Below, one piece after another: positions 1-64,000 of a DNA stretch of 64,000 bases. The DNA is from Pararhizobium sp. IMCC21322 (GTDB taxonomy: Bacteria; Pseudomonadota; Alphaproteobacteria; Rhizobiales; GCA-2746425): contig NZ_CP132335.1 in assembly GCF_030758295.1 (NCBI RefSeq), positions 3,758,412 through 3,822,411 on the forward strand, read 5' to 3'. The stretch's first letter is position 1, and each line of letters begins with the position of its first letter. The notes beneath the pieces were generated by a model. The model was not told the DNA's origin and searched no databases. It was given only the letters and a program-made list of their open reading frames with translations. Position numbers and translations under genes: made by a program.

Positions 1-603
1 TGCCTTTGGAAAGTTTCTTTTTTTCCCGATATATGCGGTCACGGCCATCAGCCCGAGCGCCATGGTCAAGCCCGGAACAATGCCCGCCGCAAAGAGTGCA
101 GCCACCGACACATTCATCACATAGGCATAGACTATCATAATGATGCTTGGCGGAATGATCGGCCCGATAACCGAGGATGCCGCAGTCACAGCAACTGCAA
201 ACCGGCGTGTGTATCCGTCCCGCTCCATTGCTGGCACCAACATTGAACCAAGCGCCGATGTGTCTGCAACGGCCGACCCGGACAAACCAGCAAACAAAAC
301 ACTCGACAAAATGTTCACTTGTGCCAGACCGCCGCGCAAATGGCCCACCAGCACTTTGGCGAAATCAACCAGGCGAATGGTGATCCCCCCAGTATTCATG
401 AGATTTCCGGCGAGAATGAAAAGCGGGATGGCAAGCAGTGGAAAGGAGTCGATTCCAGAGTAAATTCTACGCGGCAATGTCTGCAGGAAAACCATTTTGT
501 CATCGACGATGAAACCCGCGATCGGCCCACCAATCAATGCAAAGGCAACCGGCACACCAAGGCCGATGCAAATGAGCAAGACGATGCCAAATGTAGGGCT
601 CAT
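1..603 (-). CDS. dctM: TRAP transporter large permease DctM, 3' end outside window
   Basis: This is the N-terminal ~200 residues of a TRAP large membrane subunit, the channel that couples sodium-driven uptake to a periplasmic binding protein. The frame starts MSPTFGIVLL and runs open off the left edge. It shows the family's long hydrophobic helices, a GNLMNTGG segment, and the FAGLSGSAVADTSALG and GPIIPPSIIM motifs typical of DctM. The start ATG overlaps the stop of the upstream small permease (ATGA), so the two are translationally coupled. The binding-protein gene is not in the window and probably lies beyond the left edge. A LacI-type repressor next door very likely controls it, which hints at a sugar or sugar acid as substrate; that is inference. 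A typical full length would be about 425-430 residues. Confidence 0.9.
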   Translation of the reverse strand, partial: MSPTFGIVLLICIGLGVPVAFALIGGPIAGFIVDDKMVFLQTLPRRIYSGIDSFPLLAIPLFILAGNLMNTGGITIRLVDFAKVLVGHLRGGLAQVNILSSVLFAGLSGSAVADTSALGSMLVPAMERDGYTRRFAVAVTAASSVIGPIIPPSIIMIVYAYVMNVSVAALFAAGIVPGLTMALGLMAVTAYIGKKRNFPKA

Positions 604-1136
604 TCCTCACCCTCACCTTCTGCAGTGACGGTTTCATGCGACCTGGTCAGTTCGCCAAGAATGTGCTCGACAGAAATGAGAGCAAAGCCAAGCCCTGCAA
701 ACGGGACGGCGATTGTCACAAAGAACATCGGCATTTTGAAACTGGCAGCCAATTGTCCCCATGCGTTCAAGGCCAGTAGAAATCCGTAGTAAACCAGGAA
801 CCCGGAGATCAGCAGACAAATCGTCGCTATCAATACCCGCAATGCCCGCCCGGCACTTCCAGTCAGGGCATCCGGCAGAATATCGATTGCCACGAGATCA
901 CGGCGATGCAATGCGACGACCGAGCCAACGCATGCAAGCCAGATCATGAGGTAGCGTGCAACTTCCTCGGTCCACGCCAGAGAGTCGTTCAAAACGTAGC
1001 GCCAAAAGACACCGGCAGCCACAACGCCGGTCATAACGAGAACTAATGATCCGCTAGCGAATAGAAGTAGCCGCGCCAAATACCGATTGAGGCAGGCGAG
1101 CCCACCGTGCAACGCAATCATCAATTTATTCTCCAT
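600..1136 (-). CDS. dctQ: TRAP transporter small permease DctQ
   Basis: Small four-helix membrane subunit of a TRAP transporter, partner of the DctM that follows it with an ATGA overlap. The family signature is visible in FWRYVLNDSLAWTEEVARYL followed by an IWLACVGSVVAL helix. An open frame extends 12 codons further to 1172, but I prefer the ATG at 1136 (MENKLMIALH). An AAAGG Shine-Dalgarno sits 8 bases before it, whereas the longer start has none and would put the operator inside the gene. The SD lies inside the 14-bp LacI-type operator, so a bound repressor would cover the ribosome site as well as the transcription start region. The protein is 178 residues from this start, normal for DctQ. 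Confidence 0.87.
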   Translation of the reverse strand: MENKLMIALHGGLACLNRYLARLLLFASGSLVLVMTGVVAAGVFWRYVLNDSLAWTEEVARYLMIWLACVGSVVALHRRDLVAIDILPDALTGSAGRALRVLIATICLLISGFLVYYGFLLALNAWGQLAASFKMPMFFVTIAVPFAGLGFALISVEHILGELTRSHETVTAEGEGEE

Positions 1137-1138
1137 TT

Positions 1139-1152
1139 TGTAAACCTTTACA
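1139..1152. promoter_or_regulatory. LacI-type operator over the dctQ leader
   Basis: TGTAAACCTTTACA has perfect half-sites TGTAAA/TTTACA around a 2-base centre, the form bound by many LacI-family repressors. It lies 3 bases upstream of the dctQ start and contains that gene's AAAGG ribosome site on the minus strand. A second copy with 13 matching bases covers the start of the divergent LacI gene. Confidence 0.7.
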
Positions 1153-1298
1153 TTTTTACTTTCGATCGGCAAGCGCGTATTTTCGGTAGGTCAAATCGAT
1201 CTAACCCCCTGTTTCAAGCTGTTCCCAAGCTATTTTATTGAAATTCTTGAGTGAATCGTGCTAGCTACTGACGCAAAGACCGTGATGGGAAAAGATAA

Positions 1299-2336
1299 TT
1301 GCGTAAACCTTTACAGTTTAAATCGACCAAACCAAACGTCAGTATTTTTGACGTGGCGGAACTGGCGGGTCTTTCAACTGCGAGCGTCTCGAGGGTTATA
1401 AATTCGCCGGACAGCACAAAAGAGAAGACGCGCATTGCGGTTCAAAACGCCGTTAGGCAGCTTGGTTATATTCCCAATGGCGCAGCCCGCGCTCTATCGA
1501 GCCGAAACAGCAAGGTTATCGGTGCCATTATTCCAACGATTGATAACTCGATCTTTGCGCAAGGTATTCAGGCCTTGCAGTCATACCTGATGGGCAAGGG
1601 ATATTACCTTCTGCTTGGGTCGAGCAATTACGATCCGGATCAGGAGTTTGATCTTTGTAGGAATTTCCTCGTTCAGCAAGTTGCTGGTATCATCATGATG
1701 GGTGATACCCATCATCCAGAATGCGTCAACATGCTGGCACGTGAAGAAACGCCGTTTGTTAATACAGGAACCTATTCGCAAGATGGCGCTCATTGCGTGG
1801 GTTTTGACAATGCAAAGGCAGCCTCCAGGGCAACAAGATATCTGCTTGATCTGGGTCACACGGAATTTGCCATGATTGCTGGCGTGACAAAGTTTAATGA
1901 CCGCGCCATCAACCGGGTGAACGGTGTCAAAGATGAGTTGGCTCGTTCCGGTGTTTCCCTGGATGAAAGCAGGATAATTGAACGACCATATGAAATCGAT
2001 GCGGGTGGTTCTGCGTTAAAAGAACTCATGCGCCAGCCCGCCCCACCGACCGCAATTATTTGCGGTAACGATGTTCTGGCAACGGGGGCTATCCTGGCAG
2101 CGGCACGGGAAGGCATCAACATCCCTGACGACGTTTCCATCATCGGCTTTGATGACCTGGTCATATCTCGACATCTGTCCCCTGCCCTCACAACAATTCA
2201 AATCCCCACTGAGGAAATGTGGTGCCGGGCAGCTGACATGCTTCTGGATTTGCTGAAAGGAAAAGATGGGCCCTCTGCTGTAGAGATTGATTTCAGCTTG
2301 ATCGTTCGTGAATCAACGGCTCCGCCACGGCCTTGA
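1299..2336 (+). CDS. LacI-family transcriptional regulator
   Basis: Repressor of the LacI/GalR family, 345 residues. The N-terminal helix-turn-helix and hinge are clear (VSIFDVAELAGLSTASVSRV at about residues 14-33, then a YIPNGAARALSSR hinge). They are followed by the two-lobed periplasmic-binding-type effector domain, with IGAIIPTIDNSIFAQGIQ and a typical C-terminal DDVSIIGFDDLVISRHLSPALTTI. I accept the TTG at 1299: GGGA lies about 8 bases upstream, and no in-frame ATG precedes the HTH. It is divergent from the TRAP permease genes and both starts carry the same operator. Local regulation of the transporter plus autoregulation is therefore the natural reading. The effector is unknown, probably the transported sugar-like solute. 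Confidence 0.93.
   Translation: MRKPLQFKSTKPNVSIFDVAELAGLSTASVSRVINSPDSTKEKTRIAVQNAVRQLGYIPNGAARALSSRNSKVIGAIIPTIDNSIFAQGIQALQSYLMGKGYYLLLGSSNYDPDQEFDLCRNFLVQQVAGIIMMGDTHHPECVNMLAREETPFVNTGTYSQDGAHCVGFDNAKAASRATRYLLDLGHTEFAMIAGVTKFNDRAINRVNGVKDELARSGVSLDESRIIERPYEIDAGGSALKELMRQPAPPTAIICGNDVLATGAILAAAREGINIPDDVSIIGFDDLVISRHLSPALTTIQIPTEEMWCRAADMLLDLLKGKDGPSAVEIDFSLIVRESTAPPRP
1302..1315. promoter_or_regulatory. LacI-type operator at the regulator's own start
   Basis: CGTAAACCTTTACA matches the dctQ operator at 13 of 14 bases and begins directly after the TTG start codon of the LacI gene. Its placement suggests autorepression. The identical CC centre in both copies supports recognition by one protein. 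Confidence 0.6.
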
Positions 2337-2381
2337 TCTGCTCATAATTGCCATTCCCATAAATTGCCGACAAAGCTGGGC

Positions 2382-5177
2382 CTATATCTGACCTCGCAAG
2401 TCTGAACCCTCCGGCTTTGCCTCCGCCGCTTTGTCGGGCGTCAGCAAACGCTGATAGACCATCCCGATCAGCAACAGCACACCACCAAGCCCGATGAATG
2501 ACAAAGCGCGCCAGATGCCAGTCAGGTTCGACATGTCGATTAGAAAGGCTTTGCACGTGACCAGCGCGATGATGCCACCGGACATCATCCGGCAGAAACG
2601 CCAGTTACGCAGCATGCCCAGCGCCAGCAGTGCAAGCCCGATCAAAAGCCAGACGGCCGAATAGGTGTAGAGTTCCACATCTCCGGTTGGACCGGTCGCC
2701 AGATTTTGCGGATGAAAGACCAGCCTGATGCTAAAATTCACCCACAGGAAGAACAGCACCGCACTGAGACCGAAGAGTGTGTTGATGTAGAGTTTGGGCC
2801 GCCTGCCCATGCTGCGCCAGGCCAAAACCCCATACAGGATGGCTGGCATAAGATAGGAGAACACCAGCTTGTTCCAGAAAATACTACTCCCCACCGCTGC
2901 ATTGGTGAGCATCGGATTGTAGGCAAACATCAAATTGCTGATTGCAAACAAAATCCCCAGCCCGCCAAGAACGGTAGCCGATTCGCGCAATATCACGCTT
3001 TTTTCTGTGCGTTTGATCTGCAGCAAACCGAGCGCAACACCACCACCAATGAGGGTTAAAAGTGCACTTTCTTCCAGCGTATCGATGGGGCCGAAAAGAT
3101 CGGAGGGATCCAGCGCATGAAGTGCAATCACTGCAATGGCAGCAGTCACCGCTGAGACAGCGCAGACCTCCATGGCATCGAGCCAATTATCGCGCTTCGT
3201 AGCGCCCAGCAGTATGGCCGCATAGACAAAGGCCGCCGCCGGAACGGCATAGCCGACCAGCAACCAGTTGAAGATTGGGGTGGTGCCCAGAGCATCGCCA
3301 ACGATGAACGGGTCCCACAAAATGCGCAGCACCCACAACAGCACCATCGCCACTGCCATGGGCCGCAATGCAGGCATGGCCCGCTGGCTGTAGCACCACG
3401 CCAGAGCCGGAGCCAGCAAGGCAACGGTGACGGTCAGCACCCACCCGGACAGAAGAATCCAGATTGCAAGAATGATCGAAGCCAGCGCGGCAACAGCGTA
3501 AAAGTCCAGCACTCGGGCTCGGAACCCGGTGGTTTTGGGCAGGTTTCTAAGCAGCCATTCCATGCTTCCCAGAAAAAACACAGCCAACGCCAGCGCCAGC
3601 AAACCGAAGGACAGCGATGATGCAACCACATCAAACCTGAGATAGGACACCAGCAGCAGAACCGCTGGCGCAAAGGTTCCGGCAAAGGCAAATTGCAATT
3701 TGGACCGGGTTCCAATAATGCCGCGCAATCCGGCACCGGCAAACAGGAAAATCAGCACAGCACTGAGCAGCGCATAAAGGCGCACAGCCTCGGTTAATCG
3801 CAATTCCGGCGGCACAGACCAGACGCCCAATGTCGGATTATAGATCTGGCCAAGGGCATCCAGCGCATTGCCCGGAAGGTTCCAGCCAGCATGGCTGAAA
3901 ATCGCCATGCCGCTGGCGAGATAAGCCAGAATCCGCAGCGCAGAATACTGGTAAGCGACAGCCAAGGCCAAAGCACCAAGGCCCACCAGAACAAGGGCTG
4001 AGAACCCGTCAACCGGGCTTTGCAAGATAACAAACAGGAACAGCACAAACGGTACGACCAGTGCGCCGAATGCCGCCCAGTCAACAGCCACACGCAGATC
4101 AGGCCTGGCGGCATAATGGCTGACGACAAACACAAACAGCACCAAACCAAGTGTCAAACTATCGTAAGCCGTCAGAATCCAACGCTCGCCGGCACCGGCT
4201 TCAAGCACCATTACAAGGCCGATAAAACACAGACCAGCCGTTGCTATCAGCGCAAGCCAGCGCCAGACTCTCACACGCGCGACACCGAAGGCCGCCACAC
4301 CGACCGCAAGTGAATAGCCACCAAGCCCTGCAATGTTCGGCTGCTCGGCACCAATCAGAAACGGAACGGCAAAACTGGCCACAAGTCCTAATGCGGCAAG
4401 CATTGGACCATGCAGCAATGCTGCCGCCATGGTTGCCAGCGAAACCACCGCAAGCGCGACAAATGTCAGCGCCGGGGAGAAGAACCCATAGAGCTGATAA
4501 GCCGCGTAAATTGCGGCAAACATGGCAATCGTTCCGGCCGCTGTCAGCACGGCGGGAATATCTGCCGTCGGAAAACTGGACAGCGAGAAGCGGGTGCTAT
4601 GCCGCCTCGCCCATTCTCCCAATGCGCATAACAGCAGCCCAAGACCTATACCAAGCGCAATACGCACTTGTGGCCCAAGCAAGCCCTGCTCAATGGAGTA
4701 GCGTGCCAGCAGCACGGTTCCAAAAGCCAGCACCCCGCCCCCAAGCCAAACAGTCCACTTGGCACCAACGGTCTGCTCCATATCAGTGTCGGCTTTGCGA
4801 ATTTGCGGGCTCGGAATTGCGGCGCTGACGGTTTCAGGTTTTGGCGTGAGCTCGGAATTCGGCTCGGGCGCAGTTTCACTTGTCTGAAGGGCTTCGACCG
4901 GCGGCACGTCTTGTTGTGAAAGGGCGGCATCTTGTTTTTCGTCAGTGGCAACGCTCAAAGCTTTGTCGATGAGGTCAGGCGCTTCAACATTGCTCGTTGA
5001 AGCGCTCGCGGCTTGCGGATCTGCTTCATACCGCTGAATCCGTTTGTCCAGCGCCGTTACCAGCGTTGTCAACTCTGCCAGCTTCCGCCTCGCGTCACTG
5101 ACTTTCGCCAAAGCAACGAAAGCAACAACTGCTCCAACAAACATAAAAATCAGCGTGATAACAAGAAGGAAGAGCAT
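2382..5177 (-). CDS. DUF2339 polytopic membrane protein
   Basis: A 931-residue inner-membrane protein of the DUF2339 family, whose function is unknown. It begins with one hydrophobic segment (MLFLLVITLIFMFVGAVV). Next come a short coiled stretch (LAELTTLVTALDKRIQRYE) and an acidic/proline-rich linker to about residue 130. After the family's entry motif VGAKWTVWLGGGVLAFG come some two dozen hydrophobic helices to the C terminus. The length is usual for the family. It is convergent with the LacI gene and has no operon partner. The end is charged (TPDKAAEAKPEGSD), probably cytoplasmic. Confidence 0.9.
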   Translation of the reverse strand: MLFLLVITLIFMFVGAVVAFVALAKVSDARRKLAELTTLVTALDKRIQRYEADPQAASASTSNVEAPDLIDKALSVATDEKQDAALSQQDVPPVEALQTSETAPEPNSELTPKPETVSAAIPSPQIRKADTDMEQTVGAKWTVWLGGGVLAFGTVLLARYSIEQGLLGPQVRIALGIGLGLLLCALGEWARRHSTRFSLSSFPTADIPAVLTAAGTIAMFAAIYAAYQLYGFFSPALTFVALAVVSLATMAAALLHGPMLAALGLVASFAVPFLIGAEQPNIAGLGGYSLAVGVAAFGVARVRVWRWLALIATAGLCFIGLVMVLEAGAGERWILTAYDSLTLGLVLFVFVVSHYAARPDLRVAVDWAAFGALVVPFVLFLFVILQSPVDGFSALVLVGLGALALAVAYQYSALRILAYLASGMAIFSHAGWNLPGNALDALGQIYNPTLGVWSVPPELRLTEAVRLYALLSAVLIFLFAGAGLRGIIGTRSKLQFAFAGTFAPAVLLLVSYLRFDVVASSLSFGLLALALAVFFLGSMEWLLRNLPKTTGFRARVLDFYAVAALASIILAIWILLSGWVLTVTVALLAPALAWCYSQRAMPALRPMAVAMVLLWVLRILWDPFIVGDALGTTPIFNWLLVGYAVPAAAFVYAAILLGATKRDNWLDAMEVCAVSAVTAAIAVIALHALDPSDLFGPIDTLEESALLTLIGGGVALGLLQIKRTEKSVILRESATVLGGLGILFAISNLMFAYNPMLTNAAVGSSIFWNKLVFSYLMPAILYGVLAWRSMGRRPKLYINTLFGLSAVLFFLWVNFSIRLVFHPQNLATGPTGDVELYTYSAVWLLIGLALLALGMLRNWRFCRMMSGGIIALVTCKAFLIDMSNLTGIWRALSFIGLGGVLLLIGMVYQRLLTPDKAAEAKPEGSDLRGQI

Positions 5178-5416
5178 TTTGTGAATCCCGCCCCAGAAAG
5201 CTTTGGGGACACTGTATTAGGCGTCAGTTCAACACAAATAAAGCAATATTGTGTTTGTGAATTGGAGATTGCTGAGGATCAAGCCAACACCATCAACCGT
5301 CCAATCCAACCTAAATACACGCCAACATCACGTGCCCGGCCTCGGGCATCGGGCTACAAGACACACTCGATCATCAGCAGGTGATTTCCTGAATAATTCG
5401 GTCTTTCTGGTAAACT

Positions 5417-6217
5417 CTACAAATTCTCTGCGGGCACTGCGTTTGCCGTGATCGTTTTTGTGACCTCTTCTTCGAGGCTGTCGAGAATGAGCCTCTCATA
5501 GTGTACAAATTTTTCGTCGGTCACTGATCGAGGATGCGGCAGGTCAATTTCAAATACGTTTTTGATCCGCGCGGGTCTGGCTGAAAAAAGCGCGACACGG
5601 TCCGACAATAAAATGGCTTCTTCCACCGAGTGCGTCACAAACAGCGTCGTCTTGTGTGTGCTCTGGTGGATACGGGTCAGATCATTGATCATCCGGCCCC
5701 GGGTTTGGGCATCCAGCGCTCCAAAAGGTTCGTCCATCAACAGGATTTCGGGGTCGTAGGCAAGCGCACGCGCAATGGCCACGCGTTGCTTCATGCCGCC
5801 AGACAGCGATTCCGGATAGGCATTTTCAAATCCCTGGAGTCCGATCATCGAGATCAACTCCGCAACACGCCGGTCTTGTTCAGCCTTTGGAACGCCTGCA
5901 ATCCGCAAGCCATACGCAATGTTCTTTGAAACCACCTGCCAGGGAAACAACAAATATTCCTGAAAAACGATCCCCCGATTGGCGCCTGGTCCCTCGATAG
6001 GAACATCATTCAAGGTCAGCGATCCCGCGGTCGCCTTTTCAAATCCTCCCACCATGAACAAAAAAGTTGATTTCCCACAGCCAGATGGTCCCAGCAGTGA
6101 AACAAACTCCCCCTCCATCACATCAAGAGTGATATCCTCAATTGCCTTAACTTCTTCTGGCGTCCCGGGATTGAAATGTTTTTCAACATTTTTGGCTGAA
6201 ATCTTGATCCGGCCCAT
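5417..6217 (-). CDS. ABC transporter ATPase, NitT/TauT/SsuB type
   Basis: Nucleotide-binding subunit of an importer of the nitrate/taurine/alkanesulfonate class, 266 residues. Visible are Walker A (GPSGCGKST), Q-loop region (FQEYLLFPW), signature (LSGGMKQR), Walker B ([12 protein letters not shown]) and the H-loop (VTHSVEEA). The frame opens 9 codons earlier, but ATG 6217 has AAAGGA 8 bases upstream and begins the conserved [12 protein letters not shown]. It follows the permease with no gap, the ribosome site lying in the permease's last codons. It is the last gene of the operon GntR? - binding protein - sulfatase - permease - ATPase. The substrate is probably an organosulfur compound, judged from the sulfatase. 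Confidence 0.92.
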
Positions 6218-6218
6218 T

Positions 6219-7058
6219 TTATAAATCCTTTGAGGTTGCGACACCCCATTTTATGACCGTTCGACGTTCGATAAATCCGAACAGAACACGTTCCAGCGTA
6301 ACGCCAATCAGGCCAACAATAATAAGGCCGGCAAACATCGCTTCTGAATCCAGGAACGTGCGCGCATCAAAGATCATAAACCCGACGCCATATGCGGTAG
6401 ATGCAAATATCTCTCCGGCGATGACGGCCCGCCATGCCCGCCCTAACGCGAGTTTGTGACCTGCAATAAGATAGGGCATTGTTGCCCCCAGCAGTACAGT
6501 TGTCAGGATTTGCCAGCGTGAGGCTCCGGCGGTTTGAGCCGCCCAAATCATGCGTTGAGGAACACTTTGCACACCGGCGGCTGCCGTGTAGATGATCGGA
6601 AAGCACGCGCCGGTGACAACCACAACGATCACGGTCTTCAATCCAAGCCCCATCCACAGGATAATGACCGGTACAAAGGCAATATTCGGGATTACCATGA
6701 ACATTGAAATGATCGGATTAAGCCACGCATAAATGGCCCGGTTCATCCCCATGATGAGGCCAATTGCAGATGATACCAACGCAGCCAGGAAGAAACCAAC
6801 GAGCAAGGCCAGCATGGTCATTCCAACATGGCGCAGCAAAAGAAAGTCGGGCGTTGCGCCTTTACCCGGACCGGTCATTTCGACTAGCCGCACCAAAACG
6901 GCAGATGGCGCAGGCATGAGCAACGCGTTCACACCACTCAATCGCACCGCCACTTCCCAGATCGCACCAAACAGCAGAATTGCGACAAATGGTGTCCATT
7001 TGTTGCCACGTAGCAAAGCAATTACGGGGTTTTCGATTTCCACAGATGACTTGCTCAT
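6219..7058 (-). CDS. ABC transporter permease, SsuC/TauC type
   Basis: Membrane subunit of a NitT/TauT-family importer, 279 residues with about six helices. The binding-protein-dependent transport motif for docking the ATPase is present around [20 protein letters not shown] and [20 protein letters not shown]. Its start overlaps the sulfatase stop (ATGA at 7055-7058), showing tight coupling to that enzyme. The ATPase gene starts directly after it. Length and topology are normal for the family. Confidence 0.92.
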
Positions 7059-8497
7059 GCCGCATCAACAGGTTTGGGTGCCGGTGTTGCACTTGCGCTG
7101 CGTTTGGTCGCAACCGCCTCGCGGCCACCAAGTTGATCAATCAGGACCTGCTGATCCGCCTTGGCTGCGCGATCTGTGGCTTCTGGATCGAGTATGCCAT
7201 TCAGTTGCGTCCTAAACTCGCGCAGAACACCGGAGAACTCTGGCTTCAGGGCAAGATTGGACAGCTCTTCCGGATCCTCTTCCAAATCGTAAAGCTCGGG
7301 CGCAAATCCGACATAGTGAATGTATTTGTAGCGTCCGCGCCGGATCATGTATTCTGCTGAACGAGCTGCGGTGGCGTGATACTCGCTAAAGATTGGGCGC
7401 GACATATCGTCAGGCAGGTTCGCAATCTCGATCAGTGACCGACCAGGGCGGTCCTCAGCAGGCTCAAGCCCGGCATTGTCAAGAGCAGTCGGAAAAACAT
7501 CGAGCAGCTGGACTGGAGTGCGGCAAATTTCGCCTTCGGGAATGCCTGGTCCTGCGATGATCATCGGCACCTGTACGGATTCATTATACATGGTGGACTT
7601 GCCCCATTGCCCACGCGCACCCAGGCTTTCTCCATGGTCAGACAGGAATATGACGCGGGTCGTTTTATCAAGGCCGGTCTCTTCCAGCACAGACAGGATT
7701 TGCCCCACACAATCATCGATAAAGCTGACAAGCGCATAGTAAGACGCTATCGCCAGCCGCCGATGCTCATCAGAGGTAAAATAGTTGTCCCAAAGGTAGC
7801 TGTTGTTAAAATCACGCCACCAGCCGGTCTGATCCGTGCCGTCATCAGGGCGTTGTTTGGGAAGCGGCATGTCGGCAGGATCATAAAGATCGAAGAACTG
7901 TTTCGGTGCCACAAGCGGGTAATGGGGGCAGATGAAAGACACGAATGTAGCCCAGGGCTGATCCGATGATCCGGCAGCCTGCTGCTCCAGCCAGTCCTTT
8001 GCACTGTCACGAATGTCGCGATCATATTGAGTGTACTCTGTTTCGCCGGGACCAAGATTGTCAGCCATATCGCGGCATTGGGGACGCGGCGACGGGGGAT
8101 CACGGACAAGACCCTGTGTGTCACCACCAGCATGGATATGCATCGGCAGAATCTGTCGATCAAATCCCGTTGACGCGCGATCATCAACATAATGCAATTT
8201 GCCAATTGATGTGGTTTCGATCCCCGCGCCCTGCAGACGATGCCCCCAGCTTTCAACATGCCCGTCATAGGCAATGCAATTGTCCCAATAGCTGGTCTGA
8301 TGGGGATATTGGCCCGTCGCAAGCGCAGCGCGTGCGGGAACACAGATTGGCGAATTCGTATAGGCGCTGTCAAACCGGGTGCCGCGCTGCGCAAGCCGGT
8401 CAAGGTTTGGTGTTTTCGCAATTGGGTGGCCGTAACAACCGAGCGCATGACTGCTATGCTCATCATCCATGATGATCAGCAGATTTGGGGTATCCAT
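7055..8497 (-). CDS. Sulfatase (formylglycine type), apparently cytoplasmic
   Basis: A 480-residue type I sulfatase of the alkaline-phosphatase superfamily that should hydrolyse a sulfate ester. Metal-binding Asp residues lie in IIMDDEHSSHA (about 11-12). The formylglycine motif is CVPAR at Cys52, followed by AALATGQYPH. A further metal site is LSDHGESLGARGQWGK, whose Lys probably contacts the sulfate. No signal peptide is visible: the protein starts MDTPNLLIIMDD directly at the first beta strand, so it should act in the cytoplasm after import. It sits between the binding protein and permease genes and overlaps the permease by 4 bases. An import-then-cleave pathway for a small sulfate ester is the obvious inference. 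The anaerobic or aerobic formylglycine-generating enzyme is not in the window. Confidence 0.9.
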   Translation of the reverse strand: MDTPNLLIIMDDEHSSHALGCYGHPIAKTPNLDRLAQRGTRFDSAYTNSPICVPARAALATGQYPHQTSYWDNCIAYDGHVESWGHRLQGAGIETTSIGKLHYVDDRASTGFDRQILPMHIHAGGDTQGLVRDPPSPRPQCRDMADNLGPGETEYTQYDRDIRDSAKDWLEQQAAGSSDQPWATFVSFICPHYPLVAPKQFFDLYDPADMPLPKQRPDDGTDQTGWWRDFNNSYLWDNYFTSDEHRRLAIASYYALVSFIDDCVGQILSVLEETGLDKTTRVIFLSDHGESLGARGQWGKSTMYNESVQVPMIIAGPGIPEGEICRTPVQLLDVFPTALDNAGLEPAEDRPGRSLIEIANLPDDMSRPIFSEYHATAARSAEYMIRRGRYKYIHYVGFAPELYDLEEDPEELSNLALKPEFSGVLREFRTQLNGILDPEATDRAAKADQQVLIDQLGGREAVATKRSASATPAPKPVDAA

Positions 8498-8533
8498 GAA
8501 TGCTCTCCAGTGGTCACGTCGTCAGATAGGACA

Positions 8534-8554
8534 GCCCGGGTGATTATGCCGGGC
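8534..8554. terminator. Intercistronic hairpin between binding protein and sulfatase
   Basis: GCCCGG and CCGGGC pair across a 9-base loop in the 68-base gap. There is no T tract. Such hairpins after a binding-protein gene commonly stabilise the upstream message or thin out downstream transcription, giving more binding protein than permease. Confidence 0.45.
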
Positions 8555-8565
8555 CGCCAAATGGA

Positions 8566-9552
8566 TCAGTTCATTTCAGCGACGATTTCCAGTGCTCTTG
8601 CATGAACATCGGGCAAAAGTGCCGCCGCAAAATCTGGCATATCACCAGAAAGCTTGCCAGCTGCGGACAGGCTTTCAAAAACACCCTGGAACACACGAAC
8701 TTTCCGTTCCGGATCAAACGATGGTGTGTAATCGAAATCGGCGAGCCCCATCTTCAGGATATCGGCCGTCAGGTCACGTCCCCGTTTTTGCATGCCAACT
8801 TCCAGAAGCGCTGCAGCCCGGTCCGGATCTTCAGCAAAAATCTGCTGAGCCTCAATTGTGGCCGCGACAAATTTTGCGACAAGCTCAGGATTCGCATTTG
8901 CAAATGCACGGTTGGAAACCCAACTTGCCTGACCTTCATTGGCGCCGGAGAAATTCATCATGATCCGTCCAAAACCTTTAGCCACGGCGATTGACGTGGT
9001 TGGCGCAAACCAGATGCCCGCTTCCACCGATCCGGCTTCTATGGCTGCCAGAATGGCACCGGGAGACGTATTCAGGATCTCAAAATCGTTGAGCGAACAC
9101 CCGTTTTTCGCGCACCAATCATTCAGTGCCCGATAAGACCCTGAGCCAATTTTGGTCGCAATGCGCTTGCCTTTGAGATCGTCAATAGTTTGGATTGGCG
9201 AGTCTTTGGCCACAATAACCTGTGCATATCCGCCGTCTGTCGACACGGCTGTGCCGATCACTGCGACCAGGTCTGTCTTGCTAAGAAGCGAGGTCAAAGG
9301 GGTTTCACCAACGCTTCCAACATCAACAGATCCGCCGATCAGGGCTTCGGTTACTTCGACACCGGTTTTCATCGGTACGACTTCCAGCTCCAGCCCGTAT
9401 TTTTCAGCAATTCCGCTTTCAATCAGTACAATGTCCCAATTTGACGAACGTGAGCTCATGCGGATCGTTTCCGCCCAAGCCGGTAGCGCCATTGTTGCAG
9501 TGACGGCAAGCGCCACCGCAGCCGTTAGAGCAGTGCGTATTGGATGTTGCAT
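8566..9552 (-). CDS. ABC transporter substrate-binding protein, NMT1/SsuA-like
   Basis: Periplasmic binding protein of the NitT/TauT class, 328 residues. It has a Sec signal peptide (MQHPIRTALTAAVALAVTA, cleavage after ALPAWA). The body shows the family's features: an early IRMSSRSSNWDIVLIESGIAEKYGLELEV strand-helix, then GGSVDVGSVGETPLTSLL and LKGKRIATKIGSGSY. The ATG at 9552 has a good GGGAGGA ribosome site. It is the first structural gene of the importer operon; the sulfatase follows after a hairpin-containing gap. The ligand is unknown; the embedded sulfatase suggests a sulfate ester or sulfonate. Confidence 0.91.
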   Translation of the reverse strand: MQHPIRTALTAAVALAVTATMALPAWAETIRMSSRSSNWDIVLIESGIAEKYGLELEVVPMKTGVEVTEALIGGSVDVGSVGETPLTSLLSKTDLVAVIGTAVSTDGGYAQVIVAKDSPIQTIDDLKGKRIATKIGSGSYRALNDWCAKNGCSLNDFEILNTSPGAILAAIEAGSVEAGIWFAPTTSIAVAKGFGRIMMNFSGANEGQASWVSNRAFANANPELVAKFVAATIEAQQIFAEDPDRAAALLEVGMQKRGRDLTADILKMGLADFDYTPSFDPERKVRVFQGVFESLSAAGKLSGDMPDFAAALLPDVHARALEIVAEMN

Positions 9553-9591
9553 TTCTAGTCCTCCCAGTGGATCGATTGTTGATTTACCTTG

Positions 9592-10293
9592 TCAGAGTTT
9601 GTCTCCGTGCGTGCGCTTGCGGCTGATGGCGTAGAGGCTGGCGCGCAGAATGTGTTCTTTCATTGCGCGGGCTGCTGCATCTGAATCCTGACGGCAAATT
9701 GCACTCAGAATGTCCGCGTGTTCTGTTTGAGATTGCCGTCGTTCGTCCAATTGCGAGAACCGCGCGCGTTGGAAAGGAGCCGTTTGAATGCGCACGATAC
9801 GTGTTGCCGCCACCAGGCTGACATTGCCGGACAGCTCACCGATTTTGTCATGGAATTCACGATTTGCAGATGAGTAGCGTTCGGGGCCGTCTGCGTTGAC
9901 GGCCGCATCACATGCTTCAAACAATTCCTGAAGATCGACCATTTGCGACAGCGATGCGCGCATCGCAGCCTTACCGGCGGCCAACGCCTCTAATTCGGCG
10001 GCTGCCTCAAACGCCTGGCCTATGAGTTCAGGATCTGAAGGCACGACCACCGCGCCGCGCCTTGGTTTGATTTCCACAAGCCCGGCCGTAGCAAGCTGAC
10101 GAAGCGCCTCGCGCACCGGCGTTCTTGAAACCTTGAACCTATCGGCAAGTTCTTGTTCGTCCAGCCGATGATTAATTTCGATCTCACCGGAAAAAATTTC
10201 ATCGGCCAGAACACGGCGAATGGAGTCTGCGAGAGTCGCCTTGTCTCCCGAAAACCCCTCATCTGGCTCATCTTGTATTTTATATGCTTCCAT
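9592..10293 (-). CDS. GntR-family regulator with FCD domain
   Basis: Transcription factor of the FadR/VanR branch of GntR, 233 residues from the chosen ATG (MEAYKIQDEPDEGF); the frame opens 12 codons earlier. The winged helix is at about residues 20-80 (LADSIRRVLADEIFSGEIE, then DEQELADRFKVSRTPVREAL and LVEIKPRRGAVV). It is followed by an all-helical FCD ligand domain with the metal-type residues of NREFHDKIGELSGN and a late His (EHADILSAI). It lies 40 bases upstream of the binding-protein gene in the same direction and is probably the operon's own regulator. Half-sites resembling GTATAC occur just upstream (near 10310 and 10336) but are not convincing as an operator. Confidence 0.9.
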   Translation of the reverse strand: MEAYKIQDEPDEGFSGDKATLADSIRRVLADEIFSGEIEINHRLDEQELADRFKVSRTPVREALRQLATAGLVEIKPRRGAVVVPSDPELIGQAFEAAAELEALAAGKAAMRASLSQMVDLQELFEACDAAVNADGPERYSSANREFHDKIGELSGNVSLVAATRIVRIQTAPFQRARFSQLDERRQSQTEHADILSAICRQDSDAAARAMKEHILRASLYAISRKRTHGDKL

Positions 10294-10329
10294 GTCGCAT
10301 AAATTGCATACTAAAATTACAATAGTCAA

Positions 10330-10889
10330 CTCTTATGTATACGAAGCGGTGTCTTCTGTGACTGCACTTGGCAGGCAAAATCAGCGGCGACTCGTGTGGC
10401 CTGCACTCGTTGGAAATACGCGGCAAAATCAAACACCCGTTGAAAAGGCCGCTGTGTGTGATGCGTTGTTCAGTTGAACCCTGTGCCCATTTCAGAGAAT
10501 TGAAAAAGCTCTCATTTTCAGTCCAGACTCCCAACCGCAGAGGTCGAATGTTGGCGTGCCAAAACAGCGCAGAAGGCGGACCTCCTTTAGCGTCTCTGAC
10601 GATCACCTCAGCCATTGTTCGCATAACCGAACCGAAAGCTGGCTCGCTTGCGGATTCGACGCCTGGACAACAATTTATCGTGTTCGTGCGACCCTTGCGC
10701 CGTCAGAAGAAATCATCTTATCGTAAAATATTACGACGAGGATTGCGTGAACGAGATCCCTTAAAGAATTGTTATTGCAGTATATTAGGTACTTGGGATT
10801 TTAACCCAAATGCTTGATGTGTGGTCCTGCAAACAGGCCCGACAGTCACGCGCAATGTGCGTTGAATTGAAGACTTGGCAGCAAGGTAT
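10330..10889. other. Intergenic region without a supported gene
   Basis: About 560 bases upstream of a decayed gene. Open frames here have no recognisable protein features. One palindrome stands out: TCGTAA-AATA-TTACGA at 10721-10736, an operator-like element. The region may hold the former promoter and 5' part of the TPP-enzyme gene that follows, but I cannot align it. Confidence 0.4.
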
Positions 10890-11351
10890 GGCAGCATGTT
10901 CGGGCGTGGCCATTGGCGGCGCCAGGGCCGAAAAAATCGGCGCGCTGGTCGTGACAACATTCAAGGCCATGGGTTTGGTGCCAGACGACCACACTCTTGG
11001 TGCGGGTGTCCTGGGAAGATCAGGCACTCCGATTGCAAGCTGGTTCATGAACGAAGCCGACGTGTTGACAGCCCTGGGAGCCAGTTTTTCAAACCACACC
11101 GGAATTGCGCTGAAGCAAAACATTATTCAGGTGGACTACGACCGAATGCAGCTTGGCAAGTTTCACGCCGTGAATGGCCGGTTTGGGAGACAGATTTGCA
11201 CAATCCGTCCTTTTCAGCCCTCGCAAGACTCTGTGGCGGACATGGTGAAAAGGTCACCAAAACTGAAGACATCGGGCCTGCCATTGAGCGAGCCCTCGCA
11301 GTCAATGGCCCTGCATTGGTGGAAATCATGAAGGATGCGGAGTTGGTTTAG
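10890..11351 (+). pseudogene. Remnant of a thiamine-diphosphate enzyme (acetolactate synthase/pyruvate oxidase-like)
   Basis: The middle domain of a TPP enzyme is clear in one frame to about 11210 (VAIGGARAEKIGALVVTTFK, then VPDDHTLGAGVLGRSG, FMNEADV and IIQVDYDRMQLGKFH). The C-terminal end continues in another frame (FSALARLCGGHGEKVTK ... PALVEIMKDAELV, stop at 11349-11351). The N-terminal pyrimidine-binding domain and nearly all of the C-terminal TPP-binding domain are missing. So there is at least one large internal deletion, one frameshift near 11210, and loss of the 5' end. It cannot be functional. The adjacent sulfatase operon may once have shared a pathway with it, which is speculation. 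Confidence 0.75.
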
Positions 11352-11682
11352 GCCACGACGTGTATCTGATGGATGCACTCGACCTAGGGTGCTGCCCTTT
11401 ATGGGTGATCCAGAGGGAATTGAGCGCATCCTCATCAACAATCCGGCTACTCTCCATGGGTTTGATGCAAGAGAATCACGATGTCGCGAAGCCTGCGTTT
11501 CCAATTAGAAATACGGATCTCGGGAAACGACCTGTCAATATACTGATAGTTGGCGTGTTCAGCCGTGTTTACGTGTATAGCTTAACAAAGAATTTTCTCT
11601 AATTTCTGGACATCAGTTGTTCAATCAGCAATGTACCATTTTGGTTTTTGAGGAATGTATCGAAAATCGCCTCGGGGGGACT
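11352..11682. other. Intergenic region upstream of the channel fusion gene
   Basis: About 330 bases with no supported gene. It should contain the promoter of the ion-channel fusion gene, but I see no convincing operator. A frame opening at 11617 in phase with the next gene is excluded by the strong ribosome site at 11673-11680. Confidence 0.4.
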
Positions 11683-13920
11683 ATGAACAGTAAGACGCAA
11701 TTGTCATTAATTTCGATTTTATTGGTAATTTGCCAATTCTTTTTCGTAGTTTCATCCCAAGCTCAAGAGACAACTCCCTGGACGATTGCAGTGGTTGGTC
11801 CAATGTCGGGAGACAGTGCGCAATTAGGCCGAGCCATGGTGGAAGCCGCACAAATTCGGGTCGATGAAGTTAATGCCGACGGCGGTGTGAACGGACGTCT
11901 CGTTGAATTGAAAACATATGACGATGAGAACTCAGCCACCAAGGCTGTTTTGGCCGCAAAACAAATCGCATTGGATGACAATAACCTTTTGGTCATTGGG
12001 CACCGAACCAGTGGTGCATCGATAGCGGCTGGGCCCATCTATCTGGAAAATAAGATTCCGGCCATATCAGGAACAGCGACAGCAGACGCACTCACGGTTG
12101 GTAACCCCTGGTACTTCCGCGTGACCTACAACAATGGCTTTCAGGCAGATTTTATAGCGAACTACATTAACAGCGTCCTTGGCTATAAGACCGCAACACT
12201 CGTCTCAACCAACAGTGTTTATGGTCGATCGCTGGCGAAGGCTTTTGTAACGGCTACAGGGAAACTGCCGCTAGAAATCAAACGCGAATTCACGGTCGAT
12301 GCGAAGAGCCCTGATATTGATCTTGATATGGCAGACATTGTTTCAGAACTGTCATTGGCACCTGACAGTGGCATGGTGTTTCTTGCGATGAATGCCGCCA
12401 ATGCGGCTCACTTCGTGCGTGAAATGCGAAATTCCGGCTTCACTCTGCCTATCTTCGGTCCGGACTCCATCAATCAGCAGTTTCCAACCTATTTTGAACC
12501 AGACCCAATTCTCAAGACGCGTCCGGGAGATTTCACCGACCAGATTTACGCCACGACATCCATGATCTGGGATGTTGCCAATGAGAATGCTGTGAACTTC
12601 CGCGCCAAATTTCGAAACAAATATGGCCATAATCCGGATTCCGGCAATGCGTTATATTACGACGCCGCCAGCGTGGCTATTCACGCGATAGAAAATGCGG
12701 AGATTTCCGGGACGGATATCATTCAGGATCGTGACGCCATTCGAAGCTTTCTCACATCAATTGACAAACCTATTGAGGCGTTTGATGGGATAACCGGGAA
12801 CATCTATTTCGATGACAAGGGCAACGCCATAAAATCTGTCCCTGTCGGGATATTTGAACTTGGAGAATTCATTTCGGCACCAATTCAGCTACAGCCGGTC
12901 CTAAATCCGGTTATGGTGCCAAACTTCTCCGAAAAGCTCGAATCCAAGGATATTATTCCCTACGCAGACGGGTACATGAATTCGGCCCAAATCGTCTATT
13001 TTGGGGTCGATATAAATGAAATCAGCAACCTCAACACGGCTACCGGGAACTACACATTAGATTTCTTTATCTGGTTCCGATACCGAGGCGATCTGGACTT
13101 ATCGAAAATTGAATTCAGCAATGCGGTAAGCCCGATCCGCTTGATCAACCCGATCTGGTCCCGCGAACGCAACAGTATGCAAATCCAGACGTTTAAAGTC
13201 AGGGGAACATTCCACGGCGACTTCCAGTTCAAAAATTATCCATTTGATAAACAGAATATCGTTTTGGAAGTTCGGCATCGCGATCTGACCAGCGAAAGTT
13301 TGAGGTTTGTCACAGATAATCTTGGGATGAGGTTGACCGGGGAAGGCGTGACACTCCTGTCCAGACTTCACGAGGAAGACGTTTTCCGGTCTGCCAAGGG
13401 CTGGCAAATGACCAACGCCCAAATTTATCAGGATGTTGTCAAAACGGCTTCAACCCTCGGTGAAACCCGGTCATTCCAGGGAGAGACTGCGGTAAACTTC
13501 TCAAAAATGAAAATGGAAATGGAAATTTCGCGCAAGCTGACCAGCTATAGCACAACTATTATGTTACCGATGGTCATCCTGTTTGTTATCGGACTATTGC
13601 TGTTCGCTGTTCCCATTCGCGAAATCCCGCCCAGATTGAGTGGCGGCATTCTGGTTTTGGTTACCGTGTCGCTGTTGAGAGCCCGGCTATCTAACGATCT
13701 TCCAAATATCGGCTATCTCGTGGCAATTGATTATATCTTTTTTGCTTTGCAGATTGTCATGTGGTTCTCGATCGCCGTTAGTGTCCTGGTATTTTGGGTA
13801 AACGAGCGAAAATCCGAGGTTTTGGCAAGTCGTTTAAACATCATAGGTGCGTCGCTGTATCCCTTGCCGATTATCGCGGTCGGTATCTATATTTGGTGGA
13901 GCGTTTCCTTTGTAGGGTAG
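11683..13920 (+). CDS. Type I periplasmic binding domain fused to a pentameric ligand-gated ion channel
   Basis: A 745-residue fusion. Residues 1-28 are a signal peptide (MNSKTQLSLISILL ... SSQAQ). Residues ~32-400 are a LivJ-type binding domain (IAVVGPMSGDSAQLGRAM, then VIGHRTSGASIAAGPIY and AISGTATADALT). Residues ~408-618 form the beta-sandwich of Cys-loop receptor relatives, shown by the hallmark NYPFDKQNIVLEV at about 518. Four helices follow: M1 ~622-644, M2 ~651-670, an M2-M3 loop with the conserved Pro (SNDLPNIGY), M3 ~678-706 and M4 ~718-741. As in other prokaryotic channels, the Cys-loop cysteines are absent. The likely role is a channel in the inner membrane gated by an amino-acid-like solute; that is inference. 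The start is set by GGGGGGA 2 bases upstream of the ATG. Monocistronic, with a terminator after it. Arginines in the outer half of M2 (LLRARLS) are unusual. Confidence 0.9.
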   Translation: MNSKTQLSLISILLVICQFFFVVSSQAQETTPWTIAVVGPMSGDSAQLGRAMVEAAQIRVDEVNADGGVNGRLVELKTYDDENSATKAVLAAKQIALDDNNLLVIGHRTSGASIAAGPIYLENKIPAISGTATADALTVGNPWYFRVTYNNGFQADFIANYINSVLGYKTATLVSTNSVYGRSLAKAFVTATGKLPLEIKREFTVDAKSPDIDLDMADIVSELSLAPDSGMVFLAMNAANAAHFVREMRNSGFTLPIFGPDSINQQFPTYFEPDPILKTRPGDFTDQIYATTSMIWDVANENAVNFRAKFRNKYGHNPDSGNALYYDAASVAIHAIENAEISGTDIIQDRDAIRSFLTSIDKPIEAFDGITGNIYFDDKGNAIKSVPVGIFELGEFISAPIQLQPVLNPVMVPNFSEKLESKDIIPYADGYMNSAQIVYFGVDINEISNLNTATGNYTLDFFIWFRYRGDLDLSKIEFSNAVSPIRLINPIWSRERNSMQIQTFKVRGTFHGDFQFKNYPFDKQNIVLEVRHRDLTSESLRFVTDNLGMRLTGEGVTLLSRLHEEDVFRSAKGWQMTNAQIYQDVVKTASTLGETRSFQGETAVNFSKMKMEMEISRKLTSYSTTIMLPMVILFVIGLLLFAVPIREIPPRLSGGILVLVTVSLLRARLSNDLPNIGYLVAIDYIFFALQIVMWFSIAVSVLVFWVNERKSEVLASRLNIIGASLYPLPIIAVGIYIWWSVSFVG

Positions 13921-13942
13921 ACCCCGGAGTAAGATCCGGGGT
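13921..13942 (+). terminator. Hairpin terminator after the channel fusion gene
   Basis: ACCCCGGA/TCCGGGGT, an 8-bp perfect stem with a 6-base loop, starts one base after the stop codon and is followed by TCCTTT. It isolates the channel gene from the convergent TAXI gene. Confidence 0.75.
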
Positions 13943-14118
13943 TCCTTTAAATGTTGTATGAAGGAACCCACAATCTCTCTACCGACTTCTGGAATCATCG
14001 TTCACGCTCTTCCGGGAAGAAGAAACGGCAAAACAGACCAGGCCTAAACCTGTGTGTTATTGAAATGGGCGAGACCTAAATTTCGGACAAAAATCCCTGA
14101 GATGTTCAATCCCGAAAC

Positions 14119-15084
14119 CTAAAAACCCGCTTCTTTGTAATAACGTATCGCACCGGGATGCAGTGGCGCTGAAAGACCATCCTTGATCATTTCTTCTTCT
14201 TTAAGATTACCCAAAGCCGGATGTAATCTGCGGAAGCGTCGCATGTTTTCAAATACCGATTTGGTCACTGCATAGACCACATCGTCAGGCACTTTAACTG
14301 AAGTGACAAGCGTAGCGCCCACACCAAACGTCTTCGTGTCATTTGGATTTCCCTGATACATACCGCCTGGAATAATTGCGGTTCTGTAATAGGGATTTTC
14401 GCTGATCAAAGCATCAACTTCTGGGCCCCCAACCTCAACCAACACGGTATCGCATTCCGTGGTAGCTTCCTTGATCGATCCGCTGGGATGGCCGACCGTA
14501 AAGACCATTGCATCAATTTTGTTATCGCACACCGCGCGTGCCTGTTCTGATGATTTGAGTTCGGTCACAAGAGAGAAATCACTGATTTTAATTCCCTTGG
14601 CCGCCATCAAGACATCCATGGTGCCACGGGACCCTGATCCAGGATTCCCGATGTTAACGCGTTTTCCAACTAAATCTTCGAACGATTTAATTCCCGAATC
14701 TGCCCGGGCAACCAAAGTGAACGGTTCCGGATGCACTGAAAAGACAGCTCTCAGCTCTGTGTCAGGGGTATCTTCCTCAAACTTGGAAGTTCCGTTCAGG
14801 CTGTGGAATTGCCAATCTGACTGAGCGATACCAAAGTCCAGCGTAGCAGCGCGGACCGCCTTGAGATTGTAAACTGACCCACCTGTGGACTCGACCTCGC
14901 ACATGACACCGTGGTCAGCGACACCGCGGTTTGTAAGCCTGCAAATTGCCCCTCCAGTTGGAAAATAAACACCGGTTTTCCCGCCGGTTCCAATCCGAAT
15001 TGTCGTTTCCTGTGAAAGAACTGCTGTTGCTGATGTCAAAACTGACAAAACGCCAACAATGATACTTGATGTGATACGACGCAT
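14119..15084 (-). CDS. TAXI-family TRAP solute-binding protein, orphan
   Basis: Periplasmic binding protein of the TRAP-associated extracytoplasmic immunogenic (TAXI) family, 321 residues from ATG 15084 (the frame also allows 15099). It has a signal peptide ending TAVLSQ. The family signature follows at once (TIRIGTGGKTGVYFPTGGAICRLTN), then FGIAQSDWQFHSLNGTSKFE and RVNIGNPGSGSRGTMDVL. The C-terminal SAPLHPGAIRYYKEAGF is typical. TAXI proteins normally work with a fused 4TM-12TM permease. No such permease is next to it, so it must use a distant one or have another partner. Its nearest neighbour is the ion-channel fusion gene, convergent with it. Confidence 0.92.
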   Translation of the reverse strand: MRRITSSIIVGVLSVLTSATAVLSQETTIRIGTGGKTGVYFPTGGAICRLTNRGVADHGVMCEVESTGGSVYNLKAVRAATLDFGIAQSDWQFHSLNGTSKFEEDTPDTELRAVFSVHPEPFTLVARADSGIKSFEDLVGKRVNIGNPGSGSRGTMDVLMAAKGIKISDFSLVTELKSSEQARAVCDNKIDAMVFTVGHPSGSIKEATTECDTVLVEVGGPEVDALISENPYYRTAIIPGGMYQGNPNDTKTFGVGATLVTSVKVPDDVVYAVTKSVFENMRRFRRLHPALGNLKEEEMIKDGLSAPLHPGAIRYYKEAGF

Positions 15085-15099
15085 TTTTTTCCCAACCAT

Positions 15100-15624
15100 T
15101 CTGCCGTTTTTTATATAATCAACGGCGCATTGTTATCATTCAGTTCAACGCGTTTTTTTGGTGTTCGTCAACTATCGAAGCTCAGGGCTATGGGTCGCTT
15201 CGCCCTTGCGCCCAAAACGTTGGCTGAATTGGGCTCATTGTAGTTAAGCGTGATGGTCTCCAATTTGAGTTCAGTCTTCTCATATGGCTCAGACTGCCGC
15301 TTTAACCTCATTGCTGAAAAATCGGCCATGCCGGAATTTGATTTTTTTCAGCCGACCATGTTCCCATTTCCATGACGCGACTTTCGTTCTTCCCGCATTG
15401 CGTTGGTTTGGATTGTTCGGACAAATTGGCGGTGAAGAGATGACTCATCAAAAAACAAACTTGTTTTGAAATTTTTGAATGACAATCTGTGAAACAGCAA
15501 ACCAACCAGAACATCAGAATGCCTTTTCGGTTTCGGGTATATCTCGTTCTGTCGTTTGAGGTCCTGAGATGATGCCAAACCTGGCCCAGTCGGTCATTGG
15601 CGGAGTCTATCCGTGCCCTGTCGG
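15100..15624. other. Intergenic region, no supported gene
   Basis: About 525 bases between the TAXI and exonuclease genes (both minus strand). Short open frames lack protein character. A weak A/T-rich inverted repeat (CAAAAAACAAACTTGTTTTG) lies near 15449-15468. I see no RNA gene. Confidence 0.35.
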
Positions 15625-16248
15625 CTATCCCGAATACAAATTATCAAACGCGTTGGACTGCAACTTTCCTTCTCTCAAAAGGTGTTGCACGGTATAGGCG
15701 ACGGATAACGCATCGTCGCGCGCGTCATGCCCCTTTAACGGCGGATGATCGACATCAAAATAGTCGGCTAGTTTGTTACTGGGCGTCCGTGCCAAATCCT
15801 CAACCGGCATACCCGCCGCCAGCAAGAGTTTGACGGCATTGTCGAACCGGTTTGCCGGGATAGTCGGTTCAATGCCGGCCACATAGCAACTGATCGCGAG
15901 CATATTCAGCTCGTCCTTGCCCCAGGACCAGAAGCGAGCGCCTTGTGAGAATCTGTCGATGCGCGCGAGAGCTTCCGACAATGAAATACCCTCAGCATCA
16001 ATATTCTCCTCAGTGATTCCGGTCAGTTTTGTGAAAAATGGATCAAGCGCATATCTGTTGCCATTGCGGTCAATCGGCACAACATAGACCATGAATGTAT
16101 CCAGAATTGGGAAATCTCCCTCCAACCCCAGTTTTGCAGCACCGATCTGGGCAATAACTGGATCGGGATCGTCAGCGGCGCACCAGAACCGGCGCTGTGA
16201 ACCTTCAAGACACAGAAACTCACAGTCGAAAAGAATTGCTGTTCTCAT
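15625..16248 (-). CDS. DEDDh 3'-5' exonuclease (DnaQ/RNase T fold)
   Basis: A 207-residue stand-alone proofreading-type exonuclease acting on DNA or RNA 3' ends. The two-metal residues are visible: Exo I FDCEF (Asp8, Glu10), a middle motif around WSWGKDELNML, and Exo III KGHDARDDA carrying the catalytic His and final Asp. ATG 16248 is chosen because the strand begins MRTAILFDCEF; a longer frame to 16263 uses TTG without a ribosome site. Insertions around FWCAADDPDPVIAQIGAAKL make it unlike DNA polymerase epsilon subunits. The substrate cannot be told from sequence. No operon partner is evident. Confidence 0.85.
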   Translation of the reverse strand: MRTAILFDCEFLCLEGSQRRFWCAADDPDPVIAQIGAAKLGLEGDFPILDTFMVYVVPIDRNGNRYALDPFFTKLTGITEENIDAEGISLSEALARIDRFSQGARFWSWGKDELNMLAISCYVAGIEPTIPANRFDNAVKLLLAAGMPVEDLARTPSNKLADYFDVDHPPLKGHDARDDALSVAYTVQHLLREGKLQSNAFDNLYSG

Positions 16249-16393
16249 GATGTTGGTGTCCAAGGTTCATTGGCCATGTCATCCGCAATATGAGTGGAGT
16301 GCCCTGCAAGGGCAAGGCTGGTTCACTCTGCCGTCGGTGGCACTGGTTTCAAATTGGCAACATCTGCTTTGAACGCCTATTCCGTTGAAGAAC

Positions 16394-17452
16394 TCATTGA
16401 TCAAAGTTTTGTGGTTCAGGTTGTTTCCATCCGCTCGCATGCGTCCTCGGCGCGGTCACTATGCTCGGACAGGATCGCGTTGGAAGAGGTGCCGGCCTCC
16501 CAGACTCTATCCCCGGTTTTTCATCTGAGGTTCTGCCATTGGGCCGGCGCCTCGTGGACCTGGGGCTCTGGATACGCGTTCGCGACAGCGGAGGTCTGAG
16601 GGCGAGGATAAGGCCCAAGAGCAACACAGGCACGAGTGTCAGCGACGTGATGAGAGCCACTGATGAAAAGATGTTCTGAACCGCTGTCCCTGTGGCCGTC
16701 AGAGCGGGGTCGTGATCAACAATTGGATTGAGCAGATACTCACCCGCAAAGCAGCTATATATCAGCGGAATTGCTACCCAGTAAGAGCGATCCGCCACGA
16801 TATCGGACCGTTCGGATGGTGGATTGTCTTTCAGCAAAATTGCGAAAGCTTGAAACATGCACCAGGTGACAAGGAACCACCCGACGTAATTGGAGACCGG
16901 AACGCCAAGATAGGCGCCGCCGTCGATCCATATCCACCGGCCTTCGACAGTGGCCCGCAACGGGTCCATGCTGAGATCCCAAAGCACCATGAGACCCGCC
17001 GCAACCAGTGGCACCTTATAGGCCGCATTGCGCGGCAGGGCGGCGGTGCGGATACCCAGCATCAAGGTTGCCATCGACCAGGACGCGTAGCCCATAAACA
17101 GATAGGCTGGCAGTACAAATACCGGGACATGGCCCAGGAATGGCGACATGATGTCAGTGTAATGGTAGCGCCCGAATGGCACGCCGGTCATCACGCTGAG
17201 CGTCTCGAATGCCCAGCCAACGACAAACACAACCGCCACAAACCGGAGAATGGCAGACCGGCCATAGCGATGCCCGCAATGCCAAACGAAGAAAACAGCC
17301 AGTGCCAGCGCCACGACCGCAGGAGAATAGGTTTTTGTGGCACCCCCGTTGCCCCCCAGCGCATAGGCCGCGTTTCCAGCCCAAGCCAGGCAACCAAGCA
17401 GGACCAAGCCTTTCGAATTTCCCCACCCCTTACGCATTGGCCTCATTCTCAC
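16394..17452 (-). CDS. Carotenoid biosynthesis protein, CruF-like (DUF422)
   Basis: Polytopic membrane protein of the carotenoid 1',2'-hydratase-like DUF422 family, 352 residues. Family features include GWAFETLSVMTGVPFGRYHY and the polar helix motif LVLWDLSMDPLRATVEGRW, followed by WIDGGAYLGVPVSNYVGWF. The GTG at 17452 overlaps the stop of the preceding gene (GTGA); ATG codons at 17446 and 17437 are alternatives. The last ~60 residues are Arg/Pro/Ser-rich and not family-like. It is the third gene of an operon with an RND exporter and a secreted protein. No other carotenoid gene is in the window, so a role in lipid or pigment modification and export is only a guess. Confidence 0.82.
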   Translation of the reverse strand: MRMRPMRKGWGNSKGLVLLGCLAWAGNAAYALGGNGGATKTYSPAVVALALAVFFVWHCGHRYGRSAILRFVAVVFVVGWAFETLSVMTGVPFGRYHYTDIMSPFLGHVPVFVLPAYLFMGYASWSMATLMLGIRTAALPRNAAYKVPLVAAGLMVLWDLSMDPLRATVEGRWIWIDGGAYLGVPVSNYVGWFLVTWCMFQAFAILLKDNPPSERSDIVADRSYWVAIPLIYSCFAGEYLLNPIVDHDPALTATGTAVQNIFSSVALITSLTLVPVLLLGLILALRPPLSRTRIQSPRSTRRRPNGRTSDEKPGIESGRPAPLPTRSCPSIVTAPRTHASGWKQPEPQNFDQ

Positions 17453-17970
17453 AGGTCTTTCTTCTTAAAAACAAGGGACAGACTATGCAGGTCGGCACCG
17501 TGACCCTCGGGCTGCCGCCATTCGTCAACGGCAAAGCTATCCTTGCCGGTGAACGCGATAACCAGTCGTGACAGATGTGCACGGCCATCAAAATCCTGAG
17601 TGGTGCTGGACAAAAGCTCAATGGTTTTCCCGGACTGTTTCCCACGATACTGCACCGTCTCCTCCATACCGCTGGCGCGAAAACCGGCGACCACACGCCC
17701 GCCTCTCAGCCAGGTAATGCGCAGGACAAAGCGCGACCGGCGCACTGCGACGGCGCAGACACCGGCAATGTGCAGCGTCTCTGATCCGGCCTCAGGCACA
17801 ACTTCCACCTGGCACCGCGTTCGGCGTTGTGGCTTGTTTGCGGCGGTTGTCAGCACACCGTTTCCTTCCCAAAGGCCCGAAAATGTGGCTGTCAGGCTTT
17901 CCGCCGCCAATGGGCCTGTCAGCCAAAATCCCAAAAACAAAATGCTGATGTGCTTCCAAATGCGTTTCAT
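17449..17970 (-). CDS. Secreted protein of unknown function
   Basis: I do not recognise the family. From ATG 17970 it is 173 residues, with a signal peptide (MKRIWKHISILFLGFWLTG, cleavage after PLAAE). The remainder reads as a beta-rich small domain (ATFSGLWEGNGVLTT, RTRCQVEVVPEAG, LHIAGVCAVAVRRSR) with two cysteines that could form a disulfide. The start overlaps the RND gene's stop by ATGA. Its own stop overlaps the DUF422 gene's GTG. Sandwiched between a lipid-type RND exporter and a carotenoid-family protein, it may be a periplasmic carrier for a hydrophobic molecule. That is inference from context only. Confidence 0.75.
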   Translation of the reverse strand: MKRIWKHISILFLGFWLTGPLAAESLTATFSGLWEGNGVLTTAANKPQRRTRCQVEVVPEAGSETLHIAGVCAVAVRRSRFVLRITWLRGGRVVAGFRASGMEETVQYRGKQSGKTIELLSSTTQDFDGRAHLSRLVIAFTGKDSFAVDEWRQPEGHGADLHSLSLVFKKKDL

Positions 17971-20168
17971 AGACGAGACCACTTCATCAGGGCGGGCAGA
18001 AAGGCGAGGTCCGCGATCAGGGCCAACAGGAACACCGCAATTGCCAGTCCTCCGAATTCTTCCACTGTTGGCAAATTCGCGCCAAATGCCCCGAAAAGAC
18101 CACCCACCAGCACCATAGAGGTCACGACAACCGGGGGCGTCACGTCCTGCATCGCACGCACCAGACGCTGCGGTTCAAACGCCGAAGTCAGCCGAAAGCG
18201 GTTCATGACGTGAATGGTGTCGTCCACAGCAATTCCAAACGCGAGCGTCATTGCAATACCGGCGGCGAAGGAAACCCCCAGTCCGGTTGCTCCAAGAGCT
18301 GCACCAACCAAAGCCACGGGCAGAATATTCGCGGCTAGGGCAAGCACACCGGCTTTGACGCTCTTCAGCCACAAAGCAATGATCAGACCCACCGCGCCAA
18401 TCGCGAACAGAAGGCTGAGACTGAGGGCACGGATCATGTCTTTGCTGACGAAGGCTGACATGACTTCCGGCCCTGAGACCTGCACAGAATTTGCCCCGGA
18501 CGCTCTGGAGATGGTGGATAGTTCAACCTCAATCTGAGCTGTCAACGCGCGTGTTTGCGCCGAATTTTGATAATGAAAGGGAACTGTCACGATTGTCTGA
18601 TCGGCCTCTATACCCTCCAGCCTTTTCCGAAGTAGCTCGGGAAGTTGCCCCGTCAATTCTGTAAGTTCCATCCCGGATGTTGCCGCCATATCAGCGATGG
18701 TCGCGATCGAAAATGGCGTCAGTTCCGGGGCCGCCGCCTCCACCCTGGCCGAGACGGTGCGTGCCATTGTAACGGGGTTTTCGCCAGCAAGATCGACAGT
18801 GATCTGCAGCGTCGAGACGGCTCCGAATGAGCTCTCGATGTCCTGCATCGTTTGCACTACGGGATCGGTTTCGCGCAGGTTTTCATAGAGAGAAAACCGG
18901 GTGTCCGCCAGGATGTAGGCAACACACGCGACCACGGTCAGAAGCAGTCCTGTCACTGCGACCGGACGATCCGCGGCAATGCCGAACCGTGCCAGCCAGA
19001 ACCAATTGCAAAACCGCCGAGGCGCACCGGATGATGCCTCAGCCAGTCGCTCCCGGCCCAGGAGAAGCAAGGCAGCCGCCCCCAGTGCTGTGTTCGCCAA
19101 GAGCACACCGCAACTGGCTGCCAGAACCGCCAGAGCGCCACTTGTGCCCATCTGCGATATGGCGTCAGAGCCAGACAGCCCTAACGAAAGAAAGGCGATG
19201 GCTGTTGTGAGAGACGTCAGCAAGACGGCAGGTCCAATGCGCAACAACGTTTCTAGGATAGGACGCACTGAAGAGCTGCGAAGCATCGTGCGTTGTTCCA
19301 TGCCCAAATGTACGGCGTCGGACAGACAAAGCGCCAACACCAAAACAGGAAGAGCAACAGAGATCACGTTGATTTCAGCGCCCAGCCAGCCCAGTGCGCC
19401 TACTCCCCAAAGCAAGGCGGTCCCGGCCGACAGAAGCGTTGTCACGGCAACCCACCAGCCGTTAAGCGCAATGACCGCAACCAAAATTCCGAAGATTGCC
19501 CCCACCACATTGAGGCGCACAAAATCCTGCAACAGATACGTGCTTGACCGGTCCAGCGCGACGGGAAGTCCTGTTAACCTGTGGCTTATTCCAGGTTCCG
19601 CAAGGCGCATTGTGGCCAGCGCTTCGATCCGGGCAATCGCCATGCCATCCGTGGGTCCGATAACCGTGATCAATGCGCTCTGGCGATCCAGCGTCAACAC
19701 ACGCGACAGATCTGGCTGCACCGCATGTGCTTCGCGCCACGTCCGGGTGGGGTCTCCCGGCAGGCCTTCCAGTGTCAGAGCACCTTGATCCGCTGTAGGA
19801 ATGGGAACCGAAAAAGGAGAATAAACAGCATCAATGCCCTCCATCAGTTGCAGATCCAAAGCAAGATCGATCAGGGCTGCTGTTGACGTTGGCGCGGCCA
19901 AGTCCTCACCCTTTACCAGGATCAGAACCCCGTCTGCCGCACCATATTTTTCCAGATATGTCGAAAAGTCGTCGTAGCGTTCGCCACCGCCGCTAAAAAT
20001 GCGATCCAGACCATGGTCAAACTTAAGGCGCACAACTCCGTGCGCCGCCAAAAGATCAATCAAGATGAGAACAAGCCACAGTGCGGCCACTCCTAAAATC
20101 TTGTTTTTTTTGAATGGCTTAGCTGAACGCAATAACTCTTGCTTTCCCCATGATCCATTATCATGCAC
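17967..20168 (-). CDS. RND-superfamily exporter, MMPL/hydrophobe type
   Basis: A 733-residue exporter with duplicated halves: one N-terminal helix, a periplasmic loop, five helices; then a second helix, loop and five helices. The loop shows DHGLDRIFSGGGERYDDFSTY. Proton-relay-type helix segments appear as ALCLSDAVHLGMEQ and, in the second half, FGIAVDDTIHVMNRFR, where the acidic residues are conserved in MMPL and HpnN-like proteins. The start GTG 20168 is uncertain because no ATG lies near. It begins a tight operon with a secreted unknown and a DUF422 carotenoid-type protein. Export of a hydrophobic lipid (polyketide, hopanoid, carotenoid) to the outer membrane is the usual role of relatives. 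Confidence 0.87.
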   Translation of the reverse strand: MHDNGSWGKQELLRSAKPFKKNKILGVAALWLVLILIDLLAAHGVVRLKFDHGLDRIFSGGGERYDDFSTYLEKYGAADGVLILVKGEDLAAPTSTAALIDLALDLQLMEGIDAVYSPFSVPIPTADQGALTLEGLPGDPTRTWREAHAVQPDLSRVLTLDRQSALITVIGPTDGMAIARIEALATMRLAEPGISHRLTGLPVALDRSSTYLLQDFVRLNVVGAIFGILVAVIALNGWWVAVTTLLSAGTALLWGVGALGWLGAEINVISVALPVLVLALCLSDAVHLGMEQRTMLRSSSVRPILETLLRIGPAVLLTSLTTAIAFLSLGLSGSDAISQMGTSGALAVLAASCGVLLANTALGAAALLLLGRERLAEASSGAPRRFCNWFWLARFGIAADRPVAVTGLLLTVVACVAYILADTRFSLYENLRETDPVVQTMQDIESSFGAVSTLQITVDLAGENPVTMARTVSARVEAAAPELTPFSIATIADMAATSGMELTELTGQLPELLRKRLEGIEADQTIVTVPFHYQNSAQTRALTAQIEVELSTISRASGANSVQVSGPEVMSAFVSKDMIRALSLSLLFAIGAVGLIIALWLKSVKAGVLALAANILPVALVGAALGATGLGVSFAAGIAMTLAFGIAVDDTIHVMNRFRLTSAFEPQRLVRAMQDVTPPVVVTSMVLVGGLFGAFGANLPTVEEFGGLAIAVFLLALIADLAFLPALMKWSRL

Positions 20169-20811
20169 GAATGAAAGATTACTGGCAAATATCCCAATTC
20201 AACGATGCCACTCTACAAGTCCTGGTGCCGGTGCCGGGCTGTTGTTGGCCAGACCTGTAGAACATCTGCAGGAGTTTGGCCGGATTGGCGTTTTTCAACG
20301 GAATAAACTCTTGGCAATAGGTCGCAAGTCAGGTGTCCAATGGTAGTTGGAGCTGGACGTTGTCTTGAACGATTTATACGCGGGTCTGATCTCATGACCG
20401 CCAGAAAGTCACAATGAAAATCAGACGGTTTTTGTGGGCCTTGCAGCGTTAGCCATATGCGCTGTCACCGGCTGGCTGGCATAAAACGACGTCACTGCTG
20501 GGCCATGGTGAACGCAATCTGGGTCCTGGGCGGAAACGGGTTTGCCTCTTGGCGCCATCGTTCTCCAACCGCCGCCGCAAAATCTGATCCATGGACGTGG
20601 TCGGGCGCGCCTGCACTGCGATTGAGCAACTGACGCGAGACGAAAGTCTCGACAATTCTGGCTGCATGCATACTTGAAGCGGAGGGCATCGTTGCTTCTT
20701 TCGCCTGATCTTCACATTGCAGCTCTTTTGGGAGGTTCAATTCATGATCTGCATGAATTTACTTGGCAGCCGCCCCGTTCTAAATTGGGGCGTAATTTCC
20801 AGTAGGTTGAG
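20169..20811. other. Intergenic region, one doubtful small frame
   Basis: About 640 bases between divergent genes. The minus-strand frame 20492-20689 or 20740 (listed separately) is the only candidate. No RNA gene or clear terminator was seen. Confidence 0.3.
20492..20689 (-). CDS. Possible small hypothetical protein
   Basis: A 65-residue frame from ATG 20689 (82 residues from TTG 20740). It reads like a plausible soluble peptide (SSMHAARIVETFVSRQLLNR, then GSDFAAAVGERW) but matches no family I know. The ribosome site is weak (GAAAG). It could be the tail of a decayed gene. Low confidence that it is expressed. Confidence 0.25.
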   Translation of the reverse strand: MPSASSMHAARIVETFVSRQLLNRSAGAPDHVHGSDFAAAVGERWRQEANPFPPRTQIAFTMAQQ

Positions 20812-21252
20812 ATGAAAAACCACATGAATTTTTCCAGCCTGGGTCCAGACGACCTGCCGCTACTAATGGCAATACCCGCAGGGCTTTTCGACAACCCAAT
20901 GGACCCGGCGCAAGCTGCGGCGTTTCTGGCCGATCCGCTGCATGAACTGGTACTGGCCTTTGATGGAGATCTGGCCGTTGGAATGGCGTCTGGCACCGTT
21001 CTCCTCCACCCGGATAAACCGCCTGCAATGTTCGTCAACGAGGTCGGCGTGCGCGAGAGCCATCTGTGCCAGGGTATTGGGACGGCCGTCACCAAAGAAC
21101 TGTTCGCTATCGCACGCGCACGCGGCTGCAAAGGTATCTGGCTGGGGACCGAGCCCGACAACGCCCCTGCCCTGGCGCTTTATCGCAAATTGGGAGGGGA
21201 CGAAGTACAAGGCGTCTATTTCGGATGGGAAGGCGCACTCGACACCAATTAG
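20812..21252 (+). CDS. GNAT-family N-acetyltransferase
   Basis: A 146-residue acetyl-CoA-dependent acetyltransferase. The acetyl-CoA-binding motif A follows strand 4 as FVNEVGVRESHLCQGIGTAVT (Q/RxxGxG/A form), and motif B-like ALALYRKLGGDEVQGVYFGWE closes the fold. The overall pattern resembles aminoglycoside 3-N-acetyltransferase I-like GNATs (LHELVLAFDGDLAVGMASGTVL), but the substrate is unknown and resistance should not be assumed. It starts at ATG 20812 with AGGTTGAG upstream. It ends before a shared bidirectional terminator. Confidence 0.88.
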   Translation: MKNHMNFSSLGPDDLPLLMAIPAGLFDNPMDPAQAAAFLADPLHELVLAFDGDLAVGMASGTVLLHPDKPPAMFVNEVGVRESHLCQGIGTAVTKELFAIARARGCKGIWLGTEPDNAPALALYRKLGGDEVQGVYFGWEGALDTN

Positions 21253-21325
21253 GCTTCCCCTGCCTTTCCCAAGCCCAATCCGCATTGACTGTACGGTCAA
21301 CCGACGAGCAACGCATTCGGCGCCT

Positions 21326-21354
21326 AAAAAACCCGGCTATAAACCGGGTTTTTT
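21326..21354. terminator. Bidirectional rho-independent terminator
   Basis: AAAAAACCCGG/CCGGGTTTTTT with a 7-base loop serves both the acetyltransferase (plus) and thrS (minus), each strand ending in a T run. It is the clearest terminator in the window. Confidence 0.92.
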
Positions 21355-21363
21355 ATCTTCAAT

Positions 21364-23298
21364 TCATTTGGCTTTTAGTCTTGCCAAATCCGGCGGAGTT
21401 GCTTCCTGCACAAAACTCTCTATCGCTTCTTCCAAAGTCATGACCGTTTGCTGTTTGGAGCCGATCCGACGAATGGACACGGTTCCCTGTTCAGCCTCTC
21501 GGCCACCTAGCGCGATAATGGCAGGCACTTTGCCAAGACTGTGCTCGCGAACCTTGTAGTTGATCTTCTCATTGCGCAAATCCGCATCGACGCGCAGGCC
21601 TGCGGCACGCATGGCTTCACGCACTTTCACAGCATACTCATCAGCTTCTGATGTGATGGTTGCAATCATGATCTGCAACGGCGCCAGCCACAGTGGGAAG
21701 TGACCGGCATGATGCTCGATGAGAATGCCTGTAAAGCGCTCCAACGAGCCAAAAATGGCCCGATGCAGCATGACTGGAGTGTGCTTCTCGCCATCGGAGC
21801 CGATGTAGAAGGCACCCAACCGCTCCGGCAGGTTCAAATCCACCTGCAACGTGCCGCATTGCCAGTCCCGGCCAATTGCATCACGCAAAACATATTCCAG
21901 TTTGGGGCCATAAAAGGCGCCCTCACCCGGGTTCAGCGTATAGGCATCGCCAGCCGCTTCCACGGCGGTTTTCAATGCCGCTTCCGCTTCGTCCCAAACT
22001 TCATCAGTCCCGACACGCTTTTCGGGACGATCCGAGAATTTGATGCGAATATCGGTAAACCCGAAATCGGCATAAATCGACAGCAACAGATTGTGGATCG
22101 CCAGGCATTCCTGCGTGATCTGATCATCCGTCACAAAAACATGCGCATCGTCCTGGGTGAACGAGCGAACCCGCATCAGCCCATGCAGCGCACCTGATGG
22201 CTCGTAACGATGCACCTTGCCAAATTCACTGATTTTGGCCGGCAGATCGCGATAGGATTTCAGCCCGTTCTTGAACACCTGAACATGGCCAGGACAATTC
22301 ATCGGCTTCAGCGCAAACACGCGCTCATCCGGTGTTGTCGTGGTGTACATGTTCTCGCCGAATTTTTCCCAGTGACCAGAAGCTTCCCACAGGCTTCGGT
22401 CAAGCATATCCGGCGTGTTCACCTCATCATAATCAGCACCATCGTTTCGGCGACGCATATAATTGATAAGGTTCTGAAACAGGCTCCAGCCTTTTTCATG
22501 CCAGAAAACGGACCCGGGACCTTCATCCTGGAAGTGAAACAGATCCATCTCGCGGCCGAGCTTGCGATGATCGCGTTTTTCCGCTTCTTCAAGCCGTGTC
22601 AGATAGGCTTTCAGATCTTTTTCATTGTTCCAGGCGGTGCCGTAAATCCGGGTCAGCATGGCATTATCACTGTCACCGCGCCAATAGGCTCCGGCCACTT
22701 TCATCAGCTTGAACGCCTGCCCGATCTGGCCGGTAGACACCATATGCGGCCCCCGGCACATATCGTACCAGTCACCCTGATGATAAATATTGACGTCTTC
22801 GCCCTCAGGAATCGCGTCCAGCAATTCCACCTTGTAGCCCTCGCCCAAATCAGCGAATGCCTTGGCGGTATCTTCGCGGGACCAGACCTGTTTGGTGAAA
22901 CGCTCATTGCGCTGGATGATCTCTTTCATCTTGGCTTCGATCTTCGGCAGATCGTCCAGCGTAAAGGGTTCATTGCGCGCAAAATCGTAAAAGAAGCCAT
23001 CTTCAATGACGGGCCCGATGGTCACTTGGGTACCAGGATACAGTTCCTGCACAGCTTCGGCCATCACATGCGCCGCATCGTGGCGGATCAGATCCAGGGC
23101 ACGCTCATCGTCACGGGTGACAATTTCGACAACAGCGCCATCATGCAACGGATCGGTCAGGTCTGTGAGCGTGCCATCCAGCACCATCGCAACAGATTTT
23201 TTTGCAAGGGATTTTGAGATATTTTCGGCCAGATCCAGCCCTCTGGAACCATCGTCCAAAGACCGTTCTGAGCCATCGGGTAGTTTTACGGAAATCAT
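21364..23298 (-). CDS. thrS: Threonyl-tRNA synthetase
   Basis: Class II aminoacyl-tRNA synthetase charging tRNA-Thr, 644 residues. Order: TGS domain ([18 protein letters not shown], 1-60), editing/SAD domain with [20 protein letters not shown] and YDMCRGPHM (about 60-240), the catalytic core with the Zn-site segment [14 protein letters not shown] and motif 2 [17 protein letters not shown], then motif 3 and the anticodon-binding domain. ATG 23298 is chosen because GGAG lies 7 bases upstream; the frame opens 6 codons earlier. Length is standard. YidD follows the same direction upstream. Confidence 0.98.
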
Positions 23299-23437
23299 TA
23301 TTTGTCTCCTGCTCACTCTCTGCCAACGAATGCAGGTAAGCCGTTTGTGTTAAATTACGCGGGCGGTTTAGCGCGAGCGCATGTGTGATGCAAGTATTTG
23401 CCTGCAGATCTGAAGAGACGCCGTTTCCGGCATCCGC

Positions 23438-23773
23438 TCAGTCCAGTCGGGTCGCCGGGTCAATATGACGGCCTGTCCAGCGCCCATAACGCCATGGCAG
23501 GTACCAGACCGCATTAGCTGGAAGTCTTTCAGGTGCCGGATCATGGCCCGATGCCCCAAACGGATTACACCTGCAAAACCGCGCCAATGTCATCCACCCG
23601 CCTGCCCACAATCCAAACCGGGAAATGGATTCAGTTCCATAGGATGAACAGGTCGGCGCGTAACGACAGGATGAACCCAACAGTGGCGAAATCACTTTCT
23701 GATAGAACGTGATCAGCCCCAGTCCCACATATCTCGGCCATTTTCGGGGGGAAAAAGTGTCAGATTTATTCAT
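23438..23773 (-). CDS. yidD: Membrane protein insertion efficiency factor YidD
   Basis: A 111-residue YidD-family protein that helps the YidC/Sec insertion machinery at the inner face of the membrane. The conserved core is clear: LITFYQKVISPLLGSSCRYA, PTCSSYGTESISRFG, and RFCRCNPFGASGHDPAP, with the Cys residues typical of the family. It lies upstream of thrS in the same direction, an arrangement common in alphaproteobacteria. Confidence 0.95.
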   Translation of the reverse strand: MNKSDTFSPRKWPRYVGLGLITFYQKVISPLLGSSCRYAPTCSSYGTESISRFGLWAGGWMTLARFCRCNPFGASGHDPAPERLPANAVWYLPWRYGRWTGRHIDPATRLD

Positions 23774-23887
23774 TATCAGCGGGCCTGAAGACCCGTTCCA
23801 TCTTGTCTGTTGCAGAAAATCACGGCATTCTAGAGTTCAATTGATTCATCAAATGGTTCCATACGAACACAACATGCTCTGGATCCC

Positions 23888-24526
23888 ATGACACGTCGCC
23901 AGCTTAACATACTCATCCCTGCGGTCGGCATTGCCATTATAATTGGCATTGTCTGGAACTGGCTGGCTGGCAATACCGGTAAAATGGTTTACGTCCTGAC
24001 ACCCGCCGATTCAGATGACTCTGCCCGCATTGAAAGACTGATCACCGAGCCAATCGAACAGAAACTGGAAGACGCGGGAGGCGTGGGGGAGATTCAGACA
24101 TACAATGTGGCGGGCCTGTCAGCCATCACTGTTGAAGCCGGAGCCTTTGGAATATCCATCGATGGCCTGACCCAAAAGCTGACGGAGTTGATCCCGCCCT
24201 GGACTGTTGAAGAGTTGACCCTGCGCCCCTCGATTATTGGTCTCGACAAGAATGATGTCGTCCACGTTTTCAGAATTTACAATGATGTCTCTGATGAACG
24301 CCTGATGCAAACCGCAGCAAACCTTCTGATCGGCGAATTGAAGAATATTGATCTGAGAGTATTTGCCAATCCACTCAACACGGAATCAGCCGCAGATGAA
24401 CAGACCTATGTGGCTTTGGGCGCTGTCGATGAGGAACCGTTTTCAGATATGGTAGAAAGCATCCAGAACCGCATTCCTCCAGAGGTTTATCTAAGCGCGC
24501 ACTACGAAGTCTCGTCCCATTTCTGA
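23888..24526 (+). CDS. Stand-alone RND porter-like domain with a membrane anchor
   Basis: A 212-residue protein with one N-terminal helix (LNILIPAVGIAIIIGIVW). It is followed by a region very like the first periplasmic porter subdomain of AcrB/MexB-type RND pumps: ARIERLITEPIEQKLEDAGG, then VGEIQTYNVAGLSAITVEAG. In a full pump this would lead into helices TM2-TM6, but here the gene stops after about 190 periplasmic residues (ends YEVSSHF). The frame is intact with normal codon use, so it looks like a real short gene rather than a fresh truncation. Function unknown; it could modulate a pump or be an exapted fragment. Confidence 0.75.
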   Translation: MTRRQLNILIPAVGIAIIIGIVWNWLAGNTGKMVYVLTPADSDDSARIERLITEPIEQKLEDAGGVGEIQTYNVAGLSAITVEAGAFGISIDGLTQKLTELIPPWTVEELTLRPSIIGLDKNDVVHVFRIYNDVSDERLMQTAANLLIGELKNIDLRVFANPLNTESAADEQTYVALGAVDEEPFSDMVESIQNRIPPEVYLSAHYEVSSHF

Positions 24527-24543
24527 CTGCGCCTGAAGACCAA

Positions 24544-24993
24544 CTAAGCCCGCGCCTTGATCTTTCGATCCGCTTCAATCTGGTCGAGTGCATCCACCAC
24601 CGCGTCAAACACCAGCAAGGTGGAGGCATGGCGTGCGCGATAGTCTCGAACCGGCTCAAGAAACTTCAATGCCTCAAAACGCCCTTCCGGCGGTGGTGCG
24701 CCTTCTTTCATCATGGCATACATCGTGGCTTTCAAACTGCGCAATTCATCCGCGGTCGCACCAACAATATTGGCGGCGACGATTGAAGCAGATGACTGGC
24801 CGAGCGCGCAGGCCTTGACCTCTTGCGCAAAATCCGTGACCTGCCCCGCATCGACCTTCAAATCCACGGAAATGGTAGAGCCGCACAATTTGGAATGGGC
24901 TTTTGCCGAGGCATCAGGCGCGTCCAGCGTTCCAATGCGCGGAATATTTCCGGCAAATTCCAAAATCTTTGCGTTGTAGATCTCGTCAATCAT
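24544..24993 (-). CDS. IscU/SufU-like iron-sulfur scaffold protein
   Basis: A 149-residue NifU-N domain protein expected to hold Fe-S clusters during assembly. Ligand-type residues are seen as KLCGSTISVDLKV (Cys37) and VKACALGQSSASI (Cys62, in the family LGQSSAS motif). The third canonical Cys is replaced in the C-terminal region (VRDYRARHAST), as is usual for the alphaproteobacterial SufU-like branch. It is convergent with the RND-like gene, 15 bases apart. No suf or isc genes are nearby. Confidence 0.9.
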   Translation of the reverse strand: MIDEIYNAKILEFAGNIPRIGTLDAPDASAKAHSKLCGSTISVDLKVDAGQVTDFAQEVKACALGQSSASIVAANIVGATADELRSLKATMYAMMKEGAPPPEGRFEALKFLEPVRDYRARHASTLLVFDAVVDALDQIEADRKIKARA

Positions 24994-25204
24994 CGTGAAT
25001 AATGCCTATTCTCGCTGGTACGACTTCAAAATTGATGACATTGCGTGTCAGTATATAGGTTGCTTTGAGCAAATTGTCAGTCATTCAGCTTGCCTCTGTT
25101 CTGATATGCCTTATCTCCTTGCAGCAGGGTCGACTGGCTGAAACTGGCTGGAATGGCCTATATTAAGGGAAATCCAATCCCGGCTTGCCGATCAGGAGTT
25201 TAAA

Positions 25205-25837
25205 ATGGACGCAATTCTTGGGCCACTCAAAAAGGCCACAACTGCCGAGCAACCGGCTCGTTCGCGCCCCACGCGCGAACAGGCGGAAGAAGCAGTGCGT
25301 ATACTGATTGCCTGGGCCGGAGACGACCCCTCGCGCGAAGGCGTCCTCGACACGCCGAAACGCGTGGTCAAAGCCTATGAGGAATTTTACCGAGGCTATA
25401 ATGAGAGCCCTCAGGACGTTCTGGCGCGCACATTTGAAGATGTCGGCGGCTATGATGATATCGTCATTGTGCGGGACATCCCGTTCTACTCCCATTGCGA
25501 GCACCATATGGTGCCATTCACCGGCAAAGCCCATATTGGCTATTATCCGGTTGAGGGCGTCGTGGGCCTGTCAAAACTGGCGCGGGTCACAGATGTATTC
25601 GCCCGCCGCATGCAAACGCAGGAAAATCTGACGGCGCAGATTACAGATGCCATCGACGACGCTTTGCAACCGCGTGGTGTCGCCGTTCTGCTGGAAGCGG
25701 AACACATGTGCATGTCCCTGCGCGGCGTACAGAAACATGGCGTTTCAACTATCACAACGCAGTTCAAAGGCGTGTTTCGGGATGACCCGAACGAGCAAAC
25801 CCGCTTCCTGACACTGGTGCGCGGCAAGTCAGCCTGA
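25205..25837 (+). CDS. folE: GTP cyclohydrolase I
   Basis: A 210-residue FolE type IA enzyme converting GTP to 7,8-dihydroneopterin triphosphate, the first step of folate and pterin synthesis. Zinc and active-site motifs are intact: [46 protein letters not shown], and [16 protein letters not shown] with the second zinc Cys. AGGAG lies 7 bases before ATG 25205. It is separated from the carbonic-anhydrase-like gene by a hairpin. hisI is found about 6 kb away rather than adjacent, as it often is in relatives. Confidence 0.97.
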
Positions 25838-25859
25838 CCATAACTCATCCATTGCGAAT

Positions 25860-25890
25860 GCAGGTGGATTTGCAAAGCAAATTCGCCTGC
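25860..25890 (+). terminator. Hairpin after folE
   Basis: GCAGGTGGATTTGC can pair with GCAAATTCGCCTGC (14 positions, two imperfect) across a 3-base loop. There is no T run, so it may be a processing or attenuation hairpin rather than a full terminator. Confidence 0.45.
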
Positions 25891-25922
25891 TTCATAACGG
25901 TTTCTCACTCAGGGAGAAGCCG

Positions 25923-26450
25923 ATGCCAGTTTACGAACTTGATGGTCAATCACCGGAACACCCGGGGTCAGACGACATCTGGATTGCCCCCGATTCACAC
26001 ATCATCGGCAACGTAAAACTGGGTCCGAAAGTCGGCATCTGGTTCGGTGCTGTGTTGCGCGGTGACAATGAGCTCATCATCATTGGCGAGGGTACCAATA
26101 TTCAGGAGCACACCATGGTGCACACTGATCCTGGGTTTCCTGCAACGATTGGAAAAAACTGCACCATCGGACATCGTGCCATCATTCATGGCTGCACGAT
26201 TGACGACAATTCCCTAATTGGAATGGGGGCGATTGTTCTGAACGGCGCGCATATCGGCAAAAACTGTCTGATTGGCGCGGGGGCACTCATTCCCGAGGGC
26301 AAGAACATTCCCGACAATTCACTGGTCGTCGGCATGCCAGGCAAAGTCATCCGCACCCTCACCGATGATGATGCTTCAAAGCTGACCGCTTCAGCGCTGA
26401 ATTACCAAAAAAATGCCAAACGGTTTTTGAGCGGTTTGAAGCAAGTCTAG
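25923..26450 (+). CDS. Gamma-carbonic anhydrase-family protein
   Basis: A 175-residue left-handed beta-helix protein (hexapeptide repeats such as IGKNCTIGHRAIIHGCTI and IGKNCLIGAGALIPEG). The gamma-class zinc histidines are recognisable: one in EHTMVHTD and two in GHRAIIHG. Enzymes of this group hydrate CO2, but many short family members (YrdA/PaaY type) have thioesterase or unknown roles. ATG 25923 follows AGGGAG. It may be co-transcribed with folE. Confidence 0.9.
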   Translation: MPVYELDGQSPEHPGSDDIWIAPDSHIIGNVKLGPKVGIWFGAVLRGDNELIIIGEGTNIQEHTMVHTDPGFPATIGKNCTIGHRAIIHGCTIDDNSLIGMGAIVLNGAHIGKNCLIGAGALIPEGKNIPDNSLVVGMPGKVIRTLTDDDASKLTASALNYQKNAKRFLSGLKQV

Positions 26451-26460
26451 AGTTCTGGGC

Positions 26461-27081
26461 TCAATCCGTACTCGCAGTTTCCGCCAGAAGATGGTCGTCG
26501 CTCCTGTCGGCAACAGAAACCCATTTGCCCGCATGTTTGCTGGATTGGCGTTTGAGATAATTGTAAGGCGTTTCTGTCCAATGCTTGATCAGCGCTTCCT
26601 GATTATCCAGAACGAAATCTCCCCGATCTGTACGCACGGTCAGGACCGCGTGGCCACCGCCGTCAATATCGCGAACAACAGTAATCAGCAGACTGCCTGC
26701 GGGCCAACCGGCCTGTATAAGGTGATGCCGCTTCAACAGGACGTAATCTTCGCAATCGCCATATTGATCCGGAAATGCCCAAACCTCTGGAACTGAATAA
26801 AGCTCAATGTCCGTAACCGGCTGAACCGATTGGTTGACCATATGGTTGATCTGAATGAGTTCGTCCCAACGCTCCTGCGTCAATGCCATAGCCCGATCCT
26901 GGCTGACCTGTGAGCGACACTCCTGCGGATTGGCGCGACAGAATTTGACGTGGCCAATTGGGGGTCGGGTTTTGCCCGTCACCGCCATAAAAGCAGAGTT
27001 TACATCTCTGGCATCAGAATGTTCAATCGCAGTGAAAGCGACGATAAAGCCAAACAATAGGGATCGTTTCAAGTATTTCAT
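26461..27081 (-). CDS. BTLCP-family transglutaminase-like cysteine protease
   Basis: A 206-residue periplasmic protein of the bacterial transglutaminase-like Cys proteinase family (DUF920), related to LapG. A signal peptide is followed by the catalytic triad: Cys in YGDCEDYVLLKR, His in GGGHAVLTVRTDRG, Asp in FVLDNQ. LapG-like members cut surface adhesins to release biofilm cells, but no LapD/LapA partner is near, so the substrate is unknown. ATG 27081 gives a clean signal peptide (MKYLKRSLLFGFIVAFTAI). Two to four residues at the start of the mature part are uncertain. Confidence 0.88.
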   Translation of the reverse strand: MKYLKRSLLFGFIVAFTAIEHSDARDVNSAFMAVTGKTRPPIGHVKFCRANPQECRSQVSQDRAMALTQERWDELIQINHMVNQSVQPVTDIELYSVPEVWAFPDQYGDCEDYVLLKRHHLIQAGWPAGSLLITVVRDIDGGGHAVLTVRTDRGDFVLDNQEALIKHWTETPYNYLKRQSSKHAGKWVSVADRSDDHLLAETASTD

Positions 27082-27222
27082 GGACTCTGACCTCAATTTC
27101 AATCAAGATCAGAATACAGTCCATGATTTTACATCACGCCAAAAATCAGATGTACTTTTAAATCTAATTTATTGATAATTTTATTTAAATTTATAACATT
27201 GTTTTAACCACAAAATATGTGG

Positions 27223-28041
27223 TTAGCCGTCGCGACCGCCCTCAAATACAGTAAGGTGCTGGATCCGTTTTTCCGATGTCACCAATGGAACAACATTAAA
27301 GTTGGGAACCGGAACATCAGCGACAGGTTCAAAACTGTCTGTGTAGCGCTGAGACAGGACAGGTTCGTACTGGGTGTGACGCCGCCCAAATTGTCGCTCA
27401 ATCAGAGCCTGCAATTCGGCAATACCATGCGGAATATCAGGATCAGCAATGCCGCCAAGCCCATGAAACGGTTGCGCAGTGGATGGACGCAACGAGACAT
27501 GGTGCGTGGAAACCGAGTGTCCGGCCAGTTCCAGCATTGCAGCTTTATTGCCTGCGCTTATGATTCTGGCGGACAGGATGCTGTTTCGTACAATCGGATC
27601 GCGTCCCAACCAAGCTGGCTCGTCAAGTGTGACGCAGGCACCAATAAGCCGCGCGCAACTGCCAGCAATTTTCTTGAGCGGCAATACAATCCATTGCTGC
27701 TCAACAGCACGGCCCTGCGCACTTGTTCCCAGAATTTCTGCTTTGAAGATGGTACCTTTTTCGGCCACCTGAGTCAGGGCGATCTGCATTTTTCGCCGAT
27801 CCAGATCGGCGAAATGGGCCAACGGCCTCTGTCCTTTCAACTCCCGACGCGCATTCTGACATAACAGCGTGCCTGCAAGACGGTAGTAAAAGCGACCATT
27901 GGCGTTGCGTTCCAGCAGGAAAACCTCTGGCAAAATACCGCGAATATCGCCGGGATGAATGTCAGCACGCGCTGGAGCAGCCAACGCCCCGCGCTGTCGA
28001 TCCCAATAATTGAACAAGGCGCAAATTGTCGGATGGTTCAT
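27223..28041 (-). CDS. PAS-domain protein (PAS_5 type)
   Basis: A 272-residue protein whose first ~150 residues match the PAS_5 family of alphaproteobacteria (ICALFNYWDRQRG, DIHPGDIRGILPEVFLLER, FYYRLAGTLLC). The rest lacks a kinase or cyclase domain and contains PilZ-like fragments I cannot confirm. ATG 28041 is preferred to the longer frame at 28071. It is probably a signal-sensing or polar-organising protein. It is divergent from the rhomboid gene. Confidence 0.78.
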   Translation of the reverse strand: MNHPTICALFNYWDRQRGALAAPARADIHPGDIRGILPEVFLLERNANGRFYYRLAGTLLCQNARRELKGQRPLAHFADLDRRKMQIALTQVAEKGTIFKAEILGTSAQGRAVEQQWIVLPLKKIAGSCARLIGACVTLDEPAWLGRDPIVRNSILSARIISAGNKAAMLELAGHSVSTHHVSLRPSTAQPFHGLGGIADPDIPHGIAELQALIERQFGRRHTQYEPVLSQRYTDSFEPVADVPVPNFNVVPLVTSEKRIQHLTVFEGGRDG

Positions 28042-28228
28042 AAAAAAGCGTTCTATCCTGAAAGTGTGCAATGGCTAACAATGTCTTAACAGGATTTCTA
28101 AAGCTGTGTGGGGGCAGATCGGCAATATGGTTAATGCGGCTCCGATCTGTGGATTACCGGTCAAAGCCCTGCCCTCATTCGGCATAGCGGGCTTTGTATT
28201 CCGCCGGTCAGAGGCTAACTATGGCCCC

Positions 28229-28963
28229 ATGGAGAATCAACAAGACACCCCGCCCGCGGACAGCACCCGCGCCATCAATGCGCCGAATGTCATCATTGGT
28301 CTGACGGCGCTTTTCATTGGCATTCACGCTGGCATCGGCCTTTTGTCCGAGCAAAGCTACGTCAATGTACTTATCCGTTTTAGCTTCATTCCTGCCCGGT
28401 ATGGCGGACTTCTGGAACTGCCCGGCTCACCCTATTCCGAGTGGATCAGCCCTTTAAGCTATGCACTGCTTCACGGCAGTTGGCTTCATGTTCTGACAAA
28501 TTCCATCTGGATGTTGGCGTTTGGCAGCGCATTGGCATGGCGCTTTGGCACAAAGCGATTTTTGCTGTTCTCCGCTGTATGCGCAGTTGCAGGTGCAGGT
28601 GTGCATTTTCTGGCACATCCAGAATCATTGACACCAACCGTAGGTGCATCTGCGGCAATTTCGGGGCATATGGCAGCCGTTGGGCGCTTCGCGTTCAGCG
28701 CAGGCGGCCCTCTTGCCCGGTCTCCCTTTCAGCGCAGTAAAACCGATTTTCTGCGCCCTGCCGAGCCCTTCTCCGCTGTGCTTCGCAACCGATCCGCGCT
28801 GACCTTTATCGGGATCTGGTTTGCAATGAATCTGCTGTTCGGACTGACCGGTGGTGGCCTTGGTGATGACGGTGCGCGAATCGCATGGGAAGCCCATCTG
28901 GGTGGGTTTCTGGCTGGCCTTTTGCTGTTTCCAATCCTTGATCCCGTCGCTCGGAAAGGCTGA
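28229..28963 (+). CDS. Rhomboid-family intramembrane serine protease
   Basis: A 244-residue membrane protease from ATG 28229 (frame open from 28106). Rhomboid features: HGSWLHVLTNSIWMLAFG with the conserved His/Asn, catalytic Ser in TVGASAAISGHMAA, and catalytic His in AWEAHLGGFLAGLLL. The usual GxSG is GASA here, a variant common in alphaproteobacteria. Long spacing between the S and H helices includes a cytoplasmic insert (FQRSKTDFLRP). The substrate is unknown. Confidence 0.87.
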   Translation: MENQQDTPPADSTRAINAPNVIIGLTALFIGIHAGIGLLSEQSYVNVLIRFSFIPARYGGLLELPGSPYSEWISPLSYALLHGSWLHVLTNSIWMLAFGSALAWRFGTKRFLLFSAVCAVAGAGVHFLAHPESLTPTVGASAAISGHMAAVGRFAFSAGGPLARSPFQRSKTDFLRPAEPFSAVLRNRSALTFIGIWFAMNLLFGLTGGGLGDDGARIAWEAHLGGFLAGLLLFPILDPVARKG

Positions 28964-29075
28964 ATTTCCTTGCGAAACACTCGGAAAGGTTGCGTGACTT
29001 GCTCATTTTGACATTTCGTCGCACAATTTGCGTCCAGCTCGCTTCTGGCGACACAAAGAGAGACGGGAGGACGAC

Positions 29076-29507
29076 ATGACAATTGCTTCTATTTTAGGTT
29101 CCAAAGGCAGAGATGTATTTACAATCACCCTGCCCCAGACACTTTTGGAGGTTTGCTCCACACTGCGCGAACACCGCATCGGTGCAATTCTGATCGTGGA
29201 CGACAAGGGCAAACTGGCTGGCATCCTGTCTGAGCGCGATATTGTACGAAGGATAGCGGAACATGGACCCGATGCGCTGCAGGCCGATACGTCGGAATGC
29301 ATGACATCAAACGTCGTGACCTGTTCCCTTCAGGACACCATCCAGACGGCGATGGCCCGCATGAGCGAGGGCCGCTTCCGCCACATTCCAGTTGTAGAGA
29401 ATGACGAACTGGTGGGAATGGTCTCTATTGGCGATCTGGTCAAACGGCGCATTGCAGACGCTGAACGCGAAGCCGAAGATCTGAAGAATTACCTCTACGC
29501 CAGTTGA
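29076..29507 (+). CDS. Two-CBS-domain protein
   Basis: A 143-residue protein made only of a Bateman module: CBS1 (TLLEVCSTLREHRIGAILIV ... GKLAGILSERDIVR) and CBS2 (TIQTAMARMSEGRFRHIPVV ... ELVGMVSIGDLVKRRI). Such proteins bind adenosine nucleotides and regulate partners. GGGAGGACGAC before ATG 29076 decides the start over the longer frame at 29028. Convergent with ribN across a hairpin. Confidence 0.93.
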   Translation: MTIASILGSKGRDVFTITLPQTLLEVCSTLREHRIGAILIVDDKGKLAGILSERDIVRRIAEHGPDALQADTSECMTSNVVTCSLQDTIQTAMARMSEGRFRHIPVVENDELVGMVSIGDLVKRRIADAEREAEDLKNYLYAS

Positions 29508-29538
29508 GGCCAGGATATATCAACTGATGGATTATACG

Positions 29539-29565
29539 CGACGGGTCAGACAACAAGACCCGTCG
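29539..29565. terminator. Bidirectional hairpin between CBS and ribN genes
   Basis: CGACGGGTC/GACCCGTCG, 9 bp, 9-base loop, in the 67-base gap between convergent genes. No strong T run. Confidence 0.6.
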
Positions 29566-29574
29566 TGCAAATGC

Positions 29575-30480
29575 TTAGCGGCCCAACGAGCGCTTTTGTT
29601 CGCGCGTTTCCTGCCGCAGGATATACATGCTGGCACCAACTATGAGCGCCGCCCCTATCCACAAATTGCCGGTTGGAACAAACTGGAAAGCTAGCCAGCC
29701 AAAAAGCACGTTCAGCGGCAGCTTCAAATGATCAAAAGGTTGCACATAGGAGGCATCTGACACCGCATAGGCACGTGTCAGAGCCAATTGGGCCAGCGCT
29801 GTCAAACCACCGGCCAGCAGGATCAGCCAGAACGCCGTGCCAGTTGGCACCACAAAGCCTTCAACACCTGCGAAAACCGCATTGATCGGTGTCAGCAATA
29901 CAAGCAGATAGGCGGTCACTGTATCGGGTGCTTCGGTCTTGGTAAGGCGTTTGGTCAAAAGCGAGACAAAGGCCCAGAGCGCTGCAGCTGCGAGTGGATA
30001 GAGGGCTGCAACGGTAAAACTGTCGGACCAGGGCGCAAGGATGACCATTCCGCCGGCAAATCCAATCAGTGTAGCAAGCCAGCGCTGCAGGCTGACGCTT
30101 TCTCGCAAAAACAGAGACGCGCCAATCGTGACAAAAAACGGCGAAGTCATGATAAGGGCAATTGCCTGCCAGATCGGCACAGATTTAAGGCCGAGCACCC
30201 AAAGCTGAACGCCCGCAGCGGCTGCCAGAACCCTCAGGATATGCAGCGCAATATTCTCGGTCGCAAAGCTCTTCCAACCCAGCCGCGCCAACCATGATCC
30301 GCCAAATATCAGAGCAATGGCATATTGCCAGAACGCCACGGATGAAGATGGCAATCCAAAATGCATCGCAGCGCCCTGCACTGAAATATTGACGAGCGCG
30401 AACAGAACGCCTGCAAAAATCATATAGGCCGCGCCGATGAGGGCAGGTGAAGCTCCGTTCTTGATGAGCAATTGATTCAT
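29575..30480 (-). CDS. ribN: Riboflavin transporter RibN (EamA/DMT family)
   Basis: A 301-residue drug/metabolite-type transporter with ten predicted helices in two EamA repeats (GAAYMIFAGVLFALVNISVQ at the start; PLAAAALWAFVSLLTKRLTK at the repeat boundary). An FMN riboswitch lies in its leader, which identifies it as a RibN-type riboflavin importer rather than a generic DMT protein. Its ATG follows GGGGAAAG by 7 bases, about 90 bases downstream of the aptamer. Flavin surplus should shut it off. No rib biosynthesis genes are in the window. Confidence 0.85.
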   Translation of the reverse strand: MNQLLIKNGASPALIGAAYMIFAGVLFALVNISVQGAAMHFGLPSSSVAFWQYAIALIFGGSWLARLGWKSFATENIALHILRVLAAAAGVQLWVLGLKSVPIWQAIALIMTSPFFVTIGASLFLRESVSLQRWLATLIGFAGGMVILAPWSDSFTVAALYPLAAAALWAFVSLLTKRLTKTEAPDTVTAYLLVLLTPINAVFAGVEGFVVPTGTAFWLILLAGGLTALAQLALTRAYAVSDASYVQPFDHLKLPLNVLFGWLAFQFVPTGNLWIGAALIVGASMYILRQETREQKRSLGR

Positions 30481-30571
30481 TACGTCTTTCCCCGTTTCTG
30501 AACAGAATCAGGGCGCGCAAGAGATTCCATAAGGCACACTGCGCCCGCAATGGACGCACCGATCCTTCAAT

Positions 30572-30745
<174 letters not shown>

Positions 30746-30900
30746 ACATTAATGCGAACAGCGCCTGTTTAGCGGAAAGTGTTGTGCGGAGCGAGTCCTT
30801 ATGTACTGGTGCTGACGGCCCCTTCCTGACCAATTTGTAAATTGATCTTTCCCTGCGACAGTCTAACGTAGGGTTGTACCCGTCACTTTAGGAGGCCATC

Positions 30901-31788
30901 ATGGTTCGCATGACAGCAAAAGACTTCGATCAGGAACTTCTTGATCTGTATGACTATTATGCCCACGGAAAAATCACAAAGCGCGAGTTCCTGGATCGTG
31001 CTGGAAAATTTGCAGCGGGCAGCGTTACTGCTGCGGCTCTGCTGACAATGCTCAGCCCACAATACGCTCTGGCTCAGCAGATTGCTCCCGATGACAGCGA
31101 CATCACAGCGGAATACATCGAGTACCCTTCCCCAAGTGGCCATGGCAGCGTTCGCGGTTATCTGGTCAAACCCGCTAATGCAGAGGGTCCACTTCCGGCC
31201 GTTCTGGTTATTCATGAAAACAGAGGGTTGAACCCTTACATTGAAGATGTTGCGCGGCGGGCAGCGAAAGCGGGCTTTATGGCTCTCGCGCCCGATGGTC
31301 TGACCTCCGTCGGCGGCTATCCCGGTACTGAAGACGAAGGGCGCGAATTGCAGCGCACAGTGGACCGCGAAAAGCTGATGAATGACTTCTTCGCAGCCTA
31401 TGAACATCTGGCAGGCCATGATGACAGCACTGGCAAGGTTGGCGCGGTCGGCTTTTGTTATGGCGGCGGCGTGTGCAATGCGCTTGCGGTTGCCTATCCG
31501 GAACTGTCAGCGTCTGTGCCGTTTTATGGCCGCCAGGCTGCGGCAGAAGACGTGCCAAAGATACAGGCGCCTTTGCTGCTGCAATATGCCGAATTGGACA
31601 CACGCATCAATGAGGGCTGGCCAGCCTATGAAACTGCATTAAAGGAACACGGCAAAACCTACACAGCCTATATTTATGAGGGCGTAAATCACGGGTTCCA
31701 CAACGACACCACACCGCGTTACGACGAAGCGGCGGCAGAACTTGCCTGGAGCCGGACAATAGAGTTCTTCAACACGCATTTAAGCTAA
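30901..31788 (+). CDS. Dienelactone hydrolase-family protein, exported
   Basis: A 295-residue alpha/beta hydrolase of the dienelactone hydrolase family. Catalytic Cys is in [11 protein letters not shown], Asp in [11 protein letters not shown], His in VNHGFHND. An oxyanion-type segment reads [21 protein letters not shown]. The N-terminal 60 residues hold a [14 protein letters not shown] helix, then a hydrophobic stretch ending LAQQ. Relatives carry an N-terminal export segment of this form, but a twin-arginine motif is not strict here. AGGAGG precedes ATG 30901. The natural substrate is unknown. Confidence 0.87.
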
Positions 31789-31803
31789 GCGTTAAAATGT
31801 CGT

Positions 31804-31835
31804 CCATCGGCCAGACTGAAAAATCCGGTCGATGG
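31804..31835. terminator. Hairpin between convergent DLH and hisI genes
   Basis: CCATCGGCC and GGTCGATGG form 9 pairs, one G-T, across a 14-base loop in the 54-base gap. Probably a shared terminator. Confidence 0.45.
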
Positions 31836-31842
31836 CTGACTG

Positions 31843-32298
31843 TCAGTCTGATTTATAGACTTCTGAAGGATCGAAGTGCCGAATTGTATCGGTCGTGACC
31901 AGACCGGCGCTTCCATCAGCTCCCAGATCTACATCCCGGTAGAAACATGAAATGCGACCGGTGTGGCAATTGGCGCCGCTTCCAGCTGTTGTGACGCTGA
32001 TCAGCAAAACATCCTGATCACAATCCACCTGCATCCGCTCAACATATTGCGTATGGCCACTGGTTTCGCCCTTGACCCAGAGTTTCTGGCGGGAGCGGCT
32101 CCAATAGGTGGCAACGCGTGTCTCAATCGTTTTTGCAAGCGCATCTGCATTCATATGCGCAACCATCACGACACGGCCAACAGCATGGTCGCTGACAACA
32201 CAGGTAATCAGACCATCTGAACCGAATTTGGGAGCGAATTCCCCGCCCTCTTCAAGATCGTCAATGGAATCTGGTTCGTGAAATTGTGATGAAGGCAC
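31843..32298 (-). CDS. hisI: Phosphoribosyl-AMP cyclohydrolase
   Basis: A 151-residue HisI that opens the ring of phosphoribosyl-AMP in histidine synthesis. Zinc and active-site motifs are intact: YWSRSRQKLWVKGETSGHTQ, VDCDQDVLLISV, and GANCHTGRISCFYRD. It is a stand-alone HisI without the HisE domain, as usual in alphaproteobacteria. Located between the DLH gene and DUF3126, with no other his genes nearby. Confidence 0.97.
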   Translation of the reverse strand: MPSSQFHEPDSIDDLEEGGEFAPKFGSDGLITCVVSDHAVGRVVMVAHMNADALAKTIETRVATYWSRSRQKLWVKGETSGHTQYVERMQVDCDQDVLLISVTTAGSGANCHTGRISCFYRDVDLGADGSAGLVTTDTIRHFDPSEVYKSD

Positions 32299-32362
32299 GA
32301 ATGATTACCTTTCACCCAACCCGACGAGTTAAGAGCCGGGCAAGGAAACAGCCGGAACCGGA

Positions 32363-32572
32363 CTATTCCAGATCAATGTCCAGAATAGCCATTGAGAAAT
32401 TATAGGACCGGTCACCATCCTCATCATCCAGATAGATCACGCCGAGAAACTCATCCACAAGATACAATTCCAGGGAATCAGTCTTACGTGGACGTGCGCG
32501 CACCTGAAGGCTCGGATTGGCAAATTTTGACTTGAAATAGGCGTCAAGTTTCTGAATTTCATCGGCGTTCAT
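32363..32572 (-). CDS. DUF3126-family small protein
   Basis: A 69-residue alphaproteobacterial protein of unknown function (IQKLDAYFKSKFANPSLQV, then DSLELYLVDEFLGVIY). Its conserved place is beside cysE, as here, which suggests a link to that gene or shared transcription. Confidence 0.9.
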   Translation of the reverse strand: MNADEIQKLDAYFKSKFANPSLQVRARPRKTDSLELYLVDEFLGVIYLDDEDGDRSYNFSMAILDIDLE

Positions 32573-32712
32573 GACGCGGCTTCCTCTGTTTTATCAGCAG
32601 ATTTTATGGCAATTTAAGTGCGCTGTTGATGGCATATAGATCAGACAAAAGAAAGGGGTCAGGCGTGCCTGTCAGTGGTTTTCAAAGTTTTTCAACACAC
32701 GAATTTGAGCGA

Positions 32713-33525
32713 TCAGACCTGTCGCTCTGCCAGGATTTGATCCATTGATCTGGAGGGCTCCGAACAGCCAGCAGCACCAACGACTTTCGCGGGAACGCCT
32801 GCCACTGTTGTGTTTGGCGGCACTTCGCTCAGCACCACCGAACCTGCCGCAATGCGCGAACAATGACCAATTTTGAAATTGCCAAGGATTTTTGCCCCGG
32901 CACCAATCAGAACACCATGTTCAATCTTGGGATGGCGATCGCCGCCTTTTTTGCCGGTCCCGCCCAGCGTGACATCCTGAAGAATAGAGACATCGTCACC
33001 AATGGTAGCCGTTTCTCCAACCACCAGCCCGGTGGCGTGATCCAGAAAAATCCCTTTGCCCATCCTGACCGCCGGATTGATATCTGTCTGGAAAACGGCT
33101 GATGCCCGACTTTGCAAATAGAGAGCAAAATCACGCCGCCCCTTCCCCAACAACCAATGGGCCAAGCGGTGGGTCTGTATGGCGTGAAATCCCTTGAAGT
33201 ACAGGACAGGTTCAATAAACCGCTCACAGGCCGGGTCGCGATCATACACTGCGCCCAGATCAACCCGAATAATATCTGCCAGACCGGGTTCATCGTCCAA
33301 TGCCTGCAAAAACGCTTTGCGTATCAGACCACCAGGCATCACCTGATGATCCAGACGATCCGCAATGCGCCAGATGATGGCTTCTTCCAAAGTCGCATGG
33401 TTGAGAACCGTGCTGTAGATAAATGGAGCCATATCGGGCTCATGCGCCACAATAGCCTCAGCTTCCTTGCGCAAAGTATCCCAGACAGGATCAATGCTGG
33501 GTAGCTTCTGTTTTGCTTCCGCCAT
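32713..33525 (-). CDS. cysE: Serine O-acetyltransferase
   Basis: A 270-residue CysE making O-acetylserine from serine and acetyl-CoA, the entry to cysteine synthesis. The helical N domain (IDPVWDTLRKEAEAIVAHEP) precedes the hexapeptide beta-helix with the catalytic D/H pair in GIFLDHATGLVVGE and the acetyl-CoA loop TLGGTGKKGGDRHPKIEHGV. An open frame extends 35 codons upstream to 33630, overlapping the dimethylformamidase-like stop by ATGA. ATG 33525 gives the usual length, and the extension has no family match. Confidence 0.95.
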   Translation of the reverse strand: MAEAKQKLPSIDPVWDTLRKEAEAIVAHEPDMAPFIYSTVLNHATLEEAIIWRIADRLDHQVMPGGLIRKAFLQALDDEPGLADIIRVDLGAVYDRDPACERFIEPVLYFKGFHAIQTHRLAHWLLGKGRRDFALYLQSRASAVFQTDINPAVRMGKGIFLDHATGLVVGETATIGDDVSILQDVTLGGTGKKGGDRHPKIEHGVLIGAGAKILGNFKIGHCSRIAAGSVVLSEVPPNTTVAGVPAKVVGAAGCSEPSRSMDQILAERQV

Positions 33526-33626
33526 GGCGTTTTCCAATACAGTGAAACAATCGGCACACCCGCACAGGGGCGCATCCTGTTCTAGCGAAAGTGGGTTACG
33601 GAAACAAGAATAACAAGGTGGACTGA

Positions 33627-35756
33627 TCAAGTGGTCATTTTATCAATCACATTTTTCAAAATGCACGAGACATTGTTTTGAAAATTGTTCCACGGAAGAC
33701 TACCGCAAAATGTAATGGAGCCGGTTGAAAAGACACTGCCGCCGCCAGGCACATCGAAATAGATCATGTCGGCGCGAATCATGCTTTGCGCAGGTGAGCC
33801 TGACCATGTTGTCAGATGTGTCAATTGTTCCTCCGGCACAAGAATGAAATCCTCGCCATGTCCGCCGGAACTGGCAAGGATCACCGCATCGTCAGGCGTG
33901 CCCAGCCTTGGTTCTGCCCGATCCAGCTCAAACCCTGCAGCACCACCGCCACTGAAACCGAAATCACCAATAATTGTGCTGTCGACCCCTTCAAAAACCC
34001 ACTCATATTGAGCATCGAAACAGGCGCGCTGATAGCCGATACCGTTGAATTCACCCTGAGCGGAAAACCCGACCCCGCACAGCATTTGCGGCGGACGGCC
34101 GTTGCGCCGCCAAAGACCGCCATAGCTGCCATCAAATGCATTGTAATACTCGCCCGGTTCTGCAGCCCAGGCTCGAATTCCATCTTCGGCTCTGCGAATT
34201 TCCAGAATGCCGGAGTTTTGCTTGTGCGCTACAATGCGCCAGTAAAATCCATTGCCCCCAAGATAACAGAAATGGCCACCGTCATCGCGGTAGTTCTGCA
34301 ATGCGTCAAGCGTTTCCAAAGTGTGGTATTCCGGGTGGCTGCCGGTTATCACACAATCATAATTTTCAATCGCCGCAACGCCTTCATCATGAAGTTCCTG
34401 ATCAGTAATCAGATCAAAATCGATGTTTTGACTGTGCAACCAGGAAATCAAATGACTGTCGGCCTGCAAATGTCGAAGACCTGACCCCTCGCCGCTGCCA
34501 AATGTCAGATAACCCGGCCTGAGATTAAGCAATGGCCTCAAATGCGAGGCGTGGCAAATACCAGAATTGTCTGAATGGAAATTATAGGTGGAATGACCAT
34601 AGGCCGGATATTCTGCCGGATTGTATGGGTAGGCCTTCCAGTCCGCGACGCGCTCCTGCCACGATGGATCATAGCCAGGCCGCGCATGATTGCCATAAAT
34701 CACATAGGTGAAGGTGGACACCAGAACGCAGAGTTTTGCCGTCGGCTTTCCGAACGGAGCGCAGACGAAGAACGGCATTGCATCTTCATAAATGCCCGAC
34801 TTCATGCGCATGACATAAACGCCAGACGGTAGATCATCTGGAATTGAAAAGCTGAAACTTGTATCCCACTCGAAATCGTAGATGTCCGTCTCGTGGAAAT
34901 GAATGGCACCATAATGCCCCGGCGCGTGCCGCCAGCACATTTCTTCACTGTTCCAGTTTGAACCGGTCACCGCGCGTGCTGGGAAATTCCTGATGAGGCC
35001 ATCAAGCTTTCTGGAGCTGGTTTCTATAATGCGGGTTGTTGATATGTCCTGCGAAAAGTCCCATTGCAGCCGTTCTTCATCACCAAATTGCAAAAACGGC
35101 GCTTCAATTTTCCCGTTGAAATGATCTGTATGGGCTTTGCCTTTCATGCAGGCAGCAATCGAGACCCTTGCGGTCATTTCCTTGGGCAGCGCGTCCACGC
35201 AAACAGAAAACGAATTTTCGTCTTTTTTCTGGCTCTTGCCGGGCGTCCACTGGGTCAGTTGAATCGTCGATGATACGGCATCAAAACGCGCTTCTACACA
35301 GACCCAGTGGTTCACCGCTATCTTGTGTGTGCTGACGAAGCGCTGTTCACCGATGCGCAGACAAAGAACACCATCATCAAGCATCAATGCCAATTGCCCA
35401 ACACTGATGATGATTTGCGGGACTGACTTCATCAATGTTGGGAACAGCGTCGCACCGAGTTGAAAACCGGTTTGTGGACGACAGTCAATCGCCTGATCCG
35501 TGATTACATATGATCCGCTGGCAAACGCCTGATCGCCGGCCTCAAACGCAATGGGCTCAAAGAACGCATCCTGAGGCCATTCGACAATACCCTGACCGTC
35601 AGGGTTCGGATCCGCACTGATAGATCTGGTCAGCCATGCTCTAACCGGTTCATTGGTCTGCGATGAAATCTTGAAATCGATTGTTTCACCGGGTCGGACG
35701 GATAGCCGGTCAGTATAGCCAATCAAGGGGATGAGTTTGCGGGAATCTGACACCAT
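33627..35756 (-). CDS. N,N-dimethylformamidase large subunit-like protein
   Basis: A 709-residue protein resembling the large subunit of iron-dependent N,N-dimethylformamidase. The N half is beta-rich (YTDRLSVRPGETIDFKISS; LECTIN/laminin-like middle around VCVEARFDAVSST). The C half carries the catalytic-type region ITGSHPEYHTLETLDALQNY, where His474 and Glu476 match the family's iron ligands, plus a Tyr in YGHSTYNFHSD. It is the last gene of a TRAP operon: its ATG shares an A with the dctM stop (TGATG). The small subunit gene found with true DMFases is absent. The substrate may be a small amide imported by the transporter; that is inference. Confidence 0.82.
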   Translation of the reverse strand: MVSDSRKLIPLIGYTDRLSVRPGETIDFKISSQTNEPVRAWLTRSISADPNPDGQGIVEWPQDAFFEPIAFEAGDQAFASGSYVITDQAIDCRPQTGFQLGATLFPTLMKSVPQIIISVGQLALMLDDGVLCLRIGEQRFVSTHKIAVNHWVCVEARFDAVSSTIQLTQWTPGKSQKKDENSFSVCVDALPKEMTARVSIAACMKGKAHTDHFNGKIEAPFLQFGDEERLQWDFSQDISTTRIIETSSRKLDGLIRNFPARAVTGSNWNSEEMCWRHAPGHYGAIHFHETDIYDFEWDTSFSFSIPDDLPSGVYVMRMKSGIYEDAMPFFVCAPFGKPTAKLCVLVSTFTYVIYGNHARPGYDPSWQERVADWKAYPYNPAEYPAYGHSTYNFHSDNSGICHASHLRPLLNLRPGYLTFGSGEGSGLRHLQADSHLISWLHSQNIDFDLITDQELHDEGVAAIENYDCVITGSHPEYHTLETLDALQNYRDDGGHFCYLGGNGFYWRIVAHKQNSGILEIRRAEDGIRAWAAEPGEYYNAFDGSYGGLWRRNGRPPQMLCGVGFSAQGEFNGIGYQRACFDAQYEWVFEGVDSTIIGDFGFSGGGAAGFELDRAEPRLGTPDDAVILASSGGHGEDFILVPEEQLTHLTTWSGSPAQSMIRADMIYFDVPGGGSVFSTGSITFCGSLPWNNFQNNVSCILKNVIDKMTT

Positions 35757-37048
35757 CAGAGCCTTTCGCCATAGACAAGGTTCGGCAGATAGGTGACCCA
35801 TTCGGAGAAGAAGACGAGAATAAAAATCATGAGAATGTATGGGATAAGAAGCGGCAGAACACCAATTGAAATTTGCTCAATTGAGACTTTTGATATGCGT
35901 GCAGCGACGAACAGATTGACGCCAATGGGCGGGGTTAAAAACCCGATCTCGCATGTCATGACAGTGAAGATGCCAAACACGATCGGGTCGATCCCGAGAC
36001 TGGTGACGAGAGGAAAGAACACGGCGGTAAAAATAATGATCTGCGGAATGCTTTCCAGCCACATCCCAACAATGATGTAGAAAATACCGATCAGCAGCAG
36101 CACCAGCCATGGATGCTCCTTGATTCCCTGAAACAGGCTCAAAATACCATCGGGAATATCAAACAGCGTCACCAACTGGCCAAAGGCCTTGGTCGACCCC
36201 AGTATGAAGAGCACAGTCCCAATGACAATGGCCGTGAATTTGAAGGCCTGAAACAGCTTTTCCCAAGTCAGTCCTTTGTAAATGAACAAGCCAACGAACA
36301 GGCCATAGGCCACAGCAACCGCCGCGGCCTCTGAAGGGGTAAAGATGCCTGCGTAAATCCCGCCAAGAATGATAACAGGCGCAAACACGGCCCATTTGCC
36401 ATCCCAAAGAGCCTGTAGCAATGGCCCCCAGGTAAAGCGCTCTCCGGTCCCGCCATAATCATTGCGCACAGCCACAATCACAACAACCACCATCAGCATC
36501 AGGCCCAGCAGCAGACCCGGAAGGATACCTGCCAGAAACAGGCGTGGAATGGATTCATCCGTTACCAGAGCGTAGATGATGAGAAGATTGCTGGGCGGAA
36601 TCATACTGCCCAAAGCACCGGCGGCAGCGGCAATGGCACCGGCAAATCTGGGCTTGTATTTTTCTTTCGTCATGGCCGGAATGGTGATGGAACCAATCGC
36701 CGCTGTCGTGGCTGGCCCAGAGCCGGAAAGCGCTGCAAAAAACATGCAGGCAACCACGGTTACAAGTCCCAGCCCGCCCTTATAGGCACCAACCAGACGT
36801 TGGGCGATGGTCACCAGCCGCTGTGACATGCCCCCCTGCTCCATCAATTGCCCTGCCAGAACAAAAAGCGGAATTGTTACTAGTGGAAACGGCTCAAACG
36901 CTGTCCAGGCCGCCTGCGCCATCAAGGTCAGGGGAATATCGGCCATCAAGATGCCAACGACCGTTGCGATACCCGCCGCAAATGGAATGGGAACGCCAAT
37001 TGCCAATGTGAATACAAAGACAAGCGCCATTAAAATAGGACCGCTCAC
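35756..37048 (-). CDS. dctM: TRAP transporter large permease DctM
   Basis: A 430-residue TRAP large permease with about twelve helices. Motifs include GQLMEQGGMSQRLV, FFAALSGSGPATTAAIGSIT, GSMIPPSNLLIIYALVT and GFLTPPIGVNLFVA. The GTG at 37048 overlaps the dctQ stop (GTGA) and has AAAGGA 8 bases upstream, which settles the start against the 68-codon-longer frame. Coupled in order dctP, dctQ, dctM, then the dimethylformamidase-like gene. Confidence 0.95.
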   Translation of the reverse strand: MSGPILMALVFVFTLAIGVPIPFAAGIATVVGILMADIPLTLMAQAAWTAFEPFPLVTIPLFVLAGQLMEQGGMSQRLVTIAQRLVGAYKGGLGLVTVVACMFFAALSGSGPATTAAIGSITIPAMTKEKYKPRFAGAIAAAAGALGSMIPPSNLLIIYALVTDESIPRLFLAGILPGLLLGLMLMVVVVIVAVRNDYGGTGERFTWGPLLQALWDGKWAVFAPVIILGGIYAGIFTPSEAAAVAVAYGLFVGLFIYKGLTWEKLFQAFKFTAIVIGTVLFILGSTKAFGQLVTLFDIPDGILSLFQGIKEHPWLVLLLIGIFYIIVGMWLESIPQIIIFTAVFFPLVTSLGIDPIVFGIFTVMTCEIGFLTPPIGVNLFVAARISKVSIEQISIGVLPLLIPYILMIFILVFFSEWVTYLPNLVYGERL

Positions 37049-37527
37049 AATGGCAATCCTTTCCAGCCGGTCTGACCCCAACGCCAATAGACCTGCGCCA
37101 TTCGGAAGACCATCAGACAAAAGGCCATTGGTATCATCATCTGCACCCAGCGTTGCTCGATGCCAAGGCCCGGCGTCTGGTAGGTCACTGCAAACAGCAA
37201 TTGCGTGTAGATCGTGGTTTGCACCACCATGAAAACAAGAAAGCTGAACCACAGAACATCAGCCAGAACCACGAAAGCAACCTGCGGTTTTCGTGGCAGC
37301 GCATTGATCAGCATGGTTATTCGTATGTGTGATCGGTCACGAATGGCCATGCTGGCGCCAAGATAGACCGCAAAGATCATTCCATAGACTGCAGTTTCTT
37401 CCGCCCACACGGCAGCAGTTGAAAAGAAGTAGCGCAGCACCACCTGCAGCAAAACGCTGCTGACCAGCACCACCAGACAAAGGGTGCACATCACCTCTTC
37501 AAATCGACGATCAATTTTGGAAAGCAT
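37045..37527 (-). CDS. dctQ: TRAP transporter small permease DctQ
   Basis: A four-helix DctQ subunit, 160 residues from ATG 37527 (MLSKIDRRFEEVM); the frame extends 37 codons upstream without family match. Typical segments are VVLRYFFSTAAVWAEETAVYG and RDRSHIRITMLINALPRK. It follows dctP by about 130 bases and overlaps dctM. Confidence 0.92.
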   Translation of the reverse strand: MLSKIDRRFEEVMCTLCLVVLVSSVLLQVVLRYFFSTAAVWAEETAVYGMIFAVYLGASMAIRDRSHIRITMLINALPRKPQVAFVVLADVLWFSFLVFMVVQTTIYTQLLFAVTYQTPGLGIEQRWVQMMIPMAFCLMVFRMAQVYWRWGQTGWKGLPL

Positions 37528-37655
37528 AAAAGTCGCCCTGATAAAGTCGAGCTGCTGTGCAGAACCATCCGGAAATTTTTTAAGACGATGGCAAGATGTG
37601 ATGAAAGGGGGAAGCGCGGTTTGGCCCCGCGCCTCCAATTTATACGCGTGACGCT

Positions 37656-38663
37656 CTAGTTCGCAGCCGCGCGAATTTCACCCAGCAATGCTTTGAAATC
37701 ATCGCCTTTTTCCGACGCGTAGCGGTCCTGAACACGCAGTCCGGCGGCAATGAAGTCAGTGCGATCAAACTCGGCAGTCTGCATACCACCCTGACCTTCA
37801 GTGGTCAGGAATGTCCGTATTTCGTCAATTTGAGCGGACATTGTTTCCTTTTGAAAGATCCCGGCTTCCTTGGCGGCACGCATGACAGCATCTTTCTGCG
37901 CATCATCCAGCTTCGACATCAGCCGGTCGCTGGCTAATAAAGGCGAGAAATAGGTGAAATGCTCAAGGGCGGTGAAATGGGGCATGATTTCGTAAAATTT
38001 CTGAGACTTGATAAAGGATGTTCCATTATCAGCACCCTCAACAGTACCGGTCTGAAGCGCCGTTGGTGTATCGGCCCAAGGAAGCGGAATCGGCGCTGCA
38101 CCAAATTCAGTGAACGTATCAATCATCACCTGATTTTTAGGCACCCGAACCTTCAAACCCTTCATGTCTTCCATTTTGGTGATCGGATTGCGTGAATTGT
38201 AAAAATCACGATCGCCGACAAAGCCATAGGACAACAGATGTACCTTCGTGGCCTCATAAAGCTGTTGGGCAAATTGAGAACCAACCTCACCTTCCAACAC
38301 CCGATAGGCATGGTCCTTGTCCTCAAACACATAAGGCAGCACGAAGGCGTCGATCAGGGGAAAATGCGGTGAGATATTGTTGCCGGCAATGATATACATA
38401 TCGACAGTGCCAAGCTGCATGGCCTTAAAGGCTTCATCTTCCGTCAACAACTGCGCACAACACCGGATTTTCACATCTATTGTGCCGCCCGAATACTCTT
38501 CTGCCAATTCCTCAAACTTGCTTGCAAGAAATCCATATGAGCTGGTTTCAGCCGTTGCGTAGCCCAAATTGATGCTGACATCAGCGGCTTGAGCGGCACC
38601 CGCAAACATTGCGACACCTGTCAGCGCTGCCAGCGTGCTCCGAAGCTTCCTGTTCAACGTCAT
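37656..38663 (-). CDS. dctP: TRAP transporter substrate-binding protein DctP
   Basis: A 335-residue periplasmic binding protein of the DctP family. ATG 38663 with GGGAG upstream gives a clean signal peptide (MTLNRKLRSTLAALTGVAM, cleavage after AAQAA). Signature segments are LKVRVPKNQVMIDTFTEFGA (the ligand-carboxylate Arg lies here), PLPWADTPTALQTGTVEGAD and NISPHFPLIDAFVLPYVF. The ligand is unknown; the co-transcribed dimethylformamidase-like enzyme suggests an amide or an acid released from it. Confidence 0.93.
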   Translation of the reverse strand: MTLNRKLRSTLAALTGVAMFAGAAQAADVSINLGYATAETSSYGFLASKFEELAEEYSGGTIDVKIRCCAQLLTEDEAFKAMQLGTVDMYIIAGNNISPHFPLIDAFVLPYVFEDKDHAYRVLEGEVGSQFAQQLYEATKVHLLSYGFVGDRDFYNSRNPITKMEDMKGLKVRVPKNQVMIDTFTEFGAAPIPLPWADTPTALQTGTVEGADNGTSFIKSQKFYEIMPHFTALEHFTYFSPLLASDRLMSKLDDAQKDAVMRAAKEAGIFQKETMSAQIDEIRTFLTTEGQGGMQTAEFDRTDFIAAGLRVQDRYASEKGDDFKALLGEIRAAAN

Positions 38664-38719
38664 GATAATAAGTCTCCCGGTTAAAACTGGGGAGAGTGTG
38701 GCCGATGAAAGCAATCGTG

Positions 38720-38758
38720 TATAATATCAATTTTGGTGTAATTGATACGGAATTGATA
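38720..38758. promoter_or_regulatory. LysR-type operator and promoter between dctP and the LysR gene
   Basis: TATCAAT at 38725-38731 and ATTGATA at 38741-38747 form an inverted repeat with a 9-base spacer (the T-N11-A form of LysR sites). A third half-site ATTGATA at 38752-38758 sits exactly 11 bases further on. A TATAAT overlaps at 38720-38725. All lie within the 97-base divergent gap, and the last half-site abuts the LysR start codon. Confidence 0.75.
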
Positions 38759-38760
38759 TC

Positions 38761-39663
38761 ATGAAATTCGGCCTTCGACACATCCGACACTTTGCTGCGG
38801 TTGCGGAGGATTTGCATTATCGCAAAGCGGCTGAACGATTGAATATAGCCCAGCCTGTCCTCACCCGATCAGTCCAGCATCTGGAAAAGGAACTGGGCGT
38901 CGTCCTGTTTGATCGCACCAACCGGTCAGTCAACCTCACCTCGGCAGGCAAGGTCTTTCTCCAGGGGTGCCAGGTAACGCTGGCAACGATGGAAGGGTTG
39001 GTCTCACAAACCCTGAAAACGCATAGCGGTGAGGCTGGCCATTTGCGCATCGGTTACACGGATTTTGCAATCAGTGGCGAGTTGCCGAAAATCCTGAAAA
39101 GTTTCCGGCAATTATATCCGGACATAAGTGTAGAGCCGCTGCATGGAGTAACATCAAGCCAGCTTGATTTAATCAAGACCGACAAGCTGGATTTTGGCTT
39201 CGTGACCGGACCGATAAACCATGAGGATCTGGAAACACAAACGGTGCAGGAAGACAAATATGTTGCTATTCTGTACGACAATCATCCGCTTGCAAAACGG
39301 TCATCACTGTTGCTGTCTGAACTGGCCGATGAGGATTTTGTCTTAGGTACGCCGAGCGCCTGGCAACATTTCCACGATCATTTGCACCGCATCTGTCGTG
39401 GAGCCGGGTTTGTTCCCAAAATGGTTCAACATGCCTACAATTCCGAGGGTATTTTTGGGCTTGTCGCCTGTGAAATGGGCATCTCCATTCACACCAGTTG
39501 TGCCGAGAACTATCTTCGCAAGGGCCTTATCTTCAAAAAAATCCGAGATGTATCGGACACAATCAAAACAATTTCCATCTGGAGAAACGACCCGGCATTT
39601 CCGGCCAGGAAAGCCTTTGCCGACTTTCTAAAGCAGTACCCGGTCAATGCGACACAGCATTAG
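38761..39663 (+). CDS. LysR-family transcriptional regulator
   Basis: A 300-residue LysR regulator. The winged HTH is at residues 1-60 (LRHIRHFAAVAEDLHYRKAA, AERLNIAQPVLTRSVQHLEK, VVLFDRTNRSVNLTSAGKVF), followed by the two-lobed effector domain (LRIGYTDFAISGELPKILKS). It is divergent from the dctP operon across a gap with a clear LysR-type operator, so it very likely controls that operon and itself. The inducer is probably the transported solute. Confidence 0.95.
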   Translation: MKFGLRHIRHFAAVAEDLHYRKAAERLNIAQPVLTRSVQHLEKELGVVLFDRTNRSVNLTSAGKVFLQGCQVTLATMEGLVSQTLKTHSGEAGHLRIGYTDFAISGELPKILKSFRQLYPDISVEPLHGVTSSQLDLIKTDKLDFGFVTGPINHEDLETQTVQEDKYVAILYDNHPLAKRSSLLLSELADEDFVLGTPSAWQHFHDHLHRICRGAGFVPKMVQHAYNSEGIFGLVACEMGISIHTSCAENYLRKGLIFKKIRDVSDTIKTISIWRNDPAFPARKAFADFLKQYPVNATQH

Positions 39664-39820
39664 CAACGGCGTCAGAGCGCCCGCAGCTGTTGATGGATCA
39701 GAAAAAGGCTCAGCGCTTGGGTTAAACCATTTACATTTATTGAAATGCAATTGAAACCAGTGACCTCGGCAGACCTGAACTCTGGCAGACCTGAATTCAA
39801 TCATTTTAAAAAGCGATGAC

Positions 39821-40618
39821 ATGACCAAAGAAGACACTGCCCCTTGCATTGACCTCAGCGTCGCCCAACAACTAGCGACCATTCGCATCTGCAACCCTGC
39901 GCACCACAATGCGATGACATTGGACATGTGGCAGGCCCTTCCCGCGCGCATGCAGGAGGCCGATCGAAACCCGGATGTGCGCGCCATCATACTACGCGGT
40001 TCGGGCGACACCGCCTTTGTCTCGGGCGCAGATATTTCCGAATTTTCAGACCTGCGCGCAAGGGGTGCCCCGGCCCGCGCCTATGACAAGGCCAACAGCA
40101 TTGCATTCGCTGCCATCAGAAACTGCAGTAAACCAACCATCGCCATGATCCAGGGCGCATGTATGGGCGGCGGTTTTGGCATAGCTGCAGCCTGCGACCT
40201 GCGCTACGCAGCGACCAATGCAACTTTCGCCTTACCGGCAGCAAAGCTCGGCATTGGATACCCGGTTGATGCCATGCAGGACATTGTGTCCGCTGTGGGA
40301 AACAGCGCTGCAAAGGAATTATTCTACACCGCGAAAACCATCAATGCAGAGGAAGCCCAAAGACTGGGATTTCTGAACCAGGTTTTTGACGAAGATGAGT
40401 TGGAACCCAACACACGATCTGTCGCCGAACGAATTGCCAATGGCGCACCCCTCACCTTGGTGGCCGCAAAGAAAGCCATCTTGGCTTCGCAAGACCCTTC
40501 AGAGCAGAAACTGAAGGAGGCCGTCCAAGCGGCTGAAGCCTGCTTTGACAGCGCCGATTATGAGGAAGGCGTGAATGCTTTCCTGAACAAGCACAAAGCG
40601 CATTTTGTTGGTGAATGA
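39821..40618 (+). CDS. Enoyl-CoA hydratase/isomerase-family protein
   Basis: A 265-residue crotonase-fold protein. The oxyanion-hole strand reads AIILRGSGDTAFVSGADISE, and the second loop MIQGACMGGGFGIAAACDLRYA fits the family. The first catalytic Glu of true hydratases is not obvious (AAKLGIGYPVDAMQDI), so it may be an isomerase, hydrolase or other acyl-CoA enzyme. No thioesterase or ligase sits beside it. Confidence 0.9.
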   Translation: MTKEDTAPCIDLSVAQQLATIRICNPAHHNAMTLDMWQALPARMQEADRNPDVRAIILRGSGDTAFVSGADISEFSDLRARGAPARAYDKANSIAFAAIRNCSKPTIAMIQGACMGGGFGIAAACDLRYAATNATFALPAAKLGIGYPVDAMQDIVSAVGNSAAKELFYTAKTINAEEAQRLGFLNQVFDEDELEPNTRSVAERIANGAPLTLVAAKKAILASQDPSEQKLKEAVQAAEACFDSADYEEGVNAFLNKHKAHFVGE

Positions 40619-40805
40619 GCTTCAATCGGTTCGAGAGTTCGGGTTCAGCCGACAGCCAGCACACAGCTTTGGTTTGACATGTGAATCATGGTGTTCAAAT
40701 TGGTTGATGAGGCGACGACAACCCAAGGGGCAAAAAAGCCCATAAGTTCTACATTCCAATCAAGATAATTGCGAGCAACGACCAATGCCTGTTATACGCT
40801 AAGCC

Positions 40806-41615
40806 ATGAGTAAAAATTATGAAAGCTGCCTGATCAGCCGCCTGTCGCGGTTCGTGACACTGACTGACCATGAATGTGAGTTTATCGCTGAATTGGAGAA
40901 GGACGAACAGCCACGTTCAAAGGGCCGCCCTGTTGTCAATCTCGGCCAAGCGACTGACGGCATTATGGTTCTGAAATGGGGCTGGGCGGTTGTGAAAGCC
41001 GATAGCTCTGACGGCCGAAGCCAAATCCTGCGCGTGTATCTGCCTGGCGAAGTTATGGGCTTGGCGGAGTTAGGGTCGTCCCATGCCAATCACCGGATTG
41101 TTATGCAGACAGATGGCGCAATATGCCCTTTTCCCCGCAAAGGCCTTGCCCCTTTGCTGACCGATTATCCCCGATTGGCAGCGTTGTTAATGTCTGTCGG
41201 GAGCCTGGACCAGATTGCCTTGCGTCACCACGCAAGTTGCCTTGGTTCGATGGATGCGACCCGAAAGCTGAAATTCTTCCTGCTGCAACTGCGATCTCGT
41301 CTGGAAGTGGCAAATGCCGGACTGGGAAATCGCTTCCAGGTACCGTTCAGTCAGGTCGAAATTGGGCAAGCTGTTGGATTGACGTCGATCTATGTGAACA
41401 AGCTTCTGAAAACCTTTGTCGAAGCCGAAGAAATCGAGATTGATCGCCCATATGTCAGGCTTCTCGCCCGCGAGCAGTGGGAAAAAGACACTGAATATGT
41501 AAATGCCTTTGTCAGTATGGACACATCGTGGTTTCCACCCGCAACGCACGCCCCCGAAAGTGTCCGTGAAGGTGGTCATAAAACCGGCTCGGAAAAGAAC
41601 ACCGAGCCGGCATAA
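40806..41615 (+). CDS. Crp/Fnr-family regulator
   Basis: A 269-residue regulator with a cyclic-nucleotide-type beta-roll (GRPVVNLGQATDGIMVLKWG, ILRVYLPGEVMGLAELG), a dimer helix, and a C-terminal winged HTH (VPFSQVEIGQAVGLTSIYVNKLL). The N-terminal Cys cluster of FNR is absent. It may respond to redox or nutrient signals of the adjacent stress cluster. Its last codons form a terminator hairpin. Confidence 0.9.
   Translation: MSKNYESCLISRLSRFVTLTDHECEFIAELEKDEQPRSKGRPVVNLGQATDGIMVLKWGWAVVKADSSDGRSQILRVYLPGEVMGLAELGSSHANHRIVMQTDGAICPFPRKGLAPLLTDYPRLAALLMSVGSLDQIALRHHASCLGSMDATRKLKFFLLQLRSRLEVANAGLGNRFQVPFSQVEIGQAVGLTSIYVNKLLKTFVEAEEIEIDRPYVRLLAREQWEKDTEYVNAFVSMDTSWFPPATHAPESVREGGHKTGSEKNTEPA
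41584..41610. terminator. Terminator hairpin inside the 3' end of the Crp/Fnr gene
   Basis: CCGGCTCGG/CCGAGCCGG, 9 bp, 9-base loop, lies within the last ten codons, so the protein end is shaped by the terminator. It also faces the convergent DUF892 gene. Confidence 0.65.
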
Positions 41616-41617
41616 GC

Positions 41618-42115
41618 TTAAGCCATAGCGTCTTTATTGATCCCGCCGGTCGCGAGTTCGGTCATTGTACGGTCACCATCATAAGAGGCATCCAGACAGG
41701 ATTTCAAAGCTGTCACATCCTCGCGCAGATCAAGACGACCTGCAAAGGCCGCAAGGCAACCATACCCGGCAATAGCGTAGTGAACGAGCCGTTGGTACTG
41801 TGTGATAATCATCGCATCCTTAGTCGCCTCATCACCGAAACTCTCATTCAGTGCATGTGCGCGCGCTTCTTTCACAAGCCCTTCCATGCCCTTGCAATGC
41901 TCTCCGGTCGCGCTTTCATCGTGACGCCCGGCAATCTTCTCCAAGGCTTCAATGCCGTCCAGAATACCAGCGGTGCCTGCCTTTAACGCCTCGGACAGGC
42001 CTTTGTCTGTTGCTGCCTCAGCCATTTCCTGTGTGACATCCAGTGCCTGTTTGTTGGCGCTGTAAATATCCTTGAGTTGTTCCAAATACAGGTCTTCTAA
42101 TGTGTCAATGCTCAT
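41618..42115 (-). CDS. DUF892 ferritin-like protein (YciE/YciF type)
   Basis: A 165-residue all-helical protein of the YciF/YciE family (EDLYLEQLKDIYSANKQAL, then QRLVHYAIAGYGCLAAFAGR), a ferritin-like fold with a di-iron site in relatives. Family members are induced by osmotic and general stress. It is divergent from a cluster of stress-type membrane genes. Confidence 0.92.
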   Translation of the reverse strand: MSIDTLEDLYLEQLKDIYSANKQALDVTQEMAEAATDKGLSEALKAGTAGILDGIEALEKIAGRHDESATGEHCKGMEGLVKEARAHALNESFGDEATKDAMIITQYQRLVHYAIAGYGCLAAFAGRLDLREDVTALKSCLDASYDGDRTMTELATGGINKDAMA

Positions 42116-42312
42116 GTTCGATCCATTTCATAAAGAGATCTCAACTTATCGCAGACAGGTACAATCAACAGGGCTGATTGGGGTCGGGCCGCTCCATAAT
42201 TGGCAAATGCTAAACCAGATTAGTGTCAGAGCGCCCCCGTCGGTCATTCCAGTCCCTAAGTTAGGCAGCGGAAGGAGCGTTCATGTTCGCTCCACTACCG
42301 AAGGAACGTCCC

Positions 42313-42381
42313 ATGCATAGTGTCTTCTACCTAATTGGACTGATCGTCGTCATTTTGGCCGTCATCGGTCTCATATTCTAA
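42313..42381 (+). CDS. 22-residue single-helix membrane peptide
   Basis: A tiny gene encoding MHSVFYLIGLIVVILAVIGLIF, one hydrophobic helix and nothing else. AAGGA lies 7-8 bases before the ATG. Its leader (GGAACGTCCCATG) resembles that of the BrkB gene downstream. It opens a run of stress-type membrane genes. Small inner-membrane peptides of this kind are common next to stress clusters. It is too short for routine gene calling. Function unknown. Confidence 0.65.
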   Translation: MHSVFYLIGLIVVILAVIGLIF

Positions 42382-42401
42382 ATCTGAACTGGAGAACTAA
42401 C

Positions 42402-42845
42402 ATGTCTATCCAAAAGACACCCGAAATCGGCCAGAAAGCACCAACTGGCGGCAAAGTAAAACAGACTGCAGCGGAAATGGCTCAGCAGGCAAAAGAGTCG
42501 GTCGGCAATGCTGCCAAGGCATCTGTCGCTGATGAAGTTTCCGGCGTTGCATCCGCGTTGCGCACAGCAGCAGATGAAATGCGCAGCGGATCCCCGCAAG
42601 AGCGCACTTTTGGTCAGATCGCCGAAGGTTTGGCGGACGCTTCCGACGCGATGCGTGACAAGGATCTCAGCACCATGGTGGAAGATGTAAGCGCATTTGC
42701 CCGCAAAAACCCTCTGGTGTTTTTAGGTGGTGCAGTCCTGATCGGCTTTGCCGCATCACGGTTTGGCAAAGCGTCGGACAAGACGCAGACAGCCTCGCAC
42801 CCTACCCCGACCCGCTATGAACCAACCGCTGGAGACATCTCATGA
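42402..42845 (+). CDS. DUF883-like/nutrient-deprivation-type membrane protein
   Basis: A 147-residue protein with a long amphipathic helical N half (TAAEMAQQAKESVGNAAKAS, VADEVSGVASALRTAADEM) and one C-terminal helix (NPLVFLGGAVLIGFAASRFG), as in ElaB/YqjD-like proteins. It overlaps the next gene by ATGA. Such proteins bind ribosomes to the membrane in E. coli stationary phase; by analogy only. Confidence 0.8.
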   Translation: MSIQKTPEIGQKAPTGGKVKQTAAEMAQQAKESVGNAAKASVADEVSGVASALRTAADEMRSGSPQERTFGQIAEGLADASDAMRDKDLSTMVEDVSAFARKNPLVFLGGAVLIGFAASRFGKASDKTQTASHPTPTRYEPTAGDIS

Positions 42846-43240
42846 GTGACAAGAATACAAACAAGAGTGCCGGTGGCCTCCTGTCAGATGCAATGAACAA
42901 TGTCAGTGGTCTGGTCCGCAACGAAGTAGATCTGGCACGGGCCGAAATCAGCGAAAATCTATCGCGCGCAGGTGTCGCAGTCGGATTGATTGCTGGTGCC
43001 GCTATCATCGCTTTAGTGGCCCTGAATGTCCTGACAGGCGCTCTGGTCGCAGCGCTGACCGAAGCCGGTCTAAACGCGGCATGGGCCGCGCTGATCGTCG
43101 GTGCCGTGTTCGGTATTATCGCCTATGTCCTGTTCGGCAAAGGCATCAATGATCTGAAACTCTCAAGCCTTGCACCCACACGGACGGTCAAAAACCTCCA
43201 GCGCGATGCAGCAGCCGTAAAGGAAGCCTACGATGACTGA
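42842..43240 (+). CDS. Holin-X/DUF1469-family membrane protein (YqjE-like)
   Basis: A 132-residue protein: soluble helix (LVRNEVDLARAEISENLSRA) then two transmembrane helices separated by a hinge (GLIAGAAIIALVALNVLTGA, WAALIVGAVFGIIAYVLFG). It sits between a DUF883-like and a DUF3618 gene, overlapping both (ATGA and an 8-base overlap). This is the bacterial equivalent of the YqjD-YqjE-YqjK order. No phage genes are nearby, so a phage role is not implied. Confidence 0.9.
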   Translation: MSDKNTNKSAGGLLSDAMNNVSGLVRNEVDLARAEISENLSRAGVAVGLIAGAAIIALVALNVLTGALVAALTEAGLNAAWAALIVGAVFGIIAYVLFGKGINDLKLSSLAPTRTVKNLQRDAAAVKEAYDD

Positions 43241-44366
43241 TACAACACGCACCCCCAAGGAAATCGAACGCGAGATTGAAGAACAGCGCTCTGACCTGTC
43301 ATCCAATCTGGAGGATTTGCAGGACAAATTCTCTATAGACACTGTGGTACATCAAATCGCTGACCAGTTCCGCGAACACGGCGGCGATATGGGCCGCTCA
43401 ATCTCAGAGCAGGTCAAGGCAAATCCAATTCCGCTTGCTTTGACCGGAATTGGTCTTGCATGGATGATGTTCGGCAATTCGCAAAAAACTGTATCTGACA
43501 ACAGGGCATCAAGTCACGATTACGCCGGCACGGACGTCGTAGCTCCTCCTGCGCGGCTCAATCAACGGCACCCGCAATCGCCGCCGCCCGCTTACAGGTC
43601 CTCAGCACATCAGGGACCGTCCTGGTCTCACGATAATGCAAATGAGCCTTCCACATCGGATCGCTTTTCCGACACAGTCGCGACGACCAAAGACCAGATG
43701 TCCAAACAAGCGGCAGCTGTAAAAAATGAAGTATCGTCGGCCGCTTCGTCCGTTTCGGATGCAACTTCGGCAGCCGGGGACAAGATGGCCGATGTGGCGT
43801 CCTCCGCGAAATCAAAACTGGACGCAGGCGTTGACGCCGCCAAAAGGGGTGTCTCTTCGGCAGGTAACAGGATTGCAGAAGGCACAGAGGCGTTGTCCGA
43901 TGAAGGTCGCCAACGGGTTATCGCCGCACGTCGGAAGGCCATCGAATTCCGCCATCAAACAGCGCGTTCGGTCAATCAAGGGGCAGATGCCGCCGCCGAT
44001 TTTTACGATCGACAACCTCTTGTCATCGGAGCACTGGCACTTGCTGTTGGCGCGGCTCTGGGTGGTGCATTGCCACGGACCAAGACGGAAGACAATTTGA
44101 TGGGTGCACAAAGCGATGATCTCATCAATGAAGCGGAACGGATTTTCGAGGAAGAAAAGTCGAAAGTCATGTCCGTTGCGCAAACGGTGACGGATGAAGC
44201 CAAAGATATCGCTTCAGCAACCAAAGCCGATCTTGACAGCGGTGCACCGGGACAGAAAACCGCCGGACAAGCTGTAGGCGAGAAAGCAAAATCTGCAGCC
44301 ACTCGGGTAGCAGATGCAGCCAAAGCCAAGGCACAAGACGAAAACCTTGGAAAACCAAAGATCTGA
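43233..44366 (+). CDS. DUF3618-domain membrane protein
   Basis: A 377-residue protein. The N-terminal DUF3618 helix pair (TPKEIEREIEEQRSDLSSNL) is followed by a helix near residue 70 (PIPLALTGIGLAWMMFG), a long Ala/Ser/Lys-rich coiled region (SSAASSVSDATSAAGDKMAD) and a second hydrophobic segment (PLVIGALALAVGAALGGALP). It ends in a Lys/Ala/Asp tail like LEA proteins (AAKAKAQDENLGKPK). It probably spans the membrane and stabilises it under desiccation or osmotic stress; by similarity only. Confidence 0.87.
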   Translation: MTDTTRTPKEIEREIEEQRSDLSSNLEDLQDKFSIDTVVHQIADQFREHGGDMGRSISEQVKANPIPLALTGIGLAWMMFGNSQKTVSDNRASSHDYAGTDVVAPPARLNQRHPQSPPPAYRSSAHQGPSWSHDNANEPSTSDRFSDTVATTKDQMSKQAAAVKNEVSSAASSVSDATSAAGDKMADVASSAKSKLDAGVDAAKRGVSSAGNRIAEGTEALSDEGRQRVIAARRKAIEFRHQTARSVNQGADAAADFYDRQPLVIGALALAVGAALGGALPRTKTEDNLMGAQSDDLINEAERIFEEEKSKVMSVAQTVTDEAKDIASATKADLDSGAPGQKTAGQAVGEKAKSAATRVADAAKAKAQDENLGKPKI

Positions 44367-44373
44367 TGATCAT

Positions 44374-44401
44374 CGAAAGAGGGCCAACTGGCCCTCTTTC
44401 G
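44374..44401. terminator. 12-bp hairpin between DUF3618 and BrkB genes
   Basis: CGAAAGAGGGCC/GGCCCTCTTTCG with a 4-base loop in the 61-base gap. There is no T tract, so it may act as an attenuator or mRNA stabiliser in the cluster. Confidence 0.6.
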
Positions 44402-44427
44402 CGACATTCACTCCGAAAGGGCGTCCC

Positions 44428-45372
44428 ATGGCACGCGGTCGTAATGCTGAAACACCCGTCGAAATCCCACCCACAGGCTGGAAAGACACCGCGCTCCGCG
44501 TCAAGGACCAGATTACGTCTGATAATGTGGGCTTGATCGCTGCTGGCGTCGCATTTTACGGACTGCTCGCTCTTTTTCCGGCTATCACAGCGATCATTGC
44601 AATAAGTGGTTTGCTCGTTGAGCCAAATGACATTGTGGAACAACTAGATTCTCTGTCCGGCCTCATGCCGGCGGAAGTCATTTCAATCATCACAGATCAG
44701 GCAACCGCAGTCGCGGGATCGCGCGAAGGGGGGTTGGGACTGGCTGCCGTTTTGGGCGTGTTAATTGCGCTTTATTCCGCATCAAAGGGCATGGCCAGCC
44801 TGATGCAGGGGATCAATGTAGCCTATGACGAAGCGGAAAAACGTGGCTTCATCAAGCTCAAGCTGGTGACAATCGGGCTCACCATCCTGTTGATTGCAGG
44901 TCTCCTGATTGCGCTTTCGACAACATTGGCATTGCCAGTACTTTTGGCTTTTATCGATCTGGGCCCGGTTGTCGAGGCACTCATCACCGCAGCCACCTGG
45001 GGTGGGCTTTTTGCCCTGACGATAGTGGGTCTGTCAGTGCTCTACCGATATGCGCCCTCACGAGATGAGCCCGAATGGAAATGGGCGTCCGTTGGTGCCG
45101 TTGTCGGTTGTCTGCTGTGGATCATTGCTTCCGCTGGATTTGCTTTCTATGTCAGCAATTTCGGCTCCTACAATGAGAGTTTCGGCACGCTGGCCGGGGT
45201 CATCGTATTGCTGATGTGGCTGTGGATATCCGCCTTTATCATCCTTCTTGGGGCCGAGTTGAATTCAGAATTGGAAGCTCAGACAAGAGTGGATACCACT
45301 GTCGGGGCAGATCAACCCATGGGCGAACGGGACGCAGTGAAAGCCGACAATCTCGGCGAGACGGCGAGATGA
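44428..45372 (+). CDS. YihY/BrkB-family membrane protein
   Basis: A 314-residue inner-membrane protein of the YihY/virulence factor BrkB family, six helices. Motifs: LIAAGVAFYGLLALFPAITA, LSGLMPAEVISIITDQ, and the conserved PEWKWASVGAVVGCLLWIIA followed by YVSNFGSYNESFGTLAG. ATG 44428 has AAAGGG 7 bases upstream; the frame opens 38 codons earlier. Role uncertain; family members have been linked to membrane integrity. Confidence 0.93.
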   Translation: MARGRNAETPVEIPPTGWKDTALRVKDQITSDNVGLIAAGVAFYGLLALFPAITAIIAISGLLVEPNDIVEQLDSLSGLMPAEVISIITDQATAVAGSREGGLGLAAVLGVLIALYSASKGMASLMQGINVAYDEAEKRGFIKLKLVTIGLTILLIAGLLIALSTTLALPVLLAFIDLGPVVEALITAATWGGLFALTIVGLSVLYRYAPSRDEPEWKWASVGAVVGCLLWIIASAGFAFYVSNFGSYNESFGTLAGVIVLLMWLWISAFIILLGAELNSELEAQTRVDTTVGADQPMGERDAVKADNLGETAR

Positions 45373-45533
45373 ACGCCAGTGTTCGCAACAGATACTTGAT
45401 GACTACGGCAATCGATCTGCATGATTTCGGTCCGTGTAACGGCCTGAAGTCGCTCAGCAGATCTCAGACACAAAGGTCAATTCACGTCCCCTTGTTTGCC
45501 TTCATCAGACTTGATGAAGCAGGAGCCTTATAG

Positions 45534-46682
45534 ATGGCCGCAGATGTCACCCCGGATGCGGCTCAACAACATATTGCACCGAAGGCTTCGCCAAAGGTTC
45601 TGGCGGTTGGAGCACTTGGCCGTCTGGAAATCCCAATCATTGGTATCTTCTGCATCATGTTGCTTCAGACGATGGTCTGGGCCAGTGTTTTCCTGATACC
45701 TGTTACAGCGGCCTTCCTTGGATATTTCGTTCTTAACAGACCACGACGCTGGCTGGAAAATATAGGCGTTCCTCCGATTGTATCAGCGTCGCTGTTCACT
45801 GCTATTCTCACAATTCTGATCGCCATGCTGCTTGTCCAACTCAGCGCACCCGTGGCCCAGTTCATTGAAGATCTGCCTTCGCTGATGGAGGAGATAAAGG
45901 AGAAACTCTCCGCATCCGGCGGAACCCTGGAAGCAATCAACGATGCCACAGTCGCAGCAGAACAGATCATAACGGAGCAGGATGAGGAGACTGTTTCGGT
46001 CGAAGTTGTCTCAAATACTGGTTTTGTTGCGACCTTGTTCAGCATGGCTCCGGGGTTTTTGAGCCGCATTTTGTTCACGCTCATCCTACTGTTCTTCCTG
46101 GTCGCGTCAGGAGATATGTTTCTAACTAAGACTGTTCAGAGCTTTGACCGGTTTCGCGACAAACGCAGAGCTGTCGAGGTGCTTCATTCCATCGAAGACC
46201 GGTTGGGATATTATCTGGGTGGGATCACCTTCATAAATATTGGCCTTGGGGTAGCGGTCACTATCGCCATGTATTTATGGGACATGCCCAGCCCGATCGT
46301 CTTTGGGCTGATGGCTTTCGCCCTTAACTTCGTACCGTTTCTGGGGGGCTTGATGGGCGCAAGTGTCGCGGCTGCGGTTGCGTTTGTAAGCCTTGACGGG
46401 ACTTGGGCAGCGATTGGTGTATTCGCAAGTTATATCGCTATGACGTCCATTGAGGGACAGTTTATTACACCGCTGCTCATTTCACGTCGAATGCGGCTAA
46501 ACACGACTGTGGTATTTCTTTCGGTCGCATTTTTCGCATGGATTTGGTCAGTTATGGGGATGGTTGTAGCACTTCCGATTTTGATCGTGATCAAGATCGC
46601 TTGCGATGAGACCCAGTCCTTGCGCACACTTGGCCGATTTTTGGGCGACGTGGATGATGACGAGAAGCCGATCCGCGGATAA
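45534..46682 (+). CDS. AI-2E-family transporter
   Basis: A 382-residue membrane protein of the AI-2E/TerC-like transport family, seven or eight helices. The long loop between the early helices (QFIEDLPSLMEEIKEKLSA) and the C-terminal core (IVFGLMAFALNFVPFLGG, IEGQFITPLLISRRMRLNTT) are family hallmarks. Despite the family name most members transport something other than AI-2. It ends the stress membrane cluster before a strong terminator. Confidence 0.93.
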   Translation: MAADVTPDAAQQHIAPKASPKVLAVGALGRLEIPIIGIFCIMLLQTMVWASVFLIPVTAAFLGYFVLNRPRRWLENIGVPPIVSASLFTAILTILIAMLLVQLSAPVAQFIEDLPSLMEEIKEKLSASGGTLEAINDATVAAEQIITEQDEETVSVEVVSNTGFVATLFSMAPGFLSRILFTLILLFFLVASGDMFLTKTVQSFDRFRDKRRAVEVLHSIEDRLGYYLGGITFINIGLGVAVTIAMYLWDMPSPIVFGLMAFALNFVPFLGGLMGASVAAAVAFVSLDGTWAAIGVFASYIAMTSIEGQFITPLLISRRMRLNTTVVFLSVAFFAWIWSVMGMVVALPILIVIKIACDETQSLRTLGRFLGDVDDDEKPIRG

Positions 46683-46692
46683 ACGAGGCGAG

Positions 46693-46729
46693 ACCTGACA
46701 GGCACAAAAGTGGCGCGCCTGTCAGGTCG
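46693..46729. terminator. Bidirectional terminator after the AI-2E gene
   Basis: GACCTGACAGGC/GCCTGTCAGGTC, a perfect 12-bp stem with a 13-base loop in the 51-base gap between convergent genes. Confidence 0.82.
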
Positions 46730-46733
46730 AACT

Positions 46734-46988
46734 TTAAGTTCTGCTGCGGATCATCCGCACTGTGAAGATCAACAGACAAGCACCTGCTGCGGCAACTATC
46801 AGCTGCCCGATCCAACCGCCAAGCGTTGTGCCAAGCACTGCGATCAAAATCCAGTTGAGCACCACTGCGCCAAGAATACCCAGAATGATATTCATCAGCA
46901 GCCCCTGATCCGTCTTCATTATTTTTTCGGCGATCCAGCCTGCCAGAGCTCCGATGATCAACGAACCGATCCAACCTATTCCAGTCAT
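46734..46988 (-). CDS. GlsB/YeaQ/YmgE-family stress membrane protein
   Basis: An 84-residue protein with three helices (GWIGSLIIGALAGWIAEKIM, MNIILGILGAVVLNWILIAV) and the Gly-rich family pattern. The frame starts at 46997, but the ATG at 46988 has AAAGGA 9 bases upstream, whereas the first ATG abuts it. A 17-bp palindrome lies just upstream. Confidence 0.93.
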   Translation of the reverse strand: MTGIGWIGSLIIGALAGWIAEKIMKTDQGLLMNIILGILGAVVLNWILIAVLGTTLGGWIGQLIVAAAGACLLIFTVRMIRSRT

Positions 46989-47006
46989 TAATTTCATTCC
47001 TTTCGA

Positions 47007-47023
47007 GCCTCAAAATTTGAGGC
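47007..47023. promoter_or_regulatory. 17-bp palindrome in the leader of the GlsB-type gene
   Basis: GCCTCAAA-A-TTTGAGGC is a near-perfect palindrome 19-35 bases before the chosen start codon, next to the ribosome site. It could be a repressor operator or an mRNA hairpin that masks the SD. Confidence 0.55.
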
Positions 47024-47093
47024 GTGATAAAAAGCGTTTGTGAATACGCGCTATTTTGTGGATGGAAAACGCGCAGAGAGCCCAAAAGGTTGC

Positions 47094-47126
47094 AAAAAAA
47101 CTGCCGCCAGAACTTTGGCGGCAGTT
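47094..47126 (-). terminator. Rho-independent terminator after the PRC-barrel gene
   Basis: On the minus strand an 11-bp stem (AACTGCCGCCA/TGGCGGCAGTT, 6-base loop) is followed by seven T. It terminates the gene ending at 47154. Confidence 0.85.
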
Positions 47127-47153
47127 CAATTGCGTCACCTGAATGGGACAGTT

Positions 47154-48233
47154 CTAGCTGTCGAGAAGGTCTGAGATCAGGCTGTCGCCATCCGTCAGAA
47201 TAACTTCGCTTTCATTATACTCAGGCATGCCTTCCAGCTCTGCTTCAGACGTTTTAGGCAGATAGACTGCACCATCACGCACCCGCAGACGGTCGATAGG
47301 CAGTGCGATTTCCTTTTCGCCCAGACCCAGGAAGCCGCCCATACCAATGATCACGACAACAGTTTCGCCGCGTACACCAACATAGTCGATCTCGCCGACG
47401 TCTTCGCCACCTTCACTGATCACATTCATATTGATCAGGTCAGTCGTACGCATTTGGCTGATTGGATTTGCTGTCATGTTCGCACGGTAGTTCTGACGAT
47501 CTTCGTCAGTGACCATCCGGCCTTCCTTGTCAGCATTGTAATCCTGTACGTCGATCATTGCTTCACCCTGCTGCACATTCACAGCAGCTTCAGCATTCTG
47601 CGTAACGTTCACTTCGGCTTCCTGTTCTGCAGCCAGCACGTTCACATCAGCACTACCGGCTTGTTCAACATTCACATTGGCGTCAGACTGTTCAACTGAG
47701 ATGTCGGCAGCCTCTGCCTGGTTGATCTGAACATCTGCTTCTGCCGCTTTGACACGGATTTGCGGCTCGGATTCCTGAATGGTGATTTTTGGCTCAGGAC
47801 GCACAAAGCGCACAACAGGTGCTGGTTGGGACACATTGACCTGAGGCTCGGCACTGTCTACATCGACAACTGGCTTTGGAATGCGAACCGTAACGATCGG
47901 CTCAGGAATAACCACCGTGATGACCGGCTGGCCCTGCTCAATCGTGATGATTGGCGCGACCTGTTGAACAGTGACAGTCGGTTCTGGAACCACAACTGTG
48001 ATTTCTGGCTGTGGCTGCTCAACAATGACTTCAGGCGCTGCCTGATCGACCGTTACAGTTGGCTCACCAACAGTAACGTCAACGGTTGCGTCTTCCTGCT
48101 CGATGACAATCTGGCCGCCTTCAGTTGGCACCACAGTTTCGTTTGTGTCAGTTGCTGTTTGCGCAAAGGCGCTGCCGGCTACAAATGCGCTAAACGCAAC
48201 TGAGCTCAACAATGTTTTCATAGTCGTTTTCAT
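47154..48233 (-). CDS. PRC-barrel protein with a nonapeptide repeat array, exported
   Basis: A 359-residue exported protein. A signal peptide (MKTTMKTLLSSVAFSAFVAG) is followed from residue 40 to 224 by some twenty tandem repeats of about nine residues with the pattern P-x-V/I-x-V/I-x-x-x-x (for example PTVTVDQAA, PEVIVEQPQ, PIVTVRIPK). About thirteen are strictly nine long, and Pro gives way to Ala in the later ones. Residues ~245-340 are a PRC-barrel domain (NPISQMRTTDLINMNVISEG, EIALPIDRLRVRDGAVYLP). The tail is acidic. The start is set by AAGGAAG before ATG 48233. The repeats probably stack as short beta strands. Surface or periplasmic structural role is inferred. Confidence 0.87.
   Translation of the reverse strand: MKTTMKTLLSSVAFSAFVAGSAFAQTATDTNETVVPTEGGQIVIEQEDATVDVTVGEPTVTVDQAAPEVIVEQPQPEITVVVPEPTVTVQQVAPIITIEQGQPVITVVIPEPIVTVRIPKPVVDVDSAEPQVNVSQPAPVVRFVRPEPKITIQESEPQIRVKAAEADVQINQAEAADISVEQSDANVNVEQAGSADVNVLAAEQEAEVNVTQNAEAAVNVQQGEAMIDVQDYNADKEGRMVTDEDRQNYRANMTANPISQMRTTDLINMNVISEGGEDVGEIDYVGVRGETVVVIIGMGGFLGLGEKEIALPIDRLRVRDGAVYLPKTSEAELEGMPEYNESEVILTDGDSLISDLLDS
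47562..48116 (-). repeat. 27-base-period coding repeats (nonapeptide array)
   Basis: These ~20 in-frame repeats encode the beta-rich nonapeptides of the PRC-barrel protein. DNA copies are diverged (different codons for the same residues), so the array is old and under protein-level selection. Confidence 0.75.
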
Positions 48234-48728
48234 CTTGTCTTCCTTGATGATGACCGATTCGGCCCCGCGCACGCCATGTGTTGAGCACAGCATGTAACAA
48301 ATGGTCCGTCTCGGTGAGTTTACCAGCACGCGCTAACTGTCGGATGCCCGCGTATCGGACGGCCGTATATTTGCGTTTTGCGCGCCGTCACTGGGTGCCT
48401 GAATCTGCGGAAACGCCGATCCTTGTAGCTGCGAGGATCATATCAAGCTGCGACAGGCAGGTGTGGTGCACTGCACTAATCTCTGACAAGTATTGAGCAA
48501 TTTTCTGGCCGCTTTTGGCTGCTTTTGGCTGCTTTTGGCTGCGCACCGCCCATCACCGGCTCAGCGCTGTGCTCTCAAGGAGAGATTTGTTGACAGGCGT
48601 GCTGGTCTGGATGCCAGAGACGCGCTTGGCGCACGGGACTATCGTTCTGGGATCACCCTATGGCCCGGTTTCGGCACAACAACCGCGTTCTGCCGGTCAG
48701 CCTTCGCGGAGCGGAACCGTTTCGGCGC
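48234..48728. other. Intergenic region with a 10-bp triple repeat
   Basis: About 495 bases upstream of the PRC-barrel gene and downstream of the hydrolase gene. It contains GCTTTTGGCT three times in tandem at 48511-48540. No supported gene. Promoters for the PRC-barrel gene must lie in its left part. Confidence 0.5.
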
Positions 48729-49520
48729 TTAATGCTGCGCCAGAAACTCTAATACGCCCGCTTTGAAAACCTTGTCACCCACCGCAAGCTGATGATCGCG
48801 GCCGGGAATGTCGAGGAATGTCGAACCCGGAATCAAAGCTGACAAATCCTCACCGGAACCGGAGATGTCATCTTTCGTACCCACTGCGACCAGCGACGGT
48901 GGCCTCAATTCGGCAATTTCGGTTTCAGACACAAGCTGGCGTGTGGACACCATGCAGGCTGCCAATGCTTTGCGGTCACTTTTGGTGGAATCCGCAAACA
49001 ATCGGAAACGCTTGCCCACATCATCGGTGATATCATCCGCGTTCTCGGCCAGAAGTGCGTCAACAATGGGCTGCGAAGCGCCGACGCCTGTCACCATGCC
49101 CATGCCAAGACCGCCAAAAACGGCTGAACGCACTCGCTCAGGATGCGCTAACGCCAGAAAAGCGGTGAGCCTTGCGCCCATGGAATACCCCATGACATGC
49201 GCCTGGTCGATGGACAGATGGTCCAGCAGGCCGCGAGAGTCCTCTGCCATTTTTGCAGCAAAGTAAGCGTCTGGATCATAAAGTTTTTCGCTGCCGCCGT
49301 GACCGCGATTGTCTAGCGCAATAACCCGGTATCCAGCGCCGGTCAGTGTTGTGACCCAGGATGGATAGACCCAATTGACATGCGCATTTGAGGCAAATCC
49401 ATGAATCAGAAGAATGGGCGTGGCCTGAGCCCGCACATCAGGTTTTGGCGGAAGATCGAAATACGAAATCGTCACATCGGAATGATCAAACTTCGCCATT
49501 GGCATCTTGTTCAGGTTCAT
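48729..49520 (-). CDS. Alpha/beta hydrolase
   Basis: A 263-residue alpha/beta-hydrolase fold enzyme. Oxyanion-side HG motif in ILLIHGFASNAHVNWVYPSW, nucleophile elbow Ser in VMGYSMGARLTAFLAL, catalytic Asp in LVAVGTKDDISGSGED, and His in PGRDHQLAVGD. Substrate unknown; the acyl pocket is not informative. Single gene divergent from the zinc-finger gene. Confidence 0.9.
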   Translation of the reverse strand: MNLNKMPMAKFDHSDVTISYFDLPPKPDVRAQATPILLIHGFASNAHVNWVYPSWVTTLTGAGYRVIALDNRGHGGSEKLYDPDAYFAAKMAEDSRGLLDHLSIDQAHVMGYSMGARLTAFLALAHPERVRSAVFGGLGMGMVTGVGASQPIVDALLAENADDITDDVGKRFRLFADSTKSDRKALAACMVSTRQLVSETEIAELRPPSLVAVGTKDDISGSGEDLSALIPGSTFLDIPGRDHQLAVGDKVFKAGVLEFLAQH

Positions 49521-49652
49521 TTACCTAGCCCACTCTTAAATTCATCCTCTATCTCCTCCTCAATACCCATTTCCCCCTACCCTTTCCAGTCGGAACCTTT
49601 TATGGTTTGAAAAATCGATTTGGCGCACCCACACGGACGGAGCTTTGTCACT

Positions 49653-49889
49653 ATGGCAGACGCGGTTACCCCTCACTTTCACAACACAGATGGTGTTGAA
49701 GCAATAACCATCGGCGTGAAGGAATTCATGTGCATTGGTGCCCAGCCACCGCAAGATCATCCGCACGTGTTTCTGGATATGGGAGATGATTCCGAGAAAG
49801 TCTGTCCCTATTGCTCAACGCTGTACAAACATGATCCGGACCTTGGCGCGACTGAGAGCAAGCCGACCGGTATGCTTATCAGGGTTTAG
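49653..49889 (+). CDS. CHCC zinc-finger protein (NDUFS6-like)
   Basis: A 78-residue protein with the zf-CHCC motif: Cys27, His36, His38, Cys51 and Cys54 (FMCIGAQPPQDHPHVFLDMG then KVCPYCSTLYKHD). Homologous to mitochondrial complex I subunit NDUFS6 and common in alphaproteobacteria. The frame opens earlier, but ATG 49653 fits the family start. It is closely followed by the monooxygenase gene. Confidence 0.92.
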   Translation: MADAVTPHFHNTDGVEAITIGVKEFMCIGAQPPQDHPHVFLDMGDDSEKVCPYCSTLYKHDPDLGATESKPTGMLIRV

Positions 49890-49897
49890 AGCCCGTT

Positions 49898-51052
49898 TTG
49901 AGCGAACCACTTTCTGTTCTCATCATTGGTGGGGGGATTGGTGGTCTGACAGCTGCTCTTGCGCTTTCGCAGGCAGGGTTCCGCGTTTCTGTTTTTGAGC
50001 GCGCGAAAAACTTCCAGCCCATCGGTGCAGGCTTGCAACTGTCTGCAAATGCCCTGTCGGTTCTGGAAAAAGTCGGCCTGACCATGCGCGGCAAAAATGG
50101 CATAGACATCGCCAACACAGAGGTTCGGGATGGCAGTTCCGGAAAGCTGATTTCCCGCATAGCGACGCCAGACAACAACAACACGCTCGTTATTTCACGA
50201 CCCGACCTGCAAGCAACCCTGCTGCAGGCTGTCATGGCCGATGCGAACATCGAACTCAACACGAATGCAGAAGTGGTAGACATGCTGGGCGGCAAATCCG
50301 TTGCGTCGCTGACCCTGTCAAATGGCACAATGCATAGCGCAGATGTGCTGATCGGAGCTGACGGTGTCTGGTCGCAGACGCGCCGAATGGTCAACTCCGC
50401 ACGCCCTGATTATTCCGGCCGTATTGCCTGGCGTGCAACCATGCCCTTGTCAAACGTCCCGAAAAATATCAGCCGCCACACTGTGACATTGTGGTTGGCA
50501 AAGGGCGCGCATCTGGTGACTTATCCAATCGCAAATGGGGCATCCTTCAACGCTGTCGGGATCATTCAGGATGGCTGGCAGGCGGAGGGCTGGACCGAGA
50601 AGGGAAATATGGCCGAACTGGCCCTGGCCTTTTCCGATTGGCATAGCCCGGTGCAACGCCTTCTCCAGTCGACAGATACCTGGCAGAAATGGGCTTTATG
50701 CACTGTTGATCCGACGATGAACTGGACCAAGGGCCGTATGGCACTTCTGGGCGATGCCGCCCATGCTATGGTGCCATTCATGGCACAAGGTGCCGGAATG
50801 AGCATTGAAGACGCATGGGTTCTTGCGCGCCAGTTAGGCAAAGCCAACCGGAACACTGTGCCGGAAGCTCTGGTGGCCTATCAGGCAGAACGTCAGGACC
50901 GGGTCACGAAAGTCTGGGAAACCTCGATGCAACAGGGCAAGATTTATCATCTCAGCGGCCCTATGCGTCTCAGCCGCAACCTTGTCATGCAAACGGGTGG
51001 AAACCTGCTGAAAAATCGTTACAATTGGATTTACGACTGGCGGGCGAAATAA
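49898..51052 (+). CDS. FAD-dependent monooxygenase (salicylate hydroxylase-like)
   Basis: A 384-residue class A flavoprotein hydroxylase. FAD-binding GGGIGGLTAALALS at residue ~11 and the second FAD motif GDAAHAMVPFMAQGAGMSIED near 290 are intact. The frame begins at TTG 49898, eight bases after the previous stop; no nearby ATG fits. The last bases are part of a 17-bp tandem duplication that repeats the stop codon. Substrate is unknown, an aromatic or quinone-type ring by family. Confidence 0.9.
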   Translation: MSEPLSVLIIGGGIGGLTAALALSQAGFRVSVFERAKNFQPIGAGLQLSANALSVLEKVGLTMRGKNGIDIANTEVRDGSSGKLISRIATPDNNNTLVISRPDLQATLLQAVMADANIELNTNAEVVDMLGGKSVASLTLSNGTMHSADVLIGADGVWSQTRRMVNSARPDYSGRIAWRATMPLSNVPKNISRHTVTLWLAKGAHLVTYPIANGASFNAVGIIQDGWQAEGWTEKGNMAELALAFSDWHSPVQRLLQSTDTWQKWALCTVDPTMNWTKGRMALLGDAAHAMVPFMAQGAGMSIEDAWVLARQLGKANRNTVPEALVAYQAERQDRVTKVWETSMQQGKIYHLSGPMRLSRNLVMQTGGNLLKNRYNWIYDWRAK

Positions 51053-51069
51053 ACTGGCGGGCGAAATAA
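51036..51069. repeat. 17-bp perfect tandem duplication over the monooxygenase stop
   Basis: ACTGGCGGGCGAAATAA occurs twice in a row. The first copy provides the last codons and stop; the second lies between the stop and the next gene. This looks like recent slippage. Confidence 0.85.
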
Positions 51070-51079
51070 AGGAGTGAAG

Positions 51080-51886
51080 ATGCATTCAATCAATCACGCC
51101 GGATCTGCCCTGCAAACAGCAACAGAGGAAAATCGTGCTGATTGCGAGACCGGAATGAGCTATCCAGCTCTGAAGCGACGTCTCCCCCTCATTGATGTGA
51201 TGCGTGGCATCGCACTTATTTCCATGATCATTTACCACGCCAGTTGGAACCTTGATGCGTTTGGTTTCACGCAGTTGGGCGTTCTCAGTGCACCGGGGTG
51301 GATTGCATTCGCAAGGGCCATTGCAGGCAGTTTTATTGTGCTGACAGGCATCTCGCTCGTGCTGGCAGATGCCGCTGGCCATGGACCGCATGCAAAGCTG
51401 AAGCGCATTGGAAAGGTCGCCCTTGCCGCTGCGCTGGTCTCCATAGCAACTTATTTCGTTTTCCCTGATGCCTTTGTCTATTTCGGCATTCTGCATCACA
51501 TCGCTTTGGCTGGCTTGCTGGCCTGGCCGCTGATGCGTCTGCATTGGCTGGTGATACTCGCCATCGCAGTCGGCATCGTGTTTGTAAATCAAACGATTGC
51601 TGTTGAATTTGCAGATACACGTTGGCTTGCATGGATCGGCATCAGCCAATTTGTGCCGCCTACCAATGATTATGTGCCCGTGTTCCCATGGTTCGCAGTT
51701 GTTCTGGCCGGAGTGCTGGCAGCCCGTCTGATCCTCACAACACCGGCCTTACAAAACCAGTTGGCTGCGCGACCGTCGTGGTCGTCGCCATTCATCTGGA
51801 TGGGACGTCACAGTCTGCTGATTTATCTCATCCACCAGCCCATCCTGTTTGGATTGACGTCATTTGCCTACAGCCTTAAGGGGTAG
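51080..51886 (+). CDS. DUF1624 membrane protein (heparan-alpha-glucosaminide N-acetyltransferase-like)
   Basis: A 268-residue polytopic protein of the DUF1624/YeiB group. Landmarks: LPLIDVMRGIALISMIIYHA SWNLDAFGF with the conserved D-R-hisitidine set, and C-terminal WMGRHSLLIYLIHQPILFGL. ATG 51080 follows AAAGGAG. Related human enzymes move acetyl groups across the lysosomal membrane; here it may transfer an acyl group to a periplasmic sugar. It may be co-transcribed with the monooxygenase. Confidence 0.87.
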   Translation: MHSINHAGSALQTATEENRADCETGMSYPALKRRLPLIDVMRGIALISMIIYHASWNLDAFGFTQLGVLSAPGWIAFARAIAGSFIVLTGISLVLADAAGHGPHAKLKRIGKVALAAALVSIATYFVFPDAFVYFGILHHIALAGLLAWPLMRLHWLVILAIAVGIVFVNQTIAVEFADTRWLAWIGISQFVPPTNDYVPVFPWFAVVLAGVLAARLILTTPALQNQLAARPSWSSPFIWMGRHSLLIYLIHQPILFGLTSFAYSLKG

Positions 51887-52152
51887 ACCCCAGTTGTGGT
51901 GTCCACGAAACTTGTTCAGTCGTTTTGAGCTCTTGAGACTGGTTGGTGAGGCAGCTTGTACAGGCTTTTGGAGTAGGTCCTTCTGCCCACCTGGATCATA
52001 TCCTTCACCGGATTTGCAACCCTTGAATTTGCGAATGAATGAGTCGAAACCGCCGGTCAAATCCGGACATCGATCCTGAGCATTCCAATGTCCAATATGC
52101 CTCACGAGTTGACGTAAGCGTTTCCACTGCTAGCGATATTGACGCCCGATAT
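51887..52152. other. Intergenic region beside mer, possible mobile-element debris
   Basis: About 265 bases between DUF1624 and merR. A minus-strand frame (FIRKFKGCKSGEGYDPGGQK, 51860-52105) has a peptide-like composition and could be an old transposase tail, but I cannot name the family. Confidence 0.3.
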
Positions 52153-52572
52153 TCAGCGCACTTCGAACAAGCTCTCAAGGATCGGGCATTCGGGAACGTC
52201 TCCTTGGCTGCATTCTGCCGCCATACCTACAAGAGCCTTTTCCAACATTCGAAGACCTTTGATTTTTTCGCGCACAGAAGCCAGATGCTCAACCGTCAAA
52301 CTATGCACCTCTGCGCAGGTGAAGTCTTGCCGGTCAACCATTTCCAGCAATGCGCGTATCTCATTAATGCTGAAGCCAAGGTCCCGCGATGTCTTGATGA
52401 ACGAAAGCCGCTTGAGCTGGTCATGATTGTATTGGCGGTTGCCACCTGTCGTGCGATCTGGCTTCGGCATGATGTTGATGCGCTCATAGTAGCGGACCGT
52501 TTCAATATTCACTCTTGTGCGCTTGGACATCTCGCCGATTGCGTAGCCTCGCGCGTTTGTGATGTCGGACAC
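52153..52572 (-). CDS. merR: Mercury-responsive regulator MerR
   Basis: A 139-residue MerR. The winged HTH (YAIGEMSKRTRVNIETVRYY ERI) is followed by the dimer helix. The three Hg-binding cysteines are at 86, 121 and 129 (FTCAEV, AAECSQGDVPECPIL). Spacing of the first two matches classical MerR exactly, and the last pair is one residue closer. It is divergent from merTPFA and faces the 19-bp-spacer promoter. Confidence 0.93.
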   Translation of the reverse strand: MSDITNARGYAIGEMSKRTRVNIETVRYYERINIMPKPDRTTGGNRQYNHDQLKRLSFIKTSRDLGFSINEIRALLEMVDRQDFTCAEVHSLTVEHLASVREKIKGLRMLEKALVGMAAECSQGDVPECPILESLFEVR

Positions 52573-52583
52573 AATAATACCTC

Positions 52584-52614
52584 TTGCTTCTGTAGTTACT
52601 ACAGATCGTATCTT
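52584..52614 (+). promoter_or_regulatory. MerR-controlled promoter/operator of merT
   Basis: TTGCTT (-35, 52584-52589) and TATCTT (-10, 52609-52614) are 19 bases apart, the over-long spacer that MerR untwists on Hg(II) binding. Between them lies the dyad CTGTAGT-T-ACTACAG (52590-52604). Diagnostic layout. Confidence 0.92.
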
Positions 52615-52645
52615 ACAGCATGAAACTTAAATTGCGAGTGGTTAC

Positions 52646-53050
52646 ATGACCGACACAACAGAACTTGTAGAGAATCAGGCAGGTGCCGACGGCAGAAAGA
52701 CGCGCATGATTGCAGCCGGTGGCATCCTTGGCGCGATCGCAGCCTCGACCTGCTGTATTGTTCCGCTGATCCTGTTTAGCTTGGACGTGTCTGGAGCCTG
52801 GATTGGTAATCTGACAGCACTTGAACCGTATAAACCAATCTTCATTGCTCTCACACTTGGGTTTCTCGGCTACGGCTATTGGATGGTTTATAGCAAGCCC
52901 AAGGTCTGCGCAGACGGCAAATCCTGTGCACGGTCGCTTCCTAACCGTGTGGTCAAATCCACTCTTTGGGCATCAACCATCCTGATCGTGGTCGCAATTT
53001 TCTGGAACTGGATTGCCCCAGTCGTTGCCCCCATTCTGCTTGGTCTATGA
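52646..53050 (+). CDS. merT: Mercuric transport protein MerT
   Basis: A 134-residue inner-membrane Hg(II) importer with three helices. Cys pair C36-C37 in the first helix (IAASTCCIVPLILF) and a second pair C88/C94 in the cytoplasmic loop (VCADGKSCA) pass mercury to MerA. First gene of the mer operon. Confidence 0.95.
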   Translation: MTDTTELVENQAGADGRKTRMIAAGGILGAIAASTCCIVPLILFSLDVSGAWIGNLTALEPYKPIFIALTLGFLGYGYWMVYSKPKVCADGKSCARSLPNRVVKSTLWASTILIVVAIFWNWIAPVVAPILLGL

Positions 53051-53061
53051 AAGGACATCCC

Positions 53062-53352
53062 ATGAAACTCACAACTTCCGCTCTGGCACTGATTGGCTTC
53101 ATGACCGCCTCCCCTGTTTTTGCCGCTGAGCAAACAGTGACATTCTCGGTTCCCGGAATGTACTGCGCAAGTTGCCCCTTTATTGTTGAGGCCGCGATGG
53201 GTGGCGTCGAGGGGGTCATAAAAGTGACTGCGGATTCCAAATCCCGAACGGCACAAGTTGTCTTTGATGATGCCATTGCCGGCGTGGAAGATATCGGGAT
53301 TGCCTCTAGCTCTGCGGGTTATGAGGCCAAGCTTCTGGGTTCGGGCTCGTAA
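53062..53352 (+). CDS. merP: Periplasmic mercury-binding protein MerP
   Basis: A 96-residue periplasmic carrier: signal peptide (MKLTTSALALIGFMTASPVFA) then one HMA-type fold with the metal site GMYCASCPF (C35, C38). ATG 53062 has AAAGGA upstream. It hands Hg(II) to MerT. Confidence 0.95.
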   Translation: MKLTTSALALIGFMTASPVFAAEQTVTFSVPGMYCASCPFIVEAAMGGVEGVIKVTADSKSRTAQVVFDDAIAGVEDIGIASSSAGYEAKLLGSGS

Positions 53353-53355
53353 GCT

Positions 53356-53565
53356 ATGAACGATAAATCGCTCTTGAAAGTCGGTGTCGTCGGGACTGTT
53401 GTTGCCGCTCTTTGCTGCTTTACGCCCATTCTTGTTTTTCTGTTCGGCTTCGTCGGCCTGTCTGCGGTTGTTGGCTATCTGGACGTGGTTCTACTGCCTG
53501 CCCTAGCGGTTTTCGTCTTAATCACGCTTTACGCACTTTGGCGCAAACGCGCCCAAATAATTTGA
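53356..53565 (+). CDS. merF: Mercury transport protein MerF
   Basis: A 69-residue two-helix transporter with the vicinal pair C20-C21 (VAALCCFTPILVFLFG) and the family segment VGYLDVVLLPALAVFVLI. It is shorter than the 81-residue plasmid-type MerF and lacks the second Cys pair. Starts 4 bases after merP stops. Confidence 0.93.
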   Translation: MNDKSLLKVGVVGTVVAALCCFTPILVFLFGFVGLSAVVGYLDVVLLPALAVFVLITLYALWRKRAQII

Positions 53566-53584
53566 TAGTCAAAGGAAGAACTTC

Positions 53585-55015
53585 ATGAGCGATTGCAGTG
53601 AGTCAAAAAATCGAAACAACAGCTACGACCTCGCTGTCATTGGTGCCGGCTCCGCTGGATTTTCAGCTGCGATTACCGCAGCCGAAGACGGCGCGCGGGT
53701 CGCGCTCATCGGGTACGGAACCATCGGTGGCACTTGCGTCAACGTTGGTTGCGTGCCTTCGAAAGCGATGATCCGCGCGGTAGAAATACGTCACTCAGCC
53801 AAGAGGGCTAAACGCTTCGATGGTGTGGAAGCAACAGCACAAGTGACCGACTGGGCGGCCATGGTGGCCCAGAAGCAAACCCTGGTGGATGATCTGCGCG
53901 CGGCAAAATATGTGGATGTCCTGCCAAACTATCAAGATGTGAACTATATTGAAGGCCGTGCAAGTTTTCTGAAGGATGGGTCCCTGCTTGTCGGGGACCG
54001 CACCATACGCGCGCCAAAAGTCATCATCGCAACCGGTTCGACGCCGCATGTCCCCGACATTCCTGGATTAGACGGCATAGACTGGCTGGACAGCACCTCT
54101 GCGCTCGAGCAGGAACAGCTCCCTAAATCGTTGATGGTAATGGGCGGCGGCTATATCGGCGTTGAGATCGCTCAGATTTTTGCGCGGGCAGGCGTCGATG
54201 TGACCATCGTAACGCGTCGAGGGTTGCTGCCCGATGCGGAACCGGAAGTCAGCGAGGCCCTGACGCAAGCCTTTGCCGATGAAGGCATCAAAGTGCTGGA
54301 CGGCCTGTCATATACCAAGTTCGAAAAGTCGGGCGAGACTGTCGTTCTGCACGCCGCACGTAATGGCGTTGCGGTCAGGATTGAAGCCGAGAAGCTCTTG
54401 CTGGCGACGGGTCGTGTCCCAAACACCAGCTCTTTGGCTCTCGATGTCGCCGGTATCGATACAAATATGCGAGGCGGGATTGTTATCGATCCGCAAATGC
54501 GCAGCTCCCGGGACGGAGTTTATGCAACAGGCGATGTGACCGGGATTGATCAGTTCGTTTATATGGCAGCCTACGGCGCAAAGCTTGCTGCCAAGAATGC
54601 GATGAACGGAAACACACTGAGCTATGACAACAGCGTAATGCCTGCTATCGTTTTCTCTGACCCGCAGGTCGCAAGTGTCGGTCTTACCGAGACAGAAGCC
54701 AGGTCTGCTGGTCATGACGTGATCACTTCAGTGCTCGGTTTGGAACATGTGCCACGTGCGTTGGCGGCCCGCGACACGCGCGGGCTGATCAAGCTGATTG
54801 CGGATAAGGAGACCAAGAAGCTCCTGGGAGCACATATCATTGCGCCGGAAGGGGCAGATAGCATCCAGACGGCAGCAATGGCGCTTAAAATGGGTATGAC
54901 CTACGACGATTTGGGCGCAATGATCTTTCCCTATCTCACGACAGTGGAGGGCTTGAAGCTGGCCGCACAGACCTTCGAGAAGGATGTTGCGAAACTCTCC
55001 TGTTGTGCTGGATAG
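53585..55015 (+). CDS. merA: Mercuric reductase MerA
   Basis: A 476-residue flavoprotein disulfide reductase reducing Hg(II) to volatile Hg(0) with NADPH. The redox pair is in GGTCVNVGCVPSKAM (C51, C56) and the C-terminal Hg-binding pair is C473-C474 (LSCCAG). The N-terminal NmerA metallochaperone domain is absent, as in many chromosomal and marine MerA. Dimer-interface residues and the FAD/NAD motifs (GAGSAG, MGGGYIGVEIAQIFA) are intact. Confidence 0.96.
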   Translation: MSDCSESKNRNNSYDLAVIGAGSAGFSAAITAAEDGARVALIGYGTIGGTCVNVGCVPSKAMIRAVEIRHSAKRAKRFDGVEATAQVTDWAAMVAQKQTLVDDLRAAKYVDVLPNYQDVNYIEGRASFLKDGSLLVGDRTIRAPKVIIATGSTPHVPDIPGLDGIDWLDSTSALEQEQLPKSLMVMGGGYIGVEIAQIFARAGVDVTIVTRRGLLPDAEPEVSEALTQAFADEGIKVLDGLSYTKFEKSGETVVLHAARNGVAVRIEAEKLLLATGRVPNTSSLALDVAGIDTNMRGGIVIDPQMRSSRDGVYATGDVTGIDQFVYMAAYGAKLAAKNAMNGNTLSYDNSVMPAIVFSDPQVASVGLTETEARSAGHDVITSVLGLEHVPRALAARDTRGLIKLIADKETKKLLGAHIIAPEGADSIQTAAMALKMGMTYDDLGAMIFPYLTTVEGLKLAAQTFEKDVAKLSCCAG

Positions 55016-55044
55016 GCTGTTTGCTTTGTAAGCGTGTGGTGAAC

Positions 55045-55141
55045 CCGACCTTGATTGGCTTGCGACCTTCGTGAGAGTCTTCGCACGATCACCCGTATCG
55101 ACGAACTTCTCCCCTGGCGTTACGCTGCTCAAGCAGCGTAA
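55045..55141 (+). pseudogene. IS66 TnpC C-terminal relic
   Basis: A short decayed piece ends TITRIDELLPWRYAAQAA before a stop at 55139-55141, matching the C terminus of IS66 TnpC (compare [15 protein letters not shown] in the element at 57.2 kb). Upstream residues DWLATFVRVFA fit the preceding part after a frameshift. It marks an older IS66 insertion next to mer. Confidence 0.7.
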
Positions 55142-55746
55142 CTGGCAAATCCTTCACCTCGCCAGTGCGGGTTCGCCGGACGGTCACACTGCTGAGCAGT
55201 TCTCAAACGTATCAACGGAACCCTGTCAGCGTGTTTGGCAGGGTTTCGTTGCGAATGGGCAAGTGTGCAGCTTTAACTCACGGCATCAACGACAGGGCAG
55301 TTGAAGGGGACGTTGTTAGAATTTGTTTGGCCTCCAAACAAATTGGCAATCCAGCATGCCATGCGTTTGCAACGAATAAAACGGTTGCATCAGAGAAATT
55401 TATTATCTTCTCTACAGCATCGAATTTATCGAGTTTGAAGACCAAAGTCGCGAACTCGTTTGGTATTTCAGTGGGTGCACGCCGCCCATTGAACTCTGCT
55501 ACCCAAATATAGTGTTCGAAACCAACTACTCAACTTGGTGAAATTTGGTTTTTTCAAGTTGGTTGGGAATTGCGAAAAATTTTGCCCAAGTTTTTACTGA
55601 CATCCAGTGGAGCCAATACACGGTCGTTATGATCGATCATCGTCATTTGTTCGCCGAGGCGAAACCGTTGAAATGTAATTCATATCAAAAATGCGCAAGG
55701 TTCTTTTGATTTGCGCGGGTGAGTTCTCAGTTGTCACAAGGAGCGG
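55142..55746. other. Intergenic region between mer debris and the lipoprotein gene
   Basis: About 600 bases. A plus-strand frame 55165-55512 has no family character. No RNA gene or terminator is convincing. Confidence 0.35.
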
Positions 55747-56994
55747 TTAAAACCGGGCGAGTAACATTTTGACTGTCGAACCGAGTGATCGGGATGAAGT
55801 TATTGATTTTACTGGTTGTGTCCAGGCAAAATAGACCTGCCCATCCGCGTACGCCATGCGCGGAAAATTGATGCTGCCGCCTGCTTGATTTTGCATCATG
55901 ACTTGAGTTGCCCCACAGCCTGTTCCCGGCCAAGCCCGACATACCAGAAGAGCTTCGCCATCGTCACGCAATTCTACCCAAGACACCAACGCCGATCCAT
56001 CGTCCAGCTGAACAATATCGACGCGGCCTGAAGCCTCGCCCAAGTCAACACGGCTGATACTCTCGAATTGTTGCCCAGCATCTTTCGAGAACGCCACTTG
56101 CACCATCGGAGCATCGTTGGCTGCAGTGTACCATGCCAAAGCCACCCGTTCACCGTTCGCATCGATGCTTGGACCATTGACCGGGCAACCTGCAATTTTC
56201 CAGCCATCTTCATGGATTGTCTTCGGCTTGCTCCATTTGCCATTGCTGAGCCGAACCACCGAAATATCACGAATTTCCTGAGCTGTTCGGTCACGGTAAG
56301 CGACCAAGACGGCACCGCTTTCGGTAATCGCTGCAGCCGTTTGGCAACAACTACATGTGCGAATATCCAATAAAGCGTCCTCTGATAAACTGCCATCGGA
56401 TCCAATCGTTGTCGTCCGCAATTGCATGGCGTTGGTAAACGTTTCACTCTTGGACACATTTCCGTCGGTTTCATAAGCACGACCATCCAGCCAAACAGCC
56501 ATTAGCAGATTTTGTTTGGTGGGCAGCAGGGTTACAAAACCATGTTGTTGCTGACTGCGATCGCTGTGGGGAACGATTGGGGCACGCCAAGAGCGTCCTT
56601 TGTCAGACGAAAGAGCAACATTAACATTATAGTCAAAGGAGGAACTGCCGTTTTCAATCAGCCAATGCACGGCCATCGTTCCGTCATTGAAGGCAGCGAC
56701 CGACGGATAATCAGCCCAATTGACAAACAGTCTGTCGGTTTCAATCACAGTTACGGGTGACGACCAGCCTTTGTCGTTACCGATGGCAGTTTTCACCGCA
56801 TATCCATTATCCGCAAGTTCTGTCCAACTTGCTAAAATGCGTCCGCTGCCAATGTGGAACATGGAAGGTTCTCGGGCACCCTGCGAAACTGGCAAATCGA
56901 CATCTGTCACAGATGAAAACACTTTGGGTTGTTCATCTGCAGGGCCACAAGCTGAGAGAAGGATCAGGGCGGCGACTAATATTGGATTTCTCAT
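55747..56994 (-). CDS. Sialidase-like beta-propeller lipoprotein with a CxCC motif
   Basis: A 415-residue lipoprotein: signal peptide with lipobox LLSAC (Cys16) on ATG 56994. The rest is a sialidase/BNR-like beta-propeller with Asp-box-type repeats (ALSSDKGRSW, AFSKDAGQQF). A striking cluster CSCCQTAAA puts cysteines at 214, 216 and 217, and later cysteines are in IAGCPVNGP and VCRAWPGTGCGA. Catalytic Arg/Tyr/Glu residues of real sialidases are not evident, so glycosidase activity should not be assumed. It lies between mer and an IS66 element, so mercury or metal binding is conceivable; that is inference. Confidence 0.75.
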   Translation of the reverse strand: MRNPILVAALILLSACGPADEQPKVFSSVTDVDLPVSQGAREPSMFHIGSGRILASWTELADNGYAVKTAIGNDKGWSSPVTVIETDRLFVNWADYPSVAAFNDGTMAVHWLIENGSSSFDYNVNVALSSDKGRSWRAPIVPHSDRSQQQHGFVTLLPTKQNLLMAVWLDGRAYETDGNVSKSETFTNAMQLRTTTIGSDGSLSEDALLDIRTCSCCQTAAAITESGAVLVAYRDRTAQEIRDISVVRLSNGKWSKPKTIHEDGWKIAGCPVNGPSIDANGERVALAWYTAANDAPMVQVAFSKDAGQQFESISRVDLGEASGRVDIVQLDDGSALVSWVELRDDGEALLVCRAWPGTGCGATQVMMQNQAGGSINFPRMAYADGQVYFAWTQPVKSITSSRSLGSTVKMLLARF

Positions 56995-57259
56995 GATTGG
57001 CCCCATTTCAGTTTGAATTCGTCAGCTCCAAGAGAATTTGGTTAGCATCGATACTAGTCTACCATAATTCGGTCAGACCGTTGCCGACTAACGGAGCAAG
57101 ACTGTTGAAGCTGCCAATCAGGAACTCTCCGTTGCGGCTTCGCAAGAGTTCCTGGCTGCCTATGCGCAATTTTTCACTGATTACGATTCTGCTGGAACAG
57201 AATTAACCGTGAGCGTTCGGCGAGCCCGCCCTATCGCAGATCATCGGCGTCCGGTACGC

Positions 57260-58719
57260 TCAGGTCTGAGCGTACCGCCAAGGCATCAGTTCGTCCAGAC
57301 GGGTGATCTTGTGGTCGGCGATGCGGCCGAGGACATCGGTCAGCCATGCTTGCGGATCAACGCCGTTCAGCTTGGCGGTTTCGATCAGGGTGTAGGCGAT
57401 GGCGGCGGATCTGCCTCCGCGCTCTGACCCGGCGAAGAGCCAGTTCTTCCTGCCGATGGCTATCGCACGCATGCCTCTCGGCGGTATTGTTATCCAATTC
57501 CAGGAAGCCGTGGTCGAGATAGGGTTTGAGCCGCTTGATGCGGGTGATCGCATAGCGGATGGCCTGCGCCAACGGTGTTTTGCCGGAGATACGGACGAGT
57601 TGGACGCCGAGCCAGGTATCGAGATCATCAAGGACCGGCTTGACCTTGGCCTGTCTCAGTCGCACCCGTTCATCCGGAGGCGATCCACGCGCCTCTTTCT
57701 CGACCGCGTAAAGCTCAGCGATGCGCCGGATCGCCTCTTCGGCGATGGCGGAGCCTTGGGATTGTTGCACATCAACGAACTTGCGCCGGATATGCGCCAT
57801 GCAGGCAACCTCGTGGATACGGCCTGAGCGATAAAGCTCCTCGAACCCGGCATAACCATCGGCGTGCATCCAGCCGGAATAGTCCTTGAGGTGGCGGATT
57901 GTACGTATGCCCTTGCGGTCGACGCTGAACTGATACCACGCGGCCGGGGGTGCATCTCCAACCCATGGGCGGTCATCTCTCGCGTATGTCCAGAACCGCG
58001 CGGTTTTTGTCCTGCCTGACCCCGGAGCCTGCATTTTGACTGGCGTGTCGTCGGCGAAGATCGCCTGCCCGCGCAGAACATGGCGGCCACTTGCGTCGGC
58101 CAGCGGCTCCAGCAGCGCCGCTGATTTGCCCACCCAGTCCGCAAGGGTTGAACGCTCAAGATTGATCCCCTCGCGTTCGAATATCTGTGATTGCCATACA
58201 ACGGCAGATGATCGGTATATTTGTTGACCAGCACATGGGCCAGAAGACCCGAACCGGGACGACCTCGCTCAATCGGGCGCGACGGCAATGCCGCCTGTGT
58301 GATCCGCTCGCAGCACGAACAGGCCATGCGCGGACGCACGATCCGATTCACCACAAAGCGACCCGGAACATATTCCAGTTCCTCGGTGACATCCTCGCCA
58401 AGACGCTTGAGCTTGCCGCCGCAGGAGGCGCAGGCATCGCCCGCCTCCAGAACTGTCACATTTCGCGGGAGATGATCCGGCAGCGGCTTGCGCTTTGGCT
58501 GCCGCTTCTCTTCGATATCATCGGGCGAGGGCTGTGGCGCCGGCATCTCCGCCGCTCGCGCGATCTCTTCCTCTTCCAGCGTCAGCTCAAGCTGGTCGAG
58601 GCTTTCCGAGCGTGAGCCGAACTGGTGACGGCGCAGGCCAGCCAGTTGATGCTTCAGCTTCTCGATCAGAAGATCGCGGCTGCCAGCCAGACCTTCGTCT
58701 GCGCGGGATCCGGGATCAT
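57260..58719 (-). pseudogene. Fused tnpB start and frameshifted tnpC of IS66
   Basis: The tnpB start MIPDPAQTKVWLAA (58719, ATGA overlap with tnpA) runs straight into the tnpC N-terminal region (RDLLIEKLKHQLAGLRRHQF), so most of tnpB and the first tnpC codons are deleted at about 58676. The tnpC frame carries the zinc-ribbon region (CASCGGKLKRL ... ACSCCERIT). A 1-base loss near 58197 then shifts it. The DDE region continues in a second frame (QAIFADDTPVKMQ). A second shift near 57470 puts the C terminus ([18 protein letters not shown]) in a third frame. Confidence 0.88.
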
Positions 58720-59072
58720 GCGCTCAGACCCCGCGCCAGCCGCCCCACCATGTCCGGATCAAAGGCGCCGCTGAGCGTCAGCCGATGGCCTGATGCAAGA
58801 GCGATCTCGATCCGGCTGTCGCTGGCGGAACAGACCGGCGCCGCCGGGACACTGACCCCAGCCGGCGCCACCTCGACCGGAAGGAACGCTGTTGCATCCC
58901 GACCAAGACCAAACCGCGGATCGCCGCGCCAAAGGAACACCATGTTCGCGTTGAGGCCATGCCGACGCGCCACTGCGGCAACCGACGCGCCCGGCTCAAG
59001 CGTCTCGGCGACAACCCGCCGCTTGAACGCCTTCGAATAACTCCGCCGCTTGCTTTTACGATGATCCGCCAA
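58716..59072 (-). CDS. tnpA: IS66 accessory protein TnpA
   Basis: A 118-residue IS66 TnpA with an N-terminal HTH (SKRRSYSKAFKRRVVAETLE, VAAVARRHGLNANMVFLWR) and the usual C-terminal part (IALASGHRLTLSGAFDPDM). Intact although its element is dead. It could still bind IS66 ends. Confidence 0.88.
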   Translation of the reverse strand: MADHRKSKRRSYSKAFKRRVVAETLEPGASVAAVARRHGLNANMVFLWRGDPRFGLGRDATAFLPVEVAPAGVSVPAAPVCSASDSRIEIALASGHRLTLSGAFDPDMVGRLARGLSA

Positions 59073-59298
59073 GAGTAAGTGTCCGCGTAAATTAAGCGGA
59101 CACCATCGCCCGCAATCACGCGAAGATTCGCACGCCGTTCATAAGGCAATCAAGGTCGGACAGACCGGACGCTTACTTTGCTTTCCAAAGGTTAGGCGAT
59201 TTGCTTTGCCCGGAAACAGGCATTCGCCAAGCCGCAGAAATCCGCAGACTCGGGTTCGGAACCTTCGTTCAACACCTTTGAAATCAATGGCCCTGATC

Positions 59299-60906
59299 CT
59301 ACGCAGTAGCAAGATCCTGAATGGCCAGGTAATCGAGTTTTCCGGTGCCAAGCACAGGTAATGCGTCAATTACGACGAATTTCTTTGGCATCATGAGTTC
59401 TGGAACACCATTGATCTTGGCCCATTTCACAAGGCGCTTTATGTCAGGCTCAGGCATGTTTGTCACAAGCACCAACGCCTCTCCCTTGGTCTTGTGATCC
59501 ACAGCCACCACTGCGTGATCATGATCCGGCCAGACCGCGCCAATATTCATTTCCACGGCACCCAGCGACACCATTTCGCCACCGATTTTGGCAAAACGTT
59601 TGGCGCGGCCCTGAATGGTCACAAAACCATTCTCATCCACCTCCACAATATCGCCCGTATCGTGCCAGCCGGCAGTCGTTGGCTCCAAAAGACCCGGTGC
59701 GTCATGGCGCATATAGCCGCGCATGATGTTTGGGCCTTTGACATGAAGACGTCCGCCGGTTTTCAAACCCGGAATAGGCTCAATGCGATACTTCATGCCG
59801 GGCATCATCCGGCCCACTGAGCCATCCTTGTGGTGTTCCGGCGTATTGGCGCAGATCACCGGGGCACATTCTGTTGCGCCATAGCCTTCCAGCAGCCACA
59901 GACCAAACTTGTCCATCCACAGCTTGCGGGTTGAATCCTTGACGCGCTCTGCACCCAGAACCACCAGTGTCAGATTGGCAAAATGCTCTTTGCTGGCCAC
60001 CCGGCCCCACCCGGCCATAAACGTGTCCGTCCCCACCAGAATATCACAACCAGACGCTTTGACCTCTGCCGGTATCTGCTTGTAGTGCAATGGCGAGGGG
60101 TAAAGGTAAGTCTTCATGCCAACCACAATCGGGGCGATTAGTCCCACTGTCAGGCCAAAGGAATGGAAGGCCGGAAGCGGGCTGAAAATCGAGCGGGTCT
60201 CATCAATATTCTCAACCTTCAAAAACTGCTCGCAATTGGCCAGCAGGCTCATATGGCTAAGCGCAACGCCCTTTGGCAATCCTTCGGAGCCTGACGTAAA
60301 CAGCATGACGGCTGTGTCGCTCTGCACCACGCGCCTGCGTTCAAAGCGTTTACGTGCCCATCTTGCACTCAGAACGCCCCGTATCTTGTCAAATTTCGTG
60401 ATGCTGGCGCGTAGATCTTCCGTCCACAATATCTGAACATGCTCTTTCAGACCCGCGATGAGGTCTTCAAAGCCTGCCTCTTCGATGAATTTACGAGACG
60501 TGATCATCGTCTCCATCCGCGTGGTTTTGCAGGCAGCAATCAGGTTTTTCAATCCAGTGGAAAAGTTCATCATGGCTGGCACACGGCCAATGCCCTGCAG
60601 TCCGAAAAAAATCGTCGCCAAACCGGCTACATTGGGCAGCATCAGGCCAACCCGTTCGCCCGGAGCCGTATGTTTTTCAATTTTGTGGCCGATAATCGTC
60701 GCCCCAAGGATCAAGCGATCATAGCTCAAAGGCGCGCGTTCTGTATCCTCAACCACAAACCGATCACCACCAAGGCGGTCGCGCGCATCCAGCAGCGCCT
60801 CAAACAAAGTCTTGTTCCAGGCCTCCGCATTGAGCGGAACATCCACTGTCGACGGACTGTCCTTGGTCATAGGCGCAAGCGCAGATATCGCTCCCGACTG
60901 TTTCAT
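59299..60906 (-). CDS. AMP-binding acyl-CoA/acyl-ACP synthetase (Aas C-domain-like)
   Basis: A 535-residue adenylate-forming ligase. ATP motif MLFTSGSEGLPKGVALSH, then LLEGYGATECAPVI, HDTGDIVEVDENGFVTI, hinge RAKRFAKIGGEMVSLGAVE and the C-terminal Lys in PVLGTGKLDYLA are intact. The closest pattern by eye is the acyl-ACP synthetase half of Aas, so recycling of lysophospholipid acyl chains is possible; the acyltransferase half is not encoded here. ATG 60906 is preferred over the adjacent TTG. Its stop is 123 bases from the IS66 end. Confidence 0.9.
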   Translation of the reverse strand: MKQSGAISALAPMTKDSPSTVDVPLNAEAWNKTLFEALLDARDRLGGDRFVVEDTERAPLSYDRLILGATIIGHKIEKHTAPGERVGLMLPNVAGLATIFFGLQGIGRVPAMMNFSTGLKNLIAACKTTRMETMITSRKFIEEAGFEDLIAGLKEHVQILWTEDLRASITKFDKIRGVLSARWARKRFERRRVVQSDTAVMLFTSGSEGLPKGVALSHMSLLANCEQFLKVENIDETRSIFSPLPAFHSFGLTVGLIAPIVVGMKTYLYPSPLHYKQIPAEVKASGCDILVGTDTFMAGWGRVASKEHFANLTLVVLGAERVKDSTRKLWMDKFGLWLLEGYGATECAPVICANTPEHHKDGSVGRMMPGMKYRIEPIPGLKTGGRLHVKGPNIMRGYMRHDAPGLLEPTTAGWHDTGDIVEVDENGFVTIQGRAKRFAKIGGEMVSLGAVEMNIGAVWPDHDHAVVAVDHKTKGEALVLVTNMPEPDIKRLVKWAKINGVPELMMPKKFVVIDALPVLGTGKLDYLAIQDLATA

Positions 60907-60988
60907 CAACTCATCACTCGATATATCTTAAGGAATCGCATTGTGAACAGGAAGATGGTGTTTTGCCAGACAGATAGCAAGCAGAAGA

Positions 60989-64000
<3,012 letters not shown>

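Follow-up and report, generated by a model that had tools for sequence, protein, structure and literature searches.

A LivJ-type binding domain joined to a pentameric ligand-gated channel fold in Pararhizobium sp. IMCC21322, and relatives with the same head on MscS pores

Fusions of a type I periplasmic binding protein to a pentameric ligand-gated ion channel (PBP-I/pLGIC, or ART-LGIC, fusions) are known from alpha-proteobacteria. The accessible text of Tasneem et al. (2005; PMC549065) gives Magnetospirillum magnetotacticum and Bradyrhizobium japonicum as examples, and the architecture of the channel gene described here is therefore a known one, named in 2005. The same text reports PBP-II genes beside some bacterial channel genes. 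The biological role of prokaryotic pLGICs is described as unsettled in the accessible part of Jaiteh (2016).

The window analysed here is a stretch of 64,000 nucleotides of the Pararhizobium sp. IMCC21322 genome (contig NZ_CP132335.1), and it carries a fusion gene of this kind. A frame of 745 codons runs from an ATG at 11683 to a stop at 13920 with zero internal stops, as the original prediction of a single intact frame had stated. In the congener's homologue the corresponding position is likewise a Met (MNNKMQ...), which supports the start codon. Against the congener IMCC20636 (locus L080), the reference for constraint, dN/dS was 0.03 overall, 0.042 for the binding domain (SBP), 0.0055 for the beta sandwich (LBD) and 0.011 for the channel domain (TMD), with synonymous sites near saturation. 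The LBD is the most constrained domain of the protein. The intact frame and the dN/dS of 0.03 rule out a pseudogene or a frame artefact. Sequence, profile and predicted fold agree with the domain identities and the domain order first proposed. The features of the gene are as follows.

11683 to 13920, + strand: SBP-LBD-pLGIC gene, 745 aa
11683 to 11763, + strand: signal peptide, residues 1-27
11776 to 12828, + strand: LivJ-type periplasmic binding domain, residues 32-382
12829 to 12969, + strand: residues 383-429, linker that joins the binding domain to the LBD and can be aligned in relatives of both the pLGIC and the MscS type
12970 to 13533, + strand: beta sandwich of the Cys-loop-receptor type (LBD), residues 430-617, up to and including the pre-M1 Arg
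13237 to 13254, + strand: Pro-loop motif YPFDKQ
13537 to 13911, + strand: four-helix channel domain M1-M4, residues 619-743
13633 to 13635, + strand: R0', which follows P-2' P-1' where M2 opens to the cytoplasm (by alignment, a pattern of the anion type)
13678 to 13686, + strand: R15', A16' and R17' in outer M2

The N terminus is hydrophobic and has an S-Q-A site, after which the cut was placed by eye, in keeping with the signal peptide that had been claimed. Peripla_BP_6 (Pfam) spans residues 32-382 with an E-value of 1.5e-45, which bears out the LivJ-type domain, and ANF_receptor is a further match. Its nearest PDB relatives are branched-chain amino-acid binding proteins (4gnr, 3td9 and 3hut). 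Residues S110, T133 and D261 correspond to the LivJ contacts to the alpha-carboxylate and the alpha-amino group. All three are kept in five of five close relatives, and the pLGIC-type members of the wider family keep S110 in 28/32, T133 in 25/32 and D261 (as D or E) in 25/32; the positions are less conserved among the relatives with MscS-type pores described below. The position of LivJ Tyr202, which is Asn in the channel protein, is the exception in a domain that otherwise has the profile match and the cleft residues of a type I periplasmic binding protein of the LivJ class. Retention of the three cleft residues, by the close relatives and by the majority of the pLGIC-type members, supports an amino-acid-like ligand for this domain; the Asn at the Tyr202 position counts against it.

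Neur_chan_memb scored 18.7 bits on the channel protein, below its cutoff of 28.1, and Neur_chan_LBD was absent from the Pfam matches listed for the 745 residues. The Pfam search by which the channel part was to be checked was thus negative for one model and below cutoff for the other, and the homology came instead from other searches. A phmmer search of residues 408-745 against PDB chains matched an ELIC/GABA-A chimera (E 2e-9) with both the Pro-loop and the TMD aligned, and a family profile built from 21 sequences gave 1.5e-23 against PDB sequences and reached GLIC across both domains; its channel-domain match extends to the TMDs of GABA-A receptors and GLIC. The curated pLGIC models are too insensitive for this channel part, and we read the score below the cutoff as limited sensitivity. 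An AlphaFold model of residues 408-745, computed as a monomer, shows a beta sandwich followed by M1-M4 at moderate confidence (mean pLDDT 78.6), so that the predicted fold holds the sandwich and the four helices that were expected. Foldseek matched the model to PDB entries with E-values from 1.9e-17 and a TM-score of about 0.68, the best 50 matches listed being GABA-A/GlyR/GluCl-type receptors throughout. The phmmer, Foldseek and family-profile values rule out a chance match of the LBD. The pre-M1 Arg is invariant in the family alignment, and the M2-M3 Pro that had been pointed out is present in the channel protein and in most relatives. With sequence homology, a Pro-loop Pro in the LBD, M1-M4 and these two residues, the protein belongs to the pLGIC/Pro-loop superfamily. 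Its sole Cys, C17, lies within the signal peptide, which rules out a Cys-loop disulphide and places the protein outside the animal Cys-loop receptors in the strict sense.

M2 was numbered by a gap-free fit to ELIC, GLIC and GlyR and reads P-2' P-1' R0' S2' L6' V9' T10' R15' R17' D21' P23'. By this fit the Thr that had been assigned to 9' falls at 10', with Val at 9', while the two arginines seen in outer M2 are indeed there, at 15' and 17'. Arg or Lys occupies 17' in 14 of 21 relatives and is therefore a family trait. Glu is absent at -1' and -2'. From P-2' P-1' R0', the lack of Glu at -1' and R17', the pore is probably anion-permeable. Beyond the Cys-loop clade, inferring selectivity from the residues of M2 in this way is uncertain; there, according to the accessible part of Jaiteh (2016), phylogeny cannot tell ion selectivity. 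Two relatives from Chloroflexota have Glu at -1', so that the SBP-LBD-pLGIC family may hold both selectivities; both are expected for prokaryotic channels in general in the accessible text of Tasneem et al. (2005; PMC549065).

A class-wide search with the channel part brought up ORFs of about 1000-1200 aa with a different pore. Their order is an SBP, a domain aligning to the LBD of the channel protein, and MS_channel_2nd of MscS, followed in some by cNMP_binding. MS_channel_2nd scored over its cutoff in L020-L023, L029, L037, L041, L042, L046, L050, L063, L070 and L102; in the channel protein itself Pfam found no MS_channel_2nd, and the protein does not belong to the MscS superfamily. The MscS-borne and pLGIC-borne LBD sets align at the profile level (E 1.5e-68 over 201 columns). 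The LBD of an MscS-type protein, folded alone with AlphaFold, reached a pLDDT of 88.7. AChBP was found in all Foldseek matches listed for this model (E from 5e-10), and ELIC, GABA-A and sTeLIC chains gave Z-scores of 14-15, an ELIC chimera 15.3. The modelled LBD thus has the AChBP/pLGIC LBD fold. The kinship rests on fold and profile comparison, since the MscS-borne LBD profile had zero matches among PDB sequences. Such fusions occur in isolates of Desulfoluna and, in finished genomes, on plasmids of Azospirillum, which speaks against an assembly artefact. One of the Azospirillum plasmid proteins is annotated merely as "ABC transporter substrate-binding protein".

The Pro-loop differs between the two groups. 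By alignment column, Pro is present in 42/42 and Asp in 41/42 of the pLGIC-type proteins, whereas the MscS-type proteins have Pro in 18/84 and Asp in 2/84. In pLGICs the Pro-loop makes contact with the M2-M3 loop. Its state follows the pore type, as expected if it couples to the pLGIC pore. The contrast may reflect few independent events, because the pore swap is rare and the pore types are nearly the two sides of one branch.

The channel gene itself is patchy, being present in one of four other congeners searched. A copy at 69% identity occurs in another family within the same taxonomic order, and copies with 58-68% LBD identity occur in one Boseongicola MAG and three gammaproteobacterial MAGs. 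At an E-value of 1e-4 or better, and with all architectures pooled, the channel part matched 10 of the 385 genomes sampled from the class and 43 of the 398 sampled from the phylum. A scan of contigs gave 79 loci in Pseudomonadota, Thermodesulfobacteriota, Chloroflexota, Cyanobacteriota, Actinomycetota, Verrucomicrobiota and others. Over all loci, 96 ORFs were called SBP-LBD-MscS, 11 of them ending at a contig or locus boundary, and 45 SBP-LBD-pLGIC; these totals include a few repeats of one gene, and 84 and 42, respectively, were left after identical LBDs were dropped. Fusions to a pLGIC had been thought to be reported only rarely, and this holds for the literature, in which Tasneem et al. (2005) named two organisms; it does not hold for sequence data, since the gathered loci yielded 45 such ORFs, 42 of them distinct.

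In a tree of SBP plus LBD (99 rows), MscS types and pLGIC types are split by one branch with an SH-aLRT of 88. A tree of the SBP only, with 11 stand-alone SBPs as outgroup, places the fused SBPs in one clade (98). When this tree is rooted by the outgroup, the pLGIC types branch earliest, several inner branches being weak; there are 5 label changes, outgroup included, and no clean split, with L078 among the pLGIC types. The rooted tree suggests that the pLGIC pore came first and the MscS pore later, and the safe statement for the number of pore swaps would be one to a few. We consider it fairly probable that the LivJ-type domain and the Cys-loop-type LBD form a transferable sensing head, which would have originated on a pLGIC and later been grafted onto MscS, other lines adding a type II domain after M4. 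If so, there would be ligand-gated MscS channels, some with a cyclic-nucleotide domain and some as paired paralogues, and an LBD known from pentamers would work on pores of a family whose known assembly is heptameric.

Six SBP-LBD-pLGIC proteins from Cyanobacteriota, Parabeggiatoa and Chloroflexota (L087, L090, L093, L098, L104 and L124) have more than 250 residues beyond the M1-M4 match. Four of the six were scanned, and in each the extension proved to be SBP_bac_1, a binding domain of type II (E 6e-30 to 4e-34). These four carry their type I domain N-terminally and the type II domain after M4:

L087, 6495-10286: SBP_bac_1-bearing pLGIC
L090, 6636-10271: SBP_bac_1-bearing pLGIC
L104, 6405-10322: SBP_bac_1-bearing pLGIC
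L124, 6615-10274: SBP_bac_1-bearing pLGIC

The M4 helix of pLGICs ends outside, so the added domain would be periplasmic.

Other arrangements were seen among the relatives. Tandem SBP-LBD-MscS paralogues are present at 11 loci of large sulfur bacteria (L094, L102, L105, L107, L108, L113, L116, L117, L139, L142 and L145). The second gene was called CNBD-bearing by motif search in ten of these, and Pfam confirms the call for L102; the pairs could possibly form heteromeric channels. At L120 (4076-10991) an SBP-LBD-pLGIC gene is followed on the same strand by an SBP-LBD-MscS gene. L060 (2366-4552) encodes an SBP-LBD protein that has no recognised pore and ends soon after one hydrophobic stretch. 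At L064 (1418-4946) an SBP-LBD-pLGIC ORF overlaps the next, a stand-alone pLGIC ORF of 403 codons, possibly giving a two-subunit channel. In Streptomyces flavidovirens (L134, 8701-10284) an ORF for a second LBD-like membrane protein lies directly 3' of the SBP-LBD-pLGIC gene. Two pLGICs of small-genome alphaproteobacteria (L025, 1420-2781; L027, 541-1935) have a possible PDZ-like N-terminal domain, a weak match (PDZ_2, E 0.0017 in L025).

How the window's channel might work can be put as follows. The protein would form a homopentameric pLGIC in the inner membrane with one periplasmic LivJ-type clamshell per subunit. An amino-acid-like solute would bind and close the clamshell, and the closure would pass through the conserved linker to the beta sandwich, which would serve mainly as transducer. 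The Pro-loop of the sandwich would then act on the M2-M3 loop and open the pore, probably to anions. Gating by solute capture in the binding domain is plausible from the sequence, and we regard the solute-gated homopentamer as a whole, including the partner protein described below, as moderately probable. The aromatic residue in loop B of ELIC is a Phe. The channel protein aligns an Arg with it, and the family a conserved RH/RN motif, which speaks for the LBD as a transducer.

The same LBD might instead hold the agonist. The binding domain would then merely gather ligand, and the agonist would bind at the classical inter-subunit site, as in ELIC and nicotinic receptors. Such a scheme is near to that of Tasneem et al. 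(2005; PMC549065), whose accessible text suggests ligand concentration by domains of this type, and it is consistent with the complete LBD fold and with the strong constraint on the LBD. We nevertheless consider it unlikely, in view of the Arg in place of the loop B aromatic and of SBP and LBD staying intact on MscS pores, which is easier to reconcile with a coupled head than with a local store. Since the head is kept intact on two unrelated pores, the simplest view is that it drives a conformational change and does not just concentrate ligand locally.

The neighbourhood of the channel gene adds a candidate partner.

13920 to 13943, + strand: hairpin past the stop codon, possible weak terminator
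14119 to 15099, - strand: TAXI (NMT1_3) solute-binding protein gene (PF16868, E 3.2e-88), evolutionarily linked to the channel gene

The hairpin has a 9-bp stem and folds at -21.5 kcal/mol (z -3.3 for 13915-13965), but its T tract is weak and a consensus terminator scan made no call there, so the claim that the gene has its own terminator stands only in part. Nor is the gene quite as single as it had been taken to be. By blastn, the 16.5-kb congener locus has two segments in common with the window; one is the channel gene and the other the TAXI gene that converges on it. A TAXI gene adjoins the channel gene in seven of seven close relatives (downstream convergent in four, upstream tandem in five, both in two). 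This adjacency is unlikely to be chance because NMT1_3 genes above the cutoff number only five in the window's genome, although the seven relatives are akin. A stand-alone pLGIC locus (L076) also has a TAXI gene; none was found at the other fusion loci gathered. In the window the gene is convergent to the channel gene and not co-transcribed with it, which counts against such a partnership. The nearest solved relatives of its product are TAXI proteins, including 1us4, "putative GluR0 ligand binding core", and a TAXI protein of V. cholerae binds glutamate according to the accessible text of PMC11574862. The sulfatase and NMT1-type ABC substrate-binding protein genes upstream of the channel gene (7055-9552, - strand) are not common to the congener locus.

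In the solute-gated channel favoured here, the TAXI protein would possibly bring ligand or modulate the channel. A larger part for it is conceivable: liganded TAXI protein docking on the channel would be the main signal, and the fused LivJ-type domain would be a docking platform or brake with little binding of its own. The adjacency in all seven close relatives, in two arrangements and from so few such genes, the two segments that alone are common to the congener locus, and the type II domains fused after M4 in the four scanned relatives all agree with this. It seems quite improbable all the same, because the gathered fusion loci other than those of the close relatives showed no TAXI gene, the stand-alone pLGIC locus apart, and because the fused domain has kept its cleft residues. 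That the protein is natively non-conducting and acts as a scaffold or sensor under the control of ligand, with a pore domain that does no more than relay a shape change, would suit a group of channels without known biological role (Jaiteh 2016, accessible part), but is very unlikely given the strong constraint on M2 (TMD dN/dS 0.011) and the channel, pLGIC or MscS, kept in nearly every complete ORF of the relatives.

The LivJ-type domain, being soluble and easily assayed, offers a way to the agonist class, and the gene yields a testable prediction of an anion pore. On MscS pores the head provides a natural experiment in which sensor and pore are parted, and the MscS-borne heads may tell which part of the LBD is for generic transduction and which, such as the Pro-loop, serves the pLGIC pore alone. 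The SBP-LBD-MscS proteins also pose a structural puzzle, five-fold versus seven-fold assembly.

Our literature search covered few subscription journals and no preprints, so that absence from it counts as weak evidence; it returned no report of the SBP and LBD head on MscS pores. Within the same partial coverage, there was no report of a pLGIC with a second, type II binding domain past M4, or of a recurrent linkage of TAXI genes to binding-protein-headed channel genes. The fusions of Tasneem et al. (2005; PMC549065) are alike in architecture, with an N-terminal type I periplasmic binding domain, LBD and 4-TM channel. They differ in that the accessible text does not report MscS versions (the word "mechanosensitive" is absent) and does not mention a C-terminal type II binding domain. 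Among characterised bacterial channels, ELIC, GLIC, sTeLIC and DeCLIC share with the channel protein the LBD and TMD fold, the Pro-loop and the lack of a Cys-loop disulphide, but have no binding-protein head, DeCLIC having jelly-roll N-terminal domains; the entry of M2 contains Glu in characterised bacterial pLGICs and is P-2' P-1' R0' in the channel protein. Animal glycine and GABA-A receptors and GluCl are the best fold matches and share P-2' and R0' at the pore entry. They differ by the Cys-loop disulphide, the long M3-M4 loop and the lack of a binding-protein head. The MscS superfamily, including bCNG channels with cNMP domains, resembles the relatives that have MS_channel_2nd, and sometimes cNMP_binding, after the same SBP and LBD head, but the channel protein itself has a pLGIC pore. 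Finally, ionotropic glutamate receptors also use binding-protein clamshells to drive an ion pore, and the pLGICs with both type I and type II binding domains have the same two domain classes. The pore of those receptors, however, is a tetrameric P-loop inside the type II binding domain and unrelated to pLGICs, whereas here it is the 4-TM domain of a pLGIC. By keeping one head on pLGIC and MscS pores, this family suggests that SBP and LBD make up a reusable ligand-gating module.
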